Shown: positions 1 through 64,000 of the stretch, in pieces
Layout: each line of letters opens with the position of its first letter
Numbering within the stretch: position 1 is the first letter of the stretch
From: Gelidibacter salicanalis
Lineage (GTDB): Bacteria; Bacteroidota; Bacteroidia; Flavobacteriales; Flavobacteriaceae
Length of the DNA stretch: 64,000 nucleotides
Direction of reading: 5' to 3'
Assembly: GCF_007997285.1 (NCBI RefSeq)
Contig: NZ_VORX01000004.1
Span: 124,001-188,000, forward strand
Made by a program: the position numbers and the translations under genes
The notes under the pieces: generated by a model
What the model saw: only the letters and a program-made list of their open reading frames with translations
The model's database searches: none
Told to the model about the DNA's origin: nothing

Positions 1-2
1 AC

Positions 3-815
3 TGTCTTTATACGTTCATTATTTCAGCGTACCTGATTGTTATTTCCATATTTTTTGGACTTATCTATCTTTCAGATTTCAGGTATGATAGTATGGCCCC
101 CATAAGTAAAAGTCTATTATTTGTAGGGATTGCCGTTTATTTCATTGTCATCATAGTAAGTGCGTTTAAGATTTTAATGCTTCATTTAAAGAACACTGAA
201 GAAACGAGCAAATTGAAAGGTGAGATTTTGGAAGCACAGTTGGCGTTAAAGGAGCAGGAGCTGAATTATTTAAAGATGCAAATACATCCGCATTTTCTAT
301 TTAATACTCTAAATACCTTGTATGGTTTTGCTTTAAAGAAAGCAGATGAAACTCCTGAAATGATACTGAAACTATCCAATTTATTAGATTATCTATTGTA
401 TCAAGCGGATAAGCCGTTTGTGTTATTGAGTTCAGAAATCCATCATATCAACGATTATATCGATTTAGAAAAAATGCGTTTTAACAATACCTTGAATATT
501 GAATTCAGCACGCACGGCATGATAGATGATTTAAAAATTGCGCCTATGCTTCTCATTCCCTTTGTTGAAAATAGTTTTAAACATGGTGCCATTACATCAG
601 GGAAACTCCACATCAAAATTAAAGTAGAGCGCAAAGGTCAAACTATACATTTTTATATTGAAAACACCACGTCAACAAGCGGCAAAGCAATCAATGGAAT
701 AGGTTTGGAAAATATTAGAAAACGATTAAATCTAGTATATAAGGACAATTACACACTGAATTTTGAGAATGAAACTGATTTTTTTAAAGTAAATTTATAT
801 TTAAATATCCTATAA
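3..815 (+). CDS. LytS/YehU-type sensor histidine kinase (5' end outside window)
   Basis: Inner-membrane sensor kinase that would phosphorylate the LytTR regulator encoded 10 bp downstream. The frame is open from base 3 to the stop, so the gene begins left of the window; the ATG at 93 is internal because hydrophobic codons precede it. Two membrane segments are visible (about bases 15-75 and 108-180). A coiled stretch leads to the HisKA_7TM/His_kinase block with the IHPHFLFN phosphoacceptor motif (bases 285-308), an N-box (LIPFVENSFKHG) and a G-box (GIGLENIRKR). This short His-kinase plus HATPase layout is typical of LytS-class kinases. The signal is unknown. Confidence 0.9.
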   Translation, partial: CLYTFIISAYLIVISIFFGLIYLSDFRYDSMAPISKSLLFVGIAVYFIVIIVSAFKILMLHLKNTEETSKLKGEILEAQLALKEQELNYLKMQIHPHFLFNTLNTLYGFALKKADETPEMILKLSNLLDYLLYQADKPFVLLSSEIHHINDYIDLEKMRFNNTLNIEFSTHGMIDDLKIAPMLLIPFVENSFKHGAITSGKLHIKIKVERKGQTIHFYIENTTSTSGKAINGIGLENIRKRLNLVYKDNYTLNFENETDFFKVNLYLNIL

Positions 816-825
816 TAAGTGTCGC

Positions 826-1536
826 ATGGACCCCAACATATCCTGTATTATTGTAGATGATGAATCTGTTGCAAGAGAAGTTATCGAAACGCATGTATCC
901 AAACTATCCAACATTACTATCGTTGGAAGTTTTAGTAATGCCATTGATGCTTTAAATTATTTGCGTCATCATACAATAGATTTGGTTTTTCTTGATATTA
1001 ATATGCCTGAGATGTCGGGAATTTCTTTTGCTAAATCCATAAATAAAGATATTAAAATCATCTTTACGACAGCCTATAGAGATTATGCAGTAGAAGGTTT
1101 TGAGTTGCAAGCTGTAGATTACTTGTTAAAGCCCATTTCTTTTGACAGGATGCTAAAAGCTGTCAATACATATTTTAATATCTATTTTGACACAACTCAA
1201 AAGGAATTGTACAAAGTCGAAAATCATGATTTTATGTTTGTTAGAGCAGAGCGGCGAATGATAAAAGTTGATTTTGATTCTATTGTTTATGTTGAAAGTT
1301 ATAGTGATTATCTTAAGATTCATTTGAGTAATGAAACGATTGTCACCAGAGAAACTATCAGTGCTATTGAGGCAAAATTACCCAATGGTAGGTTTCTTAG
1401 AATTCACCGATCTTATATCATAGCATTAAAAAACATTTCTTCTTTTACGAATGAAGAAATAGTTATAAATAATAAATCGCTGTCCATTAGTAGAAGTTAT
1501 AAGAAGACAGTCTTGAGGCTGTTGCAAAGTTTTTAG
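826..1536 (+). CDS. LytTR-family response regulator
   Basis: Cytoplasmic DNA-binding regulator paired with the kinase just upstream. Residues 1-120 form a REC domain: acidic pocket VDD near residue 10, phospho-acceptor Asp57 in FLDINMP and conserved Lys102 in LLKPISF. Residues about 135-236 form a LytTR domain with the usual FVRAERRMIKVDF...IVYVESYSDYLKIH pattern. At 236 aa it has normal AlgR/AgrA length. No target promoter can be deduced from the window, although it lies directly before the sulfur locus. Confidence 0.93.
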   Translation: MDPNISCIIVDDESVAREVIETHVSKLSNITIVGSFSNAIDALNYLRHHTIDLVFLDINMPEMSGISFAKSINKDIKIIFTTAYRDYAVEGFELQAVDYLLKPISFDRMLKAVNTYFNIYFDTTQKELYKVENHDFMFVRAERRMIKVDFDSIVYVESYSDYLKIHLSNETIVTRETISAIEAKLPNGRFLRIHRSYIIALKNISSFTNEEIVINNKSLSISRSYKKTVLRLLQSF

Positions 1537-1731
1537 CCTTAGGTTGATCTTACGTATAAATCACAAAAGGCTAGGAGGGAGGGTTTTATGGAATATTAGC
1601 TTAGAGTAGTTTGTATTGACAACTAGGTATTGTTTGATAATGAGCTAAATTTGGATTGCTGCGCCTCGGTTGCATTAATTGGAAAATTATAATTGATATG
1701 TTCTTTTTTAATACGACATTAACAGGGTTAC

Positions 1732-1745
1732 GTAACAAAGGTTAC
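1732..1745. promoter_or_regulatory. Crp/Fnr-type operator, site 1 (GTAAC-AAAG-GTTAC)
   Basis: Perfect 5-4-5 inverted repeat, overlapping a second palindrome GTTACGTAAC at 1727-1736. Its centre (1738.5) is 29.5 bp before the first T of TATGTTTG at 1768-1775. The same palindrome with the same spacing recurs at 10274 and 11986, so a shared class II activator site is inferred. Confidence 0.72.
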
Positions 1746-1767
1746 ATAAAAACAGCGGTGTTTCCCT

Positions 1768-1775
1768 TATGTTTG
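1768..1775 (+). promoter_or_regulatory. -7 promoter box TATGTTTG of the plus-strand sulfur operon
   Basis: Full match to the Bacteroidota TAnnTTTG consensus. It predicts a transcription start near 1780, putting operator site 1 at about -41.5. It overlaps the first ATG (1769) of the next reading frame, so that ATG is unlikely to be the real start. Confidence 0.62.
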
Positions 1776-2146
1776 TAACATTGAAACCTAAAACATACAT
1801 AGCGGTCGTCCTGACATTTATTTTTATGGCAAAATTTGTTGCTATAGATGCGCATGCACTCAATACAGTATTTAGTAATAGTGATATCTCCTTTGTAAAT
1901 CCGTTTTGTAAAAAGCAGGCTGATGCTGACTTAAGCACGAAAAAACTTAGTTTTTCTGATCACAATCAACATACTTCCAAAGAGATGTTAAGCTTAAGTG
2001 GGCAGTGTACAACGGTCTTCAACTTAGAATTGCTCTCCTGGCAAATCAATCCTTCAGAACAGATGACTGTGTTAGATGATCATCTCCCTTCAAAATTAAA
2101 TTACCGCTACTTAGAAAGCGTTTCTCCACCACCACGCTGGGCGTAA
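1769..2146 (+). CDS. Small secreted or membrane-anchored protein of unknown function
   Basis: The longest frame is 125 aa. A basic N-terminus (KPK) and hydrophobic residues 9-24 look like a signal peptide or anchor; the rest is polar with two Cys (NPFCKK and GQCTTV) and a Pro-rich end (SPPPRW). I do not recognise the family. It is the first gene after operator site 1 and precedes doxX by 118 bp, so it probably belongs to the sulfur operon. The start is uncertain: the ATG at 1769 lies inside the predicted -7 box, so an in-frame TTG at 1781 (near-leaderless, keeps the signal) or ATG at 1826 (loses most of it) is more likely. Confidence 0.6.
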   Translation: MFVTLKPKTYIAVVLTFIFMAKFVAIDAHALNTVFSNSDISFVNPFCKKQADADLSTKKLSFSDHNQHTSKEMLSLSGQCTTVFNLELLSWQINPSEQMTVLDDHLPSKLNYRYLESVSPPPRWA

Positions 2147-2170
2147 ATTTTCATTTCTGATTTTTTTTCG

Positions 2171-2182
2171 GTGTGTACACAC
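2171..2182. promoter_or_regulatory. Perfect palindrome GTGTGTACACAC before doxX
   Basis: A 12-bp perfect palindrome lies in the 118-bp gap before doxX, with another (ATAACGTTAT, 2218-2227) 36 bp on. Either could be an operator or an mRNA hairpin. Nothing links them to a known regulator. Confidence 0.25.
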
Positions 2183-2264
2183 GTTATTTTGTGAACTCAA
2201 ATGATATGAGTTGAACCATAACGTTATATGCCATATTCATCCAACTCTCTAATACATTCAAAAA

Positions 2265-2663
2265 ATGTCGACACACATTTCAATCAGTCGCCGTTCTATA
2301 CAAGTATTACGTATTTTGGTCAGCGGCATATTTTTAGTCGCAGGTTTTAATCACCTAATTCACGTAGAAAAAACGGCACAACGTATCGAACAAGCAAGTT
2401 TTAAAGGCATCGCACATTTTTTTGGCGAACCGCAATGGCTTATTATTCTGTCCGGTATTGCCATGCTTAGCGCTGGTTTTTTATTCCTCATCGGTTATAA
2501 AACAAAATGGGCGGCAATCGTGCTCATGGCTATTTTAATTCCCATCACTTTAACGGTTCAAGTAGGTCAAATAACCACTCTAGGACCATTATTTAAAAAC
2601 ATCGCAATTTTAGGTGGACTTCTCTTTTTTATACTGAACGACACTGATAAACTTTTAAAATAA
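2265..2663 (+). CDS. DoxX family membrane protein
   Basis: Inner-membrane protein of 132 aa with four predicted helices (about residues 13-32, 56-77, 81-103, 108-127) and the LRILVSGIFLVAGFNHLIH start typical of DoxX/DoxD-like proteins. In archaea DoxDA is a thiosulfate:quinone oxidoreductase; many bacterial DoxX proteins have no proven activity, so electron transfer from reduced sulfur to quinone is only inferred from the neighbours. It is followed after 6 bp by dsrE and belongs to the plus-strand sulfur operon. Confidence 0.8.
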   Translation: MSTHISISRRSIQVLRILVSGIFLVAGFNHLIHVEKTAQRIEQASFKGIAHFFGEPQWLIILSGIAMLSAGFLFLIGYKTKWAAIVLMAILIPITLTVQVGQITTLGPLFKNIAILGGLLFFILNDTDKLLK

Positions 2664-2669
2664 ACACTT

Positions 2670-3092
2670 ATGAAATCCTATATATTTAGTTCCGTATTTT
2701 TTATTCTAACCTTATTTACAACAACTCATATGACTGCACAAGAAAGTACAGACGGTAAAAACAATTATGTGGTGCTCACTAAAAAGATAGCACAATTACA
2801 ACCTATTATTTTAACGGCAGAGGCCTTAAAGGCTGAAGAAGGCGACGCCTATGGCGATTTTCAAATTATTATATGTGGTAAGGAAATAGGTGATATAACC
2901 GATCCTGAAAAAATAGATCACTTTATAGAAAAAGCAGAAAAAGCGGGCGTTCAATTAATAGCCTGTGGATTTTCACTTAATAAATTTAAAGTAGATAAAA
3001 CTAAGGTTCCAACTAAAATGACCACCGTGGAAAATGGTATTCTGTATAATTTCCAACTTCAAAAGAAAGGATATAAAAGCATTACTCTTTAA
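2670..3092 (+). CDS. Periplasmic DsrE-family sulfur-relay protein
   Basis: 140 aa with a signal peptide (residues 1-23, cut near TAQ) and a DsrE/DsrF-like fold. Two cysteines sit at places expected for persulfide carriers: Cys69 in IIICGKEI and Cys99 in LIACGFSL. Family members bind or pass sulfane sulfur through such Cys residues. It sits 6 bp after doxX and 2 bp before the SoxB-like lipoprotein, so translation is probably coupled. As the only candidate sulfur carrier in the locus it may replace SoxY; that is inference. Confidence 0.78.
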   Translation: MKSYIFSSVFFILTLFTTTHMTAQESTDGKNNYVVLTKKIAQLQPIILTAEALKAEEGDAYGDFQIIICGKEIGDITDPEKIDHFIEKAEKAGVQLIACGFSLNKFKVDKTKVPTKMTTVENGILYNFQLQKKGYKSITL

Positions 3093-3094
3093 CT

Positions 3095-4753
3095 ATGAAA
3101 ACAATTAAAACAACAGTATTTAAATCGATCCTAATAGTCGTCTTACTAGTGGTTAGTGTAGCTTGTAAAACTGAGTCGACCGCACCAATAACAAGTAATG
3201 AAACTGCTAAGGACACATTAAGCATTACCATCCTGCAAACCGCCGATATTCACGGACAATTGGACCCACATCCGGAGTTGTTTTGGGAGAATGATGAAGT
3301 CGTCTTCAAAAATAGAGGCGGACTAGCTAATATTAAAACACTTTTTGATCAGGAACGTAAAAAAAACCCGAATCGGACTATTATTGTAGATGGTGGCGAT
3401 TTAATTCAGGGGAGTGGGTACACTGCCTTGTCAGAAGGGAAGGTGATGCCAAGAATTATTAAGAATATGGGGTATGATGTCATCATTCCTGGAAACTGGG
3501 AAGTAGTTTACGGCAAGGATATTATGATGAATGTGATGCAAGACTACGGTACTGAAGTTATTGTACAAAACATGTATCATGAGGCAAATGAAGAACCATT
3601 GTTTCCGGCTTCTTGGGTCAAAGAAATTGAAGGTATCAGAATTGGGTTCGTTGGAATTAACGATCCCGATGTCCCCGTGCGACAAAATCCTATTTTTAGT
3701 GAAGGAATTGGGTTTAGCGGCTTAGATGAGGATTTGAAACTCATGATTGATGAATTTAAAGTGAAGGAGAAAGTGGATGTGCTCTTCTTGGTCACACATA
3801 TCGGAATTTTTAAACAAGTGGAATTAGCCAGTAATCCGATTGCTGAAAACGTCGATTATATTTTAGGTAATGATACGCATGAACGCGTTCGCGAATTGAT
3901 CCAAGGGAAATATGCTAAAGTTACCGAGCCGGGTGCCTTCGGATCCTTTGTAGGAAAGTTAACCTTGCATTTTGTGGATGGGAAATTAGTGGGTGATGAT
4001 TATGAATTGATGGATGTTGATCCTGAGGTATATAAAGCAGATACAACCTTGCAAGCCATAATTGACGAAGAAAAGGCGCCTTACAAAGACTATTTAGAAA
4101 CGGTGGTAGGTCATACGAGTACACCAATTTATCGATATCTAACTGTTGAAAACCCAATGGATAACATGATTACCGATGCTGCGCGATGGAAAACAGGTGC
4201 CGATATTTCTATCTCCAACGGATTTCGATTTGGAAACCCAATTGTGCCTGCAGATGGAAAACCAGCGCCCATTACCAGAGCGAATCTGTGGAATTTGCTA
4301 CCGGTGAATGAACCCGTCAAAACCGGAAGGGCTACAGGAAAGCAGATTAAAGACTGGTTGGAAAAAGAAATGCACAATGCGTTTTCTCAGAACCCGACAG
4401 AACGTTTCGGAGGATGGTTGGTGCGATTTTCAGGAATGGAAGTCAGTTTTGCTAGTCAAAATGAACGAGGACATCGGATTTCGAGCATCATCGTAAAAGG
4501 TGAGGAAATGAAAGATGACGAGTATTATACGGTTTCAGCTTGTGTGCGGCCGGGAGATCCTCTCGATAATTTATGTCGTATGCCAAACGTCAAGGATGTT
4601 AAAGTGATGGATTATACAATTCATGAGGCGGTTGAAGAATACCTTCAAAAAAATTCGCCAGTTTCCCCAACTTTAGAAGGGAGAGCCTATTGTGAGTATT
4701 TAGGTACCTATTCCTTTTCTACAGTGCCCGGAACAGCATATAAATTTAATTAA
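3095..4753 (+). CDS. SoxB-like / 5'-nucleotidase-family metallohydrolase, lipoprotein
   Basis: 552-aa protein anchored as a lipoprotein (SVAC, Cys24). The two-metal phosphoesterase motifs are ADIHG (Asp51, His53), DGGD (99-102), GNWE (133-136), THIG (234-237) and GNDTHE (258-263), followed by a 5_nucleotid_C domain (about 340-520). Trp in place of the His of GNHE, plus the HPELFWEN segment, matches what I recall of SoxB thiosulfohydrolases rather than UshA. The normally invariant GxHTH is changed to GNDTH, so one metal ligand may be altered. Located with DsrE, DoxX and a thioredoxin, it probably hydrolyses a sulfonated thiol or thiosulfate adduct; nucleotidase activity cannot be excluded. Confidence 0.82.
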   Translation: MKTIKTTVFKSILIVVLLVVSVACKTESTAPITSNETAKDTLSITILQTADIHGQLDPHPELFWENDEVVFKNRGGLANIKTLFDQERKKNPNRTIIVDGGDLIQGSGYTALSEGKVMPRIIKNMGYDVIIPGNWEVVYGKDIMMNVMQDYGTEVIVQNMYHEANEEPLFPASWVKEIEGIRIGFVGINDPDVPVRQNPIFSEGIGFSGLDEDLKLMIDEFKVKEKVDVLFLVTHIGIFKQVELASNPIAENVDYILGNDTHERVRELIQGKYAKVTEPGAFGSFVGKLTLHFVDGKLVGDDYELMDVDPEVYKADTTLQAIIDEEKAPYKDYLETVVGHTSTPIYRYLTVENPMDNMITDAARWKTGADISISNGFRFGNPIVPADGKPAPITRANLWNLLPVNEPVKTGRATGKQIKDWLEKEMHNAFSQNPTERFGGWLVRFSGMEVSFASQNERGHRISSIIVKGEEMKDDEYYTVSACVRPGDPLDNLCRMPNVKDVKVMDYTIHEAVEEYLQKNSPVSPTLEGRAYCEYLGTYSFSTVPGTAYKFN

Positions 4754-4765
4754 AAAAGAATTCAG

Positions 4766-5398
4766 ATGAAAAAAGATAATAACAATAAAAACGCCAAGAA
4801 AACTTGGATACAGTACGGCATTTTTGCCGCAATAGCCATCACGCTTTACGCCACTGGCTTGCATACTGAGGTGATTGGTTTTGCCCAACGCGGGCTGTTA
4901 GCCACTGGACTTATGAATCCTGACGTTAAGGACATCACACAGGTGCGGCATTCTGAAAATTCAAGTGACACCGCTACTTTGGCAACGACAAATCAAGCTG
5001 ATTTCAGTCTGAAATTAATGGATAGAGACGGCAACATTACATCTCTTGCAGATTTAAAAGGTAAAGTCATTTTTATGAACTTTTGGGCCACATGGTGTCC
5101 GCCGTGTATTGCTGAAATGCCTAGTATCGATAAACTTCATGAGGAAATGGGCGATGAGGTAGCATTCGTCATCCTTTCCTTAGACCAGAATTTTGAATTG
5201 GCGAAGGCTTTCGATAAACGAAAAGGTTACGATCTGCCAATATATGCGCCCGCGAGTAATTTGCCGCCGATGTATCAATCTTCGGCAATTCCTACGACGT
5301 ATGTCATTGATGCGGCAGGTAATTTGGCATTAACCCATAAAGGTATGGCCGATTATAGCAACTCAGAATTTAAAGAGTTTTTAAGAAGTTTAAAATAA
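4766..5398 (+). CDS. TlpA-like membrane-anchored thioredoxin
   Basis: 210 aa with an N-terminal anchor (residues about 14-32) and a periplasmic AhpC/TSA-Redoxin domain (80-208). The active site is WCPPC (Cys111, Cys114) with cis-Pro176 in AIPTT. TlpA/ResA-like proteins reduce disulfides or serve c-type cytochrome and Sox proteins (SoxW/SoxS are thioredoxins). Only 12 bp separate it from the SoxB-like gene, so it likely keeps DsrE or the hydrolase reduced. A candidate terminator follows at 5415-5450. Confidence 0.85.
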   Translation: MKKDNNNKNAKKTWIQYGIFAAIAITLYATGLHTEVIGFAQRGLLATGLMNPDVKDITQVRHSENSSDTATLATTNQADFSLKLMDRDGNITSLADLKGKVIFMNFWATWCPPCIAEMPSIDKLHEEMGDEVAFVILSLDQNFELAKAFDKRKGYDLPIYAPASNLPPMYQSSAIPTTYVIDAAGNLALTHKGMADYSNSEFKEFLRSLK

Positions 5399-5414
5399 TT
5401 ATTAACCACGTAAG

Positions 5415-5450
5415 GGATGGAATTGCAAATCAACGATCCATCCATTTTTT
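5415..5450 (+). terminator. Candidate intrinsic terminator between thioredoxin and second SoxB-like gene
   Basis: GGATGGA (5415-5421) can pair with TCCATCC (5437-5443), followed by ATTTTTT. The loop is long (15 nt), so it is probably only partly effective. If used, the second SoxB-like gene would get less transcript or need its own promoter. Confidence 0.4.
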
Positions 5451-5501
5451 GGAAGTGCTAAAAATTAATCCGTACTTGGAAGTAAGAAACACATAACTGC
5501 T

Positions 5502-6929
5502 ATGAAACTGAACATCTTATTTATAAATGACGTCCACGGCTATCTCGCGCCGCATCCTGAATTATTTTATGACGCTACGGGCGAAGTGGTTGAAACGGCG
5601 GGCGGATACGCGCATATTGCTGGATTGGTGGAACAGATGCGAAAGGAAAATCCCAATACACTCTTATTTGATGGTGGTGACACTTTACATGGCACCAAGC
5701 CTGTGGTCGATTCAGAAGGCGAGGCTATGATTCCCATATTGAACGCATTGCAACCCGATGCTTTGGTTGGTCATTGGGATTTTGGGTATGGACCCGCACA
5801 ATTACAGAAAATCAGCAGCCAGTTGACCTTTCCAATTTTAGGTTGCAATGTGTATAAACAGGATGGTTCCCATATTTTCCAACCGACAGCGCTCTATGAA
5901 AAAGAAGGTGTTAAAATAGGCGTGATCGGTATTTGTGCGATGATTGTAGATAAGGTCATGCCCGAAAAAATGGGCGAGGGTCTAAAATTCACTTCAGGAG
6001 TGGATGAAGTTCCAAAACACATTCAGCACTTAAAATCATCAGGTGCGGATGTGATTATCTTACTATCACACAACGGATTTCCCCAAGATGTCGAACTTTT
6101 AAAACAAGTGGAGGGCATTGACATTTGTTTGAGTGCACACACCCATAACCGACTTTACAGCCCCATAGAAATTAACGGTGCGCAGATTGTTCAATGTGGT
6201 TGCCATGGCGCCTTTTTAGGAAAATTTAGTATAGAAATAATTGAACATAAAATTAACTCCTCCACTTATGAACTCATAAAAATTGATCATTCAGTGCCGA
6301 AAAGTTCTGCTGTGGAAACATTGGTTGATCAGGTTTTAGAACCTTATCATGACATAAGAACTAAGGTATTAGGCAATACGGATCGCGTTCTACATCGGTA
6401 CGGCACTATGAATTCTACCATGGATAATTTTCTGTTAAAGGCAATCGCCCACGCTACCAAAACGGAGATTGTTTTTTCTAACGGATGGCGCTACGGAGCG
6501 CCGATTGGAGTAGGGGACATCACAGAAAATGATCTCTACAATATCACGCCAATGAATCCACCAGTATCTACTGTAGATCTGACCGGAGCCGAAATTAAGG
6601 AAATGTTGGAAGAAAATTTGGAACGCACTTTTTGCAAAGATCCGTTCGGGCAGATGGGCGGCTATGTGAAACGGGTATTAGGTTTGCAGATCAATATGCG
6701 CATTGAAAACCCTAAGGGGCATCGCATTCAGGAGATATATTATAAAGGTGAGCACCTCAAAATGACCAAATCGTACATGGTGAGTTTTGTGACCACCCAA
6801 GGCGTGCCTAAAAAATACGGTAAAAATCGGATGGCTCACGAGCAGAAAGCGGTGGAAGCCATGAAAACGTATTTAAATGAACATCCTGATTTCAGTCCAG
6901 ATACACTAGAGAGTTTCCGATTAGTATAA
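5502..6929 (+). CDS. Second SoxB-like / 5'-nucleotidase-family metallohydrolase, cytosolic
   Basis: 475 aa with no signal peptide: it opens directly at the first beta strand (MKLNILFINDVHG). Motifs: DVH (10-12), DGGD (57-60), GHWD (90-93), SHNG (189-192), SAHTHN (211-216), then a 5_nucleotid_C domain from about 290. GHWD with Trp is SoxB-like and the metal-binding AHTH is intact, unlike the upstream paralogue. Both share HPELF early on, so a gene duplication is likely. Its lack of export is odd for SoxB, which is periplasmic, and suggests a cytosolic sulfur or nucleotide substrate. The ATG at 5502 is the only start that keeps the full first strand. Confidence 0.82.
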   Translation: MKLNILFINDVHGYLAPHPELFYDATGEVVETAGGYAHIAGLVEQMRKENPNTLLFDGGDTLHGTKPVVDSEGEAMIPILNALQPDALVGHWDFGYGPAQLQKISSQLTFPILGCNVYKQDGSHIFQPTALYEKEGVKIGVIGICAMIVDKVMPEKMGEGLKFTSGVDEVPKHIQHLKSSGADVIILLSHNGFPQDVELLKQVEGIDICLSAHTHNRLYSPIEINGAQIVQCGCHGAFLGKFSIEIIEHKINSSTYELIKIDHSVPKSSAVETLVDQVLEPYHDIRTKVLGNTDRVLHRYGTMNSTMDNFLLKAIAHATKTEIVFSNGWRYGAPIGVGDITENDLYNITPMNPPVSTVDLTGAEIKEMLEENLERTFCKDPFGQMGGYVKRVLGLQINMRIENPKGHRIQEIYYKGEHLKMTKSYMVSFVTTQGVPKKYGKNRMAHEQKAVEAMKTYLNEHPDFSPDTLESFRLV

Positions 6930-6936
6930 TGTTCGT

Positions 6937-6944
6937 TATCTTTG
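6937..6944 (+). promoter_or_regulatory. Possible internal promoter -7 box TATCTTTG
   Basis: Matches TAnnTTTG in the 39-bp gap before the ankyrin gene, predicting a start near 6950 and a 20-nt leader. The -33 TTG is not clear, so it is weak. Confidence 0.35.
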
Positions 6945-6968
6945 ATAGTTCACTTTAATTAATGCGCT

Positions 6969-7670
6969 ATGAACAGTATTCAAAAACTTTCACTATTAAT
7001 TTTAATGGTTTCCTTGCCCTTGCAAGGTTGTGGCAACTCGACCAACACTAAAAGCATGGAATATTCTACACAAGATTCAACTTCCCTATTAAAAGTCGTA
7101 TCGGAAAGAAACGTTGAACGCATTACCGAAATATTAAAATCGCAGCCAGACTTGGAAGTGAAGGACCAAAAAGGCAGAACAGCTTTAATGTTGGCAACTT
7201 ACAATAACGATAATACTATTGCCGAAATACTCATGGTGTCGGGTGCGGATGTCAATGCGCAAGATGCTATGCTGAACAGTCCACACTTATATGCTGGTGC
7301 TAGTGGCTACCTAGAAATCTTGAAAATGACCCTATCTCACGGAGCGCGTTTCGATATTTTTAATCGTTATGGTGGCACTGCGCTAATTCCGGCAGCGGAA
7401 AAACGCCATTTGGAGGTCGTAAAATTACTCACCAAAGTTCCAAAGTATCCTATAGATCATGTTAACAATTTGGGATGGACCGCACTTATGGAAGCGATTG
7501 TTTTGGGCACAACAGGAGAAACCCAAGTTGCCATTGTGGATGTATTGATAAAGGCAGGAGCTGATGTTAACATTCCTGATAATGATGGCATCACGCCGCT
7601 TCAGCATGCTAAAAAGCGCGGGATGACAACCATTGCCCAACTTCTAAAGGATGCCAATGCGCACGAATAA
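6969..7670 (+). CDS. Ankyrin-repeat lipoprotein
   Basis: 233 aa, lipobox PLQGC with Cys21. From residue 45 to the end it is built of about five ankyrin repeats (for example DQKGRTALMLATYNNDN, NNLGWTALMEAI, DNDGITPLQHAKKRG). Exported ankyrin proteins in bacteria act as protein-binding scaffolds, some near catalases or oxidative-stress genes. It is the last gene of the plus-strand sulfur operon and runs toward the convergent minus-strand operon 34 bp away. The partner is unknown. Confidence 0.85.
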   Translation: MNSIQKLSLLILMVSLPLQGCGNSTNTKSMEYSTQDSTSLLKVVSERNVERITEILKSQPDLEVKDQKGRTALMLATYNNDNTIAEILMVSGADVNAQDAMLNSPHLYAGASGYLEILKMTLSHGARFDIFNRYGGTALIPAAEKRHLEVVKLLTKVPKYPIDHVNNLGWTALMEAIVLGTTGETQVAIVDVLIKAGADVNIPDNDGITPLQHAKKRGMTTIAQLLKDANAHE

Positions 7671-7703
7671 ATTTTAGTGTTGTTCGTCTAGTATTCTATA
7701 ATC

Positions 7704-8153
7704 TTAAAAGAAGCGTCGCGTGCTTTGTTTGTAAATTTTGTACTCTGGAAATTTCTGAATCAATAAGCGTTCTTCATACTTAGATTTGTAATAAAATATT
7801 AAGAGAAGACAGCCTATAAGCAATAGTTGATAAAGCGAATCATTGTAAAGCGCGTATCCAAAGCCTGAAAGCAACAACGAGGTATAAATGGGATGTCGGG
7901 AAAAACGAAAAGCACCTTTAGTAATTAAATTGCCATCTGCTACCGGCGATGGGAATGGAGAGAGCTTCGTGTTTAATTGTAGCACGGCTATCATTCCAAA
8001 TAATACGGCAAGAATTAAAACAAACAATCCCGAATAGCGCAGCCATTCGGGAAGTTGAATTTTATATAATTGGAGAGGTAACATATAGGCTGCCAAAAGC
8101 AGCAGTTGTACCCCTACAAATACATAATCTTTTATGGGTGTTTTACGGTTCAA
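7704..8153 (-). CDS. Isoprenylcysteine carboxyl methyltransferase-like (ICMT/PEMT) membrane protein
   Basis: 149-aa protein with four or five membrane helices and the ICMT/PEMT cofactor signature GAFRFSRHPIYTSLLL plus a C-terminal YEERLL...FPEYKIYKQ, the pattern of SAM-dependent membrane methyltransferases. Only a TTG start is possible (stop two codons upstream); it overlaps the TGA of the MBL-rhodanese gene as TTGA, so translation is coupled. Related ICMT-like MddA methylates methanethiol, but MddA is much longer, so a thiol substrate is only suggested by the locus. Last gene of the minus-strand unit begun at 10147. Confidence 0.75.
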   Translation of the reverse strand: MNRKTPIKDYVFVGVQLLLLAAYMLPLQLYKIQLPEWLRYSGLFVLILAVLFGMIAVLQLNTKLSPFPSPVADGNLITKGAFRFSRHPIYTSLLLSGFGYALYNDSLYQLLLIGCLLLIFYYKSKYEERLLIQKFPEYKIYKQSTRRFF

Positions 8154-9481
8154 TCTTTAAACTGCTCAACGTCATCGCTTAAATCATAGATAGTAGCGCC
8201 TTCCAATTTAGTTTCGAGTATGCTACTTCCTGCAGCACTACGGTAACCACCAGCGCAATGCACCACAATTGGTTTATCTGTGGGTATAGTATCAGCGGTC
8301 TGACGTAATTCATGCAATGGGTGAGCCAATGCGTGTTCAAAAAACGTTCCTTCGTTGGTTTCGCTGGTATTACGAACATCCACAATGGTATAGTTATCCG
8401 GATTGTTTTTAAAATCGTCTAAATCTAAATGTTCTGATTTTTTTAAATCGGTATCCGCCAGAGTAATTACTTGTTTTACCTGTTTCTCATAGCCAATTTT
8501 AGCCAATCGTTCTAACAGTTTATCCTTATTTTCTTTGGAATCAATGACCAAGGTAAATGTTTCTTTTGGCTTTACAATAGCCCCTAACCAGGTTTCAAAT
8601 TTGGCAGTATCTGATGCTGCTTGAATATTAAAACTGCCCTTTAAATGACCTTTTTTAAAGGTTTCTTCAGCCCTCATATCAACGATTAACCCCCTAGCGG
8701 TATCTTTTTCGGAAAATGGAATTTCAGAAATGGCCGGATCTAGATCATCCGCCCCTGTTTTATTGATATCAACATTATAACCAAAATAGGCGGGAATAAA
8801 AGGTTGTCCATCGAGTAGGGTCGTAATGAATTCTTCTTTACTTTGGGTTTTAAACGCCCAATTGAATTTTCTTTCATCCCCTAAAGTGCTACTCGCAGCA
8901 TCACTCAAATTCTTTCCACAAAGCGACCCTGCGCCGTGAGCAGGATAAACGAGCGCATGATCCGGAAGATCATTAAATTTTGTACTTATAGTATTGTACA
9001 TCATTTCTGCCAATTCTTCGCGTTTGGCCTTCATCTTGCCAGATTTCTCTCTAAGATCCGGGCGGCCTACATCGCCAATAAAAAGTGTATCCCCAGTAAA
9101 CAGAGCGGTCTCATCACCTTCAGTAGCGATAATGGTGATGCTATCTGGCGAGTGACCAGGTGTATTTAAAGCTTTCAAGGTGACTCTTCCCAGCGCAATA
9201 CTATCGCCATCATCAAAAGATTGGTGCGGATAATCGGCACCTAACTTTTCACTATTATAAATGGTGGAGCCCGTTTTTTTGTGCAGCTCAAGGTGCGAGC
9301 TCACAAAGTCGGCATGCGGATGGGTCTCTAGGACGGCTACAATAGTTGCATCATTGGCTTTTGCGTAATCATAATACTGTTGCGGATCGCGTTCAGGATC
9401 TATAATCGCCATCTTACCTTCACTAACAATGGCGTATGAGTAATGGGAGAGTGGTTTGTATTCAAATTGTTTAATAGTCAT
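8150..9481 (-). CDS. MBL-fold / double rhodanese protein (persulfide dioxygenase-rhodanese type)
   Basis: 443 aa cytosolic protein. Residues 1-240 are a metallo-beta-lactamase fold: ETHPHADF (52-59), His110, Asp131, His182. Two rhodanese domains follow (about 255-345, and 350-443). The first has no Cys; the second has the active-site loop HCAGGYRS with Cys409. The HxHxDF variant in place of HxHxDH is common in CstB-like fusions, which oxidise persulfides to sulfite or thiosulfate and relay sulfane sulfur. It is the clearest sulfide/persulfide detoxification enzyme of the locus and sits between two methyltransferase genes. Confidence 0.9.
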   Translation of the reverse strand: MTIKQFEYKPLSHYSYAIVSEGKMAIIDPERDPQQYYDYAKANDATIVAVLETHPHADFVSSHLELHKKTGSTIYNSEKLGADYPHQSFDDGDSIALGRVTLKALNTPGHSPDSITIIATEGDETALFTGDTLFIGDVGRPDLREKSGKMKAKREELAEMMYNTISTKFNDLPDHALVYPAHGAGSLCGKNLSDAASSTLGDERKFNWAFKTQSKEEFITTLLDGQPFIPAYFGYNVDINKTGADDLDPAISEIPFSEKDTARGLIVDMRAEETFKKGHLKGSFNIQAASDTAKFETWLGAIVKPKETFTLVIDSKENKDKLLERLAKIGYEKQVKQVITLADTDLKKSEHLDLDDFKNNPDNYTIVDVRNTSETNEGTFFEHALAHPLHELRQTADTIPTDKPIVVHCAGGYRSAAGSSILETKLEGATIYDLSDDVEQFKD

Positions 9482-9538
9482 AATTATATATTTTAATTGA
9501 GGTTGTTTAAGGCAACCGGAGTTCGTACTAGTTGTAAA

Positions 9539-10147
9539 TTAATTCTGTTTTTTAAAACTGCAAAATTGAAAGTTTTGTACCGTATCAAATGGCGTCACGT
9601 GATCCGTTGTCAAACAGTTTACTTTTATAAAATGCTCACCGAAAATTTTTGTAAGACCTTCCGCATTGTATTGGGTAATTTCCAATCCGCTACATTTTTT
9701 AGGGCCTTCTTTAGAAAACGTGCCGATAATCAGGCTGTCCTTAACGTAGTTTTTCGTCAATTCTGTGTAGGCTCGAATGTCTTCTTGAGAAGTTAAAAAA
9801 TGAAACGCAGCGCGGTCATGCCATAAATCATAAGATATTGAAGGTTGAAAGTTGGTGATATCACTTTCAATCCACTGCACCTGCTTGGCTTTCTCGCCCA
9901 AACGATCTTGCGCTTTCACGATGGCTTTAGATGAAATATCCAATACGGTAATATTGCTATACCCAGCATCTAATAAATAATCTACAAGTTTACTATCGCC
10001 ACCGCCGATGTCGATGAATTTAGCTGTTTTTGGCAGATTTGTATTACTGATGAGTTGCAATGAGACCGTAGGTTTATCTTGGGTCCAACTAACCTGATCT
10101 GGATTTTTAGTTTCGTAAACAGTTTCCCAATGTTCTTTTGAAGTCAT
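9539..10147 (-). CDS. Class I SAM-dependent methyltransferase
   Basis: 202 aa with motif I FIDIGGGDSKLVDYLL (residues 44-59) and post-I TVLDISSKAI, a Methyltransf_12/25 core. It opens with HWETVYETKNPDQVSW, a start often seen in small methyltransferases beside persulfide or metalloid genes. First gene of the minus unit that includes the MBL-rhodanese; operator site 2 lies 127 bp upstream. The acceptor cannot be told from sequence; a thiol, sulfide or metalloid is plausible from context. Confidence 0.82.
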   Translation of the reverse strand: MTSKEHWETVYETKNPDQVSWTQDKPTVSLQLISNTNLPKTAKFIDIGGGDSKLVDYLLDAGYSNITVLDISSKAIVKAQDRLGEKAKQVQWIESDITNFQPSISYDLWHDRAAFHFLTSQEDIRAYTELTKNYVKDSLIIGTFSKEGPKKCSGLEITQYNAEGLTKIFGEHFIKVNCLTTDHVTPFDTVQNFQFCSFKKQN

Positions 10148-10243
10148 TTATTTAGTTTAAGTCTAAAATCAATCAAAACTGAATAATTTTCAATTGACAT
10201 TCTGATTTATTATAAAAACGATTTAAGACTGTTTATTAATTAT

Positions 10244-10251
10244 TAAAAGTA
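10244..10251 (-). promoter_or_regulatory. -7 box TACTTTTA of the methyltransferase/MBL-rhodanese operon
   Basis: Matches TAnnTTTG with one change. It begins 29.5 bp from the centre of operator site 2, the same spacing as at the other two sites, predicting a start near 10238. Confidence 0.55.
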
Positions 10252-10273
10252 CTCAATATTGAGGAGAACGCCG

Positions 10274-10287
10274 GTAACATAAGTTAC
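10274..10287. promoter_or_regulatory. Crp/Fnr-type operator, site 2 (GTAAC-ATAA-GTTAC)
   Basis: Perfect 5-4-5 inverted repeat between the two soluble methyltransferase genes, centred 133 bp before the start at 10147. Same half-sites and same distance to the -7 box as sites 1 and 3. Confidence 0.74.
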
Positions 10288-10334
10288 ACAACTCCTTATT
10301 TTGACTGTAGTTTATCTAAACTCTTCCGAAAATT

Positions 10335-10928
10335 TTAGTCACATGTAATTTTTTTTCTAAGGTTCATAAACAGTTCCTTGCCAGGTCTATTGGGGTGAGA
10401 ATTATTTGCGCTTTCCATAGTCACTATATTAAAATGCGAACTGAAAAGGTCAAGATATTCGGCTTTGCTTCCTCCAAAAGGTGGTTGATCAGTGTTTAAT
10501 GGCGCATCAAAAAGTAGGCCTACAAGCTTACCATTATCCGCAAGTAGTTCAGCAGCTTTCGTTACATATTCGGTCCTTAAGCTCGGATCAATAGCGCTGA
10601 AAAATGTTTGTTCAATAATCAAATCAAATTTCTGAGACAAATGGAAGAAGTTTTGGTGAATTAAATGTGTGATCGGAAAGGAAGGAACCCGTTGTTTAAT
10701 GTTGTTCAAGGCGGTTTTAGAAAGGTCTACAACATAGACATTACTGAAACCGAGTTGATGTAGATATTCTGCTTCATATGAATTGCCACCTCCAGGAATT
10801 ACTATTTTTAAGTTCTTATCTGTTAATTGCTCAAAATAGGCTTTAAGTGGAGGGGAAACAGTTCCTAAATCCCAACCCATAGCGTTGTTTTTATAGCGGC
10901 TGTCCCAAAAGTCTTCTGTTAATTTCAT
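10335..10928 (-). CDS. TPMT-family (thiopurine S-methyltransferase-like) methyltransferase
   Basis: 197 aa. It begins FWDSRYKNNAMGWDLG and has the TPMT cofactor motif IVIPGGGNSYEAEYL (residues 43-57) and VVDLSKTAL. TPMT-type enzymes methylate thiols and, in bacteria, selenium or tellurium oxyanions or sulfide. In Bacteroidota this compact form is usually annotated as thiopurine/SAM methyltransferase. It follows the heme protein by 36 bp in the unit headed by operator site 3. A role in sulfide or thiol methylation is inference. Confidence 0.85.
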   Translation of the reverse strand: MKLTEDFWDSRYKNNAMGWDLGTVSPPLKAYFEQLTDKNLKIVIPGGGNSYEAEYLHQLGFSNVYVVDLSKTALNNIKQRVPSFPITHLIHQNFFHLSQKFDLIIEQTFFSAIDPSLRTEYVTKAAELLADNGKLVGLLFDAPLNTDQPPFGGSKAEYLDLFSSHFNIVTMESANNSHPNRPGKELFMNLRKKITCD

Positions 10929-10964
10929 ATGTAGTATTTAATTAATAAAGTATTTCAGAGATTC

Positions 10965-11606
10965 TTACTTTGGAGATTTATTAAAAGTCACACTCCAAAT
11001 ACCTCTCACTTCATTGAGGCCATAACCAATTGCTTTATCTTCCGGATAAAGAATGGTCAATTTTGATAGGGTTGAAGCTTCAATATCTTTATTAGGCCTG
11101 CCGTGGCATTGCAGACACATCTTGTTGGTAAGAATGGGATAAAAAACTTTTATTTTGCCGTCAACATCCTCCACAATAGGATTGGGTTGTTCGTTGTTTG
11201 CAATCACCTCTTTAAAAGTTTCCACGTGTTCCAATTCTATGGTGTTGGCTTGATTGGTGGGGTTTCTGGGTTTGTCCGTTACCCGTTTAAGAGTTGCTTT
11301 TTGTAATACCCCCATACTATCGGTAAGCGGATAGGCTTTTTCATTACAAAAGGCAAGGGCTCCTGAAGTCCCACTGTTTTTAATTGCCGTCGTCAAATTC
11401 TTCCCCAAAACTGCTTGAGTGTTCAGAGCATAGTTTAAGCCGCGATCCGCATAAGAAATCGTATCAGCTGTAACCGATGTCTGACCAGTTTCCGGTACTT
11501 TCTTTTTCTCTAGTTGTTTTTCTACGGAAATATAGCTGGATTTTTTTTCTTGGTTACAACTATAAAATGAAACACATAAAACGGCAATAAAAACTACTTT
11601 TTTCAT
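10965..11606 (-). CDS. DUF3365 (Tll0287-like) heme-c lipoprotein
   Basis: 213 aa with lipobox FYSC (Cys17). Residues 50-212 match the DUF3365/Tll0287-like domain: AFCNEKAYPL with Cys87 and a heme-c site CLQCH (Cys164, Cys167, His168). As I recall, the cyanobacterial Tll0287 structure has a PAS-like fold whose heme is ligated by a Cys, which Cys87 could match. Such a thiolate-ligated heme suggests redox or gas sensing, or electron transfer in the periplasm. The HMA gene lies 12 bp upstream. Confidence 0.85.
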   Translation of the reverse strand: MKKVVFIAVLCVSFYSCNQEKKSSYISVEKQLEKKKVPETGQTSVTADTISYADRGLNYALNTQAVLGKNLTTAIKNSGTSGALAFCNEKAYPLTDSMGVLQKATLKRVTDKPRNPTNQANTIELEHVETFKEVIANNEQPNPIVEDVDGKIKVFYPILTNKMCLQCHGRPNKDIEASTLSKLTILYPEDKAIGYGLNEVRGIWSVTFNKSPK

Positions 11607-11618
11607 AATCAGATTATT

Positions 11619-11891
11619 TTATTGCGAGAGTTTGCCAATGGCACAGCTCACAAAAGATTTTGCTTTAGTCGATAATGAATTGGTGTCTGCCACTGCAGGA
11701 TACCCAAGATCATTTAAGTTTTCTTTGACGGCATTAGCATCCGCGTCATCAAGATAATCAAAAGAAACTTTATTTTCTTCAACATTAACTTCTAAATTAG
11801 TGATATGCTTTAAAGTTGATAGTTTGGTTTTGATGGTATGTGCGCAACCACCACATTTTAAATTCTGTATTTCAATTGAGGTATGGTTCAT
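11619..11891 (-). CDS. HMA-domain heavy-metal-binding protein
   Basis: 90-aa cytosolic protein: residues 1-70 are a ferredoxin-like HMA domain with the metal site KCGGC (Cys13, Cys16), like CopZ or MerP. The tail adds a third Cys (SFVSC). It probably binds Cu(I) or a similar soft metal, which fits sulfide stress because sulfide and copper chemistry interact. First gene of the unit below operator site 3. Confidence 0.88.
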   Translation of the reverse strand: MNHTSIEIQNLKCGGCAHTIKTKLSTLKHITNLEVNVEENKVSFDYLDDADANAVKENLNDLGYPAVADTNSLSTKAKSFVSCAIGKLSQ

Positions 11892-11955
11892 AATGGATTT
11901 TAAAAAGTGTTGAAGTTAGATACGTGAACCTTAAATTAATTCACGAATTAATCTA

Positions 11956-11963
11956 CAAAAATA
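11956..11963 (-). promoter_or_regulatory. -7 box TATTTTTG of the HMA/heme/TPMT operon
   Basis: Full TAnnTTTG match on the minus strand. It starts 29.5 bp from the centre of operator site 3; predicted transcription start near 11951 with a leader of about 60 nt. Confidence 0.6.
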
Positions 11964-11985
11964 GCTCCAGAAGACTTAGTTGGTG

Positions 11986-11999
11986 GTAACCTATGTTAC
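11986..11999. promoter_or_regulatory. Crp/Fnr-type operator, site 3 (GTAAC-CTAT-GTTAC)
   Basis: Perfect 5-4-5 inverted repeat about 95 bp before the HMA gene. Third member of the set with identical half-sites and identical spacing to a -7 box. Confidence 0.75.
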
Positions 12000-12390
12000 A
12001 TAGCTCAATACCATAAATTTTGAAGGCAAGTGTTAGAAGCTTGCGAAATGTCCAAATTCACGTGATATACACCATAATATGTCAGCGAGGATTGACGTGC
12101 TAATTAATAAATAGAGCGATTTTTTTAGCTATGCGTCCAGTAGATTTCATAGTAAAAGGCTATAATTTTTTTATATAAAAAATCTAGAAGTCACTTTGAA
12201 TTTCAGATATTAGGTGAAACTCTGTTTGTCATGGCTAATATTTGAGAAAATTTTGCTTATAAATTTGTTAAGTTGCTTCTATTATAGTATTATGGGCCTC
12301 ACTAAATTTTTAGAGTACTTCAACTAAGGTTGCCAATTATTAAGCAACCTTTATAACGAATTAACCAACATTTGAAAAATTAGATTATAT
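12000..12390. other. Intergenic stretch before the BCCT gene, with one hairpin
   Basis: AT-rich and without a convincing reading frame. AAGGTTGC (12326-12333) pairs with GCAACCTT (12344-12351) around a 10-nt loop, 40 bp before the BCCT start and with no T-run, so it may be a leader hairpin rather than a terminator. No TAnnTTTG box is evident. Confidence 0.4.
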
Positions 12391-14064
12391 ATGTCGATAA
12401 AAGTCGCGAGAAAAGAAAGTGCCTCAAGATTTTTAGGTCTTGTTGTCAATAAAACAGTGTTTTTAACCGCCATTGCGGCGATCATTTTTACGGTAGGGTT
12501 CACTTTAATTTTTGAAGAGCAAGCCGATTATTATTTTGGGATGGCGCAAACCTTCGTGTCCGCGCACGGCGGCTGGATTTATACGCTGGTCGTAAATTTA
12601 TTCATTGTGTTTTGCCTTTATATGGCCTTTAGTAAATTCGGGAAGATTCGTATTGGTGGCCACAAGGCTAAGCCAGAGTTCAGTTTGTGGGCTTGGTTTG
12701 CCATGTTGTTCAGTGCGGGTATCGGAAACGGATTGGTGCTGTTTAGTATTGCAGACCCTGTGCGCGATTTTTTAAATCCACCACGCTTAGCAGGGCATGA
12801 GCCGGCATTAATTGCCCAAGAAGCCATCAACTTTTCGTTTCTTCACCACGGCATTCACGGGTGGGCCATTTACTCAGTAGTCGGGCTGTCTTTGGCCTAT
12901 TTTACGTTTAATAGAAAAATGCCGCTCACTTTACGCTCCGCTTTTTATCCATTATTAGGAAATAGGATTCACGGCTGGATGGGCGATTTAATTGATATCA
13001 TGGCAGTTATTACCACGCTCTTTGGATTGGCGACCACCATTGGTTTTGGCGTTGGTCAAATCAACTCCGGATTGACCCACGTATTTGGTATTCCGAGTTC
13101 CTTATTTTATCAGGTGCTCATTATTTTGGGGGTGACCCTTGCCGCCACTATTTCTGCTTTTAGCGGGGTCAACAAAGGTGTACAAATGCTGAGTAAACTG
13201 AACGTCAGAGTGGCATCTGCCATCTTTTTATTAGTGCTTATTTTAGGACCAACAACTTTTATTTTTAAATCATACATACAAAATATAGGAAGCTATTTGG
13301 TGCATTTTATTGATATGTCCACCTGGACCGAATCGTTACAAGGCACCGATTGGCAAAAAACCCGAACCATTATGTATTGGGGCTGGTGGATTTCCTGGTC
13401 ACCATTCGTAGGGACTTTTATCGCTCGTATCTCTAAAGGACGAACCATAAAAGAATTTATTTTATGTGTGTTGATACTTCCTGCATTAGTCACTTTCTTA
13501 TGGTTCAGTGCCTTTGGAGGTACTACCATGCGCGATATTTTATTAGGCGATACGGCTATGATTGCTGCGGTAAACGACAATATTTCTACAGCACTATATG
13601 TATTTTTCGATAAATTCCCATTGGCCATGTTGCTAAAAGTATTGGGCGTGATCTTAATTTGTAGTTTTATCATTACCTCCGCCGATTCAGGTGCTTTGGT
13701 GGTGGATAGTATTACCTCTGGGGGTAAACTTAAGACACCTCGTTACCAACGGGTCATTTGGGCTGTAGCTATTGGGGTGATTGCTTCTGTACTGATGTAC
13801 GGCGGCGGCTTAAATGCACTGCAAACCGTAGTGACAATTTCTGGGTTGCCCTTTGCCATTCTCTTGGTGTTGATGTGTTTTTCATTGTATCGAGGGATGA
13901 CGGAAGACTATGAGAAGGCCGAGCGAAAAGAGAAGCTTTTGGAGCGCGAAAGCTACAGAAAAAACATTCTCGATTTGGTGAATAAAGAACGGGAAGAAAA
14001 GAATTTGAAAAAAATTGATCCCGATAAAGATCCGGATAAGCAACCAAAAATAACCGATTTGTAA
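12391..14064 (+). CDS. BCCT-family transporter (betaine/choline/carnitine type)
   Basis: 557-aa inner-membrane symporter with about 12 helices. The BCCT signature WGWWISWSPFVGTFIAR lies near residues 330-346, and the substrate/Na+ loop reads FSAGIGNGLVLFSIADP (108-124), a variant of the GMGIG loop of BetP. The C-terminus is a long charged tail (about 500-557) as in osmosensing members. It imports quaternary ammonium compatible solutes; the exact substrate cannot be told. The next gene, a double UspA, follows after 45 bp. Confidence 0.92.
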   Translation: MSIKVARKESASRFLGLVVNKTVFLTAIAAIIFTVGFTLIFEEQADYYFGMAQTFVSAHGGWIYTLVVNLFIVFCLYMAFSKFGKIRIGGHKAKPEFSLWAWFAMLFSAGIGNGLVLFSIADPVRDFLNPPRLAGHEPALIAQEAINFSFLHHGIHGWAIYSVVGLSLAYFTFNRKMPLTLRSAFYPLLGNRIHGWMGDLIDIMAVITTLFGLATTIGFGVGQINSGLTHVFGIPSSLFYQVLIILGVTLAATISAFSGVNKGVQMLSKLNVRVASAIFLLVLILGPTTFIFKSYIQNIGSYLVHFIDMSTWTESLQGTDWQKTRTIMYWGWWISWSPFVGTFIARISKGRTIKEFILCVLILPALVTFLWFSAFGGTTMRDILLGDTAMIAAVNDNISTALYVFFDKFPLAMLLKVLGVILICSFIITSADSGALVVDSITSGGKLKTPRYQRVIWAVAIGVIASVLMYGGGLNALQTVVTISGLPFAILLVLMCFSLYRGMTEDYEKAERKEKLLERESYRKNILDLVNKEREEKNLKKIDPDKDPDKQPKITDL

Positions 14065-14109
14065 AGTAATCTTAATAAAACATAGTCCTGATAAAAGTTG
14101 AAATAAGAC

Positions 14110-14988
14110 ATGACAAAGAAAATTAAATTAGAGAACCAGTTGAATTTAATGGTGGCTTTAGACCTCACGGCGATGGACCCTATCCTAATGAAGTATGTCA
14201 GCTTCTTGTGCAAGGTTTGGAATATTGAACATCTGTACTTCACCCATAACATCAAACAGTATAAATTGTATGATTTGTATGATGATTTTTTGGAGGAAGG
14301 CATTACTGTTGAAGATATTGTTGATAGGGCCTTAAATAAAACTGTAGACGATCATTATACGGCTACGGTTCCGCATACTGTAATTATAACCTCAGATGAT
14401 TATACCGAAAGTATTCTCAGTCATCTTGCCAAAGAGTATAAGATTGATATTATGGTGACGGGAAATAAGGACGAATTGCAAGGTACCGGTGCCTTATCTC
14501 AAAAACTGGTTCGCATGTTAGATGCGAATGTTCTGTTGGTACCTGAAGAAGCGCGACATGGCATGGACCATGTGTTGATTCCAACCGATTTCAGTTCAGC
14601 CTCGGCAAAATGTTTTGAGGTTGCCGATAGTTTAGTGGAACGTTCAGGAGGACATATTGAAGCCTTGCACGTCTACAACATTCCCTCGTTTTTCTTTCCT
14701 TACATCAACACTGAAAAGGCGATTGACAAAACTAAACTCCATTTAAAAGAAAAGGTGGTTCAATTTAGAAAAAAGTATAAATTGAGAGCGGATATTCCAT
14801 TTAAATATATGGATAGACGCGGTTTATCTGTCGTGGAGGCAATCGAAATTCACGCCGAAAAAGGAGCTTTTGATATTGTGGTCACTTCAGCAAGAGGTGC
14901 TAACAATATTACCTCGTTATTTGTGGGAAGTGTTACGAATGATTTACTGATTAGAAACAGAAAGATGCCTTTATTGGTCATTCGTTAA
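14110..14988 (+). CDS. Universal stress protein, tandem UspA domains
   Basis: 292 aa with two Usp folds (about 8-145 and 150-292). The second has the ATP-loop pattern SARGANNITSLFVGSVTNDLL (a GxxG-x9-GS form); the first is less conserved. Usp proteins help survival under osmotic, oxidative or growth-arrest stress. Being 45 bp after the BCCT gene, it likely shares its transcript, as seen for other transporter-Usp pairs. Confidence 0.88.
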   Translation: MTKKIKLENQLNLMVALDLTAMDPILMKYVSFLCKVWNIEHLYFTHNIKQYKLYDLYDDFLEEGITVEDIVDRALNKTVDDHYTATVPHTVIITSDDYTESILSHLAKEYKIDIMVTGNKDELQGTGALSQKLVRMLDANVLLVPEEARHGMDHVLIPTDFSSASAKCFEVADSLVERSGGHIEALHVYNIPSFFFPYINTEKAIDKTKLHLKEKVVQFRKKYKLRADIPFKYMDRRGLSVVEAIEIHAEKGAFDIVVTSARGANNITSLFVGSVTNDLLIRNRKMPLLVIR

Positions 14989-15075
14989 GTTTATTTGATG
15001 ACAGTAGCTAAAATGAATAATGGTGTTAAGCCGTTTAAATCCTTGTGTTATTATTTTAAAACCGTTTGTTGAATT

Positions 15076-15840
15076 ATGAAGATCATTTCTTGGAATATTA
15101 ACGGCATACGAGCCATCACCAAAAAGGATTTTTTTGAAGATTTATCTACTATAGACCCTGATATCCTTTGCCTGCAAGAAACCAAGGCTCAAGACGCTGA
15201 GGTTGAAAAAGCCTTGTCCCCATTGAGTCAATATCATCACTACTACAATTCAGCAGATAGAAAGGGCTATTCAGGAGTGGCCATTTTGAGCAAATCAAAA
15301 CCTTTAAGTGTAGTTCACGACATGGGAATTGCCGAACACGACACCGAAGGACGCGTCATTTGTGCGGAATTTGAGAACATCTACTTAGTTAACGTCTATG
15401 TGCCCAATTCTGGACAAAATTTAGAGCGGTTGGATTACCGACAGAGGTGGGATCTTGATTTTCAAAATTATTTAAAAAATTTAGAAACGCTTAAACCTGT
15501 CCTTCTTTGTGGCGATTTGAATGTGGCGCATCGCGCAATCGATCTTAAAAACGATAAATCAAACTATAACAAAACGGCTGGTTATACCCAAATTGAAATT
15601 GATGGGATGGACCATTTGCTAGCTTCAGGTTTTGTGGACAGTTACCGCCATTTTCATCCTGACACCGTTGCCTATACCTATTGGAGCTACCGTTTTAAGG
15701 CCAGGGAACGCAATACGGGGTGGCGCTTAGATTATTTTATTGTGAGTACTATGTTGATTGACAAGATCAATTCCGTCTCTATATTATCGGACTATTATGG
15801 CTCTGATCATTGCCCAATTCAGCTTGATTTAAACCTTTAA
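15076..15840 (+). CDS. xth: Exodeoxyribonuclease III (AP endonuclease)
   Basis: 254-aa cytosolic DNA-repair enzyme that cuts abasic sites and removes 3' blocks. All ExoIII/ExoA motifs are present: SWNINGIRA, LQETKAQ (Glu metal ligand), VYVPNSG, GDLNVAHRAIDL, WRLDYFIVS and the terminal GSDHCPI with catalytic Asp-His. Length is standard. It stands alone between the Usp gene and the catalase. Confidence 0.95.
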   Translation: MKIISWNINGIRAITKKDFFEDLSTIDPDILCLQETKAQDAEVEKALSPLSQYHHYYNSADRKGYSGVAILSKSKPLSVVHDMGIAEHDTEGRVICAEFENIYLVNVYVPNSGQNLERLDYRQRWDLDFQNYLKNLETLKPVLLCGDLNVAHRAIDLKNDKSNYNKTAGYTQIEIDGMDHLLASGFVDSYRHFHPDTVAYTYWSYRFKARERNTGWRLDYFIVSTMLIDKINSVSILSDYYGSDHCPIQLDLNL

Positions 15841-16061
15841 TAATCCTATGGAGCTTATATTGTAAATCATAATTCGTAATTCGTATAACTGTGATTAGTT
15901 CTTATAATTATTTCAAAACTTAATTATACTTTCAATTACGGCATAAAATTTACTTATTGTGTTAATCTTTCTGCCCGCAAATCATCAATTTTAATATCCT
16001 AAATTATCATTTGCCCTATTTATGGTGCAACGCATTGCTAATTTCTAAAAATTAAAATCTG

Positions 16062-18200
16062 ATGGCTAAGAAGACACCTGACAATTCCAATTCTAAAAAA
16101 ATAGAAGATTTAAAACGTTTTGAAGTAGAAACGAAGGACACTGTGATGACCACCAATCAAGGTCTAAAAGTAAATGACACCAATAACTCTTTAAAATCTG
16201 GTGAACGAGGATCCACCTTGCTTGAGGATTTTTTACTCCGAGAGAAAATCACCCATTTTGATCATGAACGCATCCCAGAACGTATTGTGCACGCAAGAGG
16301 AAGTGGTGCGCATGGTTATTTTGAATTGTATGAGAGTATAGAACAGTATAGTAAAGCGGGTATTTTTACGGATACCGCTAGAAAAACACCTGTTTTCGTC
16401 CGATTTTCAACGGTTGCAGGATCTAAAGGTTCGACAGATTTAGCGAGAGATGTTCGCGGGTTTGCGGTTAAATTTTACACAGATGAAGGCACTTGGGATT
16501 TGGTTGGTAATAACATGCCAATTTTCTTTATTCAAGATGCCATGAAATTTCCTGATTTGGTACACGCGGTAAAGCCTGAGCCTAATAAAGAAATTCCGCA
16601 GGCTGCTTCCGCTCACGATACATTTTATGATTTTATTTCGCACACAACTGAAACCCTTCACAATCAAATTTGGGTAATGAGCGATCGCGCCATTCCTAGA
16701 AGTTTGCGGATGATGGAAGGGTTTGGAATCCATACGTTTCGCTTAATCAACGAGGCTGGCGAATCACATTTTGTCAAATTCCATTGGAAACCAAAATTAG
16801 GGGTGCATTCCGTTACCTGGGATGAAGCCGTGAAAATAAGTGGCGCCGATTCTGATTTTCACCGTCGCGATTTATGGGATGCCATTGATTCTGGTCACTT
16901 TCCGGAATGGGAATTGGGAGTTCAAATTGTAGCTCAGGAGGATGAACATAAATTCGATTTCGATTTATTGGATCCGACCAAATTGATTCCTGAAGAAATG
17001 GTGCCAGTGCAAATCATAGGTAAAATGACGCTCAATAAAAATCCAGAAAACTTTTTTGCTGAAACTGAACAAGTGGCCTTTCTGCCTGGACATATTGTAC
17101 CAGGAATTGACTTTACAAATGATCCGTTGTTACAAGGTCGACTTTTTTCTTATAGAGATACCCAATTGTCGCGTTTGGGATCGCCTAATTTTCATCAAAT
17201 TCCAATCAATAGACCAATTATGCCAACGCATAATAATCAGCGTGATGGACAGATGCAAATGGATATTCCAAAAGGACAAACAGCCTATTTTCCAAATAGC
17301 TTGAGTGGTGGCTGCCCTCATATGGCAAAGATGGCTGAGGGCGGATTTACCTCTTATGAAGAGCGAATTGATGCACGAAAAATTAGAACTAGAAGTGAAA
17401 GTTTTAGTGATCATTTTTCGCAACCTGCCTTGTTTTATAGAAGTCTTGCCGATTATGAAAAACAACATGTTACGGATGCCTACATCTTTGAATTAGGGAA
17501 ATGTACCTACCAACATATTCAAGAACGCATGTTGTATGTCGTGGCACAAATTGATGAGGATTTAGCTCAAAAAGTCGCTAAAGGTTTAGGACTTAAAGTG
17601 CCAAAATCGATTGACGAACCTCTCAACCAAGCCATAGGCGCTGATGCGGATGTTGCTAAATTTCAACCTCCAAAAAAGAAAGTATACTTAGAAAAAGATC
17701 CGGCATTAAGCCAATCTAACACTAAGTTTGATAGTATCGAGACCCGTCAAGTTGCGGTATTGGTTGGCGATGGCTTTAAAATGTCAGAACTTAATACTAT
17801 GAAAGCGGCCTTGGAAAAAGAAGGTGCTATGATTAAGGTTGTTGCACCTCATGGGGGGACGGTAAAAAGCGATTCGGGCGAGGAACAAAAAGTGGACGCC
17901 GCTATTGCAACTACTGAAAGTGTGCTCTATGATGCCATTTATGTGCCCGGTGGTAAAAACTCTATCAAGGCCTTGAAGGAGAATGCTAAATATACGAAAT
18001 TCATTAATGAAGCATTAAAGCATTGTAAAGCTATTGCGGCAGATGGTGAAGGTGTAGAGTTTTTAGAAACCACCCATGTGTCGGAATTTAAAGAGGATGC
18101 TGCCATTTGTTTAAACAGCGAACCCCAAAAATTTATCAATGCTATGAAGCAACATCGCAATTGGAAACGTATGCCACAAGCTGAAAAAATTCCAGTTTAA
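16062..18200 (+). CDS. katE: Large-subunit (clade 2) catalase, KatE type
   Basis: 712-aa monofunctional heme catalase, H2O2 to water and O2. Catalytic His77 lies in RIVHARGSGAHG, the distal Asn in LVGNNMPIFF, and the heme-iron Tyr364 in RLFSYRDTQ. Residues about 560-712 are the extra C-terminal class I glutamine-amidotransferase-like domain (VAVLVGDGFKMSELN, VYVPGGKNS) that marks HPII-type enzymes; it has no clear catalytic Cys. The reading frame is complete. A strong terminator follows at 18262-18310. Confidence 0.96.
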   Translation: MAKKTPDNSNSKKIEDLKRFEVETKDTVMTTNQGLKVNDTNNSLKSGERGSTLLEDFLLREKITHFDHERIPERIVHARGSGAHGYFELYESIEQYSKAGIFTDTARKTPVFVRFSTVAGSKGSTDLARDVRGFAVKFYTDEGTWDLVGNNMPIFFIQDAMKFPDLVHAVKPEPNKEIPQAASAHDTFYDFISHTTETLHNQIWVMSDRAIPRSLRMMEGFGIHTFRLINEAGESHFVKFHWKPKLGVHSVTWDEAVKISGADSDFHRRDLWDAIDSGHFPEWELGVQIVAQEDEHKFDFDLLDPTKLIPEEMVPVQIIGKMTLNKNPENFFAETEQVAFLPGHIVPGIDFTNDPLLQGRLFSYRDTQLSRLGSPNFHQIPINRPIMPTHNNQRDGQMQMDIPKGQTAYFPNSLSGGCPHMAKMAEGGFTSYEERIDARKIRTRSESFSDHFSQPALFYRSLADYEKQHVTDAYIFELGKCTYQHIQERMLYVVAQIDEDLAQKVAKGLGLKVPKSIDEPLNQAIGADADVAKFQPPKKKVYLEKDPALSQSNTKFDSIETRQVAVLVGDGFKMSELNTMKAALEKEGAMIKVVAPHGGTVKSDSGEEQKVDAAIATTESVLYDAIYVPGGKNSIKALKENAKYTKFINEALKHCKAIAADGEGVEFLETTHVSEFKEDAAICLNSEPQKFINAMKQHRNWKRMPQAEKIPV

Positions 18201-18261
18201 GCACATGAAAATGAAAATATCTGACATTTTTATTAGATGATTTCAGAACAACAGATACTAT

Positions 18262-18310
18262 AAAAGAACCAAGATAAGCGCATAATATATGCTAAGTTTT
18301 GGTTCTTTTT
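18262..18310 (+). terminator. Intrinsic terminator after katE
   Basis: AAAAGAACCAA (18262-18272) pairs with TTGGTTCTTTT (18299-18309), with an inner GCATA/TATGC pairing, and ends in a T-run. Confidence 0.75.
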
Positions 18311-18374
18311 GTATACTACATTGGACGCGGGTTTCATCCTTCTTAATAAAACTAAAACTCAAAATACATGATTT

Positions 18375-18647
18375 ATGGTGTTAGAAGAATTTATTGGAAT
18401 TGCCGCCGGCTTACTTACCACTATTGCGGTATTGCCGCAAATTTTTAAGGCTATAAAAACAAAAGAGGTTAACGATGTGAGTCCTTTTATGTTCATTATT
18501 CTATGCGGTGGCGTAGGACTTTGGACCGTTTATGGCATTCTTAAAATGGATTGGCCCATTATTTTGACCAATGGCATCTCTTTTATTTTAAATGCCATCA
18601 TGCTTTACATTGTTTTGGTATCGTCAAAAAATAAAGTAAAAGCGTAA
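18375..18647 (+). CDS. SemiSWEET sugar transporter (PQ-loop family)
   Basis: 90 aa, three helices (about 5-25, 38-58, 63-84) with the PQ motif LPQIFKAIKTKEVNDVS and the WTVYGILKMDWPI helix-two pattern. SemiSWEETs dimerise to carry sugars across the inner membrane without coupling. Stand-alone gene between a terminator and a 190-bp gap with no recognised feature. Confidence 0.9.
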   Translation: MVLEEFIGIAAGLLTTIAVLPQIFKAIKTKEVNDVSPFMFIILCGGVGLWTVYGILKMDWPIILTNGISFILNAIMLYIVLVSSKNKVKA

Positions 18648-18840
18648 TCTATGTTAACGGTTTTTTCGGCACCGAAGACAGTTAGGTAATCTTGAACGAT
18701 CAGTCTATAGAGTTCACATTTCTGTGTATAGCACTAAATCTCTTACTGTAATCTGCATAACTTTAACAATGTAGTGCGCAATGGACTTTCTACACTTTTA
18801 GCGATGGCTATGTGCGCTGCCTATTTGAATATTTAACTAC

Positions 18841-19416
18841 ATGACTTTCCATATGTCTCAAGTTTTGCAAATTGTTGAACGTCCTTTAAATCAAGCGCTG
18901 AATGAACTTTTTGCTCTAGATCAGAAGACGTTTTTTCTGATTTTGCTTTCTACGGTTTGTATTTATGTTGCGGTTATTCTGTATACCAGGATTTTCGGGA
19001 AACGTAGTTTCTCCAAGATGTCCAGTTTTGATTTTGCCATGACCGTAGCGGTAGGTTCTATGATCGCATCTACTGTTTTATCAGACAGTGTGAGTTTTTT
19101 AGAGGGCGCCGTGGGACTTTTAGTAGTATATAGCCTGCAGTTAGCGGCAGCCTTCTTACGACGCTTCCCTTGGTTTCGGAAACTTACTGACAACGAACCT
19201 ACTTTGTTAATGGATGGCCAAACCTTATTGCGAGACAATATGAAAGCCGTAAGGGTTACGGAAGGCGATATCCGCTCGAAGTTGCGTGAGGCCAATGTTA
19301 TTAAAATGACTGATATTAAAGCAGTTATTTTTGAAACTACAGGTGATATAGTGGTGTTGCACAAGAATGGTGCTAACGCCATAGACGACTGGTTATTAAA
19401 GGATGTACAACGCTAA
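18841..19416 (+). CDS. DUF421 (YetF-like) membrane protein
   Basis: 191 aa with three membrane helices (about 30-48, 65-82, 86-104) followed by a small soluble DUF421 domain (LLMDGQTLLRDNMKAVRVTEGDIRSKLR). YetF/DUF421 proteins have no settled function; some are sporulation or stress membrane proteins. First gene of a tight plus-strand set: the YqcI/YcgG-family gene starts 6 bp after its stop. Confidence 0.85.
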   Translation: MTFHMSQVLQIVERPLNQALNELFALDQKTFFLILLSTVCIYVAVILYTRIFGKRSFSKMSSFDFAMTVAVGSMIASTVLSDSVSFLEGAVGLLVVYSLQLAAAFLRRFPWFRKLTDNEPTLLMDGQTLLRDNMKAVRVTEGDIRSKLREANVIKMTDIKAVIFETTGDIVVLHKNGANAIDDWLLKDVQR

Positions 19417-19422
19417 TTAATT

Positions 19423-20103
19423 ATGATGAACACATTGAATTTAGAAGAACAAAATACTATAGAACAAGCTTATAAAAAATTTATCATTACGGATAAACAT
19501 CCTTGTATAATGGCTAATGCGGTATTTAAATTAGATAACTATAAGCTTAATATATTGGATGATATGACGTCTGATGCTGTAGTGACGCCTATGTTGAATG
19601 CTATTGAAGAGTATTTAAGCCATTACAATTTTGAGTCGAATGATTTTGAGACCTTGTTGTTCTGTTTTAAAAATAGTCAGTATGATACTGAACTTGAATT
19701 TGAAGATGCCTTATGGGATTTGCTTCAAAACTTACACGACCAGGATGACCAAGATTGGGACCCTGAGGTAAGCGATGATGTAGAAAGTTCTAAATTTAGC
19801 TTTAGTCTAAAAGGAAAAGCCTTTTATATTGTGGGCATGCATCCAAAAAGTTCTCGTTTGGCAAGACGTGCACCCTATTGTACGGTCGTTTTCAATTTGC
19901 ATTGGCAATTCGAAAAACTAAGAGAAATGGGTACTTATCAAACCGTTAAGAAAAGAATCAGACGTCGTGATAAAAAGTTGCAGGGCTCTATTAATCCCGT
20001 TCTTCGCGATTTTGGATCTGATACGGAAGCAAAGCAATACAGCGGAAGAGCTGTAGGAACTGAATGGAAATGTCCTTTCCACCAAAAAACGAACACGATA
20101 TGA
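19423..20103 (+). CDS. YqcI/YcgG-family protein (GntA-like heme N-hydroxylase family)
   Basis: 226 aa. The family hallmark FYIVGMHPKSSRLARRAPY...VVFNLHWQFEKLREMG spans residues 135-170, with His140 and His160 as candidate heme or metal ligands; the end TEWKCPFHQ adds a Cys-His pair. A member, GntA of guanitoxin biosynthesis, is a heme-dependent enzyme that N-hydroxylates a guanidine; other members are uncharacterised. The stop overlaps the next start (ATGA), which encodes a DUF1989 protein, a family that contains carboxyguanidine deiminase subunits. A guanidine-type substrate is therefore inferred. Confidence 0.85.
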   Translation: MMNTLNLEEQNTIEQAYKKFIITDKHPCIMANAVFKLDNYKLNILDDMTSDAVVTPMLNAIEEYLSHYNFESNDFETLLFCFKNSQYDTELEFEDALWDLLQNLHDQDDQDWDPEVSDDVESSKFSFSLKGKAFYIVGMHPKSSRLARRAPYCTVVFNLHWQFEKLREMGTYQTVKKRIRRRDKKLQGSINPVLRDFGSDTEAKQYSGRAVGTEWKCPFHQKTNTI

Positions 20104-20708
20104 ATGCCATACACATTATTCCACCACAAACAGGCGTTGCCTTTGAATTAAATAAAGGTGATATTCTTACCATTATTGATCCACTGGGGCAGCAAGTCAG
20201 TGACATGGTGGCTTTCAATCGGGAAGATCCTAAAGAAAAGATATCTGCGGGTAAATCTATGGATTTTGAAGAATCTATTTTACTGACCAAAGGGAATTTT
20301 TTATGGAGCAACCGCTCTCGTAAAATGATGGAAATTAGAGAGGATACCAACGGTCGTAATGACTTTTTATTAGCGCCCTGTAGCGCTGAAACCTTTCAGA
20401 TTATGTACGATAATCCAGAATACCATCCCAGCTGCCAAGAAAATTTACAACAAAATTTACGTCCATTCGGGATAGAACTCGATGATATTCCTACAGCCTT
20501 TAATGTGTTTATGAATGTGCAGTTTGACGAAAATGGAAAGTTAAGTGTATTGCCACCAACCTCTAAGCCAGGAGATTTAGTGCGCTTTAAGGCCGAGATG
20601 GATCTTATTGTAGCCCTAACTGCATGTTCCGCTGAAGATAGTAATGGTGGCACTTTTAAACCCATACATTATATTATCACGGATGAAGATGGCATGATCA
20701 ATCAGTAA
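20100..20708 (+). CDS. DUF1989 (urea-carboxylase-associated) protein
   Basis: 202 aa starting at the ATG that overlaps the previous stop as ATGA; a further upstream ATG at 20064 would add 12 residues but overlaps more and is less likely. DUF1989 hallmarks: GDILTIIDPLGQQVSDMVAF near the N-terminus and a likely metal site Cys94 (LLAPCSAETF), His109 and Cys112 (YHPSCQEN). In the guanidine carboxylase pathway two DUF1989 proteins form carboxyguanidine deiminase; here only one copy is present and no carboxylase is near. Hydrolysis or deimination of a C-N bond is inferred. Confidence 0.85.
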   Translation: MNAIHIIPPQTGVAFELNKGDILTIIDPLGQQVSDMVAFNREDPKEKISAGKSMDFEESILLTKGNFLWSNRSRKMMEIREDTNGRNDFLLAPCSAETFQIMYDNPEYHPSCQENLQQNLRPFGIELDDIPTAFNVFMNVQFDENGKLSVLPPTSKPGDLVRFKAEMDLIVALTACSAEDSNGGTFKPIHYIITDEDGMINQ

Positions 20709-20723
20709 CAAAAAATTAAGACA

Positions 20724-21410
20724 ATGAAAAAAATTTTAATGGTGGTCACCTCTCATAAGGAGTTGCTCAATACGGATAGTACCACAGGCTTGTGGATAGG
20801 AGAATTTACAGATCCTTATTATGAATTTCGAGACAAAAATTATACAGTGGTTATCGCAAGTCCGCAAGGTGGTCAGCCACCAATTGATCCCATGAGTAAG
20901 TTGACGGAACACGTTACCGGGTCTAACCGCCGATTTATGGATGATGATTTTGCCAAACATGCACTAAAGCATACCTTAAAGCTTGATGAGGTTTCGGCTG
21001 CTGATTTTGATGCGGTATTTTACCCGGGAGGGCACGGCCCCATGTTTGATTTGGCCTCCAGTACGACGAGTGCTAAGTTAATTGTGGAATTTCTATCCCA
21101 GCACAAACCTGTCGCGGCTGTTTGTCATGGTCCTGCGGCATTGTTGAAGGCTGCAGAAATGGAACCTTCCATTTTAAAAGGTAAAAAAGTGACTGGATTC
21201 TCAAATGCTGAAGAAAAATTGGTCTTCCGGTCCGATACGATGCCGTATACCTTAGAAGATAAATTGAAAGAAATGGGCGCTGAGTATCACATGGCGCTGC
21301 TCCCTTTTTCATCCCATGTGGAAACAGATGGTTTGTTGATTACTGGGCAAAATCCATTATCTGCCGGACCAACTGCAGAGGCATTGATTGCCATGTTGGA
21401 AACCAAGTAA
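20724..21410 (+). CDS. DJ-1/PfpI-family protein (Hsp31/glyoxalase III type)
   Basis: 228 aa with the class I glutamine-amidotransferase-like fold. The nucleophile elbow AAVCHGPAALL carries Cys134-His135, and Glu27 (WIGEFTDPYYEF) and the PGGHGPMFDL loop complete the Hsp31-like site. Such proteins remove methylglyoxal or act as chaperones under carbonyl stress. It lies 15 bp after the DUF1989 gene, in the same operon. Confidence 0.9.
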   Translation: MKKILMVVTSHKELLNTDSTTGLWIGEFTDPYYEFRDKNYTVVIASPQGGQPPIDPMSKLTEHVTGSNRRFMDDDFAKHALKHTLKLDEVSAADFDAVFYPGGHGPMFDLASSTTSAKLIVEFLSQHKPVAAVCHGPAALLKAAEMEPSILKGKKVTGFSNAEEKLVFRSDTMPYTLEDKLKEMGAEYHMALLPFSSHVETDGLLITGQNPLSAGPTAEALIAMLETK

Positions 21411-21446
21411 CTCATATATAATTGTAAATTATAATTCTGATATCAA

Positions 21447-21893
21447 ATGACGCTCACACTATTTGCATTGGCATGGATTATTGCAGTAATTTGTATGACA
21501 TTGTTCAGTGCCTTATGGAGCAGTGTGTCAGGGAATCAATTTAGGGAGCCGACGCTACTTTCAAAGCTGATGCAAAACCATCCGCATATCAATGCGTCTA
21601 AACAAAACACGTATGTTTGGGGCTGGTTGATCCATTTTATTTTGGGAATCGTATTCTTGGTGATTTATGAAATCCTCTGGCAGGTAACAAATGTGCCCAG
21701 AACATTCTTATGGAGTCTGATATTTGGGAGTTTTCTGGGACTTCTTGGGGTGCTAGGATGGAAAATTTTATTTAAAACGAGCAAGCCGTCTTCGCATTTC
21801 AATTATCAGCAGTATTATATACACATATTTTTTGCCCACATTGTATTTAGTGTCACCGCCTTACTTGTATTTCAATGGTTGCCTTGGCGCTAA
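21447..21893 (+). CDS. Unrecognised four-helix membrane protein
   Basis: 148 aa with four hydrophobic segments (about 3-25, 58-80, 87-106, 122-143) and Trp/Tyr-rich interfaces (TYVWGWLIHFILGIVF, YYIHIFFAHIVFS). I do not recognise the family. It is the last gene of the DUF421-to-Hsp31 set (36 bp after it) and is followed by a clear terminator. Conserved-looking His residues in helices might bind metal, but this is speculation. Confidence 0.7.
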   Translation: MTLTLFALAWIIAVICMTLFSALWSSVSGNQFREPTLLSKLMQNHPHINASKQNTYVWGWLIHFILGIVFLVIYEILWQVTNVPRTFLWSLIFGSFLGLLGVLGWKILFKTSKPSSHFNYQQYYIHIFFAHIVFSVTALLVFQWLPWR

Positions 21894-21921
21894 AAAAATA
21901 ATTTTCAATATGTTACCAAAT

Positions 21922-21952
21922 AAAAATCCCGAAAATAATTTCGGGATTTTTT
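21922..21952. terminator. Bidirectional intrinsic terminator
   Basis: Perfect stem AAAAATCCCGAAA (21922-21934) / TTTCGGGATTTTT (21939-21951), 4-nt loop, T-runs on both strands. Sits between convergent genes. Confidence 0.88.
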
Positions 21953-21959
21953 ACTGTTC

Positions 21960-22445
21960 TTATGATTTTGCTTTCTTATTAAGACGATCTTCCGCCATAT
22001 CATTCAGTTTTTCGTCAGCACCATATTCTTCATCTAATGTTTTCTGAAGTTTAGCCGCTACACTTTTATGGCCCAACTCTTTTGCGTACCTCACAGCCGT
22101 GCCGTAACCTGAAATTTCATAATGCTCTGCGCGTTGAGCCTCTGCAATTAGACCGGCATTATTAACATCTTCGTCTTTCTTTTCTTTAATAAAACCTTCA
22201 GCTTCTTTAATTAAGCCTTCCATGCCTTTACATTTTTCGCCTTTCGGATCTATGCCTAATTCGTCACACACTTCCTCCAAACGTTTTTTGTGCCCTTCAG
22301 TTTCTTTGAGATGGTCTTCAAATGCTTTTTTTAATTTTGGATCTGTAGCACTTTTCGCCATTTTTGGTAAGGCCTCAATCAGTTGTGTTTCTGCACTGTA
22401 TAAATCTTTCAATTGATGTTCGAATAAATCTTCTAATGTTTTCAT
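21960..22445 (-). CDS. DUF892 (YciE/YciF-type ferritin-like) stress protein
   Basis: 161 aa, four-helix ferritin-like protein. It begins MKTLEDLFEHQLKDLYSAETQLIEALPKM, the DUF892 signature with Glu/His metal-ligand helices (ETEGHKKRLEEV and AEHYEISGYG). YciF-type proteins form dimers with a di-metal site and are induced by osmotic or other stress. The tail is rich in Lys. Function is not settled; context (catalase, CsbD-like, SDR) agrees with general stress. Confidence 0.92.
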   Translation of the reverse strand: MKTLEDLFEHQLKDLYSAETQLIEALPKMAKSATDPKLKKAFEDHLKETEGHKKRLEEVCDELGIDPKGEKCKGMEGLIKEAEGFIKEKKDEDVNNAGLIAEAQRAEHYEISGYGTAVRYAKELGHKSVAAKLQKTLDEEYGADEKLNDMAEDRLNKKAKS

Positions 22446-22705
22446 GTTTTTAAATTTGAATTATGAATTTGTTTTTAAGTTTTTGTGATGGTGAAGTTAT
22501 GTAGTAGTTCAGAAAATAAGGTTTCCTAAACGTTGTAAAATTGACTTTAAAAAACAGTGTTAACTAGTTTTAATGGACCAGAAAGGTTGTCGATAAAAAT
22601 GCCATTCATCCCGCCGCATTTCAGTTAAGATCTCAATGTATTAAGGCAAATTTAATCATGTTAAGCCTGTATCTTAGAGCATACAAATTTTAAAAACAGG
22701 ACATC

Positions 22706-22843
22706 ATGAGCGACAAAAACAAAGATCAGGAAACTGATAGGAAAGATTCCAGTACAAAACATGCGAGAGGCAGTAAAAAAGTACACAGCGAAAGAGACGA
22801 TTCCACTGAGGACGGCTTTAAACCAAATAAAACCAAAAAATAA
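22706..22843 (+). CDS. Small highly charged protein, 45 aa
   Basis: ATG at 22706 to TAA at 22841; 45 residues, very rich in Lys, Asp, Ser and Arg, with no hydrophobic stretch, so it should be intrinsically disordered. It ends 6 bp before the CsbD-like gene and sits after a TATCTTAG -7-like box (22670-22677), so both are probably one stress transcript ended by the terminator at 23137. I do not know the family. Spacing and reading frame support a real gene but homology is untested. Confidence 0.55.
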   Translation: MSDKNKDQETDRKDSSTKHARGSKKVHSERDDSTEDGFKPNKTKK

Positions 22844-22849
22844 GATATT

Positions 22850-23101
22850 ATGAGTTTAGACAAAGACAATAATAAGCACCGAGGCTATACTGAAGATAGC
22901 AAATTAAACAGTTCTGACGACAGTTTGGAAGGCAGATGGAGTAATATTCAAGCAGATTATCGCAAGAAAAACCCTAGCATTACGGATGAAGATTTAGATT
23001 TTAAATCGGGAGAATTTGACCATATGATTGCCAGTATTGCTCGTAGAACTAATAGAAGTACCGACGAGATAAAAAATGAAATTCGCAATTGGGATTACTA
23101 A
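22850..23101 (+). CDS. CsbD-like stress protein, paralogue 1
   Basis: 83 aa. Residues 24-83 carry a CsbD-like pattern: LEGRWSNIQADYRKK, then ITDEDLDFKSGEFDHMIASIARRTNR and a terminal EIRNW. CsbD-like proteins are small, abundant general-stress proteins of unknown mechanism. Two more copies occur at 36432 and 37026 with the same W-I-DY / T-D-D / G-FD-M / I-RT-R / EI-W framework. Preceded by a 45-aa gene and followed by a terminator. Confidence 0.82.
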   Translation: MSLDKDNNKHRGYTEDSKLNSSDDSLEGRWSNIQADYRKKNPSITDEDLDFKSGEFDHMIASIARRTNRSTDEIKNEIRNWDY

Positions 23102-23136
23102 TTCTAAAGTTGAATTTTGTTGTGATACATCAACAT

Positions 23137-23173
23137 AAAAACCATGAATTCTCTTGGAGTTCATGGTTTTTTT
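23137..23173 (+). terminator. Intrinsic terminator after CsbD-like gene
   Basis: Stem AAAAACCATGAA (23137-23148) / TTCATGGTTTTT (23160-23171), 11-nt loop, then more T. Confidence 0.85.
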
Positions 23174-23303
23174 ATGCTAATTTAAAGGAGCATGATGACG
23201 GCCAAAAAGCCGGCTTTTTAATTTGAGAAATTTTTAAAGCTTTTACAGGTTAACCACTTTACAGTGCTAAGCTATCTTAGTAGCGTATCAAAATGAATTT
23301 AAG

Positions 23304-24152
23304 ATGAAAAAACCAAACAAATTTCCCCAACAAAAGCAATCGCAACCCGGTAACGAAAGTAAAATGGTGCCTGAGCCAGAGGTCATCCGAAAATCCTATA
23401 AAGGATCGGATAAATTAAAAGGTAAAGTTGCCCTGATCACGGGTGGCGATAGTGGGATTGGAAGAAGTGTCGCGGTCCACTTTGCACGGGAAGGCGCTGA
23501 TGTGGCTATAGTATATCTGAAAGAAACCAAAGATGCCAAAGACACCAAGAAAATGGTGGAACAGGAGGGTAAAGCCTGTTTACTGATCAAAGCTGATTTA
23601 AAATTAAATGCTAACTGTGTGAGTAGCGTTGAGAAGTGTCTTAAAAAGTTTGGCAAATTGAATATTTTAGTCAACAATGCAGCCATGCAATTTCCGGAAG
23701 ATGACATTGAAAACATTACCAAAAAACAATTGGAAACCACGTTTCAGACCAACATCTATCCTTATTTTTATATGGTGAAAGCGGCATTGCCGCATTTTAC
23801 TAAAGGTGATGTGATCATCAATACGGGTTCCGTAACCTCTTACAGAGGCAGTGATCATCTGGTGGATTATTCTAGCACTAAAGGTGCCATTACCAGTTTT
23901 ACCAGATCGTTATCGGCACAGTTGGCTAAAAAGAATATTCGGGTGAATGGGGTCGCACCAGGACCAATTTGGACGCCCTTGATTCCATCAACTTTTGATG
24001 ATATCAGTGATTTTGGTCAAGATACTCCCATGGGAAGAGCGGGCCAGCCAAGTGAAGTAGGTCCGGCTTACGTGTTTTTAGCGAGTGAAGATAGTAGTTA
24101 CATAACGGGGCAATTTATACACGTGAATGGTGGCGAAGTGGTAGGTGGGTGA
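23304..24152 (+). CDS. SDR-family oxidoreductase (YghA/YhdG-like)
   Basis: 282 aa NAD(P)-dependent short-chain dehydrogenase. An N-terminal extension of about 40 residues is followed by TGGDSGIG (46-53), NNAA (124-127), Ser in NTGSV, and catalytic YSSTK (Tyr189, Lys193); it ends FIHVNGGEVVGG. The extended form belongs to the stress-linked glucose/ribitol dehydrogenase-like SDRs often found beside CsbD or DUF892 genes. A TATCTTAG -7-like box lies at 23273-23280. Substrate unknown. Confidence 0.92.
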   Translation: MKKPNKFPQQKQSQPGNESKMVPEPEVIRKSYKGSDKLKGKVALITGGDSGIGRSVAVHFAREGADVAIVYLKETKDAKDTKKMVEQEGKACLLIKADLKLNANCVSSVEKCLKKFGKLNILVNNAAMQFPEDDIENITKKQLETTFQTNIYPYFYMVKAALPHFTKGDVIINTGSVTSYRGSDHLVDYSSTKGAITSFTRSLSAQLAKKNIRVNGVAPGPIWTPLIPSTFDDISDFGQDTPMGRAGQPSEVGPAYVFLASEDSSYITGQFIHVNGGEVVGG

Positions 24153-24238
24153 GCGTCGCTAATGAAGGACTTTCCGTAAATTATGTCTATTTTAGATGCT
24201 AATTGCATGGCTACGAAGGCGATTCTCAAAATTAAATA

Positions 24239-25051
24239 ATGACTAAATTTAACCGCAGAAGATTTATAATGGGTGGTATTTTGGCTTCCCTAGGATTCGT
24301 GTTAATTGATTCGTTCTGGTTTGAGAAATATATTATAGATTGGAATTATTTCAACCTTAAAAAATCAGGACAGCCTCCTATAAAAATTGTTCAAATATCC
24401 GATTTGCACATCGATCAGGTGCGGTCCTTCCATAGAGCAATAGCAAAAAAGATAAATAAACTACAACCCGATCTTATTGTGTTTACGGGAGACTCAGTAG
24501 ATGCTCCGGATACTCTTGAATATCTTGACGAATTCTTAAAATTAATTGACCATTCCATGCAAAAGTATGCCATCCTAGGCAATTGGGAATATTGGGGAAA
24601 CGTGAATCTCAGCACACTTAAAAATACATTTACTCGACATAATTGTGAGTTATTGGTCAATGAACATAGGACGATAAGCATTAAAAACCGAAGTCTTAAC
24701 GTTATCGGTATAGATGATTTTGTTGGTGGTAATGCTGACTTTATCAGCGCTGTTGATGGCATGAAGGCAGCAGAGGCCACAGTGGTGTTAACGCATTGCC
24801 CAGAACATCGCGATGTGATTATTAAGCAAAAAGGAGAGCTTTTGATTGATTTGGTACTATGCGGGCACACCCACGGTGGTCAGATTACTTTCTTTGGTTG
24901 GGTTCCTTTTAAACCTAAAGGTAGTGGCCCGTATGTAAAAGGTTGGTACCAAGAGAAGGATCCAAAAATGTACATTTCCAAAGGTATTGGCACGAGTGTG
25001 TTACCCATCAGATTAGGCGCAAGAGCGGAAGTGGCGATGTTTGATCTTTAA
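24239..25051 (+). CDS. Metallophosphoesterase (YkuE/YaeI-like), membrane-anchored
   Basis: 270 aa. The start MTKFNRRRFIMGGILASLGF resembles a Tat-type or anchor signal. The calcineurin-like core has all five blocks: QISDLHIDQV, GDSVDAP, GNWEYWG, LTHCPEH and CGHTHGGQ. YkuE and YaeI cleave UDP-diacylglucosamine-type lipids or phosphodiesters at the membrane; here the substrate is unknown. GNWEYWG with Trp is normal for this family, so it is not a SoxB relative. Confidence 0.88.
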   Translation: MTKFNRRRFIMGGILASLGFVLIDSFWFEKYIIDWNYFNLKKSGQPPIKIVQISDLHIDQVRSFHRAIAKKINKLQPDLIVFTGDSVDAPDTLEYLDEFLKLIDHSMQKYAILGNWEYWGNVNLSTLKNTFTRHNCELLVNEHRTISIKNRSLNVIGIDDFVGGNADFISAVDGMKAAEATVVLTHCPEHRDVIIKQKGELLIDLVLCGHTHGGQITFFGWVPFKPKGSGPYVKGWYQEKDPKMYISKGIGTSVLPIRLGARAEVAMFDL

Positions 25052-25056
25052 TTTTA

Positions 25057-25081
25057 ATTAATCAGTTTAAGAAACCGATTA
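25057..25081. terminator. Weak hairpin between convergent genes
   Basis: TTAATCAGTTT (25057-25067) can pair with AAACCGATTAA (25071-25081) with one mismatch and a 3-nt loop. AT-rich, so only a candidate. Confidence 0.35.
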
Positions 25082-25103
25082 AGTTATTCTTCATAGTTTG
25101 GAG

Positions 25104-25748
25104 CTAAACCCAATCATCTGCATTCCAGGCTTGTTCCTGTGTAGAAGAGCCTCCCAAAAGTTTTTGGAGCATTGGCACTTTCTTAAAATCTTCCGTAAGT
25201 AAATCCCCAACTGCAATCCCGTAAATTCCAATGTCTATGAAGTTTTGAATATCTTCAATGGCAACAGTTCCAAAGGCAAAAAATGGGATATCCGTATGAA
25301 CAGCTTGTAAGAGGGTGTCAAGGTCTTTGCTAGTTAGCGTTGAGGTCTCATTTGCCTTCCCGAAGGGACCCAAAGCGATATAGTCTACCTGAAAATTAAT
25401 AAGCGCCTTCATATCGTTCAGCGTATGTGCTACCGCCCCAATACTCTGCCAAGAGTGCAAATTCTCACGAGCTGATCTTGGAGATGTTTTAACGTTGGAT
25501 AGGAATACGCCGTCCGCTTTTACAGTTTTGGCAATGGCGTAGGCATCCGTAATGACTAAACGCGTTTGGTACATGCCCGTTATTTCTCTGGCTTGTGTCG
25601 CCGTGTGTAGCAGCGTGGCATCATCGACATCCAACAGCCGCAATTCCACTAAGGCTACTCCCGCAATACAGGCCTCCTTAATGTTTTCTAAATGTGCTTC
25701 AGGAGTAGCGCCTTGAGAGATATAGTGTAATTTGGGAATCGTGCTCAT
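25104..25748 (-). CDS. ThiE/TenI-like thiamine phosphate synthase family protein, degenerate
   Basis: 214 aa TIM-barrel protein similar to ThiE/TenI. The usual V-Q-x-R-x-K strand reads VELRLLD, so the Lys is missing, and the loop TKADGVHLG is KADGVFLSN; the phosphate loop GPFGKANETST is kept. Loss of these residues argues against thiamine phosphate synthase activity and for a TenI-like or other role. No other thiamine gene is near; the neighbour 74 bp upstream is a DAACS symporter. Confidence 0.75.
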   Translation of the reverse strand: MSTIPKLHYISQGATPEAHLENIKEACIAGVALVELRLLDVDDATLLHTATQAREITGMYQTRLVITDAYAIAKTVKADGVFLSNVKTSPRSARENLHSWQSIGAVAHTLNDMKALINFQVDYIALGPFGKANETSTLTSKDLDTLLQAVHTDIPFFAFGTVAIEDIQNFIDIGIYGIAVGDLLTEDFKKVPMLQKLLGGSSTQEQAWNADDWV

Positions 25749-25822
25749 AATATCATTTGTGTTTTTTAATTCCCAGAGGGAACGGACATTCTTATTCTAT
25801 AACCTTAGCTAAAGGCTGAACC

Positions 25823-27001
25823 TTAGGAAACCAGCTTTTCTTTAGTAATTTTATCCACTACTATCGAGATAGCACCATCACCCGTAACATTACATGCAGT
25901 TCCAAAACTATCCATGGCAATATAGAGAGCAATCATCAATCCGATCATTTCCTCATTAAACCCTAACATCGATTGTAATATGCCTACCGCAGCCATAATT
26001 GCTCCTCCAGGGACACCTGGCGCCGCAACCATCGCAATGCCCAACATGAATATAAACCCTGCAAATAGGGCAAAACTAAACGGCATTCCATGTAAAATCA
26101 TTAGGGCCATGGCACAGGCCGTAATTTTCATAATACTCCCCGACAAATGAATGGTGGCACACAACGGGATTACAAAACCTGCAATTTTCTCTGAAACCCC
26201 ATTTTTAAGTGTTTGTTCTAGGGTAACTGGGATGGTGGCCGCTGACGATTGGGTGCCTAATGCCGTAAAATAAGCAGGCATCATGGTGGCCAATAATTTG
26301 AGTGGATTTTTTTTGACAAGTGCACCCGCAATCGTATACTGCAACGCTAAAAGTATGATGTGCAATGCAAAGATAACCCCTATAATACTGATGAATACTT
26401 TTAAGATGGAGAACACTTGTCCGCTAAAGGACATACTTGCAAAAATTCCTAAAATGAATAGTGGTAATAAGGGTACGATGACATTTTCTATCAGTTGCAT
26501 GATGATTTTTTCGAAATCTTTTACCACCAATTTTAAGCTTGATTTCTCTTGAAAGGAAAGCCCAAGCCCAATGACAAAGGCCAATGCCAAGGCTGACATT
26601 ACATCAATAACTGGCGGAATGGTGATGCTAAAATAGGGAGTGAGTTCACGCCCTGAATCCGCAATTTGATCAACATCCTTAACGTGTGAAGCTAATAACT
26701 CAGGAAAAATATTAGAGGTGGTAAAGTAGGTCATAAACCCAGAAAACAAAGTGGATCCGTAGGCGATAGCGGCCGTGATCAACAGTAATTTACCGGCACC
26801 TTTACCTAAATCGGCAATAGAGGGCATGATTAATCCCATGATGATTAACGGTATGGCGAAATTTAGAAATTGACCAAAAAAGGAATTAAAGGTGGTAAAG
26901 ATTCGGTTGATCGATTCTGGTAAGTACTGTCCAAAAACAATCCCTAAAACTATGGCAAGAAATACTTTAAATAATAAGTTTGAAAATAAACGTTTCATCA
27001 T
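25823..27001 (-). CDS. Dicarboxylate/amino acid:cation symporter (DAACS family)
   Basis: 392-aa inner-membrane carrier with about eight helices and two hairpins. The family motifs are visible: a Ser-rich hairpin (GTQSSAATIPVTLEQ), a Gly-rich VAAPGVPGGAIMAA re-entrant loop, and MDSFGTACNVTGDGAI, the NxxxD ligand-binding helix. Similar to SstT/GltP/DctA, it would import Glu, Asp, Ser/Thr or C4-dicarboxylates with Na+ or H+. The start has two adjacent ATGs (27001 and 26998). Confidence 0.92.
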   Translation of the reverse strand: MMKRLFSNLLFKVFLAIVLGIVFGQYLPESINRIFTTFNSFFGQFLNFAIPLIIMGLIMPSIADLGKGAGKLLLITAAIAYGSTLFSGFMTYFTTSNIFPELLASHVKDVDQIADSGRELTPYFSITIPPVIDVMSALALAFVIGLGLSFQEKSSLKLVVKDFEKIIMQLIENVIVPLLPLFILGIFASMSFSGQVFSILKVFISIIGVIFALHIILLALQYTIAGALVKKNPLKLLATMMPAYFTALGTQSSAATIPVTLEQTLKNGVSEKIAGFVIPLCATIHLSGSIMKITACAMALMILHGMPFSFALFAGFIFMLGIAMVAAPGVPGGAIMAAVGILQSMLGFNEEMIGLMIALYIAMDSFGTACNVTGDGAISIVVDKITKEKLVS

Positions 27002-27203
27002 AAGGTGTAGATTATCAAAAGGGGGGTGTCGTTTTTAAAAATTATTTTTAAGTCCGCTAATATACAGCCATTGTATTGAAAGATTCTTTGATAAGACTCA
27101 TTTTTTGGTTAGATTCCGGGTTTCCTCTACTCAATAACCTGTTGTTTTTATTTGGCTTCCCAACATAAGCTGTGGTAGTGCAAGCGTCCCGTATTTTTTT
27201 CTG

Positions 27204-27211
27204 TAATTTTG
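27204..27211 (+). promoter_or_regulatory. -7 box TAATTTTG before the AraC regulator
   Basis: Exact TAnnTTTG match. It predicts a start near 27217 and fits translation from the ATG at 27236. Confidence 0.5.
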
Positions 27212-27235
27212 CAGCTTCAATGAATTTTGAAACCC

Positions 27236-28087
27236 ATGCAGAAAAAAGTCAACATGCCTATAGAAAATATCCCTGAAATTTATTTTTCGACTAAAAATTC
27301 GCCAGAAGATCTGTTCGTATACGATTTTAAAATGACCAGTGATGTGGTAAAAAGCAAAGTCAACTTAAGCATGAATATGTTTAGTTTTCTTCAAGTTGGA
27401 AAAAAACAAGTGCACTTCGCAAACACTTCAGCTGCTGTTAATAATAAACAGTCACTTTTGCTTAAAAAAGGAAATTGGTTGTGGACTGAACTGTTAGATA
27501 AGGATGCGGTATACTATTGTAAGTTATTTTTCTTTTCCGAAAATAAACTGACGGAATTTTTAAGTAAATACACTTCTAATATAAAATCCAATCAAGAGGG
27601 CGTGCCTTATTTTGTCATAGAGAACGATGAGTATATTGCAGCGTTTATCAGTTCATTGTCCTCTAAAACCTTTACAGATCATAACTTTAGCGATGCGTTA
27701 TTGTTGTTGAAATTTGAAGAAATTATGCTCTATCTTTTAAATAAATACGGCAGTCCTTTTGAACATTACCTTCAATCTTTAATTTCAAAGGAATTATCTC
27801 CTTTTAAAAGTATTGTGGATAGTAATGTGCATTCAAATTTAAAATTAGAAGAGATTGCATTTTTATGTCATATGAGTTTGTCTACCTTTAAGCGTCACTT
27901 TACCAATGAATACCAGGTGCCACCCGGAAAATGGCTGCAAGATAAACGTCTTCAAAAAGCGAAGGAATTATTGCAAGCAGGAGAATTAAAAGCTTCTGAT
28001 ATCTATATGGATGTAGGCTATAACAATCTGTCCAACTTTAGTGTCGCCTTTAAGAATAAGTTCGGTGTAAGCCCTACAGAAATTTAA
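27236..28087 (+). CDS. AraC-family transcriptional regulator
   Basis: 283 aa from the ATG at 27236; a TTG three codons earlier is possible but less likely given the -7 box at 27204. Residues 1-170 form an N-terminal sensor of cupin-like type (LLKKGNWLWTELLD) of the ExsA-like kind; residues about 185-283 hold two HTH motifs (LEEIAFLCHMSLSTFKRHF and ASDIYMDVGYNNLSNFSVAFKNKFGVSP). Target and ligand are unknown. The two membrane proteins that follow may be its targets. Confidence 0.9.
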   Translation: MQKKVNMPIENIPEIYFSTKNSPEDLFVYDFKMTSDVVKSKVNLSMNMFSFLQVGKKQVHFANTSAAVNNKQSLLLKKGNWLWTELLDKDAVYYCKLFFFSENKLTEFLSKYTSNIKSNQEGVPYFVIENDEYIAAFISSLSSKTFTDHNFSDALLLLKFEEIMLYLLNKYGSPFEHYLQSLISKELSPFKSIVDSNVHSNLKLEEIAFLCHMSLSTFKRHFTNEYQVPPGKWLQDKRLQKAKELLQAGELKASDIYMDVGYNNLSNFSVAFKNKFGVSPTEI

Positions 28088-28126
28088 CCCGTCCAAACCT
28101 TTTTTCCTAAAAAAAATACATGCAGC

Positions 28127-28687
28127 ATGAAGAGACATAAAGCCGCTAGGGTTTTTATGATTGTACTTGTGGTGGTCATTCAGATTATTTTTCTGATCAT
28201 GATTGCTAAAGAAAAATATGATGCCGACAATTTTGCAGCAATTGTGGTCTTGGTACTCATGATAATGACCTTATTATTTGGGTATAACTATTTGGATTTA
28301 CATCATGATGATTACGGTTACGAAAAATTATCCGTTGCCATAGGAGTGCCCATTGGCGCTGTATTATGTTATGTATTGCATACCACTACTGATTTTGGAA
28401 GTGTGATCTCAGCGGCACTCATAGGCGTCTTGGCATCATTTTTACCCCTTCTTAAAAAAGATTCTGAGTATTTTAAAAAATTGCCCTTCGCCATATACTG
28501 TGGCGTATTTGTTGGCATGTCTAGCTTAGAAATTGCACCTTCAATGTATGTCGTCATCGCAGGCGGACTGGCGGCTGGATTGTTTTATATGCTTTCTAAA
28601 AACCTGTTTGTTGGTATGGGTGGAAAATTAGGAACCATCGCCTTTGGAGGGGTTGTGGCGGTCACTTTGATAAATTGGATCTCATGA
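28127..28687 (+). CDS. Unrecognised membrane protein (six helices)
   Basis: 186 aa with hydrophobic segments at about 8-24, 36-52, 68-84, 90-107, 122-155 and 165-183. Poly-Gly patches (GGLAAGLFYML) resemble small inner-membrane carriers. The stop overlaps the start of the next membrane gene (ATGA at 28684), so the two are translationally coupled and may form a two-subunit complex. No family recognised. Confidence 0.7.
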   Translation: MKRHKAARVFMIVLVVVIQIIFLIMIAKEKYDADNFAAIVVLVLMIMTLLFGYNYLDLHHDDYGYEKLSVAIGVPIGAVLCYVLHTTTDFGSVISAALIGVLASFLPLLKKDSEYFKKLPFAIYCGVFVGMSSLEIAPSMYVVIAGGLAAGLFYMLSKNLFVGMGGKLGTIAFGGVVAVTLINWIS

Positions 28688-29121
28688 ACATTCTCGTTAT
28701 TGCTATTTTTGGAATTCTCGGTGCCGTAGCAACCTTCTATGCCCATCATCGGTTTAATTTTTCAACAGTAAGGGCTTCAGCCATGCTTTCACTTGCGGTA
28801 GCACTGTTCTTTTATGGCTTTCCTGAGTTACTTAATGCGTTTCTAACAAAAAATATTCCTGTAGTGTTTTTCGGAACTTCATTTATCGGAATGGTCTCAG
28901 CAAAGCTCAAAGTGGGGTATGTAAGGTTAAGCATTGCCGGACTCATTTTTAGTTTAATTTATCTGAATAAAAGTCACTTCTTTGAAGGCTTTGGTGGCGC
29001 ACTTGGGGCATTGGCCTTTATTTCGTTGTTGTCAACCATGGGATTTCATGATCTTCTTCTGCGTCATCCTAAAATAAAAAATAGGTTAGGTTTAATACGA
29101 CAAAAAAGATCTAACCCTTAA
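28684..29121 (+). CDS. Unrecognised membrane protein, partner of the preceding gene
   Basis: 145 aa from the ATG that overlaps the upstream stop; a start three codons earlier (28675) is possible. Four helices (about 2-20, 33-50, 60-75, 100-123) and a basic tail (RHPKIKNRLGLIRQKRS). Coupled to the 186-aa membrane protein. No family recognised. Confidence 0.7.
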   Translation: MNILVIAIFGILGAVATFYAHHRFNFSTVRASAMLSLAVALFFYGFPELLNAFLTKNIPVVFFGTSFIGMVSAKLKVGYVRLSIAGLIFSLIYLNKSHFFEGFGGALGALAFISLLSTMGFHDLLLRHPKIKNRLGLIRQKRSNP

Positions 29122-29749
29122 TTTTTCTTTTATTCCAGCACTTTAACGCAATGGGTACTACATGCTCTCACTCTTAATTTGTTTCCTATTAAGCTCAGCA
29201 AACTTTCTTTCATAAGGTTAAGTTTATTTAAGTATCAAATAATCAATAATTTAAATTAGGATTCGTGTGTGTTTGTGTCAGTTCTAGAAATATTGACCCT
29301 TTTTTCATAAGTTCTTGAACCGTATCAATAAATTGAAAGCAGAGGTGCTCAGGTATATTAGCAGTGTAATTACACGACACTTATTTTAAAAGCATAATTA
29401 AGAATCAAGAAAAAAAATTAAAAACTTTAGGTCCGTTGATTAATATAGTTGTGAAAAAATCAGCGAAAATCGCCGTGAGCAGCGGGGAATTATATGTATA
29501 TTAAAATTATCCCGCAAATCTCTCCTTTTTACGCTGCAAATTAATAATCCCATCGCATGTAATTAATTACACATTATCGCAATGTATACACCTATATCTT
29601 TATCCATGTTACAAATAACTAGAGATTTGGTCGTGAAAACCACAGAATGGCTTTAGATCATTACCGTGTTTTCAAAAACATGTAAATCTTATACGATAAG
29701 AAACCTGTGAACTTTTTCTAGTCAGAGCTTAAGTAACTAAGTTTATAGC
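29122..29749. other. Long AT-rich intergenic stretch, nothing recognised
   Basis: About 630 bp with no reading frame, tRNA-like fold or repeat that I can support. It separates plus-strand membrane genes from the minus-strand topoisomerase gene. Confidence 0.4.
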
Positions 29750-29778
29750 AAAAACCCCGGCATATGCTAGGGTTTTTT
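29750..29778 (-). terminator. Intrinsic terminator of the topoisomerase IB gene
   Basis: AAAAACCC (29750-29757) / GGGTTTTT (29770-29777) with an inner GCATATGC. Read on the minus strand it ends in a T-run 31 bp after the stop. Confidence 0.75.
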
Positions 29779-29808
29779 AATATTTAAATAGCCTATAAAT
29801 CACTTGAT

Positions 29809-30798
29809 TCATTTGGTTTTTAAACGATTGCGAAGCATGCAGAGGACACCAATTTCTTCTTTAGATAAATTTTCCGCTTTTTCAAGCAATCGGGTGATTT
29901 CCTTTTCAAAATATTTTAAGGTACGACCTTCTGTATAATCTTCAATTATTCGCGGATCGATATACGAGCTACGCGCCACAGACGGGGTGTTACCCAAGCG
30001 TTCCGAAACTCGTATAACGGCTTCCTTAATATTTTTGTCTAAGGCTTTTTGATCTTTTTTATCCACCACTCCCAATTCATCCAAAGCAATGGCAGCAATC
30101 ATGGTGCCCGCCCAAGTTCTAAAATCTTTGGCAGAAAACTCTTCACCCATCACTTCATGAATATAAGCATTCAGGTCGTCACTTTTAACATCAATAATAT
30201 TATCATCATCATCCAGGTATTTAAATACTTCATACCCTTGCATGTCATCAATTTGCTGGACAATTTTGGCTAGTTTTTTATCGACAATATGTTTTTCCTG
30301 TTCTTGTCCAGACTTTCCTAGGTATTTAAATATAATTTCATCGTCATTTATGGTCAGATGTTTATGACGCAAGGTGGTCAGTCCGTAAGTTGCATTTTCT
30401 TTGGAATACGAATCGGAGCCAGGTCTGAAAAACGCAGATTCAAGCAAGCGCAACATCGTGGCCATAACTTTTTCTCGCGTTAATTTCCGTTTCCGTAAAT
30501 GCTGCCCGGTTACCCGCCGCATATGTTCCAGTTGGTCAGCGAAATTAATTATCCGATCAAATTTTTTGGCGTTTTGCCGCTCCGTATATTTTGGGTGATA
30601 GATGTATTGTTTTCTGTCCTTATCGTCACGACCGGTCACCAATAAATCCTTTTTTCTATTTTCGGAAATTTCCACATCGGTCCAAGCGGGCGGAATCACT
30701 AAGGACTGAATCCAATCTCGAGTGTCTTTTTCAGATATAGTTTTCCCATGTTTATCCTGATAGGTAAACCCTTTCCCGTGTTTTTTTCTGTGGTACAT
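29809..30798 (-). CDS. DNA topoisomerase IB (poxvirus-like)
   Basis: 329-aa enzyme that nicks and religates one DNA strand through a 3'-phosphotyrosine. Catalytic Tyr279 lies in SVARSSYIDPRI; the basic pentad includes RLLESAFFRPGSDSY (Arg125), a Lys near 163, FRTWAGT (226-232). Length is normal for bacterial TopIB. These are non-essential and tend to sit with stress genes (Usp, Ku-like), as here. Confidence 0.93.
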   Translation of the reverse strand: MYHRKKHGKGFTYQDKHGKTISEKDTRDWIQSLVIPPAWTDVEISENRKKDLLVTGRDDKDRKQYIYHPKYTERQNAKKFDRIINFADQLEHMRRVTGQHLRKRKLTREKVMATMLRLLESAFFRPGSDSYSKENATYGLTTLRHKHLTINDDEIIFKYLGKSGQEQEKHIVDKKLAKIVQQIDDMQGYEVFKYLDDDDNIIDVKSDDLNAYIHEVMGEEFSAKDFRTWAGTMIAAIALDELGVVDKKDQKALDKNIKEAVIRVSERLGNTPSVARSSYIDPRIIEDYTEGRTLKYFEKEITRLLEKAENLSKEEIGVLCMLRNRLKTK

Positions 30799-30948
30799 AG
30801 CCGAAAATTTTTATTTTAAAATTAGCATAATATCGACAGGTCGCTATTCTCAATTGGGGGAATTGTTAATCAATATGCAAAAACAAAATAAGGTTATGAT
30901 AAGTTACAATCGGCTGGGGGAGAGGGGTTTAAAGGCCAATTCAGTAGT

Positions 30949-32025
30949 TTAGGATCGCTCCGGATTCTTTTCGCCTTTTTTAACCTTTTCTTCAGCCCAT
31001 TCTTTTTCATCTTCATTGACGCTAAGTTTTTCTTGCTCGTCTTCTTTTTCAGGAGAATAATTCAATTTTATATACATCGGAAAATGATCGGAGCCAATAT
31101 GCCGTCCGCGGGATATGGCCATCAAGGTAAAATCATTGGAATGAAAGACATGATCTAAAGGCCAGCGTAACAGTCGGTACTCCGTACTGAACGTGTTAAA
31201 AAATCCACGCCCGCGTCTTGGGTCCATTAAACCACTGACTCTTTGGAAAATTTTGGTGGTCCTCGACCAAGCCACATCGTTTAAGTCGCCAAACACCAAG
31301 GTCAGCTTAGGATCCTCTTCCATATCGTTGCCAATCATTAAAATTTCGGCATCTCTGCTGGTAGAGGTCTTGCTCTCCGTTGGACTTGGGGGTCTAGGGT
31401 GCAAACAATGTATTTTAGCGCGATAGCCGTTCCCTAACTTCACATAGCCATGAATAGATGGAATGTCATCTTTAACAAGATACCGCACTTCTATGTCTTC
31501 TAAAGGCAATTTGGAGTACAGATGCATACCGTATAAATTATCCAACGGCACCTTAACGGTGTGTTTATATTCGTCTTCCAATGTATCCAAAGCCTGTTCC
31601 CAACCTGTATCCGATTCTAAGGTGAGAAAGAGATCCGGATTTTTATCTTTAATCAAATCAATCAATTTAGGATAGTCTCTGTTAGTCATCAAGACATTGC
31701 TCACAAGGATAGCTAGGGTGTTCCCGTTGCTGTTTCCGGAATAATCGATCACTTGTTTCTTGGCTAAAGTAGTGTACGGATAAATAAGGTATAATTGGTA
31801 GAATAAACTTAAAACCAATACGCCGACGATGATAAAATGCCAAGTCTCGTCAAACGGATAGGCAAATGCAGCTAAGACAATATTCAGAATGATCAGAATT
31901 GAAATTTGAACTCTAGGAAAATCGAAACCGCGAATCCACCATTGGTCAAAACGTGTAAGGGAGGCGAGGCTCGGAATACAAAAGATGAGATTGATAATAA
32001 GTACTATAGTTTCAAAAATGCTCAC
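30949..32025 (-). CDS. Endonuclease/exonuclease/phosphatase (EEP) family membrane protein
   Basis: 358 aa: three N-terminal helices (about 5-22, 38-56, 63-82) and a periplasmic-side EEP domain from 100 to 325 (ILVSNVLMTNRDYPKL, LTLESD with the metal Glu, FGDLNDVAWSRTT, and GSDHFPMYIKL). The C-terminal 30 residues are a charged coil. Substrates of this anchored EEP type are not known; DNA, phospholipid head groups or inositol phosphates are possible. Confidence 0.85.
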   Translation of the reverse strand: MSIFETIVLIINLIFCIPSLASLTRFDQWWIRGFDFPRVQISILIILNIVLAAFAYPFDETWHFIIVGVLVLSLFYQLYLIYPYTTLAKKQVIDYSGNSNGNTLAILVSNVLMTNRDYPKLIDLIKDKNPDLFLTLESDTGWEQALDTLEDEYKHTVKVPLDNLYGMHLYSKLPLEDIEVRYLVKDDIPSIHGYVKLGNGYRAKIHCLHPRPPSPTESKTSTSRDAEILMIGNDMEEDPKLTLVFGDLNDVAWSRTTKIFQRVSGLMDPRRGRGFFNTFSTEYRLLRWPLDHVFHSNDFTLMAISRGRHIGSDHFPMYIKLNYSPEKEDEQEKLSVNEDEKEWAEEKVKKGEKNPERS

Positions 32026-32270
32026 GTAGTTAGTTTAATTATTTAAGGTGTGATTGGTATATACATTAAGAAACTAGAATATGACTATAGCTTCATTTGA
32101 GTTTAAAGATATCAAAAATTTAAAATCTTGTTTACTTCATTTAAAAATAATTGGTCTCCATCTTGCAATTGGCGCAACCGATTCTTCCCTTTGTTCAATT
32201 GCTCGCCGCGTCGAACAAGCAAATATAAGAGTGTTTTTAAATTACAAAGTCGATTGTAGGGCGTTGTGTT

Positions 32271-32278
32271 TAATTTTG
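32271..32278 (+). promoter_or_regulatory. -7 box TAATTTTG before uspA-like gene
   Basis: Exact TAnnTTTG match 25 bp before the start codon; predicted start near 32284. Confidence 0.5.
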
Positions 32279-32303
32279 CTTAAATTTACTAAAACCTGAT
32301 GTT

Positions 32304-32753
32304 ATGAAAAATATACTTGTCGCTGTAGACCATCCAAAATACGCCAATCAGTTAACTGCTTATGCGGTGCAAATAGCGAAGCTGACCAATGGTAAAATTT
32401 GGATAATTCATGTTTCAGCGGCCAATCCTACGGATTTATTAAGTCGTGAAGCCGGCCCTCAGTTTATTTACGATAAACGAACTGAAGACAATCAAAAATC
32501 GGCAGTCTTGATTAAAAAATTAGCATTAGATGTTCAAGAGCAATACAACGTTCCATCTGAGGGACTTTTAGTAGAAGGTTCAGTGGTGAAATCCTTAAAG
32601 AAAATTGTCAAGGATAATGAAATCGATCTGGTTGTAGCTGGGCATAAACGAAGAAATCTGGTCTACGGATTGTTTACCGAAAACAAAAAGAAGGATTTAA
32701 TTGATGAGTTGCAAATTCCGCTCTTGGCAATTCCCTTAATAGACGTTAAATAA
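32304..32753 (+). CDS. Universal stress protein, single UspA domain
   Basis: 149 aa, one Usp fold starting MKNILVAVDHPKYANQL. The ATP motif is partly kept: VVAGHKRRNLVYGLFTENKKKDLI lacks the usual G-S at the end, so nucleotide binding is uncertain. Stand-alone gene followed by the repeat array. A stress role is inferred from family. Confidence 0.88.
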   Translation: MKNILVAVDHPKYANQLTAYAVQIAKLTNGKIWIIHVSAANPTDLLSREAGPQFIYDKRTEDNQKSAVLIKKLALDVQEQYNVPSEGLLVEGSVVKSLKKIVKDNEIDLVVAGHKRRNLVYGLFTENKKKDLIDELQIPLLAIPLIDVK

Positions 32754-32777
32754 AGAAAACCTTAGCGGTTAATGCCT

Positions 32778-33383
32778 TGTCAGGTTGAATGCAGTCGAAA
32801 CCTTTTGATTATCTAGACAATGTTTATCGTCAGCGTATTTTTCTAAGTTTTATAAAACTCTTTAATCTTCATGTCAGGTTGAGCGCAGTCGAAACCTTTT
32901 GAGCATTTAGGCCATGTTTATCGCCCGCTAATTTTTTAAGTTTATTAAGAAATTTTGAATCCGAAGGCATGTCAAGTTGAGCGCAGTCGAAACCTTTAGA
33001 ATATGTAGACAATGTCTATGAACGTATGTTTTAAGTTTTTAAAACAATTTGAATCCGAAGGCATGTCAGGTTGAGCGCAGTCGAAACCCTTCGAACATTA
33101 GGACAATAATTATCGTCCGGTTATTTTTTAAGTTCTAAAAGAAATCTTGAATCCTAAAAGCATGTCAGGTTGAGCGCAGTCGAAGCCTTTAGAATATGTA
33201 GACAATGTCTATGAACGTATGTTTTAAGTTTTTAAAACAATTTGAATCCGAAGGCATGTCAGGTTGAGCGCAGTCGAAACCCTTCGAACATTAGGACAAT
33301 AATTATCGTCCGGTTATTTTTTAAGTTCTAAAAGAAATCTTGAATCCTAAAAGCATGTCAGGTTGAGCGCAGTCGAAGCCTTA
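32778..33383. repeat. Intergenic repeat array: seven copies of a 28-bp unit, with a 193-bp tandem duplication
   Basis: The unit TGTCAGGTTGAGCGCAGTCG plus AAACCTTT occurs at 32778, 32872, 32970, 33064, 33163, 33257 and 33356, spaced 94, 98, 94, 99, 94 and 99 bp. Bases 32995-33187 and 33188-33380 look identical, i.e. a 193-bp unit holding two copies was duplicated. The spacers also repeat (TATGTAGACAATGTCTATG). No gene or cas is linked. It looks like a dispersed flavobacterial intergenic repeat that expanded by slippage or unequal recombination. Confidence 0.85.
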
Positions 33384-33444
33384 ACAGAAAATTAGGATTT
33401 ATCAAATTCAAAAGATTGTAACTTCATTATTCAAAATAAAAAAA

Positions 33445-33497
33445 GTCAACTTGAGCGCATCTAACTCTAAAAAAGTTAAAATTTAGCTCAATTTGAC
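33445..33497. repeat. Diverged eighth copy arranged as an inverted pair
   Basis: GTCAACTTGAGC (33445-33456) and GCTCAATTTGAC (33486-33497) are inverted arms, 11 of 12 bases complementary, related to the core of the array unit. They may form a hairpin beyond the end of the FrnE-like gene. Confidence 0.6.
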
Positions 33498-33553
33498 ATT
33501 TAAATGATGTAAAAGACATTCACATTAAAAAATACGTGTGTGTCATTCACTAC

Positions 33554-34471
33554 TTAATTGTTGCGTCTCCATATCGATCCGTTTTTTGTAGTCAATTTTT
33601 GTAATGATCCTGAGTTTGATAATACATTCAAAACAGACTCACTTTCATCTCTAGGGGTTCCCGAAAGTTCGGAAAACTCTTTTGCAGTAAGCGAGTGGTA
33701 GTTGGAGAACAGCGCTTCCGAAGTTTTACTATACTCGCTTTTTTTGAGTGTAGGATCGAGTTTTAAAATGGCCATTTCATAATAAACATAAGGTTTGGTA
33801 CCGTAGACAATTTCTTTGTTTCCTGACGCGTCTAAAAAGAACATGGTAGGAAAGCCCCGCACCCCGAGTTCTCTTCCCAAGGCCAAATCTTCTTGAAATT
33901 TTTCTTTGGCTGCGCCTTCAAAATCCACTTTTAATTGGATCGTGTCCAAACCAGCTTTTTCAGCAGCCATTTCAATAAATTCCCATTTGGCGATGTTCTT
34001 CTTTTCCAAAAACACCAATTCTCTAACTTCTCTAAGAAACAAAATGGCTTTGTCCTGATCTTGCATTTGAGCGGCTTTAAAGGCGATAGATGGCGGATAC
34101 GAAGATTCTAAAGGATCTTCCAACCACAAGTCGCCATCAATAGGCATATCGTAATGTACGCTTACGTCATCCCAATGCTCCGCAACGTCAGAGGGCTTTC
34201 CAATCCCACCGCTGTTGTAGCTCCAATCAGGAAGCAGCCCGCCCATTCTATAATCAATTTCAACAGCATTGCCGTATTCCAATTTTAGTTTGCGCAATTG
34301 CGGTTCAATTCCCCAGCACGAGGAGCATATAGGGTCTGTATAATAGATAACTTTAACAGATTTTTTTGTACTCTGAACCGTGCTTTGTGGTTCCGTTTCT
34401 AAAACGCCTTCTGTAGTTTCGCACATGCCAGTTTCAATGTCGCATAAAAGCGGATTGATTTGTGTTTCCAT
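33554..34471 (-). CDS. DsbA/FrnE-like thiol oxidoreductase with extra N- and C-terminal parts
   Basis: 305 aa. Residues 38-240 are a DsbA-type thioredoxin fold with helical insert: active site DPICSSCWG (Cys49, Cys52) and cis-Pro208 (RGFPTM). It lacks a signal peptide and resembles the cytosolic FrnE/SpxH-like group. The N-terminus has a second Cys pair (Cys10, Cys17 in LLCDIETGMC) and the C-terminal 60 residues look like a small helical DNA-binding-like or adaptor segment (SLTAKEFSELSGTPRDESESVL). Role in disulfide stress or as protease adaptor is inferred. Confidence 0.82.
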   Translation of the reverse strand: METQINPLLCDIETGMCETTEGVLETEPQSTVQSTKKSVKVIYYTDPICSSCWGIEPQLRKLKLEYGNAVEIDYRMGGLLPDWSYNSGGIGKPSDVAEHWDDVSVHYDMPIDGDLWLEDPLESSYPPSIAFKAAQMQDQDKAILFLREVRELVFLEKKNIAKWEFIEMAAEKAGLDTIQLKVDFEGAAKEKFQEDLALGRELGVRGFPTMFFLDASGNKEIVYGTKPYVYYEMAILKLDPTLKKSEYSKTSEALFSNYHSLTAKEFSELSGTPRDESESVLNVLSNSGSLQKLTTKNGSIWRRNN

Positions 34472-34547
34472 TTTTAATTAGTGTTATAAAGGATGTTATA
34501 AATAAAAAATCCTGTACCTATAATAATACAAGGTTTCTTAAAAGTTT

Positions 34548-35117
34548 CTATTGTTTTGCAAATTGTAAGTTAAGTACGATTTCTACATCTTTTCCGAGTG
34601 CAGCACCAGTAGGATCGTAATTGACATTATAATCTAATCTATTGATGGTGGTCGTCGCCTTGAGACCTAATTTATCGCCTTTATCATTTTTGGCAATTCC
34701 ACCAAAATGAACATCAAAAATCACATCCTTGGTGACATCCTTCATAGTCAATTTTCCATAAAGCAAATACTGATCAGGTTTGCCCGTGGCTAACATTTTT
34801 GTGGTTTTAAAAGTCATGTTCGGATATTTTTCAACCTCAAAAAAGTCTGCACTCCTTAAATGATTGTCTCTGTCCTCTATATTAGTGTTGATGCTTGTGG
34901 CTTTAACCGTAAAATCGAATTTCGCCTGATCTAAAGTTTCTCCTTCCGTGCTTAAAGTTCCGGTATATTCCAAAAATTTTCCGTTTACAAAACTGATCCC
35001 CATGTGCGAAATATTAAAATTTAAGGACGAATGGTTGGGGTCAACCTTCCATTGGGTTTGTGCAAAAACACCTGTGCTCATCACTGCCATTACTAGTAAA
35101 ATCATAACTTTTTTCAT
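34548..35117 (-). CDS. YceI-family periplasmic lipid-binding protein
   Basis: 189 aa with a signal peptide (1-19, cut after VFA). It has the lipocalin-like YceI pattern WKVDPNHSSLNFNISHMG...VNGKF, and SADFFEVEKYPNMTFKTT. YceI proteins bind polyisoprenoid lipids such as ubiquinone-like chains and are induced by base or stress. It lies 76 bp before the FrnE-like gene, which may be co-transcribed. Confidence 0.93.
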   Translation of the reverse strand: MKKVMILLVMAVMSTGVFAQTQWKVDPNHSSLNFNISHMGISFVNGKFLEYTGTLSTEGETLDQAKFDFTVKATSINTNIEDRDNHLRSADFFEVEKYPNMTFKTTKMLATGKPDQYLLYGKLTMKDVTKDVIFDVHFGGIAKNDKGDKLGLKATTTINRLDYNVNYDPTGAALGKDVEIVLNLQFAKQ

Positions 35118-35653
35118 AATCTTTTAAATATTAAATTAGATGGTTTAATTATTCGTAACCCGGCATCTACAGAGTTTTATATGTAGATTTCATAGCACTT
35201 TATTCCACTTGTCGATTTGAGAGCCATTTTGAACTAAAGGAACACACTCAATTGTATATTGGGTTGTCCATTTTATCTTTTAAGTTTCCATTAATTATGC
35301 AAGTAATTTCAATGCAATGGCATCTGTATTACAACTTTTCAAGATAGTGAATTTAGTAGGACTGCTAAAATATTTTAGAGCAATTAAGAATACTTTAGCA
35401 CAGTTGTGTTATGGCATATGAAATCTTGCGGAATACGATTTTGAAGTAAAATGTCTTGGGTGTGCTCTTCACTATATTGGAACATTTAGTGACAGATTGC
35501 TGTAGAATATTATTGACAAAAAAGCATTAAGATTTCACTAAAAAATTGTCTTTGAGATTCCTAAAATTCCTCTCGTCGTCTGAATACGTCATTCAAACCT
35601 TTTGAGTTAAGAAAATAGTTGCGAAACACAATCAAAATCAGGAATTTTGCAAA
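35118..35653. other. Intergenic stretch with one long palindrome
   Basis: Divergent promoter region of about 540 bp. The only clear structure is the perfect 14-bp palindrome CTAAAATATTTTAG at 35365-35378. No TAnnTTTG box stands out. Confidence 0.35.
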
Positions 35654-36235
35654 ATGAAAGCAGCAATTTACATGGAGAGTGAGAAATTCATTTTCTGCCT
35701 CGAAGGCGTTCCTGATGTTGATAAAGCGTCTGCCACTGAAGTGGTGAAGATTTTAGAACATATTGCGATGCATCAAGGTATTGCCAGTATTTATAAGGAA
35801 TGCGATAGTATTGAAGGTTTAGAGGAGAGCTTGGGGAATCTATTGTATGACGATCATAACTTTAAGGATTATGAAATTATATATCTCGTAATGCCAGGCG
35901 AACCTAATAACATTTGTTTAAACGATTACTATTACAGCATGGAAGAAATTGCTGAGCTTTTTGAAGGCAAAATGAAAGGCAAAGTGATTCATTTTGCCAA
36001 TAGAAAAATTTTGGATTTAACCGATGAAGAGTCGCAATATTTTTTGGACGTGACTGGAGCACGTGCCATTTCTGGTTACGGTTCAGACCTCAACGAGATT
36101 TCTAGCACTAGCACATTAGATCGGGTGTTTTTTAGTTTGTACCAGGACAATGACGATTTAAAAGAGGTAGTTGAAGAATTGTTTCAAAAACATTACAGCC
36201 TGTGTCAGCTTCTCGATTTTAGACTTTATTATTAA
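35654..36235 (+). CDS. Unknown acidic protein, 193 aa
   Basis: Cytosolic, acidic, no signal or membrane helix. It starts with an alpha/beta pattern (KFIFCLEGVPDV) and has a later block VIHFANRKILDLTDEESQYF followed by TGARAISGYGSDLNEISSTS. That latter block loosely recalls the GYG..(D)W region of CHAT/caspase-like domains, but no clear His-Cys dyad is visible, so I do not assign the family. Stand-alone gene between YceI and CsbD-like genes. Confidence 0.65.
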   Translation: MKAAIYMESEKFIFCLEGVPDVDKASATEVVKILEHIAMHQGIASIYKECDSIEGLEESLGNLLYDDHNFKDYEIIYLVMPGEPNNICLNDYYYSMEEIAELFEGKMKGKVIHFANRKILDLTDEESQYFLDVTGARAISGYGSDLNEISSTSTLDRVFFSLYQDNDDLKEVVEELFQKHYSLCQLLDFRLYY

Positions 36236-36431
36236 CCCTTCTGTCGCGTATTGGTTGTTTGATGCAAGACCAGCTCCAAATTATTATGTTACTGAAATTT
36301 CAGATGGCTCAAAACAAGGAAGGTCTGAATTTCTTTTTTGGGCAAGTATTCGATGATTTAGGGCATAACTTCTTTTTAAAGAAATGATAATTTCGAAATA
36401 GGAATTTTATTAATTTTTAAATACAAAGAAG

Positions 36432-36827
36432 ATGGACAAAAACAATGACAACCGTAATTACGATCGGGATCGGGATCAACAAGGTCAGGATCGGGATCAG
36501 AACAGAAACCCACAGTGGTCTTCAGAAGATCAGCAAGGTCAGAATCGCGATCAAAACAGAAACCCACAGCAGTCTTCAGGAGATCAGCAACAAGGTGGAC
36601 GAAATTCAGATAATCAACGTGGAAATTCCGGCAATTCTTCTCGAGATATTGAAAGCCGGTGGCAAGACATCGAGAGCGATTACCGCAAGCGTTATGACAA
36701 TTTAACGGATGAGGATGTGAATTATCATGATGGCGATTTTGACAGTATGACTAATCGTATTGCCAAACGCACCAATAGAAATCAGAACGACGTGAATGAC
36801 GAGATTCAAAATTGGACAAATTCTTAA
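36432..36827 (+). CDS. CsbD-like stress protein, paralogue 2, with repeat-rich N-terminus
   Basis: 131 aa. Residues 1-70 are low-complexity Asn/Gln/Arg/Asp with two 18-residue repeats (17-34 and 35-52: QGQ[DN]RDQNRNPQ then SS.DQ), disordered and hydrophilic. Residues 71-128 hold the CsbD-like domain (IESRWQDIESDYRKRY, LTDEDVNYHDGDFDSM, EIQNW). Repeats are encoded by two 54-bp direct repeats (36480-36533, 36534-36587) that may vary in number. Followed by a terminator. Confidence 0.8.
   Translation: MDKNNDNRNYDRDRDQQGQDRDQNRNPQWSSEDQQGQNRDQNRNPQQSSGDQQQGGRNSDNQRGNSGNSSRDIESRWQDIESDYRKRYDNLTDEDVNYHDGDFDSMTNRIAKRTNRNQNDVNDEIQNWTNS
36480..36587 (+). repeat. Two 54-bp coding direct repeats
   Basis: Adjacent units with about 90% identity encode the 18-aa Q/N/R/D repeats of the CsbD-like protein. 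A likely slippage hotspot. Confidence 0.75.
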
Positions 36828-36871
36828 TGGTTAGGAACTATAGCGTCTTGTATATTCTATCTCTGATCTGG

Positions 36872-36902
36872 AAATCCCATTGGTAACGATGGGATTTTTT
36901 GA
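36872..36902 (+). terminator. Intrinsic terminator after CsbD-like paralogue 2
   Basis: AAATCCCAT (36872-36880) / ATGGGATTT (36889-36897), 8-nt loop, then T. Confidence 0.85.
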
Positions 36903-37025
36903 TCGCATTACTCTCGCCTCACAACTAAACCGCGTTTAAAGGTTATAGGTAAAATAATTATCTTTTGAGTTCATAGGGCATGTAAGACCGCCTTATCTTG
37001 GGATAGAATTTAAATCTTAAGAATT

Positions 37026-37283
37026 ATGAATAAAGATCCAGAAGATCCAAACAGAAGCGATGACTACCAGAATATTGTCAATGCCAATAGAGAGCCACAA
37101 GGAGACTTGCAAGTAAAATGGGCAGCCATAAAGGACGACTATTTAAATAAATATCCGGACATAACAGAACGTGATACAAATTATTTGTTAGGCGAATTTG
37201 AGAACATGTTATCCAATATTGCGACGCGAACTAAAAGAAGTATCGCGGAAGTAAGAAACGAAATTATGACTTGGCCGCAATAG
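37026..37283 (+). CDS. CsbD-like stress protein, paralogue 3
   Basis: 85 aa. Residues 28-85 share the framework of the other two copies: LQVKWAAIKDDYLNKY, ITERDTNYLLGEFENML, IATRTKRS, EIMTW. A TATCTTGG -7-like box at 36994-37001 resembles the TATCTTAG boxes before paralogue 1 and the SDR gene. A hairpin terminator follows at 37477. Confidence 0.8.
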   Translation: MNKDPEDPNRSDDYQNIVNANREPQGDLQVKWAAIKDDYLNKYPDITERDTNYLLGEFENMLSNIATRTKRSIAEVRNEIMTWPQ

Positions 37284-37739
37284 AGGAATAATTAAATTTT
37301 TAATATTTATTAGTCTTATAGTCAGTAGTTTAAAATCGATACTTGATGTAAAACTTTAATAGGTAGCGTATGTCTAGAGAATGAGTCGTAGTTTTTTATG
37401 GGCCTCTATTTTAGGCCTGTACAACATATCTCAGTTGCTCTGAAAACCCAGAATATTCGACAAGCACATTAAAAACGGCGTCCTGACTCAAGACGCCTCT
37501 TTTTGAATTTTATGAATGTTGCGCTTCTCATGAGCGTCGTATGATGCTAGTCGGTTTTAATTTAGAATAACAGATTTTTAAAGGGTATTGCACAGAGTCC
37601 CACAGAGGTTTCACAGAGTTCCACAGAGGAAAAATTACTTCTGCTTCAGAGATATCATTTAGGTCACCTAAAAACTGTTCTGTGTTTTGCTTACGACTAA
37701 TTCTAGGGTCCCTAAAATTGGATAGTGAGGAGGCTAGAA
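37284..37739. other. Intergenic stretch with short direct repeat
   Basis: Contains tandem 20-bp units CACAGAGTCCCACAGAGG-like at 37590-37609 and TCACAGAGTTCCACAGAGG at 37610-37629, and a terminator-like hairpin (next entry). No gene seen. Confidence 0.5.
37477..37505 (+). terminator. Terminator-like hairpin GGCGTC/GACGCC
   Basis: GGCGTC (37477-37482) / GACGCC (37492-37497), 9-nt loop, followed by TCTTTTT. About 200 bp after the CsbD-like gene. Confidence 0.6.
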
Positions 37740-38972
37740 TTAAATTAATTTAAACTCTTCAAGCAGCTCCAGTTTTTGCTTAAGTTCCGGAATATTGATG
37801 CTGTTTCTGATCCCGTTATCCCGTTCAGTTTTTTTCTCGTTTAAATTCTTAATAATTTCATCGTACACCTGAGCAGGAGTCAATTCTTTACCTTTTTCTT
37901 TTTTCCCTTCAATAATGCCGTTGCTTTTTGCCACATCTACAGCTTCAATAATTCGGTGCTGATAATTGTCTGCCACTTCAAAGAAATTTTCATAATACAG
38001 GGTGTATTTTTTTGATAATTCTACCAGCTGATCAATATTGTTGTTGTAATATTTGGCATCAATTTCTTTTTGTAAAAGTTCAGAGTAGTTGATTTCTCCT
38101 CGGTCATTTCTATATTTATTTTCCAGATTTTCCAAACGCTTACTGCTGAAATCATGATTGAATGTCGTCAAAATTCTATTAAAGTAGGCATCCATGGTCT
38201 CACTTTCCTTTCTGGTGGGAACGGTTAAGCTTAGTCGTGGTGCATCTTTTTTAAGCTTGTTTAAAAGGTCGAGCTGTAAATTTTCTAACAAAACTCGGCG
38301 ATCGCCATTAGAGGATTGGTTTAAGATATTGGCCTTGTCAAGGGTGGTGTAATAGGCCAAGTATTTGTTGAGCTGGCTTTCAAATCTTTTCAATTTGTCC
38401 AAATCCGCCTTTTTATCGTTCATCGATGAGCCATAAGCGATATCCAGAATCGAATTAGAGGCTGTAACTGCGTTAGATACAAATGGAATGCTTGCTATTA
38501 ACGGACTGTTCATCACATTTTTGGCAATATCAATAAAGCGATCGAGTTTTGATTGTTTTGAGAATATGCCGATAGACGTTGCAGATTCAATAATCACCTC
38601 CTGAAATGAAAATCCTAGCGGACCTTCCTGAATGCTGCTCAATGATTTGATGTAACCTTGGTATTCTTCATCGGCCAGTCGCGATTTCAAATTAATGATG
38701 TCATCACTCAGTACTTTATAAAGTTGGGTAGATCCGTTGATGTTTCTCTTAATGGTATTCCATTTCGTTTCGTCAGAGACTTTTTTGTCCCTTACCAATT
38801 CATTTAAGGTCTTTCCGGTAATCTCTAAACTATTTAACAACGTTTCATTATTCATTTTCAAAGATTCAATCTCCTTTCTCAGATTGGCGAATTTGGTCGA
38901 ATCGGTGGCAACTTGGCCAAAGCTTAAAAATGGACACAGAATTAAAAGCGTAATGTAAAATGTAATTTTCAT
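37740..38972 (-). CDS. Secreted helical protein of unknown function
   Basis: 410 aa from the ATG at 38972; an upstream start would put 17 polar residues before the signal peptide (MKITFYITLLILCPFLSFGQ). After cleavage it is mostly helical with coiled-coil parts (LRKEIESLKMNNETLLNSL; ELKQKLELLEEF) and a short hydrophobic patch (SPLIASIPFVSNAVTA). No enzyme motif seen. Periplasmic or surface scaffold is a guess. Confidence 0.75.
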   Translation of the reverse strand: MKITFYITLLILCPFLSFGQVATDSTKFANLRKEIESLKMNNETLLNSLEITGKTLNELVRDKKVSDETKWNTIKRNINGSTQLYKVLSDDIINLKSRLADEEYQGYIKSLSSIQEGPLGFSFQEVIIESATSIGIFSKQSKLDRFIDIAKNVMNSPLIASIPFVSNAVTASNSILDIAYGSSMNDKKADLDKLKRFESQLNKYLAYYTTLDKANILNQSSNGDRRVLLENLQLDLLNKLKKDAPRLSLTVPTRKESETMDAYFNRILTTFNHDFSSKRLENLENKYRNDRGEINYSELLQKEIDAKYYNNNIDQLVELSKKYTLYYENFFEVADNYQHRIIEAVDVAKSNGIIEGKKEKGKELTPAQVYDEIIKNLNEKKTERDNGIRNSINIPELKQKLELLEEFKLI

Positions 38973-39324
38973 AGTTGTTGGTATTTGATTGAAGCTAACG
39001 TGCTTGTGCATAATTTGTTGCATTTAGAGTTGTATTTATAACTTGAGGTCGTTCTAAATTGTGATTCTGGTTGGTAAAGCCATCTCAGCAAATTAGAAAA
39101 CTGCGAATACGACTAAATACATTTTCCTAATTGAACACTGCAATAAAAGCACTAAATTAGGATATAAAAATAAATTTCTGCAATCGAAAACTGTAGATTT
39201 TTATCTGTTTTTTGTAATGAGTCACATTTATTAAATATTTTACTATCAAAATGAGAATAAACCACAATACCTTTGCAGGTCTCTTAGAAATTCAATTTCT
39301 TACAGTATTAAATCGCAACAGTGG
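38973..39324. other. Divergent promoter region
   Basis: Between a minus-strand secreted protein and marC. Holds a full TAnnTTTG match, TACCTTTG, at 39268-39275 on the plus strand, 50 bp before marC. Otherwise AT-rich with nothing recognised. Confidence 0.45.
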
Positions 39325-39945
39325 ATGGATAACTTATTAACGTTCTCAATTACCGTATTTACGGGGTTCTTTGCCATCACGAACCCAATTTCCAACATGA
39401 CGGTATTTCTGTCTCTAACCCAAGGAGCTGACGATACCACTAAAAAGGACATTAATAAAAGAGCAAATATCATTGCCTTTATCATTGTTACAGTGTTTAT
39501 CCTTTTAGGAAAATTTATTTTCGAATTGTTTAACATCAGTATTCCTGCGTTTAAAATTACTGGTGGTATTTTGATTTTTTACATTGGTTTTGAAATGCTG
39601 CAATCCAAACAATCTAACGTTAAAAACATTAAACATATCCATATTGACGAAAATATAGCGGTATCGCCCTTAGCTATCCCTATTTTAGCCGGACCAGGTA
39701 CTATTGTTACCGCGATGAACTTCGTGTCGAATGTAACTACCGTTCAAATTTTACTGGTCATTGCCATTTTCGGCTCGATGAGTTTATTGACCTATTTCAC
39801 TTTCAGACTAAGTAAGTACATCGTCAAGATTGTGGGGTATAACGTCATTTCAGTCATTGGCAAGATTATGGGATTGATTATCGCCATCATCGGAACTGGG
39901 ATGGTGATAGAAGGTATAAAAATCTCTTTTGACTTGATGTCCTAA
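39325..39945 (+). CDS. MarC-family (UPF0056) membrane protein
   Basis: 206 aa with six helices in two repeats. The family landmarks are ITNPISNMTVFLSLTQG at the N-terminus and AVSPLAIPILAGPGTIVTAM in the middle (NPxG/S and AxPxLAGPG). MarC is no longer thought to confer drug resistance; a neutral amino-acid transport role is known only in an archaeal member. Served by the -7 box at 39268. Confidence 0.93.
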   Translation: MDNLLTFSITVFTGFFAITNPISNMTVFLSLTQGADDTTKKDINKRANIIAFIIVTVFILLGKFIFELFNISIPAFKITGGILIFYIGFEMLQSKQSNVKNIKHIHIDENIAVSPLAIPILAGPGTIVTAMNFVSNVTTVQILLVIAIFGSMSLLTYFTFRLSKYIVKIVGYNVISVIGKIMGLIIAIIGTGMVIEGIKISFDLMS

Positions 39946-40045
39946 GTCAAGTCTTTAATTCTATAATTGATAGGAAGTCCTGCTCAAATCTTTTCAAAAA
40001 AAATCTAATTGACGTATATTGCCGTCTTATTTAAAGGCGACAATT

Positions 40046-41887
40046 ATGAAAGCGAATACAGCATTAGTATATATTAAGGAGGTTCTAAAAAACATGCCTT
40101 CAGATTGGGTGACGCTAACCACACATCGGTTAGATATCTATAATGAAGACCTGGCTAAAACCGAATTTTTACAAGAGTTCGAAAACTTATACCACGAAAA
40201 TATTTCTGATGCTGCTGCCTTGCGACAATTGCCAACCGCCTACGATTATATCCGATTGGGACATCCCTTATCGTGTATTTTAGAATGGGGGATCGCTCAA
40301 AAAAACGGCATCAATGCAAAAAATGTGATCAGTTTTTCTTCGCAAACTATGCCTATTTACGCGATTCTCAGAATGAATGCCTTAGAGCATAAAAATACCA
40401 GAATCCTATATCAAAACGAGCTTCCTGAAGCGTTTAACGCTTCCGATTTAAAAACCATCTACGGTTATAGTTTTGATTTAGTTAAGGTAGGCGATGCGGC
40501 TGAAGTTGAGGATTTTAATGGGAGTACTATTTATCTTTCACATCAAAATGAAATTGGCAATTTGCACCTTTATAAGAACATAGATTTCCATCTTCATCTG
40601 TATGGTGATCTCGGAAGTGTTTTGGTTGTGAATACAGAAAAGAACGCAGGCTACATTTCGGCTATCCAGCATGTGCGAAGGAGAGAGACTATTGCCATGA
40701 CCCCCACTAACACCTTAGCAGCACTACAAGCTTTTGTAGAGGCTTCTCAATTCAACAATAATTCTGAAACGACCACTCATAAATCGCAGGTTTTAGAATC
40801 CATCAAAGCAATCACCAATTCGCCTACCACAGCGGTCGTGGCCTCTAGTGGCTTATCCATGCAATATGCTATTATGATGGGCCTTGTGCATGAGGCCTTA
40901 GAACAGCATAAAGGGAAGGACATTAAGTTTATTGTACCACCAAACTGTTACGGTGGCACCAATGACCAAGCTAGACGGGTTGCGGATAGTTTAGAACATG
41001 TTACGGTGGTCGATTTACCTGTTGATGGCGATAATGACATGGTGCAAAGTATCGAAACCATACTAGCAGAAATCGCCCATCAAGACGCCATCCCATACAT
41101 CATTGCAGAAATTCCCACCAATCCGAGAGTTGAAGTTCCAAACTTGGAAGATTTACGAGCAGTTTTAAGTAAAAAACGCAGCACAGCAACAGGAAGTGCT
41201 GCCGTGGATCCGGTTTTTATTTTAGATCAAACATTTTGTCCTAATGTGCATTTTTTAGGTGAAGGCGCTATCTTATCATCGGTTAGAGCCTTGTCATATG
41301 CCAGCGGTTCCAAATTCCCGAGTGGTGGTAAATGTACTGCCGGGTATTGCGTTGGAAATACATTAACCCAAGGGTTGATGACGAAAATTGAGCGTCATTT
41401 GATACTTTGCGATAATGAGGCGACACCTCTACAATATGAGCTTTTGGCAGAACAATTGCCGTCTATGAAAAAGCGCATTAAGGAAGCTTATATCAATACG
41501 CGAGACTTTGTCGATTTTATTAAAAAGACCCTGCCAGAAGCTAAGTTGAATTTCGTTTCAGACGACTTAGCAGAACAAGGTTTTACACCGTCCGTGTTTT
41601 CATTAGGACTGCCAACTAAAGGTGCCACAGACGACGAACAGGAAGCCTACAAAAGAGCATTAAATTTGAAATTGATTAATTTGATGATTACTGAAATTCC
41701 TGATGAGAGTAAGTTTTGTGTCAGTTATGGCCAGCTCAAAGGAAGTTATTGGACGGTTCCAGCAACCTCCACTCAAGGCACAACCAAAGAAGGGGATAAG
41801 GACTATATTGTTAGAGTGTCGTTATCCCCAAATTTAGATATGGAACGCCATAAAAAAGTCTTTAGGGAGTTTGTGGCCAGCATTTAA
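40046..41887 (+). CDS. Long Cys/Met-metabolism PLP-dependent enzyme (fungal-STR2-like size)
   Basis: 613 aa from the ATG at 40046 (an in-frame TTG at 40019 is less likely). Residues about 240-610 are a cystathionine gamma-synthase/lyase-type fold: PTNPRVEVPNLEDL, FILDQTFCPN (PLP Asp) and the Lys loop SYASGSKFPSGGKCTAGY, ending in a C-terminal domain with VRVSLS. The N-terminal about 230 residues are extra compared with the usual 400-aa enzymes. That layout recalls the long fungal cystathionine gamma-synthases. The exact reaction, sulfur amino-acid transfer or elimination, is not certain. Confidence 0.85.
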   Translation: MKANTALVYIKEVLKNMPSDWVTLTTHRLDIYNEDLAKTEFLQEFENLYHENISDAAALRQLPTAYDYIRLGHPLSCILEWGIAQKNGINAKNVISFSSQTMPIYAILRMNALEHKNTRILYQNELPEAFNASDLKTIYGYSFDLVKVGDAAEVEDFNGSTIYLSHQNEIGNLHLYKNIDFHLHLYGDLGSVLVVNTEKNAGYISAIQHVRRRETIAMTPTNTLAALQAFVEASQFNNNSETTTHKSQVLESIKAITNSPTTAVVASSGLSMQYAIMMGLVHEALEQHKGKDIKFIVPPNCYGGTNDQARRVADSLEHVTVVDLPVDGDNDMVQSIETILAEIAHQDAIPYIIAEIPTNPRVEVPNLEDLRAVLSKKRSTATGSAAVDPVFILDQTFCPNVHFLGEGAILSSVRALSYASGSKFPSGGKCTAGYCVGNTLTQGLMTKIERHLILCDNEATPLQYELLAEQLPSMKKRIKEAYINTRDFVDFIKKTLPEAKLNFVSDDLAEQGFTPSVFSLGLPTKGATDDEQEAYKRALNLKLINLMITEIPDESKFCVSYGQLKGSYWTVPATSTQGTTKEGDKDYIVRVSLSPNLDMERHKKVFREFVASI

Positions 41888-41945
41888 AATGTCGCTACAA
41901 AAGAATGTAGGCGATTAATGATGTAACTAAATGTCTTGAAAACAG

Positions 41946-43334
41946 TTATTGTTGTGAAGTTAAAAAACTGCGGTCGCGGATGAGGCGTTTCTTCCAATAG
42001 CCCGTTTTGAAATAGATGAAGGCTATAATTCCGGCAATAAAATTAGAGATAGGGAAAGACCACCAAATGCCTTCAGGACCATATCCTAAGGTGTTGGCAA
42101 GAACATAAGCCAGCGGAAAGCGCACCAGCCACAGACTCATAATAGATATAAACATAGATGCTTTGGTAAAGCCCGCACCGTTAAAAGTGCCATTCATCAC
42201 TTGTTGTAAGCCTAAGAATCCGAAACTGATGGACATGATTTTTATAAATAAAGCACCATCTTTAATTACCTGAAGGTCGTTCGGAATAAAAAACGCCGTT
42301 AAAGGTTCAGCCACCAAAAACATGATAAGCCCTAATCCCGTAAACCCAAAAAAGGCTAATTTAGCACTCAACCGTGCTACTTTTTCTGCCCTTTTAATCT
42401 TTAATGCGCCGATATTCTGACCCACTAAAGATGTGGTGGCAATCCCAAGGCCTAATGCAGGAACCACAATAAAACTCAGCATTCGAGCTCCAATGCCATA
42501 GGCGGCGACAATATCACTACCAAAACTCGTCACAATCACCATCATAAAGGTCATCCCCAACGCTCGCGTTGATTGTTCAATACTCGCGGGTAAGCCTAAA
42601 TTAAAGGTTCGTTTAAGGTTTTCCATATTGAAATACATGGATGATAGCGAAATTTTAATTCCGTGTTTTCCCCTAAATAAAATGACCAATCCAATGGTGG
42701 CGGCTACAGCTTGCGTAATCACACTGGCTACGGCAGCCCCAGCCACGCCGTAACCTTTTATAGGGCCGTAACCATATATAAACAGCGGATCGAGCACTGC
42801 GTTTAGAATTACGGTACACAATACGATATAAACCGGGAGCATAACATTTCCGATGCCCCGCATGAGTGATTGAAAAATGAAGAAAATGAATAAGAATACG
42901 AAGCCTAGAGATGATACTTCAAAATAGGTGGTGGAGTCTTCAATAATATCTGGGCCTGCGCCGATAACTTTCATCAGAGGCCCTGCAGCAAAATAACTGA
43001 CTATGGCCAAAACAATGGAGGTTAAGAAGATTAAAAACACGCTTTGGGAGGAGCTAAAATCAACCATCTTTTGATTACCAGCGCCTTGGTACCGTGCCAC
43101 CATAACGGTGCCGGCCAAAGTTAGACCGGCTCCTATAGAGAGTACTAAAAACAGCAATGGGAAACTTAAACTCACTGCGGCTACCGCATCTGCACCAATT
43201 CTTCCCAACCAAAATGTGTCGATCAGCTGATAGGCCGATTGCAGAATGTTGGCGAAAATTATAGGTAACGCTAAACTCAGTAGTGAGTTAATCAGTTTTC
43301 CTTCGGTGAATTTATTTTTCTTATTGGTACTCAT
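41946..43334 (-). CDS. MATE-family multidrug efflux transporter
   Basis: 462 aa, 12 helices, MatE domain twice. Starts FTEGKLINSLLSLALPIIFANILQSAYQLIDTF with the AYQLIDTFWLGRIG signature. Exports cationic compounds with Na+ or H+. On the minus strand a TAATTTTG -7 box (43347-43340) lies only a few bases before the ATG, implying an almost leaderless mRNA. Confidence 0.93.
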   Translation of the reverse strand: MSTNKKNKFTEGKLINSLLSLALPIIFANILQSAYQLIDTFWLGRIGADAVAAVSLSFPLLFLVLSIGAGLTLAGTVMVARYQGAGNQKMVDFSSSQSVFLIFLTSIVLAIVSYFAAGPLMKVIGAGPDIIEDSTTYFEVSSLGFVFLFIFFIFQSLMRGIGNVMLPVYIVLCTVILNAVLDPLFIYGYGPIKGYGVAGAAVASVITQAVAATIGLVILFRGKHGIKISLSSMYFNMENLKRTFNLGLPASIEQSTRALGMTFMMVIVTSFGSDIVAAYGIGARMLSFIVVPALGLGIATTSLVGQNIGALKIKRAEKVARLSAKLAFFGFTGLGLIMFLVAEPLTAFFIPNDLQVIKDGALFIKIMSISFGFLGLQQVMNGTFNGAGFTKASMFISIMSLWLVRFPLAYVLANTLGYGPEGIWWSFPISNFIAGIIAFIYFKTGYWKKRLIRDRSFLTSQQ

Positions 43335-43453
43335 TCGTACAAAATTATAACAACCTTTTTAATGTGATGCCTAAATTCATCTTAATACTTGCTGCATTGC
43401 AATTTTAGACCTTTGTGAAGTTGATAGTTTTCGCCTGAAATCAATGGTTCGGC

Positions 43454-44668
43454 TTATTGGTTATGGGTTAATTCGAAAAAATCACGTTTTCCAATTTTGA
43501 TTTTCTTTTCTGCGGTCAACATGATTTCTGTAAAAGGATCCGTTTTCTTTTCATTATCAATCTGTACCGCACCACTTTCAATTAAGCGTCTGATTGCTGA
43601 TTTGGTCAATTTTCCTTTTAGTTGCGCACACAGTTCAACCAAGCTTAACGTTGAATTTTCACTGTGAATGTCCCCAATCAAAACAGGAACAAAACTTTTC
43701 TCTTCAAAATTTTTATTTTGAAATTGATTGACGAAAAAATTCTCAGCTGCTTCCGCTTTAGTAGGCGTGTGGTATTGTGAAATAATGTTTTTAGCAATGA
43801 TTTTTTTAATTGCCATCGGATTTTCACCTGCACCCAGACGCGCGGTGATGGCTTGTTTTTCAGGTATTGAAAAATCGGTCGTTAAATGCAGGAACTCTTC
43901 AATTAAACCATCCGGAATAGACATTAATTTACCAAACATGTCATTGGGTGCATCTGTCAATCCGATGGTGTTGTTTAGAGACTTGCTCATTTTCTCTTTA
44001 CCGTCTAAACCTTTCAACAATGGCATACACATGATAATTTGCGGATTCATGTCAAAGGTTTCTTGCAATTGTCGGCCCATGGTACAATTAAAAAGTTGGT
44101 CCGTACCACCCATTTCAATGTCTGCTTTAATTTCTACGGAATCAAAACCTTGAAGAATTGGGTATACCAGTTCGTGCATGCCAATTGGAGAGTTTTCACT
44201 AAAACGCTTGTTAAAATCGTTTCTGTGCATGAGCTGGGCGACGGTTACTTTAGATAAAATTTGGATGACTTCAGTAAAGGACAATTTGTCCAACCAATCC
44301 GAATTAAAGACGATGCTAACCTTGTCAATATCTATAATTTTAGACAATTGCTTAAGGTAGGTTTCAGCATTGTGCTGCACGTCGGCGGCTGATAAAGGTT
44401 TCCTGCTTTTATTTTTTCCCGTCGGATCTCCGATGCGTGCAGTAAAATTTCCCACTAAAATGACAATTTGGTGGCCCAAATCCTGAAATTGCTTCAGCTT
44501 TTTTAAAACCACGGCGTGTCCCAAATGTAAATCTGGAGCCGTAGGATCAAAACCAAGTTTGATAATCAGTGGTCGATTTTCGGTTTTAGCGAGTTTCAAT
44601 TTGTCTTCCAAACCAGTTTCTGGAAGAATGATTTCTACATGTTCTTTTAATTTTGATAGTGTTTCCAT
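43454..44668 (-). CDS. tyrS: Tyrosyl-tRNA synthetase (TyrZ-like subtype)
   Basis: 404 aa class I synthetase that charges tRNA-Tyr. HLGH (48-51), the Tyr-site GGTDQLFN (187-194), KMSKS (226-230), then a C-terminal S4 RNA-binding domain (about 340-404). The opening GFDPTAPDLHLGHAVVLKKLKQFQDLGHQ is the TyrZ type rather than E. coli-like TyrS. It is preceded by a Tyr-rich leader ORF and an intrinsic terminator (44735-44839 and 44683-44709), so expression should respond to Tyr-tRNA charging. Confidence 0.95.
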   Translation of the reverse strand: METLSKLKEHVEIILPETGLEDKLKLAKTENRPLIIKLGFDPTAPDLHLGHAVVLKKLKQFQDLGHQIVILVGNFTARIGDPTGKNKSRKPLSAADVQHNAETYLKQLSKIIDIDKVSIVFNSDWLDKLSFTEVIQILSKVTVAQLMHRNDFNKRFSENSPIGMHELVYPILQGFDSVEIKADIEMGGTDQLFNCTMGRQLQETFDMNPQIIMCMPLLKGLDGKEKMSKSLNNTIGLTDAPNDMFGKLMSIPDGLIEEFLHLTTDFSIPEKQAITARLGAGENPMAIKKIIAKNIISQYHTPTKAEAAENFFVNQFQNKNFEEKSFVPVLIGDIHSENSTLSLVELCAQLKGKLTKSAIRRLIESGAVQIDNEKKTDPFTEIMLTAEKKIKIGKRDFFELTHNQ

Positions 44669-44682
44669 AGTTTTTAAAAATG

Positions 44683-44709
44683 AAAAAGCCCAAGCTAATG
44701 CTCGGGCTT
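44683..44709 (-). terminator. Attenuator terminator in the tyrS leader
   Basis: On the minus strand AAGCCCGAGC (44709-44700), loop ATTA, GCTTGGGCTT (44695-44686) with one G-U pair, then TTTTT. It lies 15 bp before the tyrS ATG, so it would stop transcription of tyrS itself. Confidence 0.88.
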
Positions 44710-44734
44710 AAGGTTATTGTATGTATTTAAAGTA

Positions 44735-44839
44735 TCAGATGTTACTTGAAGTATATGCATAGCCATTCCGAGCAGGTCGTATCTGATAATAATACGTGCT
44801 AAAAAATGGAAGGCGTAAAATGCTGTTTAATCTCTTCAT
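44735..44839 (-). CDS. Tyrosine leader peptide of tyrS (34 aa)
   Basis: ATG at 44839, TGA at 44737-44735. Peptide with the run TYYYQ at residues 15-19 and Tyr again at 27 and 29: five Tyr in 34 residues. Codons 16-18 are TAT TAT TAT. The segment TGCTCGGAATGGCT (44774-44761), just downstream of the Tyr run, can pair with AGCCCGAGCA of the terminator 5' arm (about ten pairs with a bulge). A ribosome stalled at the Tyr codons would leave it free, form the antiterminator and allow tyrS transcription. Translation through would let the terminator form. Confidence 0.85.
   Translation of the reverse strand: MKRLNSILRLPFFSTYYYQIRPARNGYAYTSSNI
44761..44774 (-). promoter_or_regulatory. Antiterminator strand in the leader ORF
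   Basis: TGCTCGGAATGGCT on the minus strand: TGCTCG pairs with CGAGCA and GGCT with AGCC of the terminator region (44707-44699), leaving GAAT bulged. It lies about 15 nt beyond the TAT-TAT-TAT codons, right for release by a stalled ribosome. Confidence 0.65.
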
Positions 44840-44848
44840 GATGCGCTG

Positions 44849-44879
44849 CAAAGGTAAATACTAAATTGCTGTTGTGCAA
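44849..44879 (-). promoter_or_regulatory. tyrS promoter: TTG-N20-TACCTTTG
   Basis: -7 box TACCTTTG (44856-44849) is a full TAnnTTTG match, with a -33 TTG at 44879-44877 twenty bases upstream. Predicted start is about 44843-44845, so the leader peptide would be nearly leaderless. Confidence 0.65.
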
Positions 44880-45070
44880 CCAGTTTTAACAAAACTACTG
44901 TTGGTGGTTGTGTAGTGGGGTAGACGCGAATCCTCATAATAACCTAAATAAAGGTCTCTAGCCAGGCGCTTTAAGGTGGCTTGTTTGGATTTTAAAGTGG
45001 AAAAATTTGGCAATACCTTGCAAAATGTTCAATTTTGAACTGCTCTTTGAAAGTAGAGCTATAAGAACTT
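44880..45070. other. Divergent gap between tyrS leader and mtfA
   Basis: No gene or repeat seen. Contains CAATTTTG close to a -7 box about 40 bp before mtfA, one mismatch from consensus. Confidence 0.3.
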
Positions 45071-45844
45071 ATGGTATATATAATTGTTTTAATAGTAGGC
45101 TTGGTATTTGGGATTCATTTTTATAGAAAATCGCAGCGTCGCAGCGTGAAGCCCTTTCCCAAGCATTGGCGCGAATTGTTGAATACACATGTATTGTATT
45201 ATCAAAAATTACCTAAGGAAAAGCAACCTGTTTTTGAGCAGCGAATGATGCAATTTTTGAGTGAAGTCTACATTGATGGTGTAGACGTGGAGATCGAGGA
45301 TTTGGATACTGTTTTAATTGCGGCAAGTGCCGTCATTCCCGTATTCGGATTTGAGGAATGGCATTATAGTAACTTAAGTGGGATTTTAGTCTATCCAGAT
45401 AATTTTAATGAAGACTTGCAATTTGGCACTGGGGATTCCGCTCGACATATTGGAGGCGTGGTGGGCAACGGACGTTTTGAAAAACAAATGATCCTTTCTA
45501 AAAAAGCCCTACATCATGGCTTTAAGAATACTACGGATAAGCAAAATACGGGCATCCATGAATTTGTGCATTTAATTGATAAGTTGGACGGTGCGACAGA
45601 TGGCATTCCCGAGCGATTGTTAGCGCACCAATATAGCATCCCATGGCTTAATTTAATCCATAAAGAAATGGAAGCCATCAATGATGACAAATCTGATATT
45701 CGTGCTTACGGAGGCACAAAACAAGCAGAATTTTTCGCCGTAGCTTCAGAATATTTCTTTGAGCGACCGGATTTGTTCAAAAGAAAACATCCAGAACTTT
45801 ATGATATGATGGTGCGTAGTTTTAAACAACCAATAAAGCGTTAA
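45071..45844 (+). CDS. MtfA-like zinc metallopeptidase (M90)
   Basis: 257 aa with one N-terminal helix (1-18). Zinc motif HEFVHLID (HExxH, near residue 168) with the downstream ligand region EFFAVASEYFFERP, and a conserved FEEWHYSNL block. E. coli MtfA is a peptidase that controls the glucose transporter regulator Mlc; Bacteroidota lack that circuit, so substrate is unknown. The anchor helix is usual in Bacteroidota versions. Ends at a strong terminator. Confidence 0.9.
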   Translation: MVYIIVLIVGLVFGIHFYRKSQRRSVKPFPKHWRELLNTHVLYYQKLPKEKQPVFEQRMMQFLSEVYIDGVDVEIEDLDTVLIAASAVIPVFGFEEWHYSNLSGILVYPDNFNEDLQFGTGDSARHIGGVVGNGRFEKQMILSKKALHHGFKNTTDKQNTGIHEFVHLIDKLDGATDGIPERLLAHQYSIPWLNLIHKEMEAINDDKSDIRAYGGTKQAEFFAVASEYFFERPDLFKRKHPELYDMMVRSFKQPIKR

Positions 45845-45861
45845 GAATTTAAAATAAATAA

Positions 45862-45900
45862 CCCTTATCAACAAGAAAAAAGGTGTTGATAAGGGCTAAA
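45862..45900. terminator. Intrinsic terminator between convergent genes
   Basis: Perfect 12-bp stem CCCTTATCAACA (45862-45873) / TGTTGATAAGGG (45884-45895), 10-nt loop. Lies between convergent mtfA and the 118-aa gene. Confidence 0.75.
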
Positions 45901-45955
45901 AGTTTTAAGTATGAAGCCCGTTAATGGTCATCATAAAAGTATTCATATAATTCAA

Positions 45956-46312
45956 TTATACTTGATGATCATCGGTATCCGGCTGAATAACATAATCATT
46001 TTTGATATTACTTTCCGGAATTTCCTTCATAAAATTATGGATGGAATTGTCAGCATTCGCACCGTAACTCGCCAATAGAGTTCCTTTACTACCGTCCGTG
46101 GTTTCAATGACGTATAATAATGACATGTCTGAAGGATTGCTCATGCCTTCAAAACGATGTTCCTTTAAAATCGTAACATCTTGCGGTTTGTAGTGCGTTT
46201 TGGAATCCACATTGACCAGTTGCTCATCTACTATTCTGTATTGATCGGTGAAACCCGCTGCTTCGTAGCGGTTTATATAATCTAATTCGTTTTTGCTAGA
46301 ATCGTTTTTCAT
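45956..46312 (-). CDS. Small conserved Bacteroidota protein of unknown function
   Basis: 118 aa cytosolic. The block HRFEGMSNPSDMSLLYVIETTDGSKGTLLASYG matches, as I recall, a short Bacteroidota family that databases often wrongly label phosphoribosylpyrophosphate synthetase; no such domain is visible. Charged N-terminus, no signal. Probably a stress-associated small protein, inferred from its usual neighbours. Convergent with mtfA. Confidence 0.7.
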   Translation of the reverse strand: MKNDSSKNELDYINRYEAAGFTDQYRIVDEQLVNVDSKTHYKPQDVTILKEHRFEGMSNPSDMSLLYVIETTDGSKGTLLASYGANADNSIHNFMKEIPESNIKNDYVIQPDTDDHQV

Positions 46313-46660
46313 AAAATTGTGTTTTTTAAAAAGGTCTTCTAAAGAAGAAAGTTAAAGATCAGACCTAAAGATAACCCATCCTATCACAATGCAATAAATT
46401 ATTAATCGGATTGATTAAATTTTCAAATTAAACCTTGAAAAGGCGATTGAGATTTTTAGTCGGCTAAGCTTTTTTTAAATGCAGGGACCTTTTAAACCGG
46501 CTATTTCAACATATAATTCCCAAAATATACTGGCCAAAACCCTGCTTTGTATTCTTAGTACACTTTAATTGAGATGACTATAGAGAACAAAAAAATTTAA
46601 GTTTTATACCGTGTCAATTGTGAAAATAAGTTCTAGTTTTGCACCTTACTATTTTTAGAA
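46313..46660. other. Upstream region of the B12 operon
   Basis: Contains a full TAnnTTTG box, TAGTTTTG at 46633-46640, giving a start near 46646 just before the riboswitch. Otherwise AT-rich without features. Confidence 0.45.
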
Positions 46661-46812
46661 AAGGTTGCCTATTTATCTAGGCATTAAAAGGGAATCTGGT
46701 GTAAATCCAGAACTGTCCCGCAGCTGTAAGCTTTTTGTTGAAGCCCAATTATGGTCACTGTCATTTGAGATGGGAAGGCCGGGTGGATAAAGCAAGTCAG
46801 AACACCTGCCAT
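46661..46812 (+). ncRNA. Cobalamin (B12) riboswitch
   Basis: Contains the diagnostic Cbl elements: GGGAATCTGGTGTAAATCC, then AACTGTCCCGCAGCTGTAA, a peripheral arm, and the closing GCAAGTCAGAACACCTGCC. It should shut off the downstream receptor and lipoproteins when adenosyl- or other cobalamin is plentiful. The region to the first start (46920) must hold the expression platform, possibly an RBS-masking hairpin as no clear terminator is seen. Confidence 0.93.
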
Positions 46813-46919
46813 TTCTTATAATTCTTTAAGGCTCTCGGGGATTGGAGCTAGGATTGGTTAAACAAACACTGTGTTAAACAGTTGTTTTTGTCTTCCTTAT
46901 TCTTCCTCGTGTGCAGAAA

Positions 46920-48929
46920 ATGATCATGAGGAACTGTTTACATTTCATTTATATTCTTTTTTTCGGATTGCTGGGCTGTCCCATTGTTTTAGTTGCCCAA
47001 GAGCGGGATACCTTGGTGCCTATTCAATTGAAGGAAGTGCTCCTAAGTCACGACAAAAATAAGCATGAAGCCCACTTCTCACCTGCGCCAGTACAATCCG
47101 TATCTGGAGAAAAACTCAAAAAACTCAACAGTTTATCAGTTGCGGACGCACTGCGGTATTTTAGTGGGATCCAACTCAAGGATTATGGTGGCATTGGCGG
47201 TATAAAAACGGTTAATGTCCGCAGTATGGGCTCCCAACATACAGGCGTTTTTTATGATGGCATTCAACTGGGAAATGCTCAAAACGGGCAAGTGGATTTG
47301 GGTAAATTTTCTCTTGAAAATATGGAGCAAGTCAGCCTTTATCAGGGCCAACGCACGGACATGGATCAATCCGCAAAATCTTATGCTTCCGCCAATACTA
47401 TTTATCTGAGAACTAAAACACCCAAATTCGCCGACGGTAAAAAATATCAGTTGACAGCCGGCGTACGGACTGGATCATTCGGACTCTTTAATCCTTCCTT
47501 GAGCATTAATTATAAACTCAGTGACGTGGTGTCAGCTCGGGTAAGCACTGAACTGGTGAACGCCCACGGCAAGTATAAATTTCAATATTCCAATGGGGTG
47601 TATGATACCATTGCCCATAGAAACAATGCGGATATATCGTCCTTCCGTCTAGAAGCATCGCTACATGGTCAACACAATAAGGACACTTGGAATGTGAAGT
47701 ATTATCATTATGATTCTGATAGAGGTTTACCGGGAGCCATAGTAGCCAATCGGTTTAAGCGTCCGCAACGCTTGTGGGACAAAACTAATTTTTTACAGGC
47801 CGATTACAAACATCAATTTTCACGCCCCTATGCTATTACCGTTAGAGGGAAGTACGCTGATAATTATTCGAGATATTTGGATCCTGAAATTGTAACTACC
47901 AGCGGATTTCTTGACAACACTTACGAACAACAAGAGTATTATCTCTCTCTGGTAAACACGTATAGCATTAAGCCATTCTGGACCTTAAGTTTGGCTACGG
48001 ACGTTCAACATAACGTGATGCAAGCCAACTTATACCGATTTGCCTATCCAAAAAGAACGTCTCTACTGAATGCCTTAGCGACTAATTTCTATTTTGAAAG
48101 ATTTAATCTTCAAGCGAGCGTGTTAAGCACTAGCGTCTTTGAATCTGTAAAATATTACGATGCAGCCGATGATTTGCAAAAATATTCGCCGTCTCTCCTC
48201 ATTAATTTTCAACCGTTTGCATCGCCGGATTTCAGAATTCGGGCGTTTTATAAGACGATTTTTAGGATGCCCACCTTCAATGATCTGTATTATACGTTTG
48301 TGGGCAATACATTTTTAGATCCCGAATATTCAGAACAAATCAACTTAGGATTTTCTTGGCAAAAGGACGTCGGCACTATGGTATTTCAGCTCAGCAGCGA
48401 CCTCTATAAAATCTGGATTACCGATAAAATAGTGGCTGTTCCGGGTACGAATCTCTTTAGATGGACCATGTTCAATCTGGGGGAAGTAGAAACAAAAGGT
48501 ATTGAAACGAAACTCACCAACTCCGGAAAGCTAGGTTCAACAATACATTACACGGTGGTGCTTAACTATACATTTCAGGAATCAGTGGATGTCACGCCCG
48601 GAGGCAGCAGCTATGGCCAACAAATCCCTTATACCCCTAAGCATAGTGGCGGCTTAAGCCTGATGGCCGATTATAAGGAATTCGGTCTTAACTATAGTTT
48701 TATCTATACCGGAGAGCGGTATAGTCAAAAAGCTAATATTGCTTCCAACTATTTGCAACCGTGGTACACACATGATTTATCCCTTCATTACGCCATACCA
48801 TTCGTAAAGAAAAACCCTTTAAAATTCGGGTTGGAAGTCAATAATGTCTTAGATCAACACTATGCCGTCATAAAAAATTTCCCAATGCCCGGAAGGTCCT
48901 TTCGGTTAAGTCTTAATTATGAATTTTAA
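46920..48929 (+). CDS. TonB-dependent receptor, BtuB-like
   Basis: 669 aa from ATG 46920 (GTG 46911 and ATG 46926 are alternatives) with a signal peptide ending at VLVAQ. Plug domain at about 45-150 (RYFSGIQLKDYGGIGGIKTVNVRSMGSQHTGVFYDG), then a 22-strand barrel ending in the canonical aromatic FRLSLNYEF. Under a cobalamin riboswitch and followed by surface lipoproteins, so it most likely imports cobalamin or related corrinoids. It lacks the CarboxypepD_reg domain of SusC proteins. Confidence 0.92.
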   Translation: MIMRNCLHFIYILFFGLLGCPIVLVAQERDTLVPIQLKEVLLSHDKNKHEAHFSPAPVQSVSGEKLKKLNSLSVADALRYFSGIQLKDYGGIGGIKTVNVRSMGSQHTGVFYDGIQLGNAQNGQVDLGKFSLENMEQVSLYQGQRTDMDQSAKSYASANTIYLRTKTPKFADGKKYQLTAGVRTGSFGLFNPSLSINYKLSDVVSARVSTELVNAHGKYKFQYSNGVYDTIAHRNNADISSFRLEASLHGQHNKDTWNVKYYHYDSDRGLPGAIVANRFKRPQRLWDKTNFLQADYKHQFSRPYAITVRGKYADNYSRYLDPEIVTTSGFLDNTYEQQEYYLSLVNTYSIKPFWTLSLATDVQHNVMQANLYRFAYPKRTSLLNALATNFYFERFNLQASVLSTSVFESVKYYDAADDLQKYSPSLLINFQPFASPDFRIRAFYKTIFRMPTFNDLYYTFVGNTFLDPEYSEQINLGFSWQKDVGTMVFQLSSDLYKIWITDKIVAVPGTNLFRWTMFNLGEVETKGIETKLTNSGKLGSTIHYTVVLNYTFQESVDVTPGGSSYGQQIPYTPKHSGGLSLMADYKEFGLNYSFIYTGERYSQKANIASNYLQPWYTHDLSLHYAIPFVKKNPLKFGLEVNNVLDQHYAVIKNFPMPGRSFRLSLNYEF

Positions 48930-48938
48930 TCTCAAAAA

Positions 48939-50078
48939 ATGATGAAAAAACTGTGTTTATTAGTACTGATTTTCTGCTCGGCGTACGCCTGCCAAACTGA
49001 TGATACCGTAGCGGATGATGTCATTCAAAACCCCGGTGAAGGCGGTACAGAACAACCTTCAGGTGCTGTAGCAGGCTTCTATGTTTTGAATGAAGGCAAT
49101 ATGTCCATGAACAAAGCATCGCTTGACTATATGGACTATGAGTCTGGAACCTATAAGCGAAATATATTTAGTCAGGCCAATCCAAATCTGGTAGGAGGGT
49201 TAGGAGACGTGGGCAACGATCTGGGCATCTATGGCTCAAAATTGTATGTCGTGGTCAATGCATCTAATAAAATTGAAGTGCTTAATGCCGAGACAGGTGT
49301 CCGCATCAAACAAATAGATCTTGCTAATGGTCGCTACGTTACGTTTTATAAGGGGAAAGTTTATGTGAGTAGTTATTTGGGCAGCATTGGAGATCCTAAA
49401 GCACCCCAAGGCATCGTGGCCGAAATTGACACCACGAGCTTAAACATTACGCGTCGTGTAGAAGTAGGGAGGCAGCCTGAAGAGCTGGTAGCTTACAATG
49501 ATAAAATTTACGTAGCCAACTCAGGAGGCTATAGTCCGCCAGATTATGAATCTACCATTTCTGTGATTGACATCCCTAGTTTTTCGGAAAGTAAACGCAT
49601 AGAGGTGGCGGTAAATTTGCACCGTTTAAAAATTGATAGTGAAGGCGATTTATACGTGACCTCTAGGGGTGATTACTATGAGATTCCGTCAAAATTATTT
49701 GTAATCGACACAAAAACTGAAACGATTAAAAAAAGCTTCGATATCGGCGTGACTGATTTTACCATACATAATGATGTGGCCTATATGTACAGCACAGAAT
49801 TTAGTTATATATCAGGAGATTATGATATTTCTTACCGAATGCTGGATACACAAACTGAAACCTTTTTGGAAACTACATTTATTTCTGACGCACACAAAGC
49901 ACTTATTGAAATGCCCTATGGAATTGCGGTTCATCCGGAAACTGGCGACGTTTTGATTACGGACGCCAAAGATTATGTGACCCCAGGCACCCTCTATTGT
50001 TTCTCTCCTGAAGGCGCCTTGAAATGGTCGGTTGAAACAGGTGATATTCCTGCGCATATCGCTTTCAAATACAAATAA
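48939..50078 (+). CDS. Beta-propeller surface lipoprotein, BtuG-like (first copy)
   Basis: 379 aa with lipobox SAYAC (Cys18) followed by Gln/Asp-rich residues that suit surface export. Residues 45-375 are a YVTN/YncE-type seven-bladed propeller (blade phrases such as GIYGSKLYVVVNASNKIEVLNAETG). In Bacteroides, BtuG is such a lipoprotein that captures B12 with very high affinity on top of BtuB. The riboswitch and adjacent receptor support that role. Gap of 9 bp to the receptor gene. Confidence 0.85.
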   Translation: MMKKLCLLVLIFCSAYACQTDDTVADDVIQNPGEGGTEQPSGAVAGFYVLNEGNMSMNKASLDYMDYESGTYKRNIFSQANPNLVGGLGDVGNDLGIYGSKLYVVVNASNKIEVLNAETGVRIKQIDLANGRYVTFYKGKVYVSSYLGSIGDPKAPQGIVAEIDTTSLNITRRVEVGRQPEELVAYNDKIYVANSGGYSPPDYESTISVIDIPSFSESKRIEVAVNLHRLKIDSEGDLYVTSRGDYYEIPSKLFVIDTKTETIKKSFDIGVTDFTIHNDVAYMYSTEFSYISGDYDISYRMLDTQTETFLETTFISDAHKALIEMPYGIAVHPETGDVLITDAKDYVTPGTLYCFSPEGALKWSVETGDIPAHIAFKYK

Positions 50079-50101
50079 TCTAAATCTTAAATAACAAAAA
50101 A

Positions 50102-51220
50102 ATGAAAACAAATTACAACCAACTATTACTGGCCTTTTTCAGTATCGCTTTTTTATTAACCTCGTGTTCCAACGATGACGATAACGGAGTTTTAGCACCT
50201 GAAGTGGCCATGGCCGTTCAAGAACAGGCGCTGCAATATTACGTTGGAGACATTTCAACCTTCTCGGCCATTAATGAAAATAATTCAGTGTACACGGAAA
50301 CCTGGTCTTTGGGCGATAGTATTGTATCTAATGCTGATACCTATATTTTTGTACCGAAAAACTCGGGGACTTATAAGCTTAACTATGCTGCCGTCAATGA
50401 AGCAGGAACGTTCACCTATGATTACACCATTACGGTACTACCAAAATTAAGACCCATCACGGACGACAGCAAGGCTTTCGTAACGGAACTCATAGAATAT
50501 ATGCCTTCTCCGGGTCAGTTTATCAATAAAAAACCAGGAAATTTAGAAAGTGCAGAAGGCGTTCTTGGAGGTCGTGGCCTGGTAAGTTTAGGAGGCTGGG
50601 GAGGTTCAGTAACCTATGCATTTGATCATACTGTTCTTAATCATGCTGATAAAAATGACCTGATTATTTATGGTAACGCCATGCCAACATTCTCTGAGCC
50701 GGGGATTATTTATGTAATGCAAGATGATAATGCTAACGGATTACCAGATGACATGTGGTATGAAATTAAAGGCAGTGCTCACGATTTGGAAGGTACGGAC
50801 CGTGCTTATGAAATCACTTACTTCAGACCTGTCACTGCTGAAGGGGATGTGGATTGGAAAGATAGCAAAGGCAACACGGGGGTGATCGCCAAAAACGCGT
50901 TCCACAAACAAGCCTATTATCCTGAATGGATTACCGAAGATTCCTATACCATTTCTGGCACCTTGTTGTCCGATAGTAATGTTGACATGAGCAATCCTTC
51001 ATATATCACTAGTAAACCTTTTGAATACGGTTACGCTGATAATACGAGCGGTGGCGATCAAATTGATTTAGCCGATGCTATTGATGCTGAGGGTAACCCC
51101 GTTAATTTAAGCGGAATTGATTTTATCAAGATTCAAACCGGAGTACAGGCCAATATGGGCTGGTTGGGCGAACTGTCTACTGAAATTACCGGGATTGCTG
51201 ATTTAAATTTAATTGACTAA
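50102..51220 (+). CDS. Surface lipoprotein with PKD-like N-terminus, B12-operon associated
   Basis: 372 aa, lipobox LLTSC (Cys22) then SNDDDN, a surface-export-like acidic tail. About 40-115 is an Ig/PKD-like domain; about 125-370 is a jelly-roll-like domain (LVSLGGWGGSVTYAFDHTVLN, GIIYVMQDDNANGLPDDMWYEIKGS). Genes of this shape recur in Bacteroidota B12-uptake operons, but the function is not settled. Lies 23 bp after the first propeller gene. Confidence 0.82.
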   Translation: MKTNYNQLLLAFFSIAFLLTSCSNDDDNGVLAPEVAMAVQEQALQYYVGDISTFSAINENNSVYTETWSLGDSIVSNADTYIFVPKNSGTYKLNYAAVNEAGTFTYDYTITVLPKLRPITDDSKAFVTELIEYMPSPGQFINKKPGNLESAEGVLGGRGLVSLGGWGGSVTYAFDHTVLNHADKNDLIIYGNAMPTFSEPGIIYVMQDDNANGLPDDMWYEIKGSAHDLEGTDRAYEITYFRPVTAEGDVDWKDSKGNTGVIAKNAFHKQAYYPEWITEDSYTISGTLLSDSNVDMSNPSYITSKPFEYGYADNTSGGDQIDLADAIDAEGNPVNLSGIDFIKIQTGVQANMGWLGELSTEITGIADLNLID

Positions 51221-51241
51221 TTTTTATATAACTAGAACCAC

Positions 51242-52564
51242 ATGAAACTAAAATTTTCTTTTTTAAACCGACTTTTCTTCCTCGTTTTTGCAGTGAGCAT
51301 TGTAGGCTGTAGCAATGATGACGCCGTATTTATCAATCCTCCGTCTGTAGAGGGTGCTCAACAATTGCTAGATACCATCACCATGGGGGAGAGCCTTTTG
51401 CTAAGCCCAAAATTCAGCAATGCCAAAAATTCAATGTTTGAATGGAAAGTAGATGGCGAATTGGTAGGCAATGATTCGACCCTTGTATACATTCCTGAAG
51501 CCCGCGGAACACATCAAATAAGCGTTCTAGCAAAAAATGAAGGAGGTGAAGCTTCTTTAACTTACGACATCCACACTTGGGGCGCTTTTGAGAATGGTTT
51601 TTATCTCATTAACGAAGGTTGGTTTGGGCGTGGTACCGGAACCGTTGGGTTTTACCGTTATGATACTCAAACCCTGGAAGACAGTGTGTTTGTAAAGACC
51701 AATCCAACTAAAGACCTATTACCTTTAAATTCTACTTTAGGTTTTGGGGCGATCCATAATCAAAAATTATATCTGGTGAGTAAGGTTGGAGGTCCCGTTG
51801 TGGTTTCTGATGCGTATTCATTAAAAGAAGAACAACGTATTCCAGCCAGTTCCGGAAACAATTGGCGCGCCTTTGTGGGAGTTTCAGACACCCAAGGTTT
51901 GTTAAGTTCTAGTAATGGCATCTACAAGGTCAATCTTGAAACGCTGGTCTTAGAAGGTACTTTACCCGGTATTGAAGGACAAATTGGCGATATGATGAAA
52001 GTGGGCGAACATATTTTTGTATTATCTCAGCGCGAAGGTGTTATTGTATTAAATGCCGCGACTTATGAAGTTGAAAAACGCATCCCGGACATGGCTTTAG
52101 GTTTTGCGATAACTGAAGACCATACCGTTTGGGCAGCCGGTGGTACATCATTGGTTAAAATAAACCCGAGTACTCTAGAAACAAAAACTATTGACCTTGG
52201 CTTTAAGGCAAATAGTAGTTGGGGAGCGTGGCATCCAAGTTCTATTACCGCCAGTGCCAATACCGTTTTTATTGCTAAAAACGGTTCTTTTGGAGGTGGA
52301 AATGAGATATATAGCTATTCTAATGACCCAAGCTCTTTGCAAACTCCATTTATCAAACTTCCAGAAACAGAGGTTCTTTATGGCCCTGGATTGGCATTTA
52401 ATCAAGCTAAAGGCCAATTAGTAGTAAGGACAGTGCGTGATGGTTGGGGCGAAAACTTCAGTTATAATAAATTGCATTTTTATAATGCCAATTCTGGAGT
52501 TTTAGAAAAAACCGTTGCCTATGATGGCTATTACTTTCCAGCATCTCCGGTATTTCACAACTAG
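51242..52564 (+). CDS. DUF5074-type propeller surface lipoprotein, BtuG-like (second copy)
   Basis: 440 aa, lipobox SIVGC (Cys23) then SNDD. An N-terminal Ig/PKD-like domain (35-115) is fused to a propeller (120-440; GFYLINEGWFGRGTGTVGFYRY, HNQKLYLVSK). The FYLINEGW phrase parallels FYVLNEGN of the first copy, so the two propellers are related. Two propellers in one operon, one with an extra Ig-like domain, suggests capture of different corrinoids or two receptor contacts. Terminator follows. Confidence 0.85.
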   Translation: MKLKFSFLNRLFFLVFAVSIVGCSNDDAVFINPPSVEGAQQLLDTITMGESLLLSPKFSNAKNSMFEWKVDGELVGNDSTLVYIPEARGTHQISVLAKNEGGEASLTYDIHTWGAFENGFYLINEGWFGRGTGTVGFYRYDTQTLEDSVFVKTNPTKDLLPLNSTLGFGAIHNQKLYLVSKVGGPVVVSDAYSLKEEQRIPASSGNNWRAFVGVSDTQGLLSSSNGIYKVNLETLVLEGTLPGIEGQIGDMMKVGEHIFVLSQREGVIVLNAATYEVEKRIPDMALGFAITEDHTVWAAGGTSLVKINPSTLETKTIDLGFKANSSWGAWHPSSITASANTVFIAKNGSFGGGNEIYSYSNDPSSLQTPFIKLPETEVLYGPGLAFNQAKGQLVVRTVRDGWGENFSYNKLHFYNANSGVLEKTVAYDGYYFPASPVFHN

Positions 52565-52909
52565 TTAAACAATTATCTGGGAGCATATGTTTTCAGAGGA
52601 TAGGTGTAAAGGCTCCAAAGTTTTGGAGCCTTTTTCTTATTAATACCAGAGCTCAGGTGTTCCTTTTTTTCTAAATGTTTTTTTGATTTTTACCTTTTAA
52701 TATCAGTGATACGAAATACCCTAGAAATACATTTTTAAAGATGTGTTACCTGCTTGTTGGGCTTGCATATTGGCGTGAAGCCAGAAACCTTACATCAAAT
52801 CGGGATTTAAAATATGGCGCTCTGAATCATTTCGATAGCATAGATGATCCTTTTAATAGGAGCCAAATAAAATATTGGTCACCAGAAAGGAACATTTTCA
52901 GGTTCCGTT
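52565..52909. other. Intergenic stretch between B12 operon and glycan island
   Basis: Only the terminator at 52608-52637 is recognised; the rest shows no gene or repeat. Confidence 0.4.
52608..52637 (+). terminator. Intrinsic terminator of the B12 operon
   Basis: GGCTCCAAA (52611-52619) / TTTGGAGCC (52622-52630), flanked by AAA/TTT, ending TTTTTC. Confidence 0.82.
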
Positions 52910-54061
52910 TCATTTAGGGTTAAGTGGGTTATCTAAAAGATGTTGGGCAACCTGTAAGTACCTTTCGCCAATTTTAGGCCAGATGATGTCCTGACCATAA
53001 ACCACAGCTTCCTTTTGAATTGTCCTTAACATTTCTGGATTATCTAGAAGCTCGGTCAAAATTATTGCCAATCCCTTTTCGTCTTTAAAATTAAATAGGC
53101 GACCCTTATTTTCTGAAAGTAATTCAGCCGCATGCCAGTAAGGGGTAGATACCACAGCGCAGCCAGAACCCATGGCATAGGTCAGCGTGCCACTTGTAAT
53201 TTGAGCTTCATTAATATATGGGGTAATATAAATATCGCAGGCCGCCAAGTACTTAAAAAGTTCTTCTTCTTCAACAAACTTATTAATCAGAATCACATGA
53301 TCGCCGAGATGTAATGATTTTATGAGTAATTTGAGCTCATTTCTGTAAATTTCTCCATCACTTCTGAGCACGTTTGGATGTGTTTTTCCCAAAATAATAT
53401 AACACACTTCGGGGTGGTCTTTAATGATTTGCGGCAACGCTTTTATGACTGTTTCAAGGCCTTTATTCCGTCCAACGAAACCAAAGGTTAGGAGCAGTTT
53501 TTTCTCAGTCATTTTAAATTCAGCCCTTGAAGTCTCTTTGTCAAATTTTAGGTCCGGAACGCCGTGCTCTATTCTGACGATCTTTTCCGAAGGGACATCG
53601 TAAATAGACTCCAGAAACTGAGTGGCTTTATGGCTCATGACCACCACTTTATCTGACGTTTTACAAATTTCTTGCAAAACGGCTTTTTCGGAAGACGATG
53701 GACTGTCAAGTATGGTATGCAAGGTTGAAATCAAGGGAATCTGCAACAGTCGTAAAAGAGGTAAAATGTAGACGCCGCTCTGCCCGCCGTAAATACCAAA
53801 TTCATGTTCAATAATACAAACATCTGCACCACTCCTATTAATAAAATCTGCAGCCGCCAAATAATCTATTGACCGTTCTTGATGGATAATTAGCTCTACT
53901 TCTGGAGGAAAAGCATAAGCCTCATGGCTATCGGTCATTGCTATAATGATCATTTCATGTGCATCCCTATTGTTAAAGGTCATGGCATGGGCAAGACTGT
54001 GCGTAAATGTACCAATTCCGCAATGTCGAGGTGGATATGTCGCAATAAAAGCAATCTTCAT
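52910..54061 (-). CDS. GT4-family glycosyltransferase
   Basis: 383-aa GT-B enzyme. N-terminal domain opens with the acceptor-side PPRHCGIGTFTHSLA; the C-terminal domain has EHGVPD, FGFVGRNKGLETVIKAL, PYINEAQITSGTLTYAMGSG (donor-site E-x7-E region). It transfers a sugar, probably mannose or glucose given the ManA and GH130 genes in the same island. The gene runs with the six-hairpin glycosidase and the second GT on the minus strand. Confidence 0.88.
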   Translation of the reverse strand: MKIAFIATYPPRHCGIGTFTHSLAHAMTFNNRDAHEMIIIAMTDSHEAYAFPPEVELIIHQERSIDYLAAADFINRSGADVCIIEHEFGIYGGQSGVYILPLLRLLQIPLISTLHTILDSPSSSEKAVLQEICKTSDKVVVMSHKATQFLESIYDVPSEKIVRIEHGVPDLKFDKETSRAEFKMTEKKLLLTFGFVGRNKGLETVIKALPQIIKDHPEVCYIILGKTHPNVLRSDGEIYRNELKLLIKSLHLGDHVILINKFVEEEELFKYLAACDIYITPYINEAQITSGTLTYAMGSGCAVVSTPYWHAAELLSENKGRLFNFKDEKGLAIILTELLDNPEMLRTIQKEAVVYGQDIIWPKIGERYLQVAQHLLDNPLNPK

Positions 54062-54193
54062 ATATACCTGATTTACTCAATATTAAATTTAATTGTTGGG
54101 CTAAGAACAAGTCTTTAAGTCCTCTAAAATGTCATCGTTGCTGTAAAATATTTAAAGTCACTTGTAGTTTAAATCCGTAAACTACCAATGATA

Positions 54194-55384
54194 TTAATGG
54201 GACTGCCGTAAATGTTCTTCTCGAATTGTATCAAAAAAGGGTGTCCTTCGCAATTGCACACAGGTTGCAGCGTACAGATAATTAGAAGCGCTCCACGTTT
54301 GCCAATCCTGACCCATGGGTTCACCATTTTGAGCTTTGTACCACTCGTTAAAACTAAATTTCAAATCAGTAGTTCTACCTTTCTGGATGAGTTTGGTCAA
54401 GGCTAAAAGTTTTTCCTCAGCCAACTCAAATTCTTTGGCTGCCACTAGCGCTGCAATATAGAAACCACTAATAAATGGCCATATACCGCCATTGTGGTAG
54501 TCTCCAGGTTTATTAAAATCAGTATATCTTGGAAGCCAGTCCAGATCTCCGGGTTGAATATATGGGAAGAAATTTGGTGTTAAATGGGGTATTAAGACTT
54601 TTCTTTGTGCCATGGATTTGCATTCCTGTTCTATCCATTTGACCATGGCTTTATTTTTTTCAGGAGTTGATAAACCAGACAAAATGGCCAGACTGTTTCC
54701 CAATAAATCAAAGCGGTTACTGCTATATATTTTGTAAGACCATAAGGCGTAATAAGGTTGGTCACTAATGGCGAGTCCTTCATGCGGACCGCTATGTGAT
54801 GTATCTGAAGCAGAGGTAAACTGTCCTATAGCATCACTTAGATTATTAGCTTGAGTTTCCTTTTTTAAAAATTTAAGTCCACTATAGGTGAGGGTATTCA
54901 CAAAAAGTCCGAATCCTAAAACCCATTGTTCATCGCGCCAATCACTGGTAGGCTGCTGTGCGATTAGAAAATAATTGGTGGGGCACTGATAATCCATCCA
55001 GAGCAGTGCTTTTTTGACCGCCTCTTCTAAAAAATGAGAATCGTCAAGTAGGGGTCTAAAAATACCGACGGCCATCAGAAAAAGTGGTGTAGTATCACTT
55101 GAGCCTAAATTGTTTTTGTCATGAACAATGGAGGGGATTTGTCCACGTTCGGATTGATTCGATGCCAAGGTTCTAAGTACATTTTCCATACTTAGCATCA
55201 GTTCCTTATTTCCTGAGATGGCGATGCCCAAAACTGATATTAAAAGATCTCTGGTATAGGGCTCTGGATACCCCCATCCGGCGGTGCGTGGCAAATTGGC
55301 AATTGTACCTTTCGCATTATGCAACAGCACTTCAATGGCCGCCTTTTTTGCAGAGGTGATTAATTTTTTGTCTTCTGAATTCAT
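54194..55384 (-). CDS. Six-hairpin (alpha/alpha) glycosidase, amylo-glucosidase or GH100-like
   Basis: 396-aa cytosolic protein without signal. The blocks GWGYPEPYTRDLLIS (substrate Asp), DWRDEQWVLG and MGQDWQTWSASNYLYAA are typical of (alpha/alpha)6 barrels of debranching-enzyme or neutral-invertase type. Exact substrate cannot be told; in this island a glucosyl or mannosyl chain is likely. Lies 132 bp before the first GT (and 240 bp after the second), on the same strand. Confidence 0.78.
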   Translation of the reverse strand: MNSEDKKLITSAKKAAIEVLLHNAKGTIANLPRTAGWGYPEPYTRDLLISVLGIAISGNKELMLSMENVLRTLASNQSERGQIPSIVHDKNNLGSSDTTPLFLMAVGIFRPLLDDSHFLEEAVKKALLWMDYQCPTNYFLIAQQPTSDWRDEQWVLGFGLFVNTLTYSGLKFLKKETQANNLSDAIGQFTSASDTSHSGPHEGLAISDQPYYALWSYKIYSSNRFDLLGNSLAILSGLSTPEKNKAMVKWIEQECKSMAQRKVLIPHLTPNFFPYIQPGDLDWLPRYTDFNKPGDYHNGGIWPFISGFYIAALVAAKEFELAEEKLLALTKLIQKGRTTDLKFSFNEWYKAQNGEPMGQDWQTWSASNYLYAATCVQLRRTPFFDTIREEHLRQSH

Positions 55385-55624
55385 TTGAAAACTATTTAAT
55401 TCCTAATCACTAGTGTACTATACACAGTATGATCGCTGCGGTTATAGTTCCGCTTGCAATCAGGAAAAGATCAACCGCTTATTTTTAATAAGCTGACTAC
55501 CAATTGAATTGTAGTCTTAATTTGTCCAATCGTTTTAAGTAAGATTGGTTATAACACAAGTTGTCATTTTTAAATTACACAATCAGATCACGTTATATAT
55601 GGGTTTGCAAACTTTCCTCCTGTT

Positions 55625-56776
55625 TTACCGGACACCGATGTTTCCTAATCTATCTTCTATAATTTGCAGAAATTTTTTAGTCACCACTTTATAATCGAAA
55701 TGTGCTACAGCGCGTTCTCGTCCTGCAGACCCCATCTTTATTCGGAGTTTTTCATTCTCCATCAGCTGGAGCAAATATTTTGAGATGTCTAGAGTGTTGG
55801 CCCGATAATCTACGGTTCTGGGCAGGTCAAAATGAATTTTACGGTTGCTTTCAAAACCCGATTCTTCACCTAAAACCACATCTTTGACCACGATTTTTTT
55901 GGCGACTTCCGCTAAAAAGGCGGTCTTGTTGTGGATTAGAGTATCCAACATACCCATGGCATTAATTCCAATAACCGGTTTGCCGCAGGCGCCCGCTTCA
56001 ACTTGGGGCATTCCAAAGCCTTCTAAACGTGAAGGTGCAGCGTAAATGTCGCAGGCACCAATCAGGTAGGGCATAAAGTTTCGGGACACCGTATTGGTGG
56101 CGTAGGTGATGTTTTTTTCGAGCCCCAAAGATTCCGCCATTTTGAGGTCAATCATGTTTTGCACCATCGTTCGGGGTTGTGGCCATACTTTACAAACATA
56201 CTTCCAATCTGGCGCCCTGGTATCTATCATGGCTAGAGCCTGCATAACTTCCTGTGCGCCTTTAGAGGCAGCATCGCCGCCCACGGTCAGGATCATGATT
56301 TGATCTGGTGCAATACCCAAAGCGTCCCGCACTGCTACAATTTTCGGGTTATTTTTATCAAAAGGCTTAAATGCCTGCGTATCAATTCCAACAGGTAGAA
56401 CTTCTATGTTATCAGGATGGATGCCATCTCTCACATACATTTCCTTAACCCAAGTGGAGGTCACTAAAATAAGCGGCAATGCATTTAAAACTTCTTGATA
56501 ATTAGCTATATAGCCATCTGCTACCAGCCATGGCACGGCCAGAATGCCATAGCGCTGCGGGTGAAGTACCAAGTGTGGGGTATGTCCCCAATAGCCCACC
56601 CCAACTACAACATCAGGTTCAAACCAACGGTAATACCATTCTTTTTCTTGTGCCGATTCAAAATGAACTGCATGGGCATCCACACCCAACTCGAGCAAGC
56701 CTCTGTAAAGCATGTCGCCTTGTGTGGCGAGACCACCTGGAGAAGGTGGATAGTCGTAAAGTACAAGTACTTTCAT
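55625..56776 (-). CDS. GT4-family glycosyltransferase, second copy
   Basis: 383 aa GT-B fold. PPSPGGLATQGDMLYRGL at the N-terminus, ILTVGGDAASKGAQEVMQAL and SRLEGFGMPQVEAGACGKPVIG in the C-terminal nucleotide-sugar domain. It differs clearly from the first GT, so a second linkage is likely. The PIG-L gene is 10 bp upstream, so they are co-transcribed. Confidence 0.9.
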   Translation of the reverse strand: MKVLVLYDYPPSPGGLATQGDMLYRGLLELGVDAHAVHFESAQEKEWYYRWFEPDVVVGVGYWGHTPHLVLHPQRYGILAVPWLVADGYIANYQEVLNALPLILVTSTWVKEMYVRDGIHPDNIEVLPVGIDTQAFKPFDKNNPKIVAVRDALGIAPDQIMILTVGGDAASKGAQEVMQALAMIDTRAPDWKYVCKVWPQPRTMVQNMIDLKMAESLGLEKNITYATNTVSRNFMPYLIGACDIYAAPSRLEGFGMPQVEAGACGKPVIGINAMGMLDTLIHNKTAFLAEVAKKIVVKDVVLGEESGFESNRKIHFDLPRTVDYRANTLDISKYLLQLMENEKLRIKMGSAGRERAVAHFDYKVVTKKFLQIIEDRLGNIGVR

Positions 56777-56786
56777 TAGTGCTGTT

Positions 56787-57431
56787 TCAATCTTTTACCT
56801 TGGCTTCTTTTTGATTAATCCATGTTAGTGCGTCTTCCGGATTTTTAAACTGCCAAAAGGCTTCTTTTTCGGGAGTGGTCTTGGCCTCAAATCCAGATTT
56901 TTCGAATCCGTAGTTTTCCGTAATCATTTTATATTTTTCTAACCATATTTTTAGAGGTAACTTTTTGCACCTATGGGCGACCTCTATAGCGCGAGGATAA
57001 TAAGTTCTGTTTCCATCTTCGTAAGCAAACAGCCAAAGCGCCTTGGTGGCTATTTTGTGTTGCAGCCATAAATTGATGACTGCTTTGCCAACTTCCTCAT
57101 GACGTAGATGTCTGGTGTATTCTCCAAAGGGACTGTGGGTTATGATAAGTTCATAGGTTTTTTGTGGGAGGAGTTCTAATATCATATCCTCCACAATTTT
57201 TGATGGTAAAGGAATTTGCTCGGGGTCATCATCTAAATTACCCATTGCGCCATGAGCACCATAACGAGCAAGAGCTTTCCTGAATCTTGGAGCTCTATCT
57301 ATATCATATTTTCTACAGATACTTAGTATAAACCAGTAATCATTTGGATGCATTAAAAGTGCACCGCCGCACCAAAGCGTTTCATCATCGGGGTGGGCAA
57401 CAAGTACGGCATTATGTTTGTAGGACTCCAT
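56787..57431 (-). CDS. PIG-L (LmbE-like) family deacetylase
   Basis: 214 aa with zinc motif AHPDDETLWCGG (His13, Asp15/16) and a C-terminal HLRHEEVGKAVINLWLQ His ligand. The family removes acetyl from N-acetylglucosaminyl groups. Here it may trim a GlcNAc-containing intermediate between the two GT steps. Cupin gene is 17 bp upstream. Confidence 0.88.
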   Translation of the reverse strand: MESYKHNAVLVAHPDDETLWCGGALLMHPNDYWFILSICRKYDIDRAPRFRKALARYGAHGAMGNLDDDPEQIPLPSKIVEDMILELLPQKTYELIITHSPFGEYTRHLRHEEVGKAVINLWLQHKIATKALWLFAYEDGNRTYYPRAIEVAHRCKKLPLKIWLEKYKMITENYGFEKSGFEAKTTPEKEAFWQFKNPEDALTWINQKEAKVKD

Positions 57432-57448
57432 CTTGCTTCTGTCTAAGG

Positions 57449-57787
57449 CTATTCATAACCACTTTTGATAATTGTAGAGATCATAATGAAACGTTCGTTG
57501 GCGCTCACGGTATTTTTAGAATGTGCTGGGATAATTATACATTCGCCCGCCATTAGAGTAAATAGATTATCATCGATTTGAACGCTAGCGCTCCCCTCAA
57601 TTATGTGAATAAAATGATCAAAACGTGAAAAGCCTTCACTGATGTGTTCGCCTTTGGCCATAAGCACTGCGTTTACATGGCCTGTCTCTTTTTTTAGAAT
57701 GGATTTCATAAACCGTCCTTGTGATCCGTAGGTAGCCATACCAGCAACTGTAAAAATTATTGATTTCTTAAATTCAGAAGTATCCAT
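57449..57787 (-). CDS. Small cupin protein
   Basis: 112 aa, one cupin barrel (FDHFIHIIEGSASVQIDD...LMAGECIIIPAHSKN) with His-based metal site partly kept. May be a sugar isomerase, sensor or binding protein; first gene of the minus-strand set whose products act on sugars. No more precise call. Confidence 0.78.
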   Translation of the reverse strand: MDTSEFKKSIIFTVAGMATYGSQGRFMKSILKKETGHVNAVLMAKGEHISEGFSRFDHFIHIIEGSASVQIDDNLFTLMAGECIIIPAHSKNTVSANERFIMISTIIKSGYE

Positions 57788-58021
57788 TGCATGTCCATTG
57801 AATGAGTATTTAATTAAACTGGATCCATTTCCTTATAGAAAATTTCATTTTAAAATTCGTAAATTCTTTAAGATGATGTGTTATATCGGTAATCTGAAGT
57901 GTTGTAAGAATCCCACATTGATGAGATGAGGTTTGACGCTTTAACAGTGAATTTTGTATTTACAATATTAGCATTTATAATTCATCAGAAACAGTCCCAG
58001 AAGTTTTTACAGTGGGCCCTA

Positions 58022-58582
58022 TCAAAGATCTTCTAAATTCCTAAGCTTTTTATTTTTAAGCGACTTAAAATAGGAGGGTGCAAGACCTGTTACTTTTTTA
58101 AACTGATTGGAGAGATGTGCAACACTGCTGTAATGCAATTGATACGAAATTTCTGTTAAGTTCAAGTCTTCATAGAGCAATAATTCCTTAACACGCTCAA
58201 TCTTATGATGGATAATATAGTGTTGAATGGTAATGCCTTTAACTTCGGAAAACGTATTGGCTAAATAAGTGTAATCATACCCCAACTTTTCACTGATATA
58301 ATCAGAATAATTCACTTTAGGTTGGTCTTTCGAATAGTGAATCATTTCGATAATAACCGCCTTGATTTTTTCTATAAGAATATTTCGATTATCGTCAAGA
58401 AGTTCGAGTCCGTATTTTTTGAGATTTTTACCGAGTTCCTGTTTGCGGGAATCCGATATCTTTTCCTTGATTTCTATTGTACCCAATTCTACTTTGATAC
58501 AGTGTAAACCAATTTTTTCTAGTTCTTGTTGAACGACCATTTTACAACGTAAACTCACCATATATTTGACATACAAGAACAT
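58022..58582 (-). CDS. AraC-type regulator with degenerate HMA-like N-terminal domain
   Basis: 186 aa: residues 1-75 form an HMA/ferredoxin-like domain starting MFLYVKYMVSLRCKMVVQQEL; residues 80-186 are an AraC HTH (YISEKLGYDYTYLANTFSEVKG and LTEISYQLHYSSVAHLSNQFKKVTG). In Bacteroidota this fusion usually has MVCxRC metal-type Cys residues; here the first Cys is Ser (MVSLRC), so metal binding is likely changed or lost. Start at 58582 is chosen because it begins the HMA-like fold. It sits between the two arms of the glycan island and may regulate either. Confidence 0.82.
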   Translation of the reverse strand: MFLYVKYMVSLRCKMVVQQELEKIGLHCIKVELGTIEIKEKISDSRKQELGKNLKKYGLELLDDNRNILIEKIKAVIIEMIHYSKDQPKVNYSDYISEKLGYDYTYLANTFSEVKGITIQHYIIHHKIERVKELLLYEDLNLTEISYQLHYSSVAHLSNQFKKVTGLAPSYFKSLKNKKLRNLEDL

Positions 58583-59147
58583 GCTTATCGATTTTTTATA
58601 GGATTGTTTCCGCAGTAATCAAGTCTCTGAATGATTTGATTTTAGCAAGAATGTGTTATCTGAATTTAATTAATATCCTTAACATAAATGTCTTAAAATA
58701 ACCTTGGGTAATTATCTTATAAACTAAAATTACAAAAATTATAAAGATTTTAATTGTTTTTACACTTTTAAAGGTGGATGTAAAACACAAAAACTTCGGT
58801 GAGCCTAATCAGTGCCTATGAATAAAATAATAAATCTTACGAATCTGTGAAATATGTAACGAATTATAACTTATATGTAGTAAAGACGTAATAATTCTGT
58901 CGGATCTTAGTGAAACCCAAAACCTAAAAGCGAAGCGCATTAGGTTTTGATGGTTGAACTAATCCCGCTTTTTAGCGGGATCTCAAGGTGTTTGTCCTGA
59001 AAGTTGTTCTATTATAAAAAGCGAAGCGCATTAGGTTTTGATGGTTGAACTAATCCCGCTTTTTAGCCGTAGATAGTCTACGGATTCTTCATTAATTAAA
59101 ATCGAAGGTTAGAATCCATTTGATCCTTTCCGTTTAAAATCTATGTA
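58583..59147. other. Intergenic region with a duplicated 51-bp hairpin element
   Basis: About 565 bp with no gene. The second half holds the repeat pair described in the next entry; the first half is AT-rich and featureless. Confidence 0.45.
58926..59067. repeat. Two copies of a 51-bp element (58926-58976 and 59017-59067)
   Basis: The two copies are identical and 91 bp apart, starting AAAAGCGAAGCGCATTAGG. In copy 1 AATCCCGC pairs with GCGGGAT (58962-58981). In copy 2 that arm is replaced by CCGTAGA/TCTACGG (59067-59083). An upstream arm AAAACCTAA / TTAGGTTTT is also present in copy 1. Small mobile hairpin repeat or duplicated terminator-like element is likely. Confidence 0.75.
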
Positions 59148-60152
59148 ATGAGCAAGAAACTATATCCTTTAAAATTTGAGCCCATATACCAGTACCGATT
59201 GTGGGGAGGAAGACGCTTGGAACATTGGCTATCCAAACCGCTCCCTAAGAATGAACCCATTGGTGAAGCGTGGTTATTGAGTGATCGAAAAGAGTATGCG
59301 AACAAGGTCACCGACGGGTTTTTAAAAGGAAAAACCATTACGGAATTGATGCATAAGTATCATGACGAGCTAATGGGTCTCAACACAGATCAAATCGAGC
59401 GTTTTCCGCTGCTTTTGAAATTTTTGGATTGTCATGAAGTCTTATCGGTGCAAGTACATCCTTCTGACGATCAGACAGATTATATTCCAGAAGGTGATAC
59501 GGGAAAAACCGAAGCCTGGGTGGTTTTGGAAACAGCGGACGATAGTATAATATATTCTGGGTTGATCAAAGGAACCACCAAAGAAGATCTGAGGGATGGT
59601 ATTAAAAACAATATGGTTTCAGAGAAAATCCACAGGTTTATTCCGAAAATTGATGATGCAGTTTTTATCCAGTCGGGCACCGTTCATACACTAGGTGGTG
59701 CCGTGGTTTTTGAAATTCAGGAAAACAGTGATGTGACCTTCCGACTCTACGATTGGGATAGAAACGATCCTAAAACAGGAAAACCTCGGGAACTTCAGGT
59801 AGAAAAGGCGATTGCGTGCATTGATTATCATCAGGTAGAGATAGGTCCGGTAATTCCTTTAAAAAGTTCAGAAGATAAAAACACAGAACTGCTTTTTGAC
59901 AATGATCATTTTAAATTATGGCGTATTCAGAGTGATGCTCCCGTTGAGGTTGGCTTTATAAATGGGCCGGCCGTTTTAGTGTGCCTCGGTGGAGAAGGGG
60001 AAATAACCTACCAAAGCAAAACCTACTCCCTTGTAAAAGGAGAAGTGATGCTGCTGCCAGCAGTTGTTGGGCAGCTTGTTCTTGATCCCAAATTAAAGAT
60101 CAGCTTGCTGCAGATTGCAATTCCCAAAAAGAAACCTATAAATCAGTCATGA
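59148..60152 (+). CDS. manA: Class I mannose-6-phosphate isomerase
   Basis: 334 aa zinc enzyme interconverting fructose-6-P and mannose-6-P. Motifs: VQVHPSDDQTDYIPEGDTGKTEAWVV (zinc His and Glu), and VHTLGGAVVFEIQENSDVTFRLYDW. The Bacillus-like short form has no C-terminal pyrophosphorylase domain. Overlaps the HAD gene by 4 bp (start 60149), so is translated with it. Gives the island its mannose-6-P supply. Confidence 0.92.
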   Translation: MSKKLYPLKFEPIYQYRLWGGRRLEHWLSKPLPKNEPIGEAWLLSDRKEYANKVTDGFLKGKTITELMHKYHDELMGLNTDQIERFPLLLKFLDCHEVLSVQVHPSDDQTDYIPEGDTGKTEAWVVLETADDSIIYSGLIKGTTKEDLRDGIKNNMVSEKIHRFIPKIDDAVFIQSGTVHTLGGAVVFEIQENSDVTFRLYDWDRNDPKTGKPRELQVEKAIACIDYHQVEIGPVIPLKSSEDKNTELLFDNDHFKLWRIQSDAPVEVGFINGPAVLVCLGGEGEITYQSKTYSLVKGEVMLLPAVVGQLVLDPKLKISLLQIAIPKKKPINQS

Positions 60153-60892
60153 AAAACTTAATTGTTTTTGATTTAGACGGCACATTAGCACAAAGCAAAT
60201 TGGCCATTGATGAGGACATGTCCCAACTCTTTAAGAAGTTACTTGAGGTAGCCCAAGTAGCAATTATTTCTGGTGGCGATTGGCCTCAATTTAAAAAACA
60301 AGTATTGGATCATTTACCGATAGATACAGCGTTGCACAAATTGACCATTTTACCCACCTGCGGAACTAAGTTTTATTACTATAAAGAGGGATGGGAAAGA
60401 CTATACGCTGAAAATTTCACTGAAAAAGAAAGACATACAATATTAAACAACCTGCATCAGGCTCTCGAAGCCTCCACTTTAGACATAAAAAAGACTTGGG
60501 GCGAACAAATTGAGGATCGTGGTAGTCAAATTACATTTTCCGCACTTGGCCAACAAGCACCTCTCGAAGAGAAAAAAAAGTGGGATCCTGACTTTATAAA
60601 ACGCCAGAAAATCGTCGCGCTCCTCAAAAAACCATTACAAGCGTTTTCCATTGGACTAGGGGGCACCACTTCCATAGATATTGTAAAGCCCGGAATTGAC
60701 AAGGCTTATGGAATTCGTAAACTTACAGAAGTTTTGGGTGTTGCGATTCCTGAAATGCTGTTTATTGGCGATGCCTTATTTGAAGGTGGCAATGATTATC
60801 CAGCGCGAAAATCCGGTGTGGATTGCATTCAGGTGAGAGATCCGGAAGAAACGAAAACTATCATTCGAACCATAATCTTATGTGCAACATAA
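60149..60892 (+). CDS. HAD-IIB phosphomannomutase-like phosphatase
   Basis: 247 aa with the HAD motif FDLDGTLAQS (Asp7, Asp9), IISGGDWPQF (motif II), Lys in IDIVKPGIDKAYG and FIGDALFEGGND. It resembles eukaryote-type phosphomannomutase, which converts Man-6-P to Man-1-P; a sugar-phosphatase role is possible. Coupled to manA by ATGA-like overlap, which supports the mannose-1-phosphate reading. Confidence 0.85.
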   Translation: MKNLIVFDLDGTLAQSKLAIDEDMSQLFKKLLEVAQVAIISGGDWPQFKKQVLDHLPIDTALHKLTILPTCGTKFYYYKEGWERLYAENFTEKERHTILNNLHQALEASTLDIKKTWGEQIEDRGSQITFSALGQQAPLEEKKKWDPDFIKRQKIVALLKKPLQAFSIGLGGTTSIDIVKPGIDKAYGIRKLTEVLGVAIPEMLFIGDALFEGGNDYPARKSGVDCIQVRDPEETKTIIRTIILCAT

Positions 60893-60912
60893 ATTAATAC
60901 AATGTAAAACGT

Positions 60913-62034
60913 ATGGTGCCTTTCCAGTTACATAGAATATGTACCCTTATGGAGCCCGAAGCGGGAAATGAATTTGAAGTAGAAGGTGTGCTTAATCCAG
61001 CAGTGGCACGTGGACCAGATGGAGAACTTTATATTTTCCCAAGATTGGTGGCCAAACATAACTATTCTCGTATTGGTATTGCCAAAGTGAAATTTAATCA
61101 GGATGGAGACCCGGTAGGTGTAGAGCGTTTAGGGATTGTCCTAGAGCCAGAAACGGATTACGAAAAACGTCCTAATGGGTTTGGAGGGTGTGAAGATCCA
61201 AGAATAACCTATGTCTCATGCATTGATTATTATATTATGACCTATACGGCTTATGGTCCTAAGGGGCCGCGGATTGCTATGGCAAGGTCCAAAGATCTTT
61301 TTAATTGGGAACGGATGGGACTTGTCTGTTTTTCTGCTTATAAAGATGTTGATTTTAATGGCATTGACAACAAAGACGCCAGCTTTTTCCCCACCGATCT
61401 TCCCAGTCCACATCACCATATGTCATTGGCCATGCTCAATAGGCCATTGTTTCCCGGAACGCGTCCAGAAGAAATAGTAGAAAATGATGATTTTCATAAA
61501 GAAGATCATCATAAAGAAAGTATTTGGATTTCCTATTTCAACTTAAAAAAAGGGAAAGAAACTGTATTGGAGAATGCAAAGTTTACCTCCCATCATTGTT
61601 TGGCGCATCCAGAATACCCCTGGGAAAATCTAAAAATTGGTGGAGGTGCCCCGCCTATTTTAACCAAACACGGTTGGTTGTTGGTGTATCATGGCGTCAA
61701 AAAACACGAAGATTGTACCAAGCATCAGCCTGCCTTTTATTATTCTGCAGGAGTGATGATCTTGTCGGAATTACATCCTCAAAAAGTGATCTACCGATCA
61801 CCAGAACCTGTTTTAATCCCTAATTTGCCTGACGAGAAAATCGGGATTGTGGGCAATGTTGTATTCCCAACAGGTACAGATCGTAGAGATGACATTGGTC
61901 AACCCAATAGAATAGATGTGTACTACGGTATGGCCGATAATAAAATAGGCGTGGCCAAGATGCTCATTCCCGAGAGCTTGCCTAACTTCTCAACTTCTAA
62001 ATCATCAGATTCCAAATCTTCAGGTGTCAAGTAG
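60913..62034 (+). CDS. GH130-family mannoside phosphorylase
   Basis: 373 aa, five-bladed propeller. GH130 marks: GVLNPAVARGPDGELYIFPR, GGCEDPRITY with the catalytic-type Asp, RIAMARSKDLFNWE, and HHCLAHPEYPWENLKIGGGAPPI. GH130 enzymes phosphorolyse beta-mannosides, giving Man-1-P. No signal peptide, so it is cytosolic. 20 bp after the HAD gene, so the three genes make a mannose unit that could link internal glycan turnover with Man-1-P. The exact linkage (1,2 or 1,4) cannot be told. Ends 2 bp from the convergent pgi. Confidence 0.88.
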   Translation: MVPFQLHRICTLMEPEAGNEFEVEGVLNPAVARGPDGELYIFPRLVAKHNYSRIGIAKVKFNQDGDPVGVERLGIVLEPETDYEKRPNGFGGCEDPRITYVSCIDYYIMTYTAYGPKGPRIAMARSKDLFNWERMGLVCFSAYKDVDFNGIDNKDASFFPTDLPSPHHHMSLAMLNRPLFPGTRPEEIVENDDFHKEDHHKESIWISYFNLKKGKETVLENAKFTSHHCLAHPEYPWENLKIGGGAPPILTKHGWLLVYHGVKKHEDCTKHQPAFYYSAGVMILSELHPQKVIYRSPEPVLIPNLPDEKIGIVGNVVFPTGTDRRDDIGQPNRIDVYYGMADNKIGVAKMLIPESLPNFSTSKSSDSKSSGVK

Positions 62035-62036
62035 CG

Positions 62037-63692
62037 CTATTTCTTTTGCCATAGTTTCAATGTGTTGATCAAGCCATTGGTAGAGGCATCGTGAGATGTC
62101 ACTTTACTGTCAGTCTTCAATTCTGGCAATACTTTTTTTGCCAATTGCTTCCCGAGCTCGACACCCCATTGGTCAAAGCTGAAAATATTCCAAATAACGC
62201 CCTGCACAAATATTTTATGTTCATAAAGGGCTATGAGAGCACCTAATGAAAAGGGGTTTATTTCTTTGATTAAGAAGGAATTGGTTGGCTTATTCCCCGA
62301 AAACACCTTAAAAGGAACCAATTGATTTTGTTGTGTTTCATCCATCGTTCCCGCTTTCAGTTCAGCGCTTACTTGGTCGGCATTTTTGCCGTTCATTAGC
62401 GCTTCCGTTTGGGCGAAAAAATTAGAAACTAATATAGTATGGTGTTCCCCAATTGGGTTGTGGCTAATGGCGGGCGCAATAAAATCGCAAGGAATTATAT
62501 GCGTCCCTTGGTGGATTAATTGGTAAAAGGCGTGTTGGCCGTTTGTTCCTGGTTCGCCCCAAACAACAGGGCCTGTGCTATAGGAGACGTCGTTTCCGTT
62601 ACGATCCGTATGTTTGCCGTTACTTTCCATATTTCCCTGTTGGAAATATGCTGGGAAACGGTGCATATATTGATCATAAGGTAAAATAGCTTCTGTTTCA
62701 GATCCAAAAAAATTAGTGTACCAAATGCCGATAAGTGCCATAAGCACAGGAATATTTTCTTTGAAATCGGCCGTTCTAAAATGATGATCGCTAGATTCTG
62801 CCCCTTTCAGCAGTTTTTCAAAATTGTCATAACCAATGGTCAGTGCGATCGAAAGTCCGATACTACTCCAAAGACTGTAACGTCCGCCTACCCAATCCCA
62901 AAACTCAAACATGTTTTCTGGTGCTATTCCGAATGCTTTTACGCCTTCTACATTGGTCGATAAGGCTACGAAATGTTTGGCCACTAATTTTTCGTCTTTA
63001 GCCGACTTCAGAAACCATTCTCTTGCCGTGTGCGCATTGGTCATCGTTTCTTGAGTCGTAAAGGTTTTAGAAGCAATGGTGAACAGCGTTTCCTCTGGAT
63101 TCAAATTTTTGAGGGTTTCCACAATTTGAGTGCCATCTACATTAGAGATGAAATGTGCTTTGATGCCCTCTATCCAATAGGGTTTTAGGGCTTCAGTGAC
63201 CATAACGGGACCTAAATCACTTCCGCCAATGCCGATGTTTACAATAGTTGTAATGTTTTTACCGCTGTAACCTTTCCATTCGCCATTGTGGATTTTCTGG
63301 CAAAACGCTTTCATTTTCTGTCGGGTGGCTCTAATTTCGGGCAAAATGTCTGCGCCATCTACCGTTATCGGTTGTTCTGAAAAGCTTCTTAACGCCGTAT
63401 GCATAACCGCTCGGTCTTCGGTTTGGTTAATCTTTTCTCCAGAAAACATGGCTGCGATAGCTTCATTTAGCTTGCAGTCATGGGTGAGTTGCAATAAGTT
63501 TTTTAAGGTTTTTTCGGTGATGATGTTTTTGGAATAGTCAAAAAGAAGGTCTTCCAAAAGGAGGGACATCTTATCAAACCGTTTTGGGTCTTGCTCGAAA
63601 AGATCTTTCATTTGAACGCTCGCCATTTCTGTTTGATGCGCAACTAATGTCTTCCAAGCGTTGGTTTCTGTGGGATTGATTTTTGGGAACAT
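62037..63692 (-). CDS. pgi: Glucose-6-phosphate isomerase
   Basis: 551-aa glycolytic enzyme, glucose-6-P to fructose-6-P. Phosphate-binding motif [18 protein letters not shown], catalytic Glu in [13 protein letters not shown] and [13 protein letters not shown], and Lys/His in the C-terminus. Full length. Probably transcribed with the 6-phosphogluconolactonase gene just upstream on the minus strand, separated by a hairpin repeat. Confidence 0.97.
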
Positions 63693-63747
63693 AATCTTGA
63701 TATTTAAGTATTACTTCTGTTTTTGATTTTTGTAGATGTTGCACACA

Positions 63748-63774
63748 CCTCATAGGTTTTTAAAACCTGTGAGG
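63748..63774. repeat. Hairpin repeat between pgi and pgl
   Basis: CCTCATAGGTTTT (63748-63760) / AAAACCTGTGAGG (63762-63774), one mismatch, one-base loop. The sequence type CCTCACAGGTTTT is, as I recall, a common dispersed hairpin in Flavobacteriaceae. May act as mRNA end or stability element. Confidence 0.65.
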
Positions 63775-63779
63775 CCTCC

Positions 63780-64000
63780 TTACAACTTTGAAGCCGCCGC
63801 CGTATCTAAATACCATATGACTTTATGGTCATCAGAATTGATCAATTTGGCCGGATACAGCGCTACTGAACCTGATTTATCTTCTAAGATCTGAAACACG
63901 GCGTCGGATTTGTCTTTTCCAAAAACCAAAAAGGCAATGTTTTTGGCTTGATTGATTAGTGGAGCAGTCATCGTAATGCGGTACATGTCCACTTCTTCTA
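63780..64000 (-). CDS. pgl: 6-phosphogluconolactonase, C-terminal part (cut by window)
   Basis: At least 73 codons remain; the frame is open to base 64000, so the N-terminus is outside. The visible part reads MYRITMTAPLINQAKNIAFLVFGKDKSDAVFQIL, typical of the C-terminal half of Pgl/DevB, which hydrolyses 6-phosphogluconolactone in the pentose phosphate pathway. Likely in a zwf-pgl-pgi group running on the minus strand. Confidence 0.85.
   Translation of the reverse strand, partial: EEVDMYRITMTAPLINQAKNIAFLVFGKDKSDAVFQILEDKSGSVALYPAKLINSDDHKVIWYLDTAAASKL

Follow-up and report, generated by a model that had tools for sequence, protein, structure and literature searches.

A candidate leader-peptide attenuator with a conserved peptide upstream of a second tyrosyl-tRNA synthetase gene in Gelidibacter salicanalis and its relatives

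On the minus strand of a 64-kb stretch of Gelidibacter salicanalis DNA (the window, i.e. the whole 64,000 nucleotides analysed), a tyrosyl-tRNA synthetase (TyrRS) gene is preceded by a short open reading frame with three consecutive tyrosine codons and by an intrinsic terminator. The arrangement raises the question of how this gene, termed tyrZ to denote the leader-bearing tyrS of the window, is controlled, and which part of the control is played by the leader RNA and which by the peptide that it encodes. As judged from comparative sequence data, it is quite probable that a ribosome-mediated transcription attenuator sensing Tyr-tRNA controls tyrZ, which appears to be a spare TyrRS gene. The features of the locus, in window coordinates, are the following.

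44877..44879, minus strand: TTG, -33 like element as read from the sequence, 20 nt before the -7 element
44849..44856, minus strand: TACCTTTG, -7 like element (TAnnTTTG), 9 nt before the leader ATG
44735..44839, minus strand: leader open reading frame of 34 codons plus TGA, MKRLNSILRLPFFSTYYYQIRPARNGYAYTSSNI
44789..44836, minus strand: leader codons 2-17, conserved as the peptide K-x-L-N-x-I-L-R-L-P-F-F-S-x-Y-Y
44808..44815, minus strand: strand 1 part a, CGCCTTCC (codons 9-11), which can pair with GGAATGGC at the end of and just past strand 2
44797..44800, minus strand: strand 1 part b, AGCA, which pairs with TGCT of strand 2 in many Flavobacteriaceae-type leaders
44786..44794, minus strand: Tyr codons 16-18, TAT TAT TAT
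44768..44774, minus strand: strand 2, TGCTCGG, antiterminator arm and complement of strand 3
44699..44705, minus strand: strand 3, CCGAGCA, common to antiterminator and terminator
44683..44709, minus strand: intrinsic terminator, hairpin AAGCCCGAGC-ATTA-GCTTGGGCTT (44709-44686) with a T-run to 44683
43454..44668, minus strand: second tyrosyl-tRNA synthetase (tyrZ), 404 aa, NCBIfam TIGR00234, 335 bits

Most of this layout had been proposed in an initial annotation. The promoter TTG-N20-TACCTTTG is located at 44879-44877 and 44856-44849 with the spacing of 20 nt, the 34-codon frame indeed carries two Tyr codons (27 and 29) in addition to the three TAT codons, and the complementarity of TGCTCGG and CCGAGCA is confirmed at 44774-44768 and 44705-44699; the GC-rich hairpin with its T-run is likewise recovered, at a distance of 14 nt, not 15, from the tyrZ start codon (44668). 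The 231-nt leader region is moderately stable upon folding (z -2.16; 5 of 200 shuffles equally stable). T-box RNAs bind tRNA directly, and none was present among the nine Rfam matches obtained at E up to 5 for window 44400-45100. All nine stay below the gathering score, and a Leu_leader match at the locus was discarded, being read as terminator likeness. The neighbouring genes encode a MATE efflux protein 3' of tyrZ (window 41946-43334; TIGR00797 above cut-off, a SolL model at 402 bits below cut-off) and, divergently before tyrZ, a weakly MtfA-like protein (window 45071-45844; 63 bits, below cut-off).

The tyrZ product is nearest in sequence to the solved TyrRS 6bqy and 1h3e. A further tyrS, L001 (436 aa, 380 bits), is found in the same genome, as is a trpS (L003; TIGR00233, 235 bits). 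No LRLP leader exists in the 300 nt upstream of this standard tyrS; a 22-codon GTG frame with a Tyr pair before it was rejected as a leader because it ends just past a promoter-like element, TATCTTTG, that lies inside it. For 34 of the relatives' genomes described below, picked to spread over genera, the inventory is the same: 33 each hold an open frame of 430-499 aa, the leader-bearing TyrRS and a TrpRS-size match, and the remaining one (G322) has the long frame and the TrpRS-size match in pieces. Ten long frames were fetched and eight scanned, all of which are tyrS, including the G322 piece; a standard TyrRS is encoded elsewhere in these genomes.

The leader-bearing TyrRS is rare. An even sample showed it in 5 of 299 genomes of the bacterial family and 2 of 236 genera, and among 395 genomes of the phylum relatives at an identity of at least 64% occur in three, all three with the leader. 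A TyrRS match at E 1e-60 is held by 273 of these 395 genomes, and the LRLP leader was seen in none of 27 inspected TyrRS genes from other parts of the phylum (L157-L183; 44-47% identity to tyrZ). One of them, L180, is preceded by a 27-codon GTG frame with YYY (VKSCERTIIFYNRILTTKYYYHVSTAK), possibly an unrelated Tyr leader. In G621, one of the five genomes of the family sample, the tyrZ match (L093) contains seven in-frame stops and the leader is kept, as if the gene were decaying there. A plasmid search matched 149 records, none at an identity of at least 60%. Inspection of the tyrZ neighbours in the 25 largest clusters revealed flanking genes that are common only within Chryseobacterium or within Flavobacterium. 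Because presence is patchy and no flanking gene in these clusters is common beyond one genus, the data fit a horizontal spread of leader and gene as a unit. As far as genome comparison tells, tyrZ is a second, patchily distributed TyrRS and not the general tyrS of flavobacteria, and for that reason, contrary to the initial annotation, its leader is no stand-in for the T-box as a general tyrS control. If the proposal made here is right, so patchy a distribution of a spare TyrRS would point to some selective agent directed at the standard TyrRS, and keeping a spare enzyme under this kind of control is reasonable where the standard one can be inhibited.

Relatives of tyrZ were fetched from genome contigs with the TyrRS protein, not the leader, as query, and the best 80 of 146 were retained. 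They derive mostly from Chryseobacterium and Flavobacterium, and further from Arenibacter, Gelidibacter, Aequorivita, Winogradskyella, Oceanihabitans, Vaginella, Weeksella, Faecalibacter, Profundicola, Sphingobacterium, Rufibacter and MAGs. The leader MKxLNxILRLP[FY]F-S-x-YY is present in 79 of the 80; that of L011 (Sphingobacterium) has diverged (MRHLDNMLPFPFYGTYYYK...), with the Tyr pair still there. In 79 of the 80 relatives an in-frame L-R-x-P motif is found 144-170 nt upstream of the start of the TyrRS match. When 79 relatives and the window are tabulated residue by residue (80 sequences, L011 left out), Lys2, Leu8, Arg9, Pro11, Phe13, Tyr16 and Tyr17 are invariant and Leu4, Asn5, Ile7 and Leu10 are kept in 79. 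Two invariant Tyr codons, 16 and 17, therefore precede the TyrRS gene in 80/80 tabulated leaders. The expected conservation of the Tyr run thus holds for this pair and not for codon 18, which is Tyr in just 30 of 80. As the alignment stands, the conserved unit is the peptide MKxLNxILRLPFFSxYY, not the Tyr run alone.

The leader peptides of G569 and G341, which belong to the same genus as the window, are identical to those of the Gelidibacter records L009 and L015. Four leaders (L090, L091, L155 and L156) stand outside the counts, L090, L091 and L156 duplicating the peptides of L009, L015 and L057. A scan of 295 genomes of the class with the leader pattern, at most one mismatch being allowed, returned the own genome and two identical matches in G248; one of the latter (L086) adjoins simple-repeat DNA, has no TyrRS frame in its 3030 bases and was dismissed as chance. 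The shorter pattern LNxILRLP gave 37 match rows in 37 genomes, 33 before tyrZ and 4 elsewhere, against 2 for a reversed control pattern, and two of the four were inspected and rejected as not leader-like.

The RNA elements were evaluated on a set of 83 sequences (80 relatives, the window, L092 and L093) and, for covariation, on 33 representatives. A scan recovered a terminator between leader and tyrZ in 82 of 83 sequences (79 of the 80 relatives), and for the remaining one, L028, it was recognised by eye in the alignment. Among the representatives, 97.9% of the cells of the terminator stem are paired compared with 93.2% in shuffles, and 25 cells have both sides changed compared with 7.8 (reached in 0 of 500 shuffles); the number of pair types, one of five measures, does not exceed the shuffles. 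The antiterminator stem beats all 500 shuffles in three of the five measures, namely in paired cells (94.4% versus 91.4%), cells changed on both sides (13 versus 5.4) and covariation (0.236 versus 0.170), each with 0/500, and not in the other two, pairs with two-sided change (2 versus 1.9; 351/500) and pair types (499/500). Slid registers of the antiterminator are paired to 13-51%.

Pairing of the antiterminator arms was also assessed by duplex energies, for which no CGG was required of strand 2. The region past the Tyr pair (nt 58-80 of the leader frame) and the terminator 5' arm form a duplex of -12.7 kcal/mol on average (n = 83) versus -6.4 kcal/mol for same-arm shuffles, and L093 is the single sequence weaker than -8 kcal/mol; L092 and L093 are without a canonical strand 2. 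A strict parser accepted 75 of the 83 sequences, dropping L015, L022, L028, L048, L072, L092, L093 and the window; it required CGG and CCG, which fixes three of its seven strand 2:3 pairs in advance. In the 75 parsed sequences, one pair alternates between C-G (28) and T-A (47) and is never broken. Strands 2, 3 and 4 change jointly between GCTCGG / CCGAGC / GCTCGG and GTTCGG / CCGAAC / GTTCGG, and L075 has TGCCCGG / CCGGGCA at strands 2 and 3. Of the features that the initial annotation proposed to look for in relatives, the Tyr-rich leader is encountered in 79 of 80 and, with a diverged peptide, in L011, and joint change of the stems among the representatives. Swapping strand 2 among sequences reduces the pairs merely from 6.6 to 6.2 of 7, and the strand types are therefore largely compatible. 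Strand 2 is read in differing frames, as S-A-R or R-S-G, and is thus kept as RNA.

Strand 1 is built from the leader itself, and its form differs between groups: in the Flavobacteriaceae type UUCC and AGCA can pair with GGAA and UGCU around CGG, and in the Chryseobacterium type GUCUUCC can pair with GGAAGAC. Strand 2 is paired upstream with P >= 0.5 in 81 of 81 sequences. Its mean upstream pairing probability is 0.81 compared with 0.65 when codons 2-17 are shuffled and is higher in 67 of 81, a modest effect. Strand 2 begins at nt 63-66 of the frame in the 75 parsed leaders, and the 3' edge of a ribosome lies about 15 nt past the first P-site nucleotide. With this footprint, strand 2 sits at the 3' edge of a ribosome that holds Tyr16 in the P site and Tyr17 in the A site. 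Masking the RNA to nt 61 leaves strands 2 and 3 paired in 33/33 representatives (6-10 pairs); folding from nt 40 gives this pairing in 32/33 as well, and the fold therefore does not tell the stalled from the free state.

In typical attenuators, residues outside the control codons are free to vary. To the tyrZ leader this does not apply, as seen from codon changes counted by Fitch parsimony on the tyrZ tree (82 tips; L093, with its broken frame, left out). Codons 2-15 underwent 121 synonymous and 63 nonsynonymous changes (N/S 0.13, possibly in part an RNA-level effect), codons 4, 5 and 7-14 alone 98 and 25 (N/S 0.07), and the Tyr pair 10 and 0; for comparison, the tyrZ enzyme itself has 5930 and 2512 (N/S 0.11). 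Codons 18-28 show 26 synonymous and 185 nonsynonymous changes (N/S 2.54), indels, which raise nonsynonymous counts, being ignored. In a reduced set of 19 widely sampled tips, about one for each genus with three labelled Chryseobacterium, N/S is 0.20 before versus 2.46 after the Tyr pair. One leader family served as control, that of the hisG leader MKFIQSHHHHHHICT of the own genome, followed throughout the bacterial family: of 49 genomes with a match 30 loci were fetched and 4 dropped for orientation, and all 26 usable loci have an HHH leader before hisG. Here, the five codons before the His run have 4 synonymous and 39 nonsynonymous changes (N/S 2.25) and those after it 4 and 51 (N/S 2.78; indels ignored). 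In the own genome the element is a classical His leader (L124, about 1284-1331) followed by a hairpin with a T-run.

Peptide and RNA contributions to this pattern can partly be separated. Per nucleotide, third codon positions have 9.6 changes and positions 1/2 have 3.1 (p 4e-5). The excess persists among paired nucleotides alone (2.7 versus 10.1, p 1e-4) and is not significant among unpaired ones alone (3.8 versus 8.0, p 0.084; 10 versus 3 nt), and part of the bias may stem from wobble at certain paired third positions. Codon choice differs from that of tyrZ: Tyr16 is TAT in 80 of 80 leaders (36% in tyrZ), Ile7 ATA in 72 (13%), Arg9 CGY in 80 (10%), Phe13 TTC in 74 (22%) and Asn5 AAC in 70 (32%). 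Given this preference for codons that tyrZ uses in the minority of cases, part of the conservation is probably RNA-level; strand 1 may explain some of it, and RNA pairing may even lie behind much of the pattern. The view that codons 4-14 are conserved purely as peptide was dropped, given this bias and the pairing of codons 6-7, 9-11 and 14-15. Because the codons before the Tyr pair nevertheless change in a protein-like manner, mostly at third positions even when paired, the nascent peptide may join in the stall. Peptide-level conservation reaches up to the presumed stall codon as in arrest peptides, with the reservation that the unpaired nucleotides alone give no significant signal.

Bacteroidota promoters follow a consensus of -33 and -7 elements, and transcription starts some 5-8 nt past the -7 element. 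As a -7 like element is situated 9 nt from the leader ATG, the mRNA probably starts at or almost at this ATG and is leaderless or nearly so. Of 83 leaders, 51 have TAnnTTTG at a distance of 4-9 nt upstream of their ATG, compared with 22 of 4150 shuffles; the exact motif is absent from the 60 nt in 31 of 83 leaders, and 26 leaders have its relaxed form alone. Among the His leaders, the motif stands before the hisG leader ATG (7-8 nt) in 2 of 26, which sets the two kinds apart. For Flavobacterium psychrophilum, PMC9723704 gives leaderless mRNAs as just 5.5% of those counted.

On this basis we propose a scenario in which transcription would start at or just before the leader ATG and a ribosome would load at once. 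With plentiful Tyr-tRNA, the ribosome would pass the Tyr pair, strands 1:2 and 3:4 would form, transcription would terminate and tyrZ would be off. When Tyr-tRNA becomes scarce, by Tyr starvation or inhibition of the standard TyrRS, the ribosome is expected to stall with Tyr16 or Tyr17 at the A site, thereby blocking the pairing of strand 1 and holding ILRLPFFSx in its exit tunnel. Strand 2, just ahead of the 3' edge of the stalled ribosome, would then pair with strand 3 and transcription would enter tyrZ. The stall and its dependence on Tyr-tRNA are what we infer here from the position of the codons and strands. Attenuation by Tyr, as formulated in the initial annotation, thus has good support from conservation and from stems that stay paired as their sequences change, with the amendment that the gene presumably controlled is a second TyrRS.

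We consider it an even chance that ILRLPFFSxY, as a conserved nascent chain inside the tunnel, contributes to the stalling of the ribosome. If so, the leader might be a hybrid switch, in which MKxLNxILRLPFFSxYY acts as an arrest peptide that primes the stall at the two Tyr codons, and a small drop of Tyr-tRNA, caused for instance by a rival's TyrRS inhibitor, would suffice to induce a horizontally spread, possibly inhibitor-resistant spare TyrRS. We put this reading forward tentatively, as somewhat short of an even chance; if true, attenuation and nascent-chain arrest, which are usually taught apart, would cooperate in one leader. An ordinary trp/his-type attenuator with the same core, in which codons 4-14 are kept solely as strand 1, is a fair possibility as well, though less likely than not. 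It would account well for the high mean pairing probability at codons 6-7, 9-11 and 14-15, for the upstream pairing of strand 2 in every sequence folded and for the biased codon choice. It accounts less well for the excess of third-position changes that persists among paired nucleotides (the test on unpaired ones not being significant), for a partner arm past codon 18 that varies freely in amino acid whereas the 5' arm does not, and for the His leader of the same bacterial family, which at N/S 2.25 has no such pattern.

A nascent chain might instead bind a small molecule, be it free tyrosine or an agent that inhibits TyrRS or the ribosome, and stall at the Tyr pair in the manner of TnaC, which stalls with Trp as ligand. 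That residue conservation stops at Tyr17, as it does at the stall site in known arrest peptides, and that the target is a spare TyrRS would agree with such a ligand sensor; nothing indicates a ligand, however, and Tyr-tRNA offers a simpler explanation for a TyrRS gene preceded by two invariant Tyr codons, so that we regard the ligand sensor as improbable. Still far less credible is a leader that is released as a working small peptide, with the hairpin as an ordinary terminator without a switch. The protein-like change in codons 2-15 and the Tyr pair would be expected of it, but the C-terminal half is variable and read in different frames, strand 2 stays complementary to the terminator, and 33 of the 37 LNxILRLP matches (37 genomes) lie before tyrZ, the two inspected among the other four not being leader-like.

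The attenuator proposed for tyrZ shares the leader frame, control codons, terminator and alternative stems with the leader-peptide attenuators of trp, his and phe genes, which are built from these elements, and with the hisG leader of its own genome. It differs in having just two invariant Tyr codons, a probably (nearly) leaderless start and conserved codons before the control codons (N/S 0.13 versus 2.25 in the His leader). Streptomyces coelicolor offers the nearest precedent with its auxiliary TrpRS gene, which is reportedly under ribosome-mediated attenuation (Vecchione and Sello 2010): there as in our proposal, a second aminoacyl-tRNA synthetase is switched on by a ribosome stalled at codons for its own amino acid. 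The tyrZ leader differs from it in using Tyr, in belonging to another phylum and in its conserved peptide before the control codons. By function, the closest counterpart is tyrZ of Bacillus subtilis, a second TyrRS selective for L-Tyr against D-Tyr, for which PMC9437257 states control by a T-box and a MarR regulator. Both would be spare TyrRS genes controlled by Tyr-tRNA supply, presumably so in our case, but the gene studied here has a translated leader instead of a T-box match. TnaC and other regulatory arrest peptides likewise conserve residues up to the stall site, which for the Tyr leader is a predicted one. In the latter the Tyr codons themselves are an obvious signal, and stall and ligand are known for the TnaC kind, whereas the case for tyrZ is made from sequence.

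No description of a Tyr leader or a tyrS attenuator in Bacteroidota was found in the open PMC literature; as far as this literature shows, the present one would be the first Tyr leader-peptide attenuator proposed for the phylum. For F. psychrophilum, PMC9723704 reports hints of attenuation by leader peptides ahead of amino-acid operons; it also describes structured 5' regions for aminoacyl-tRNA synthetases, its main text naming conserved ones that include alaS, hisG and pheA, not tyrS. A pheA leader had been sought in the own genome as a second control and none was recognised. The region before this pheA (L184, about 1089-1400) contains three units at a spacing of 110 nt, each with a short GTG frame VKRSFYxFEERNKxN and an inverted repeat rich in GC, of which CCCGCCATAGGGCGGG is an example; they may constitute a repeated regulatory element.
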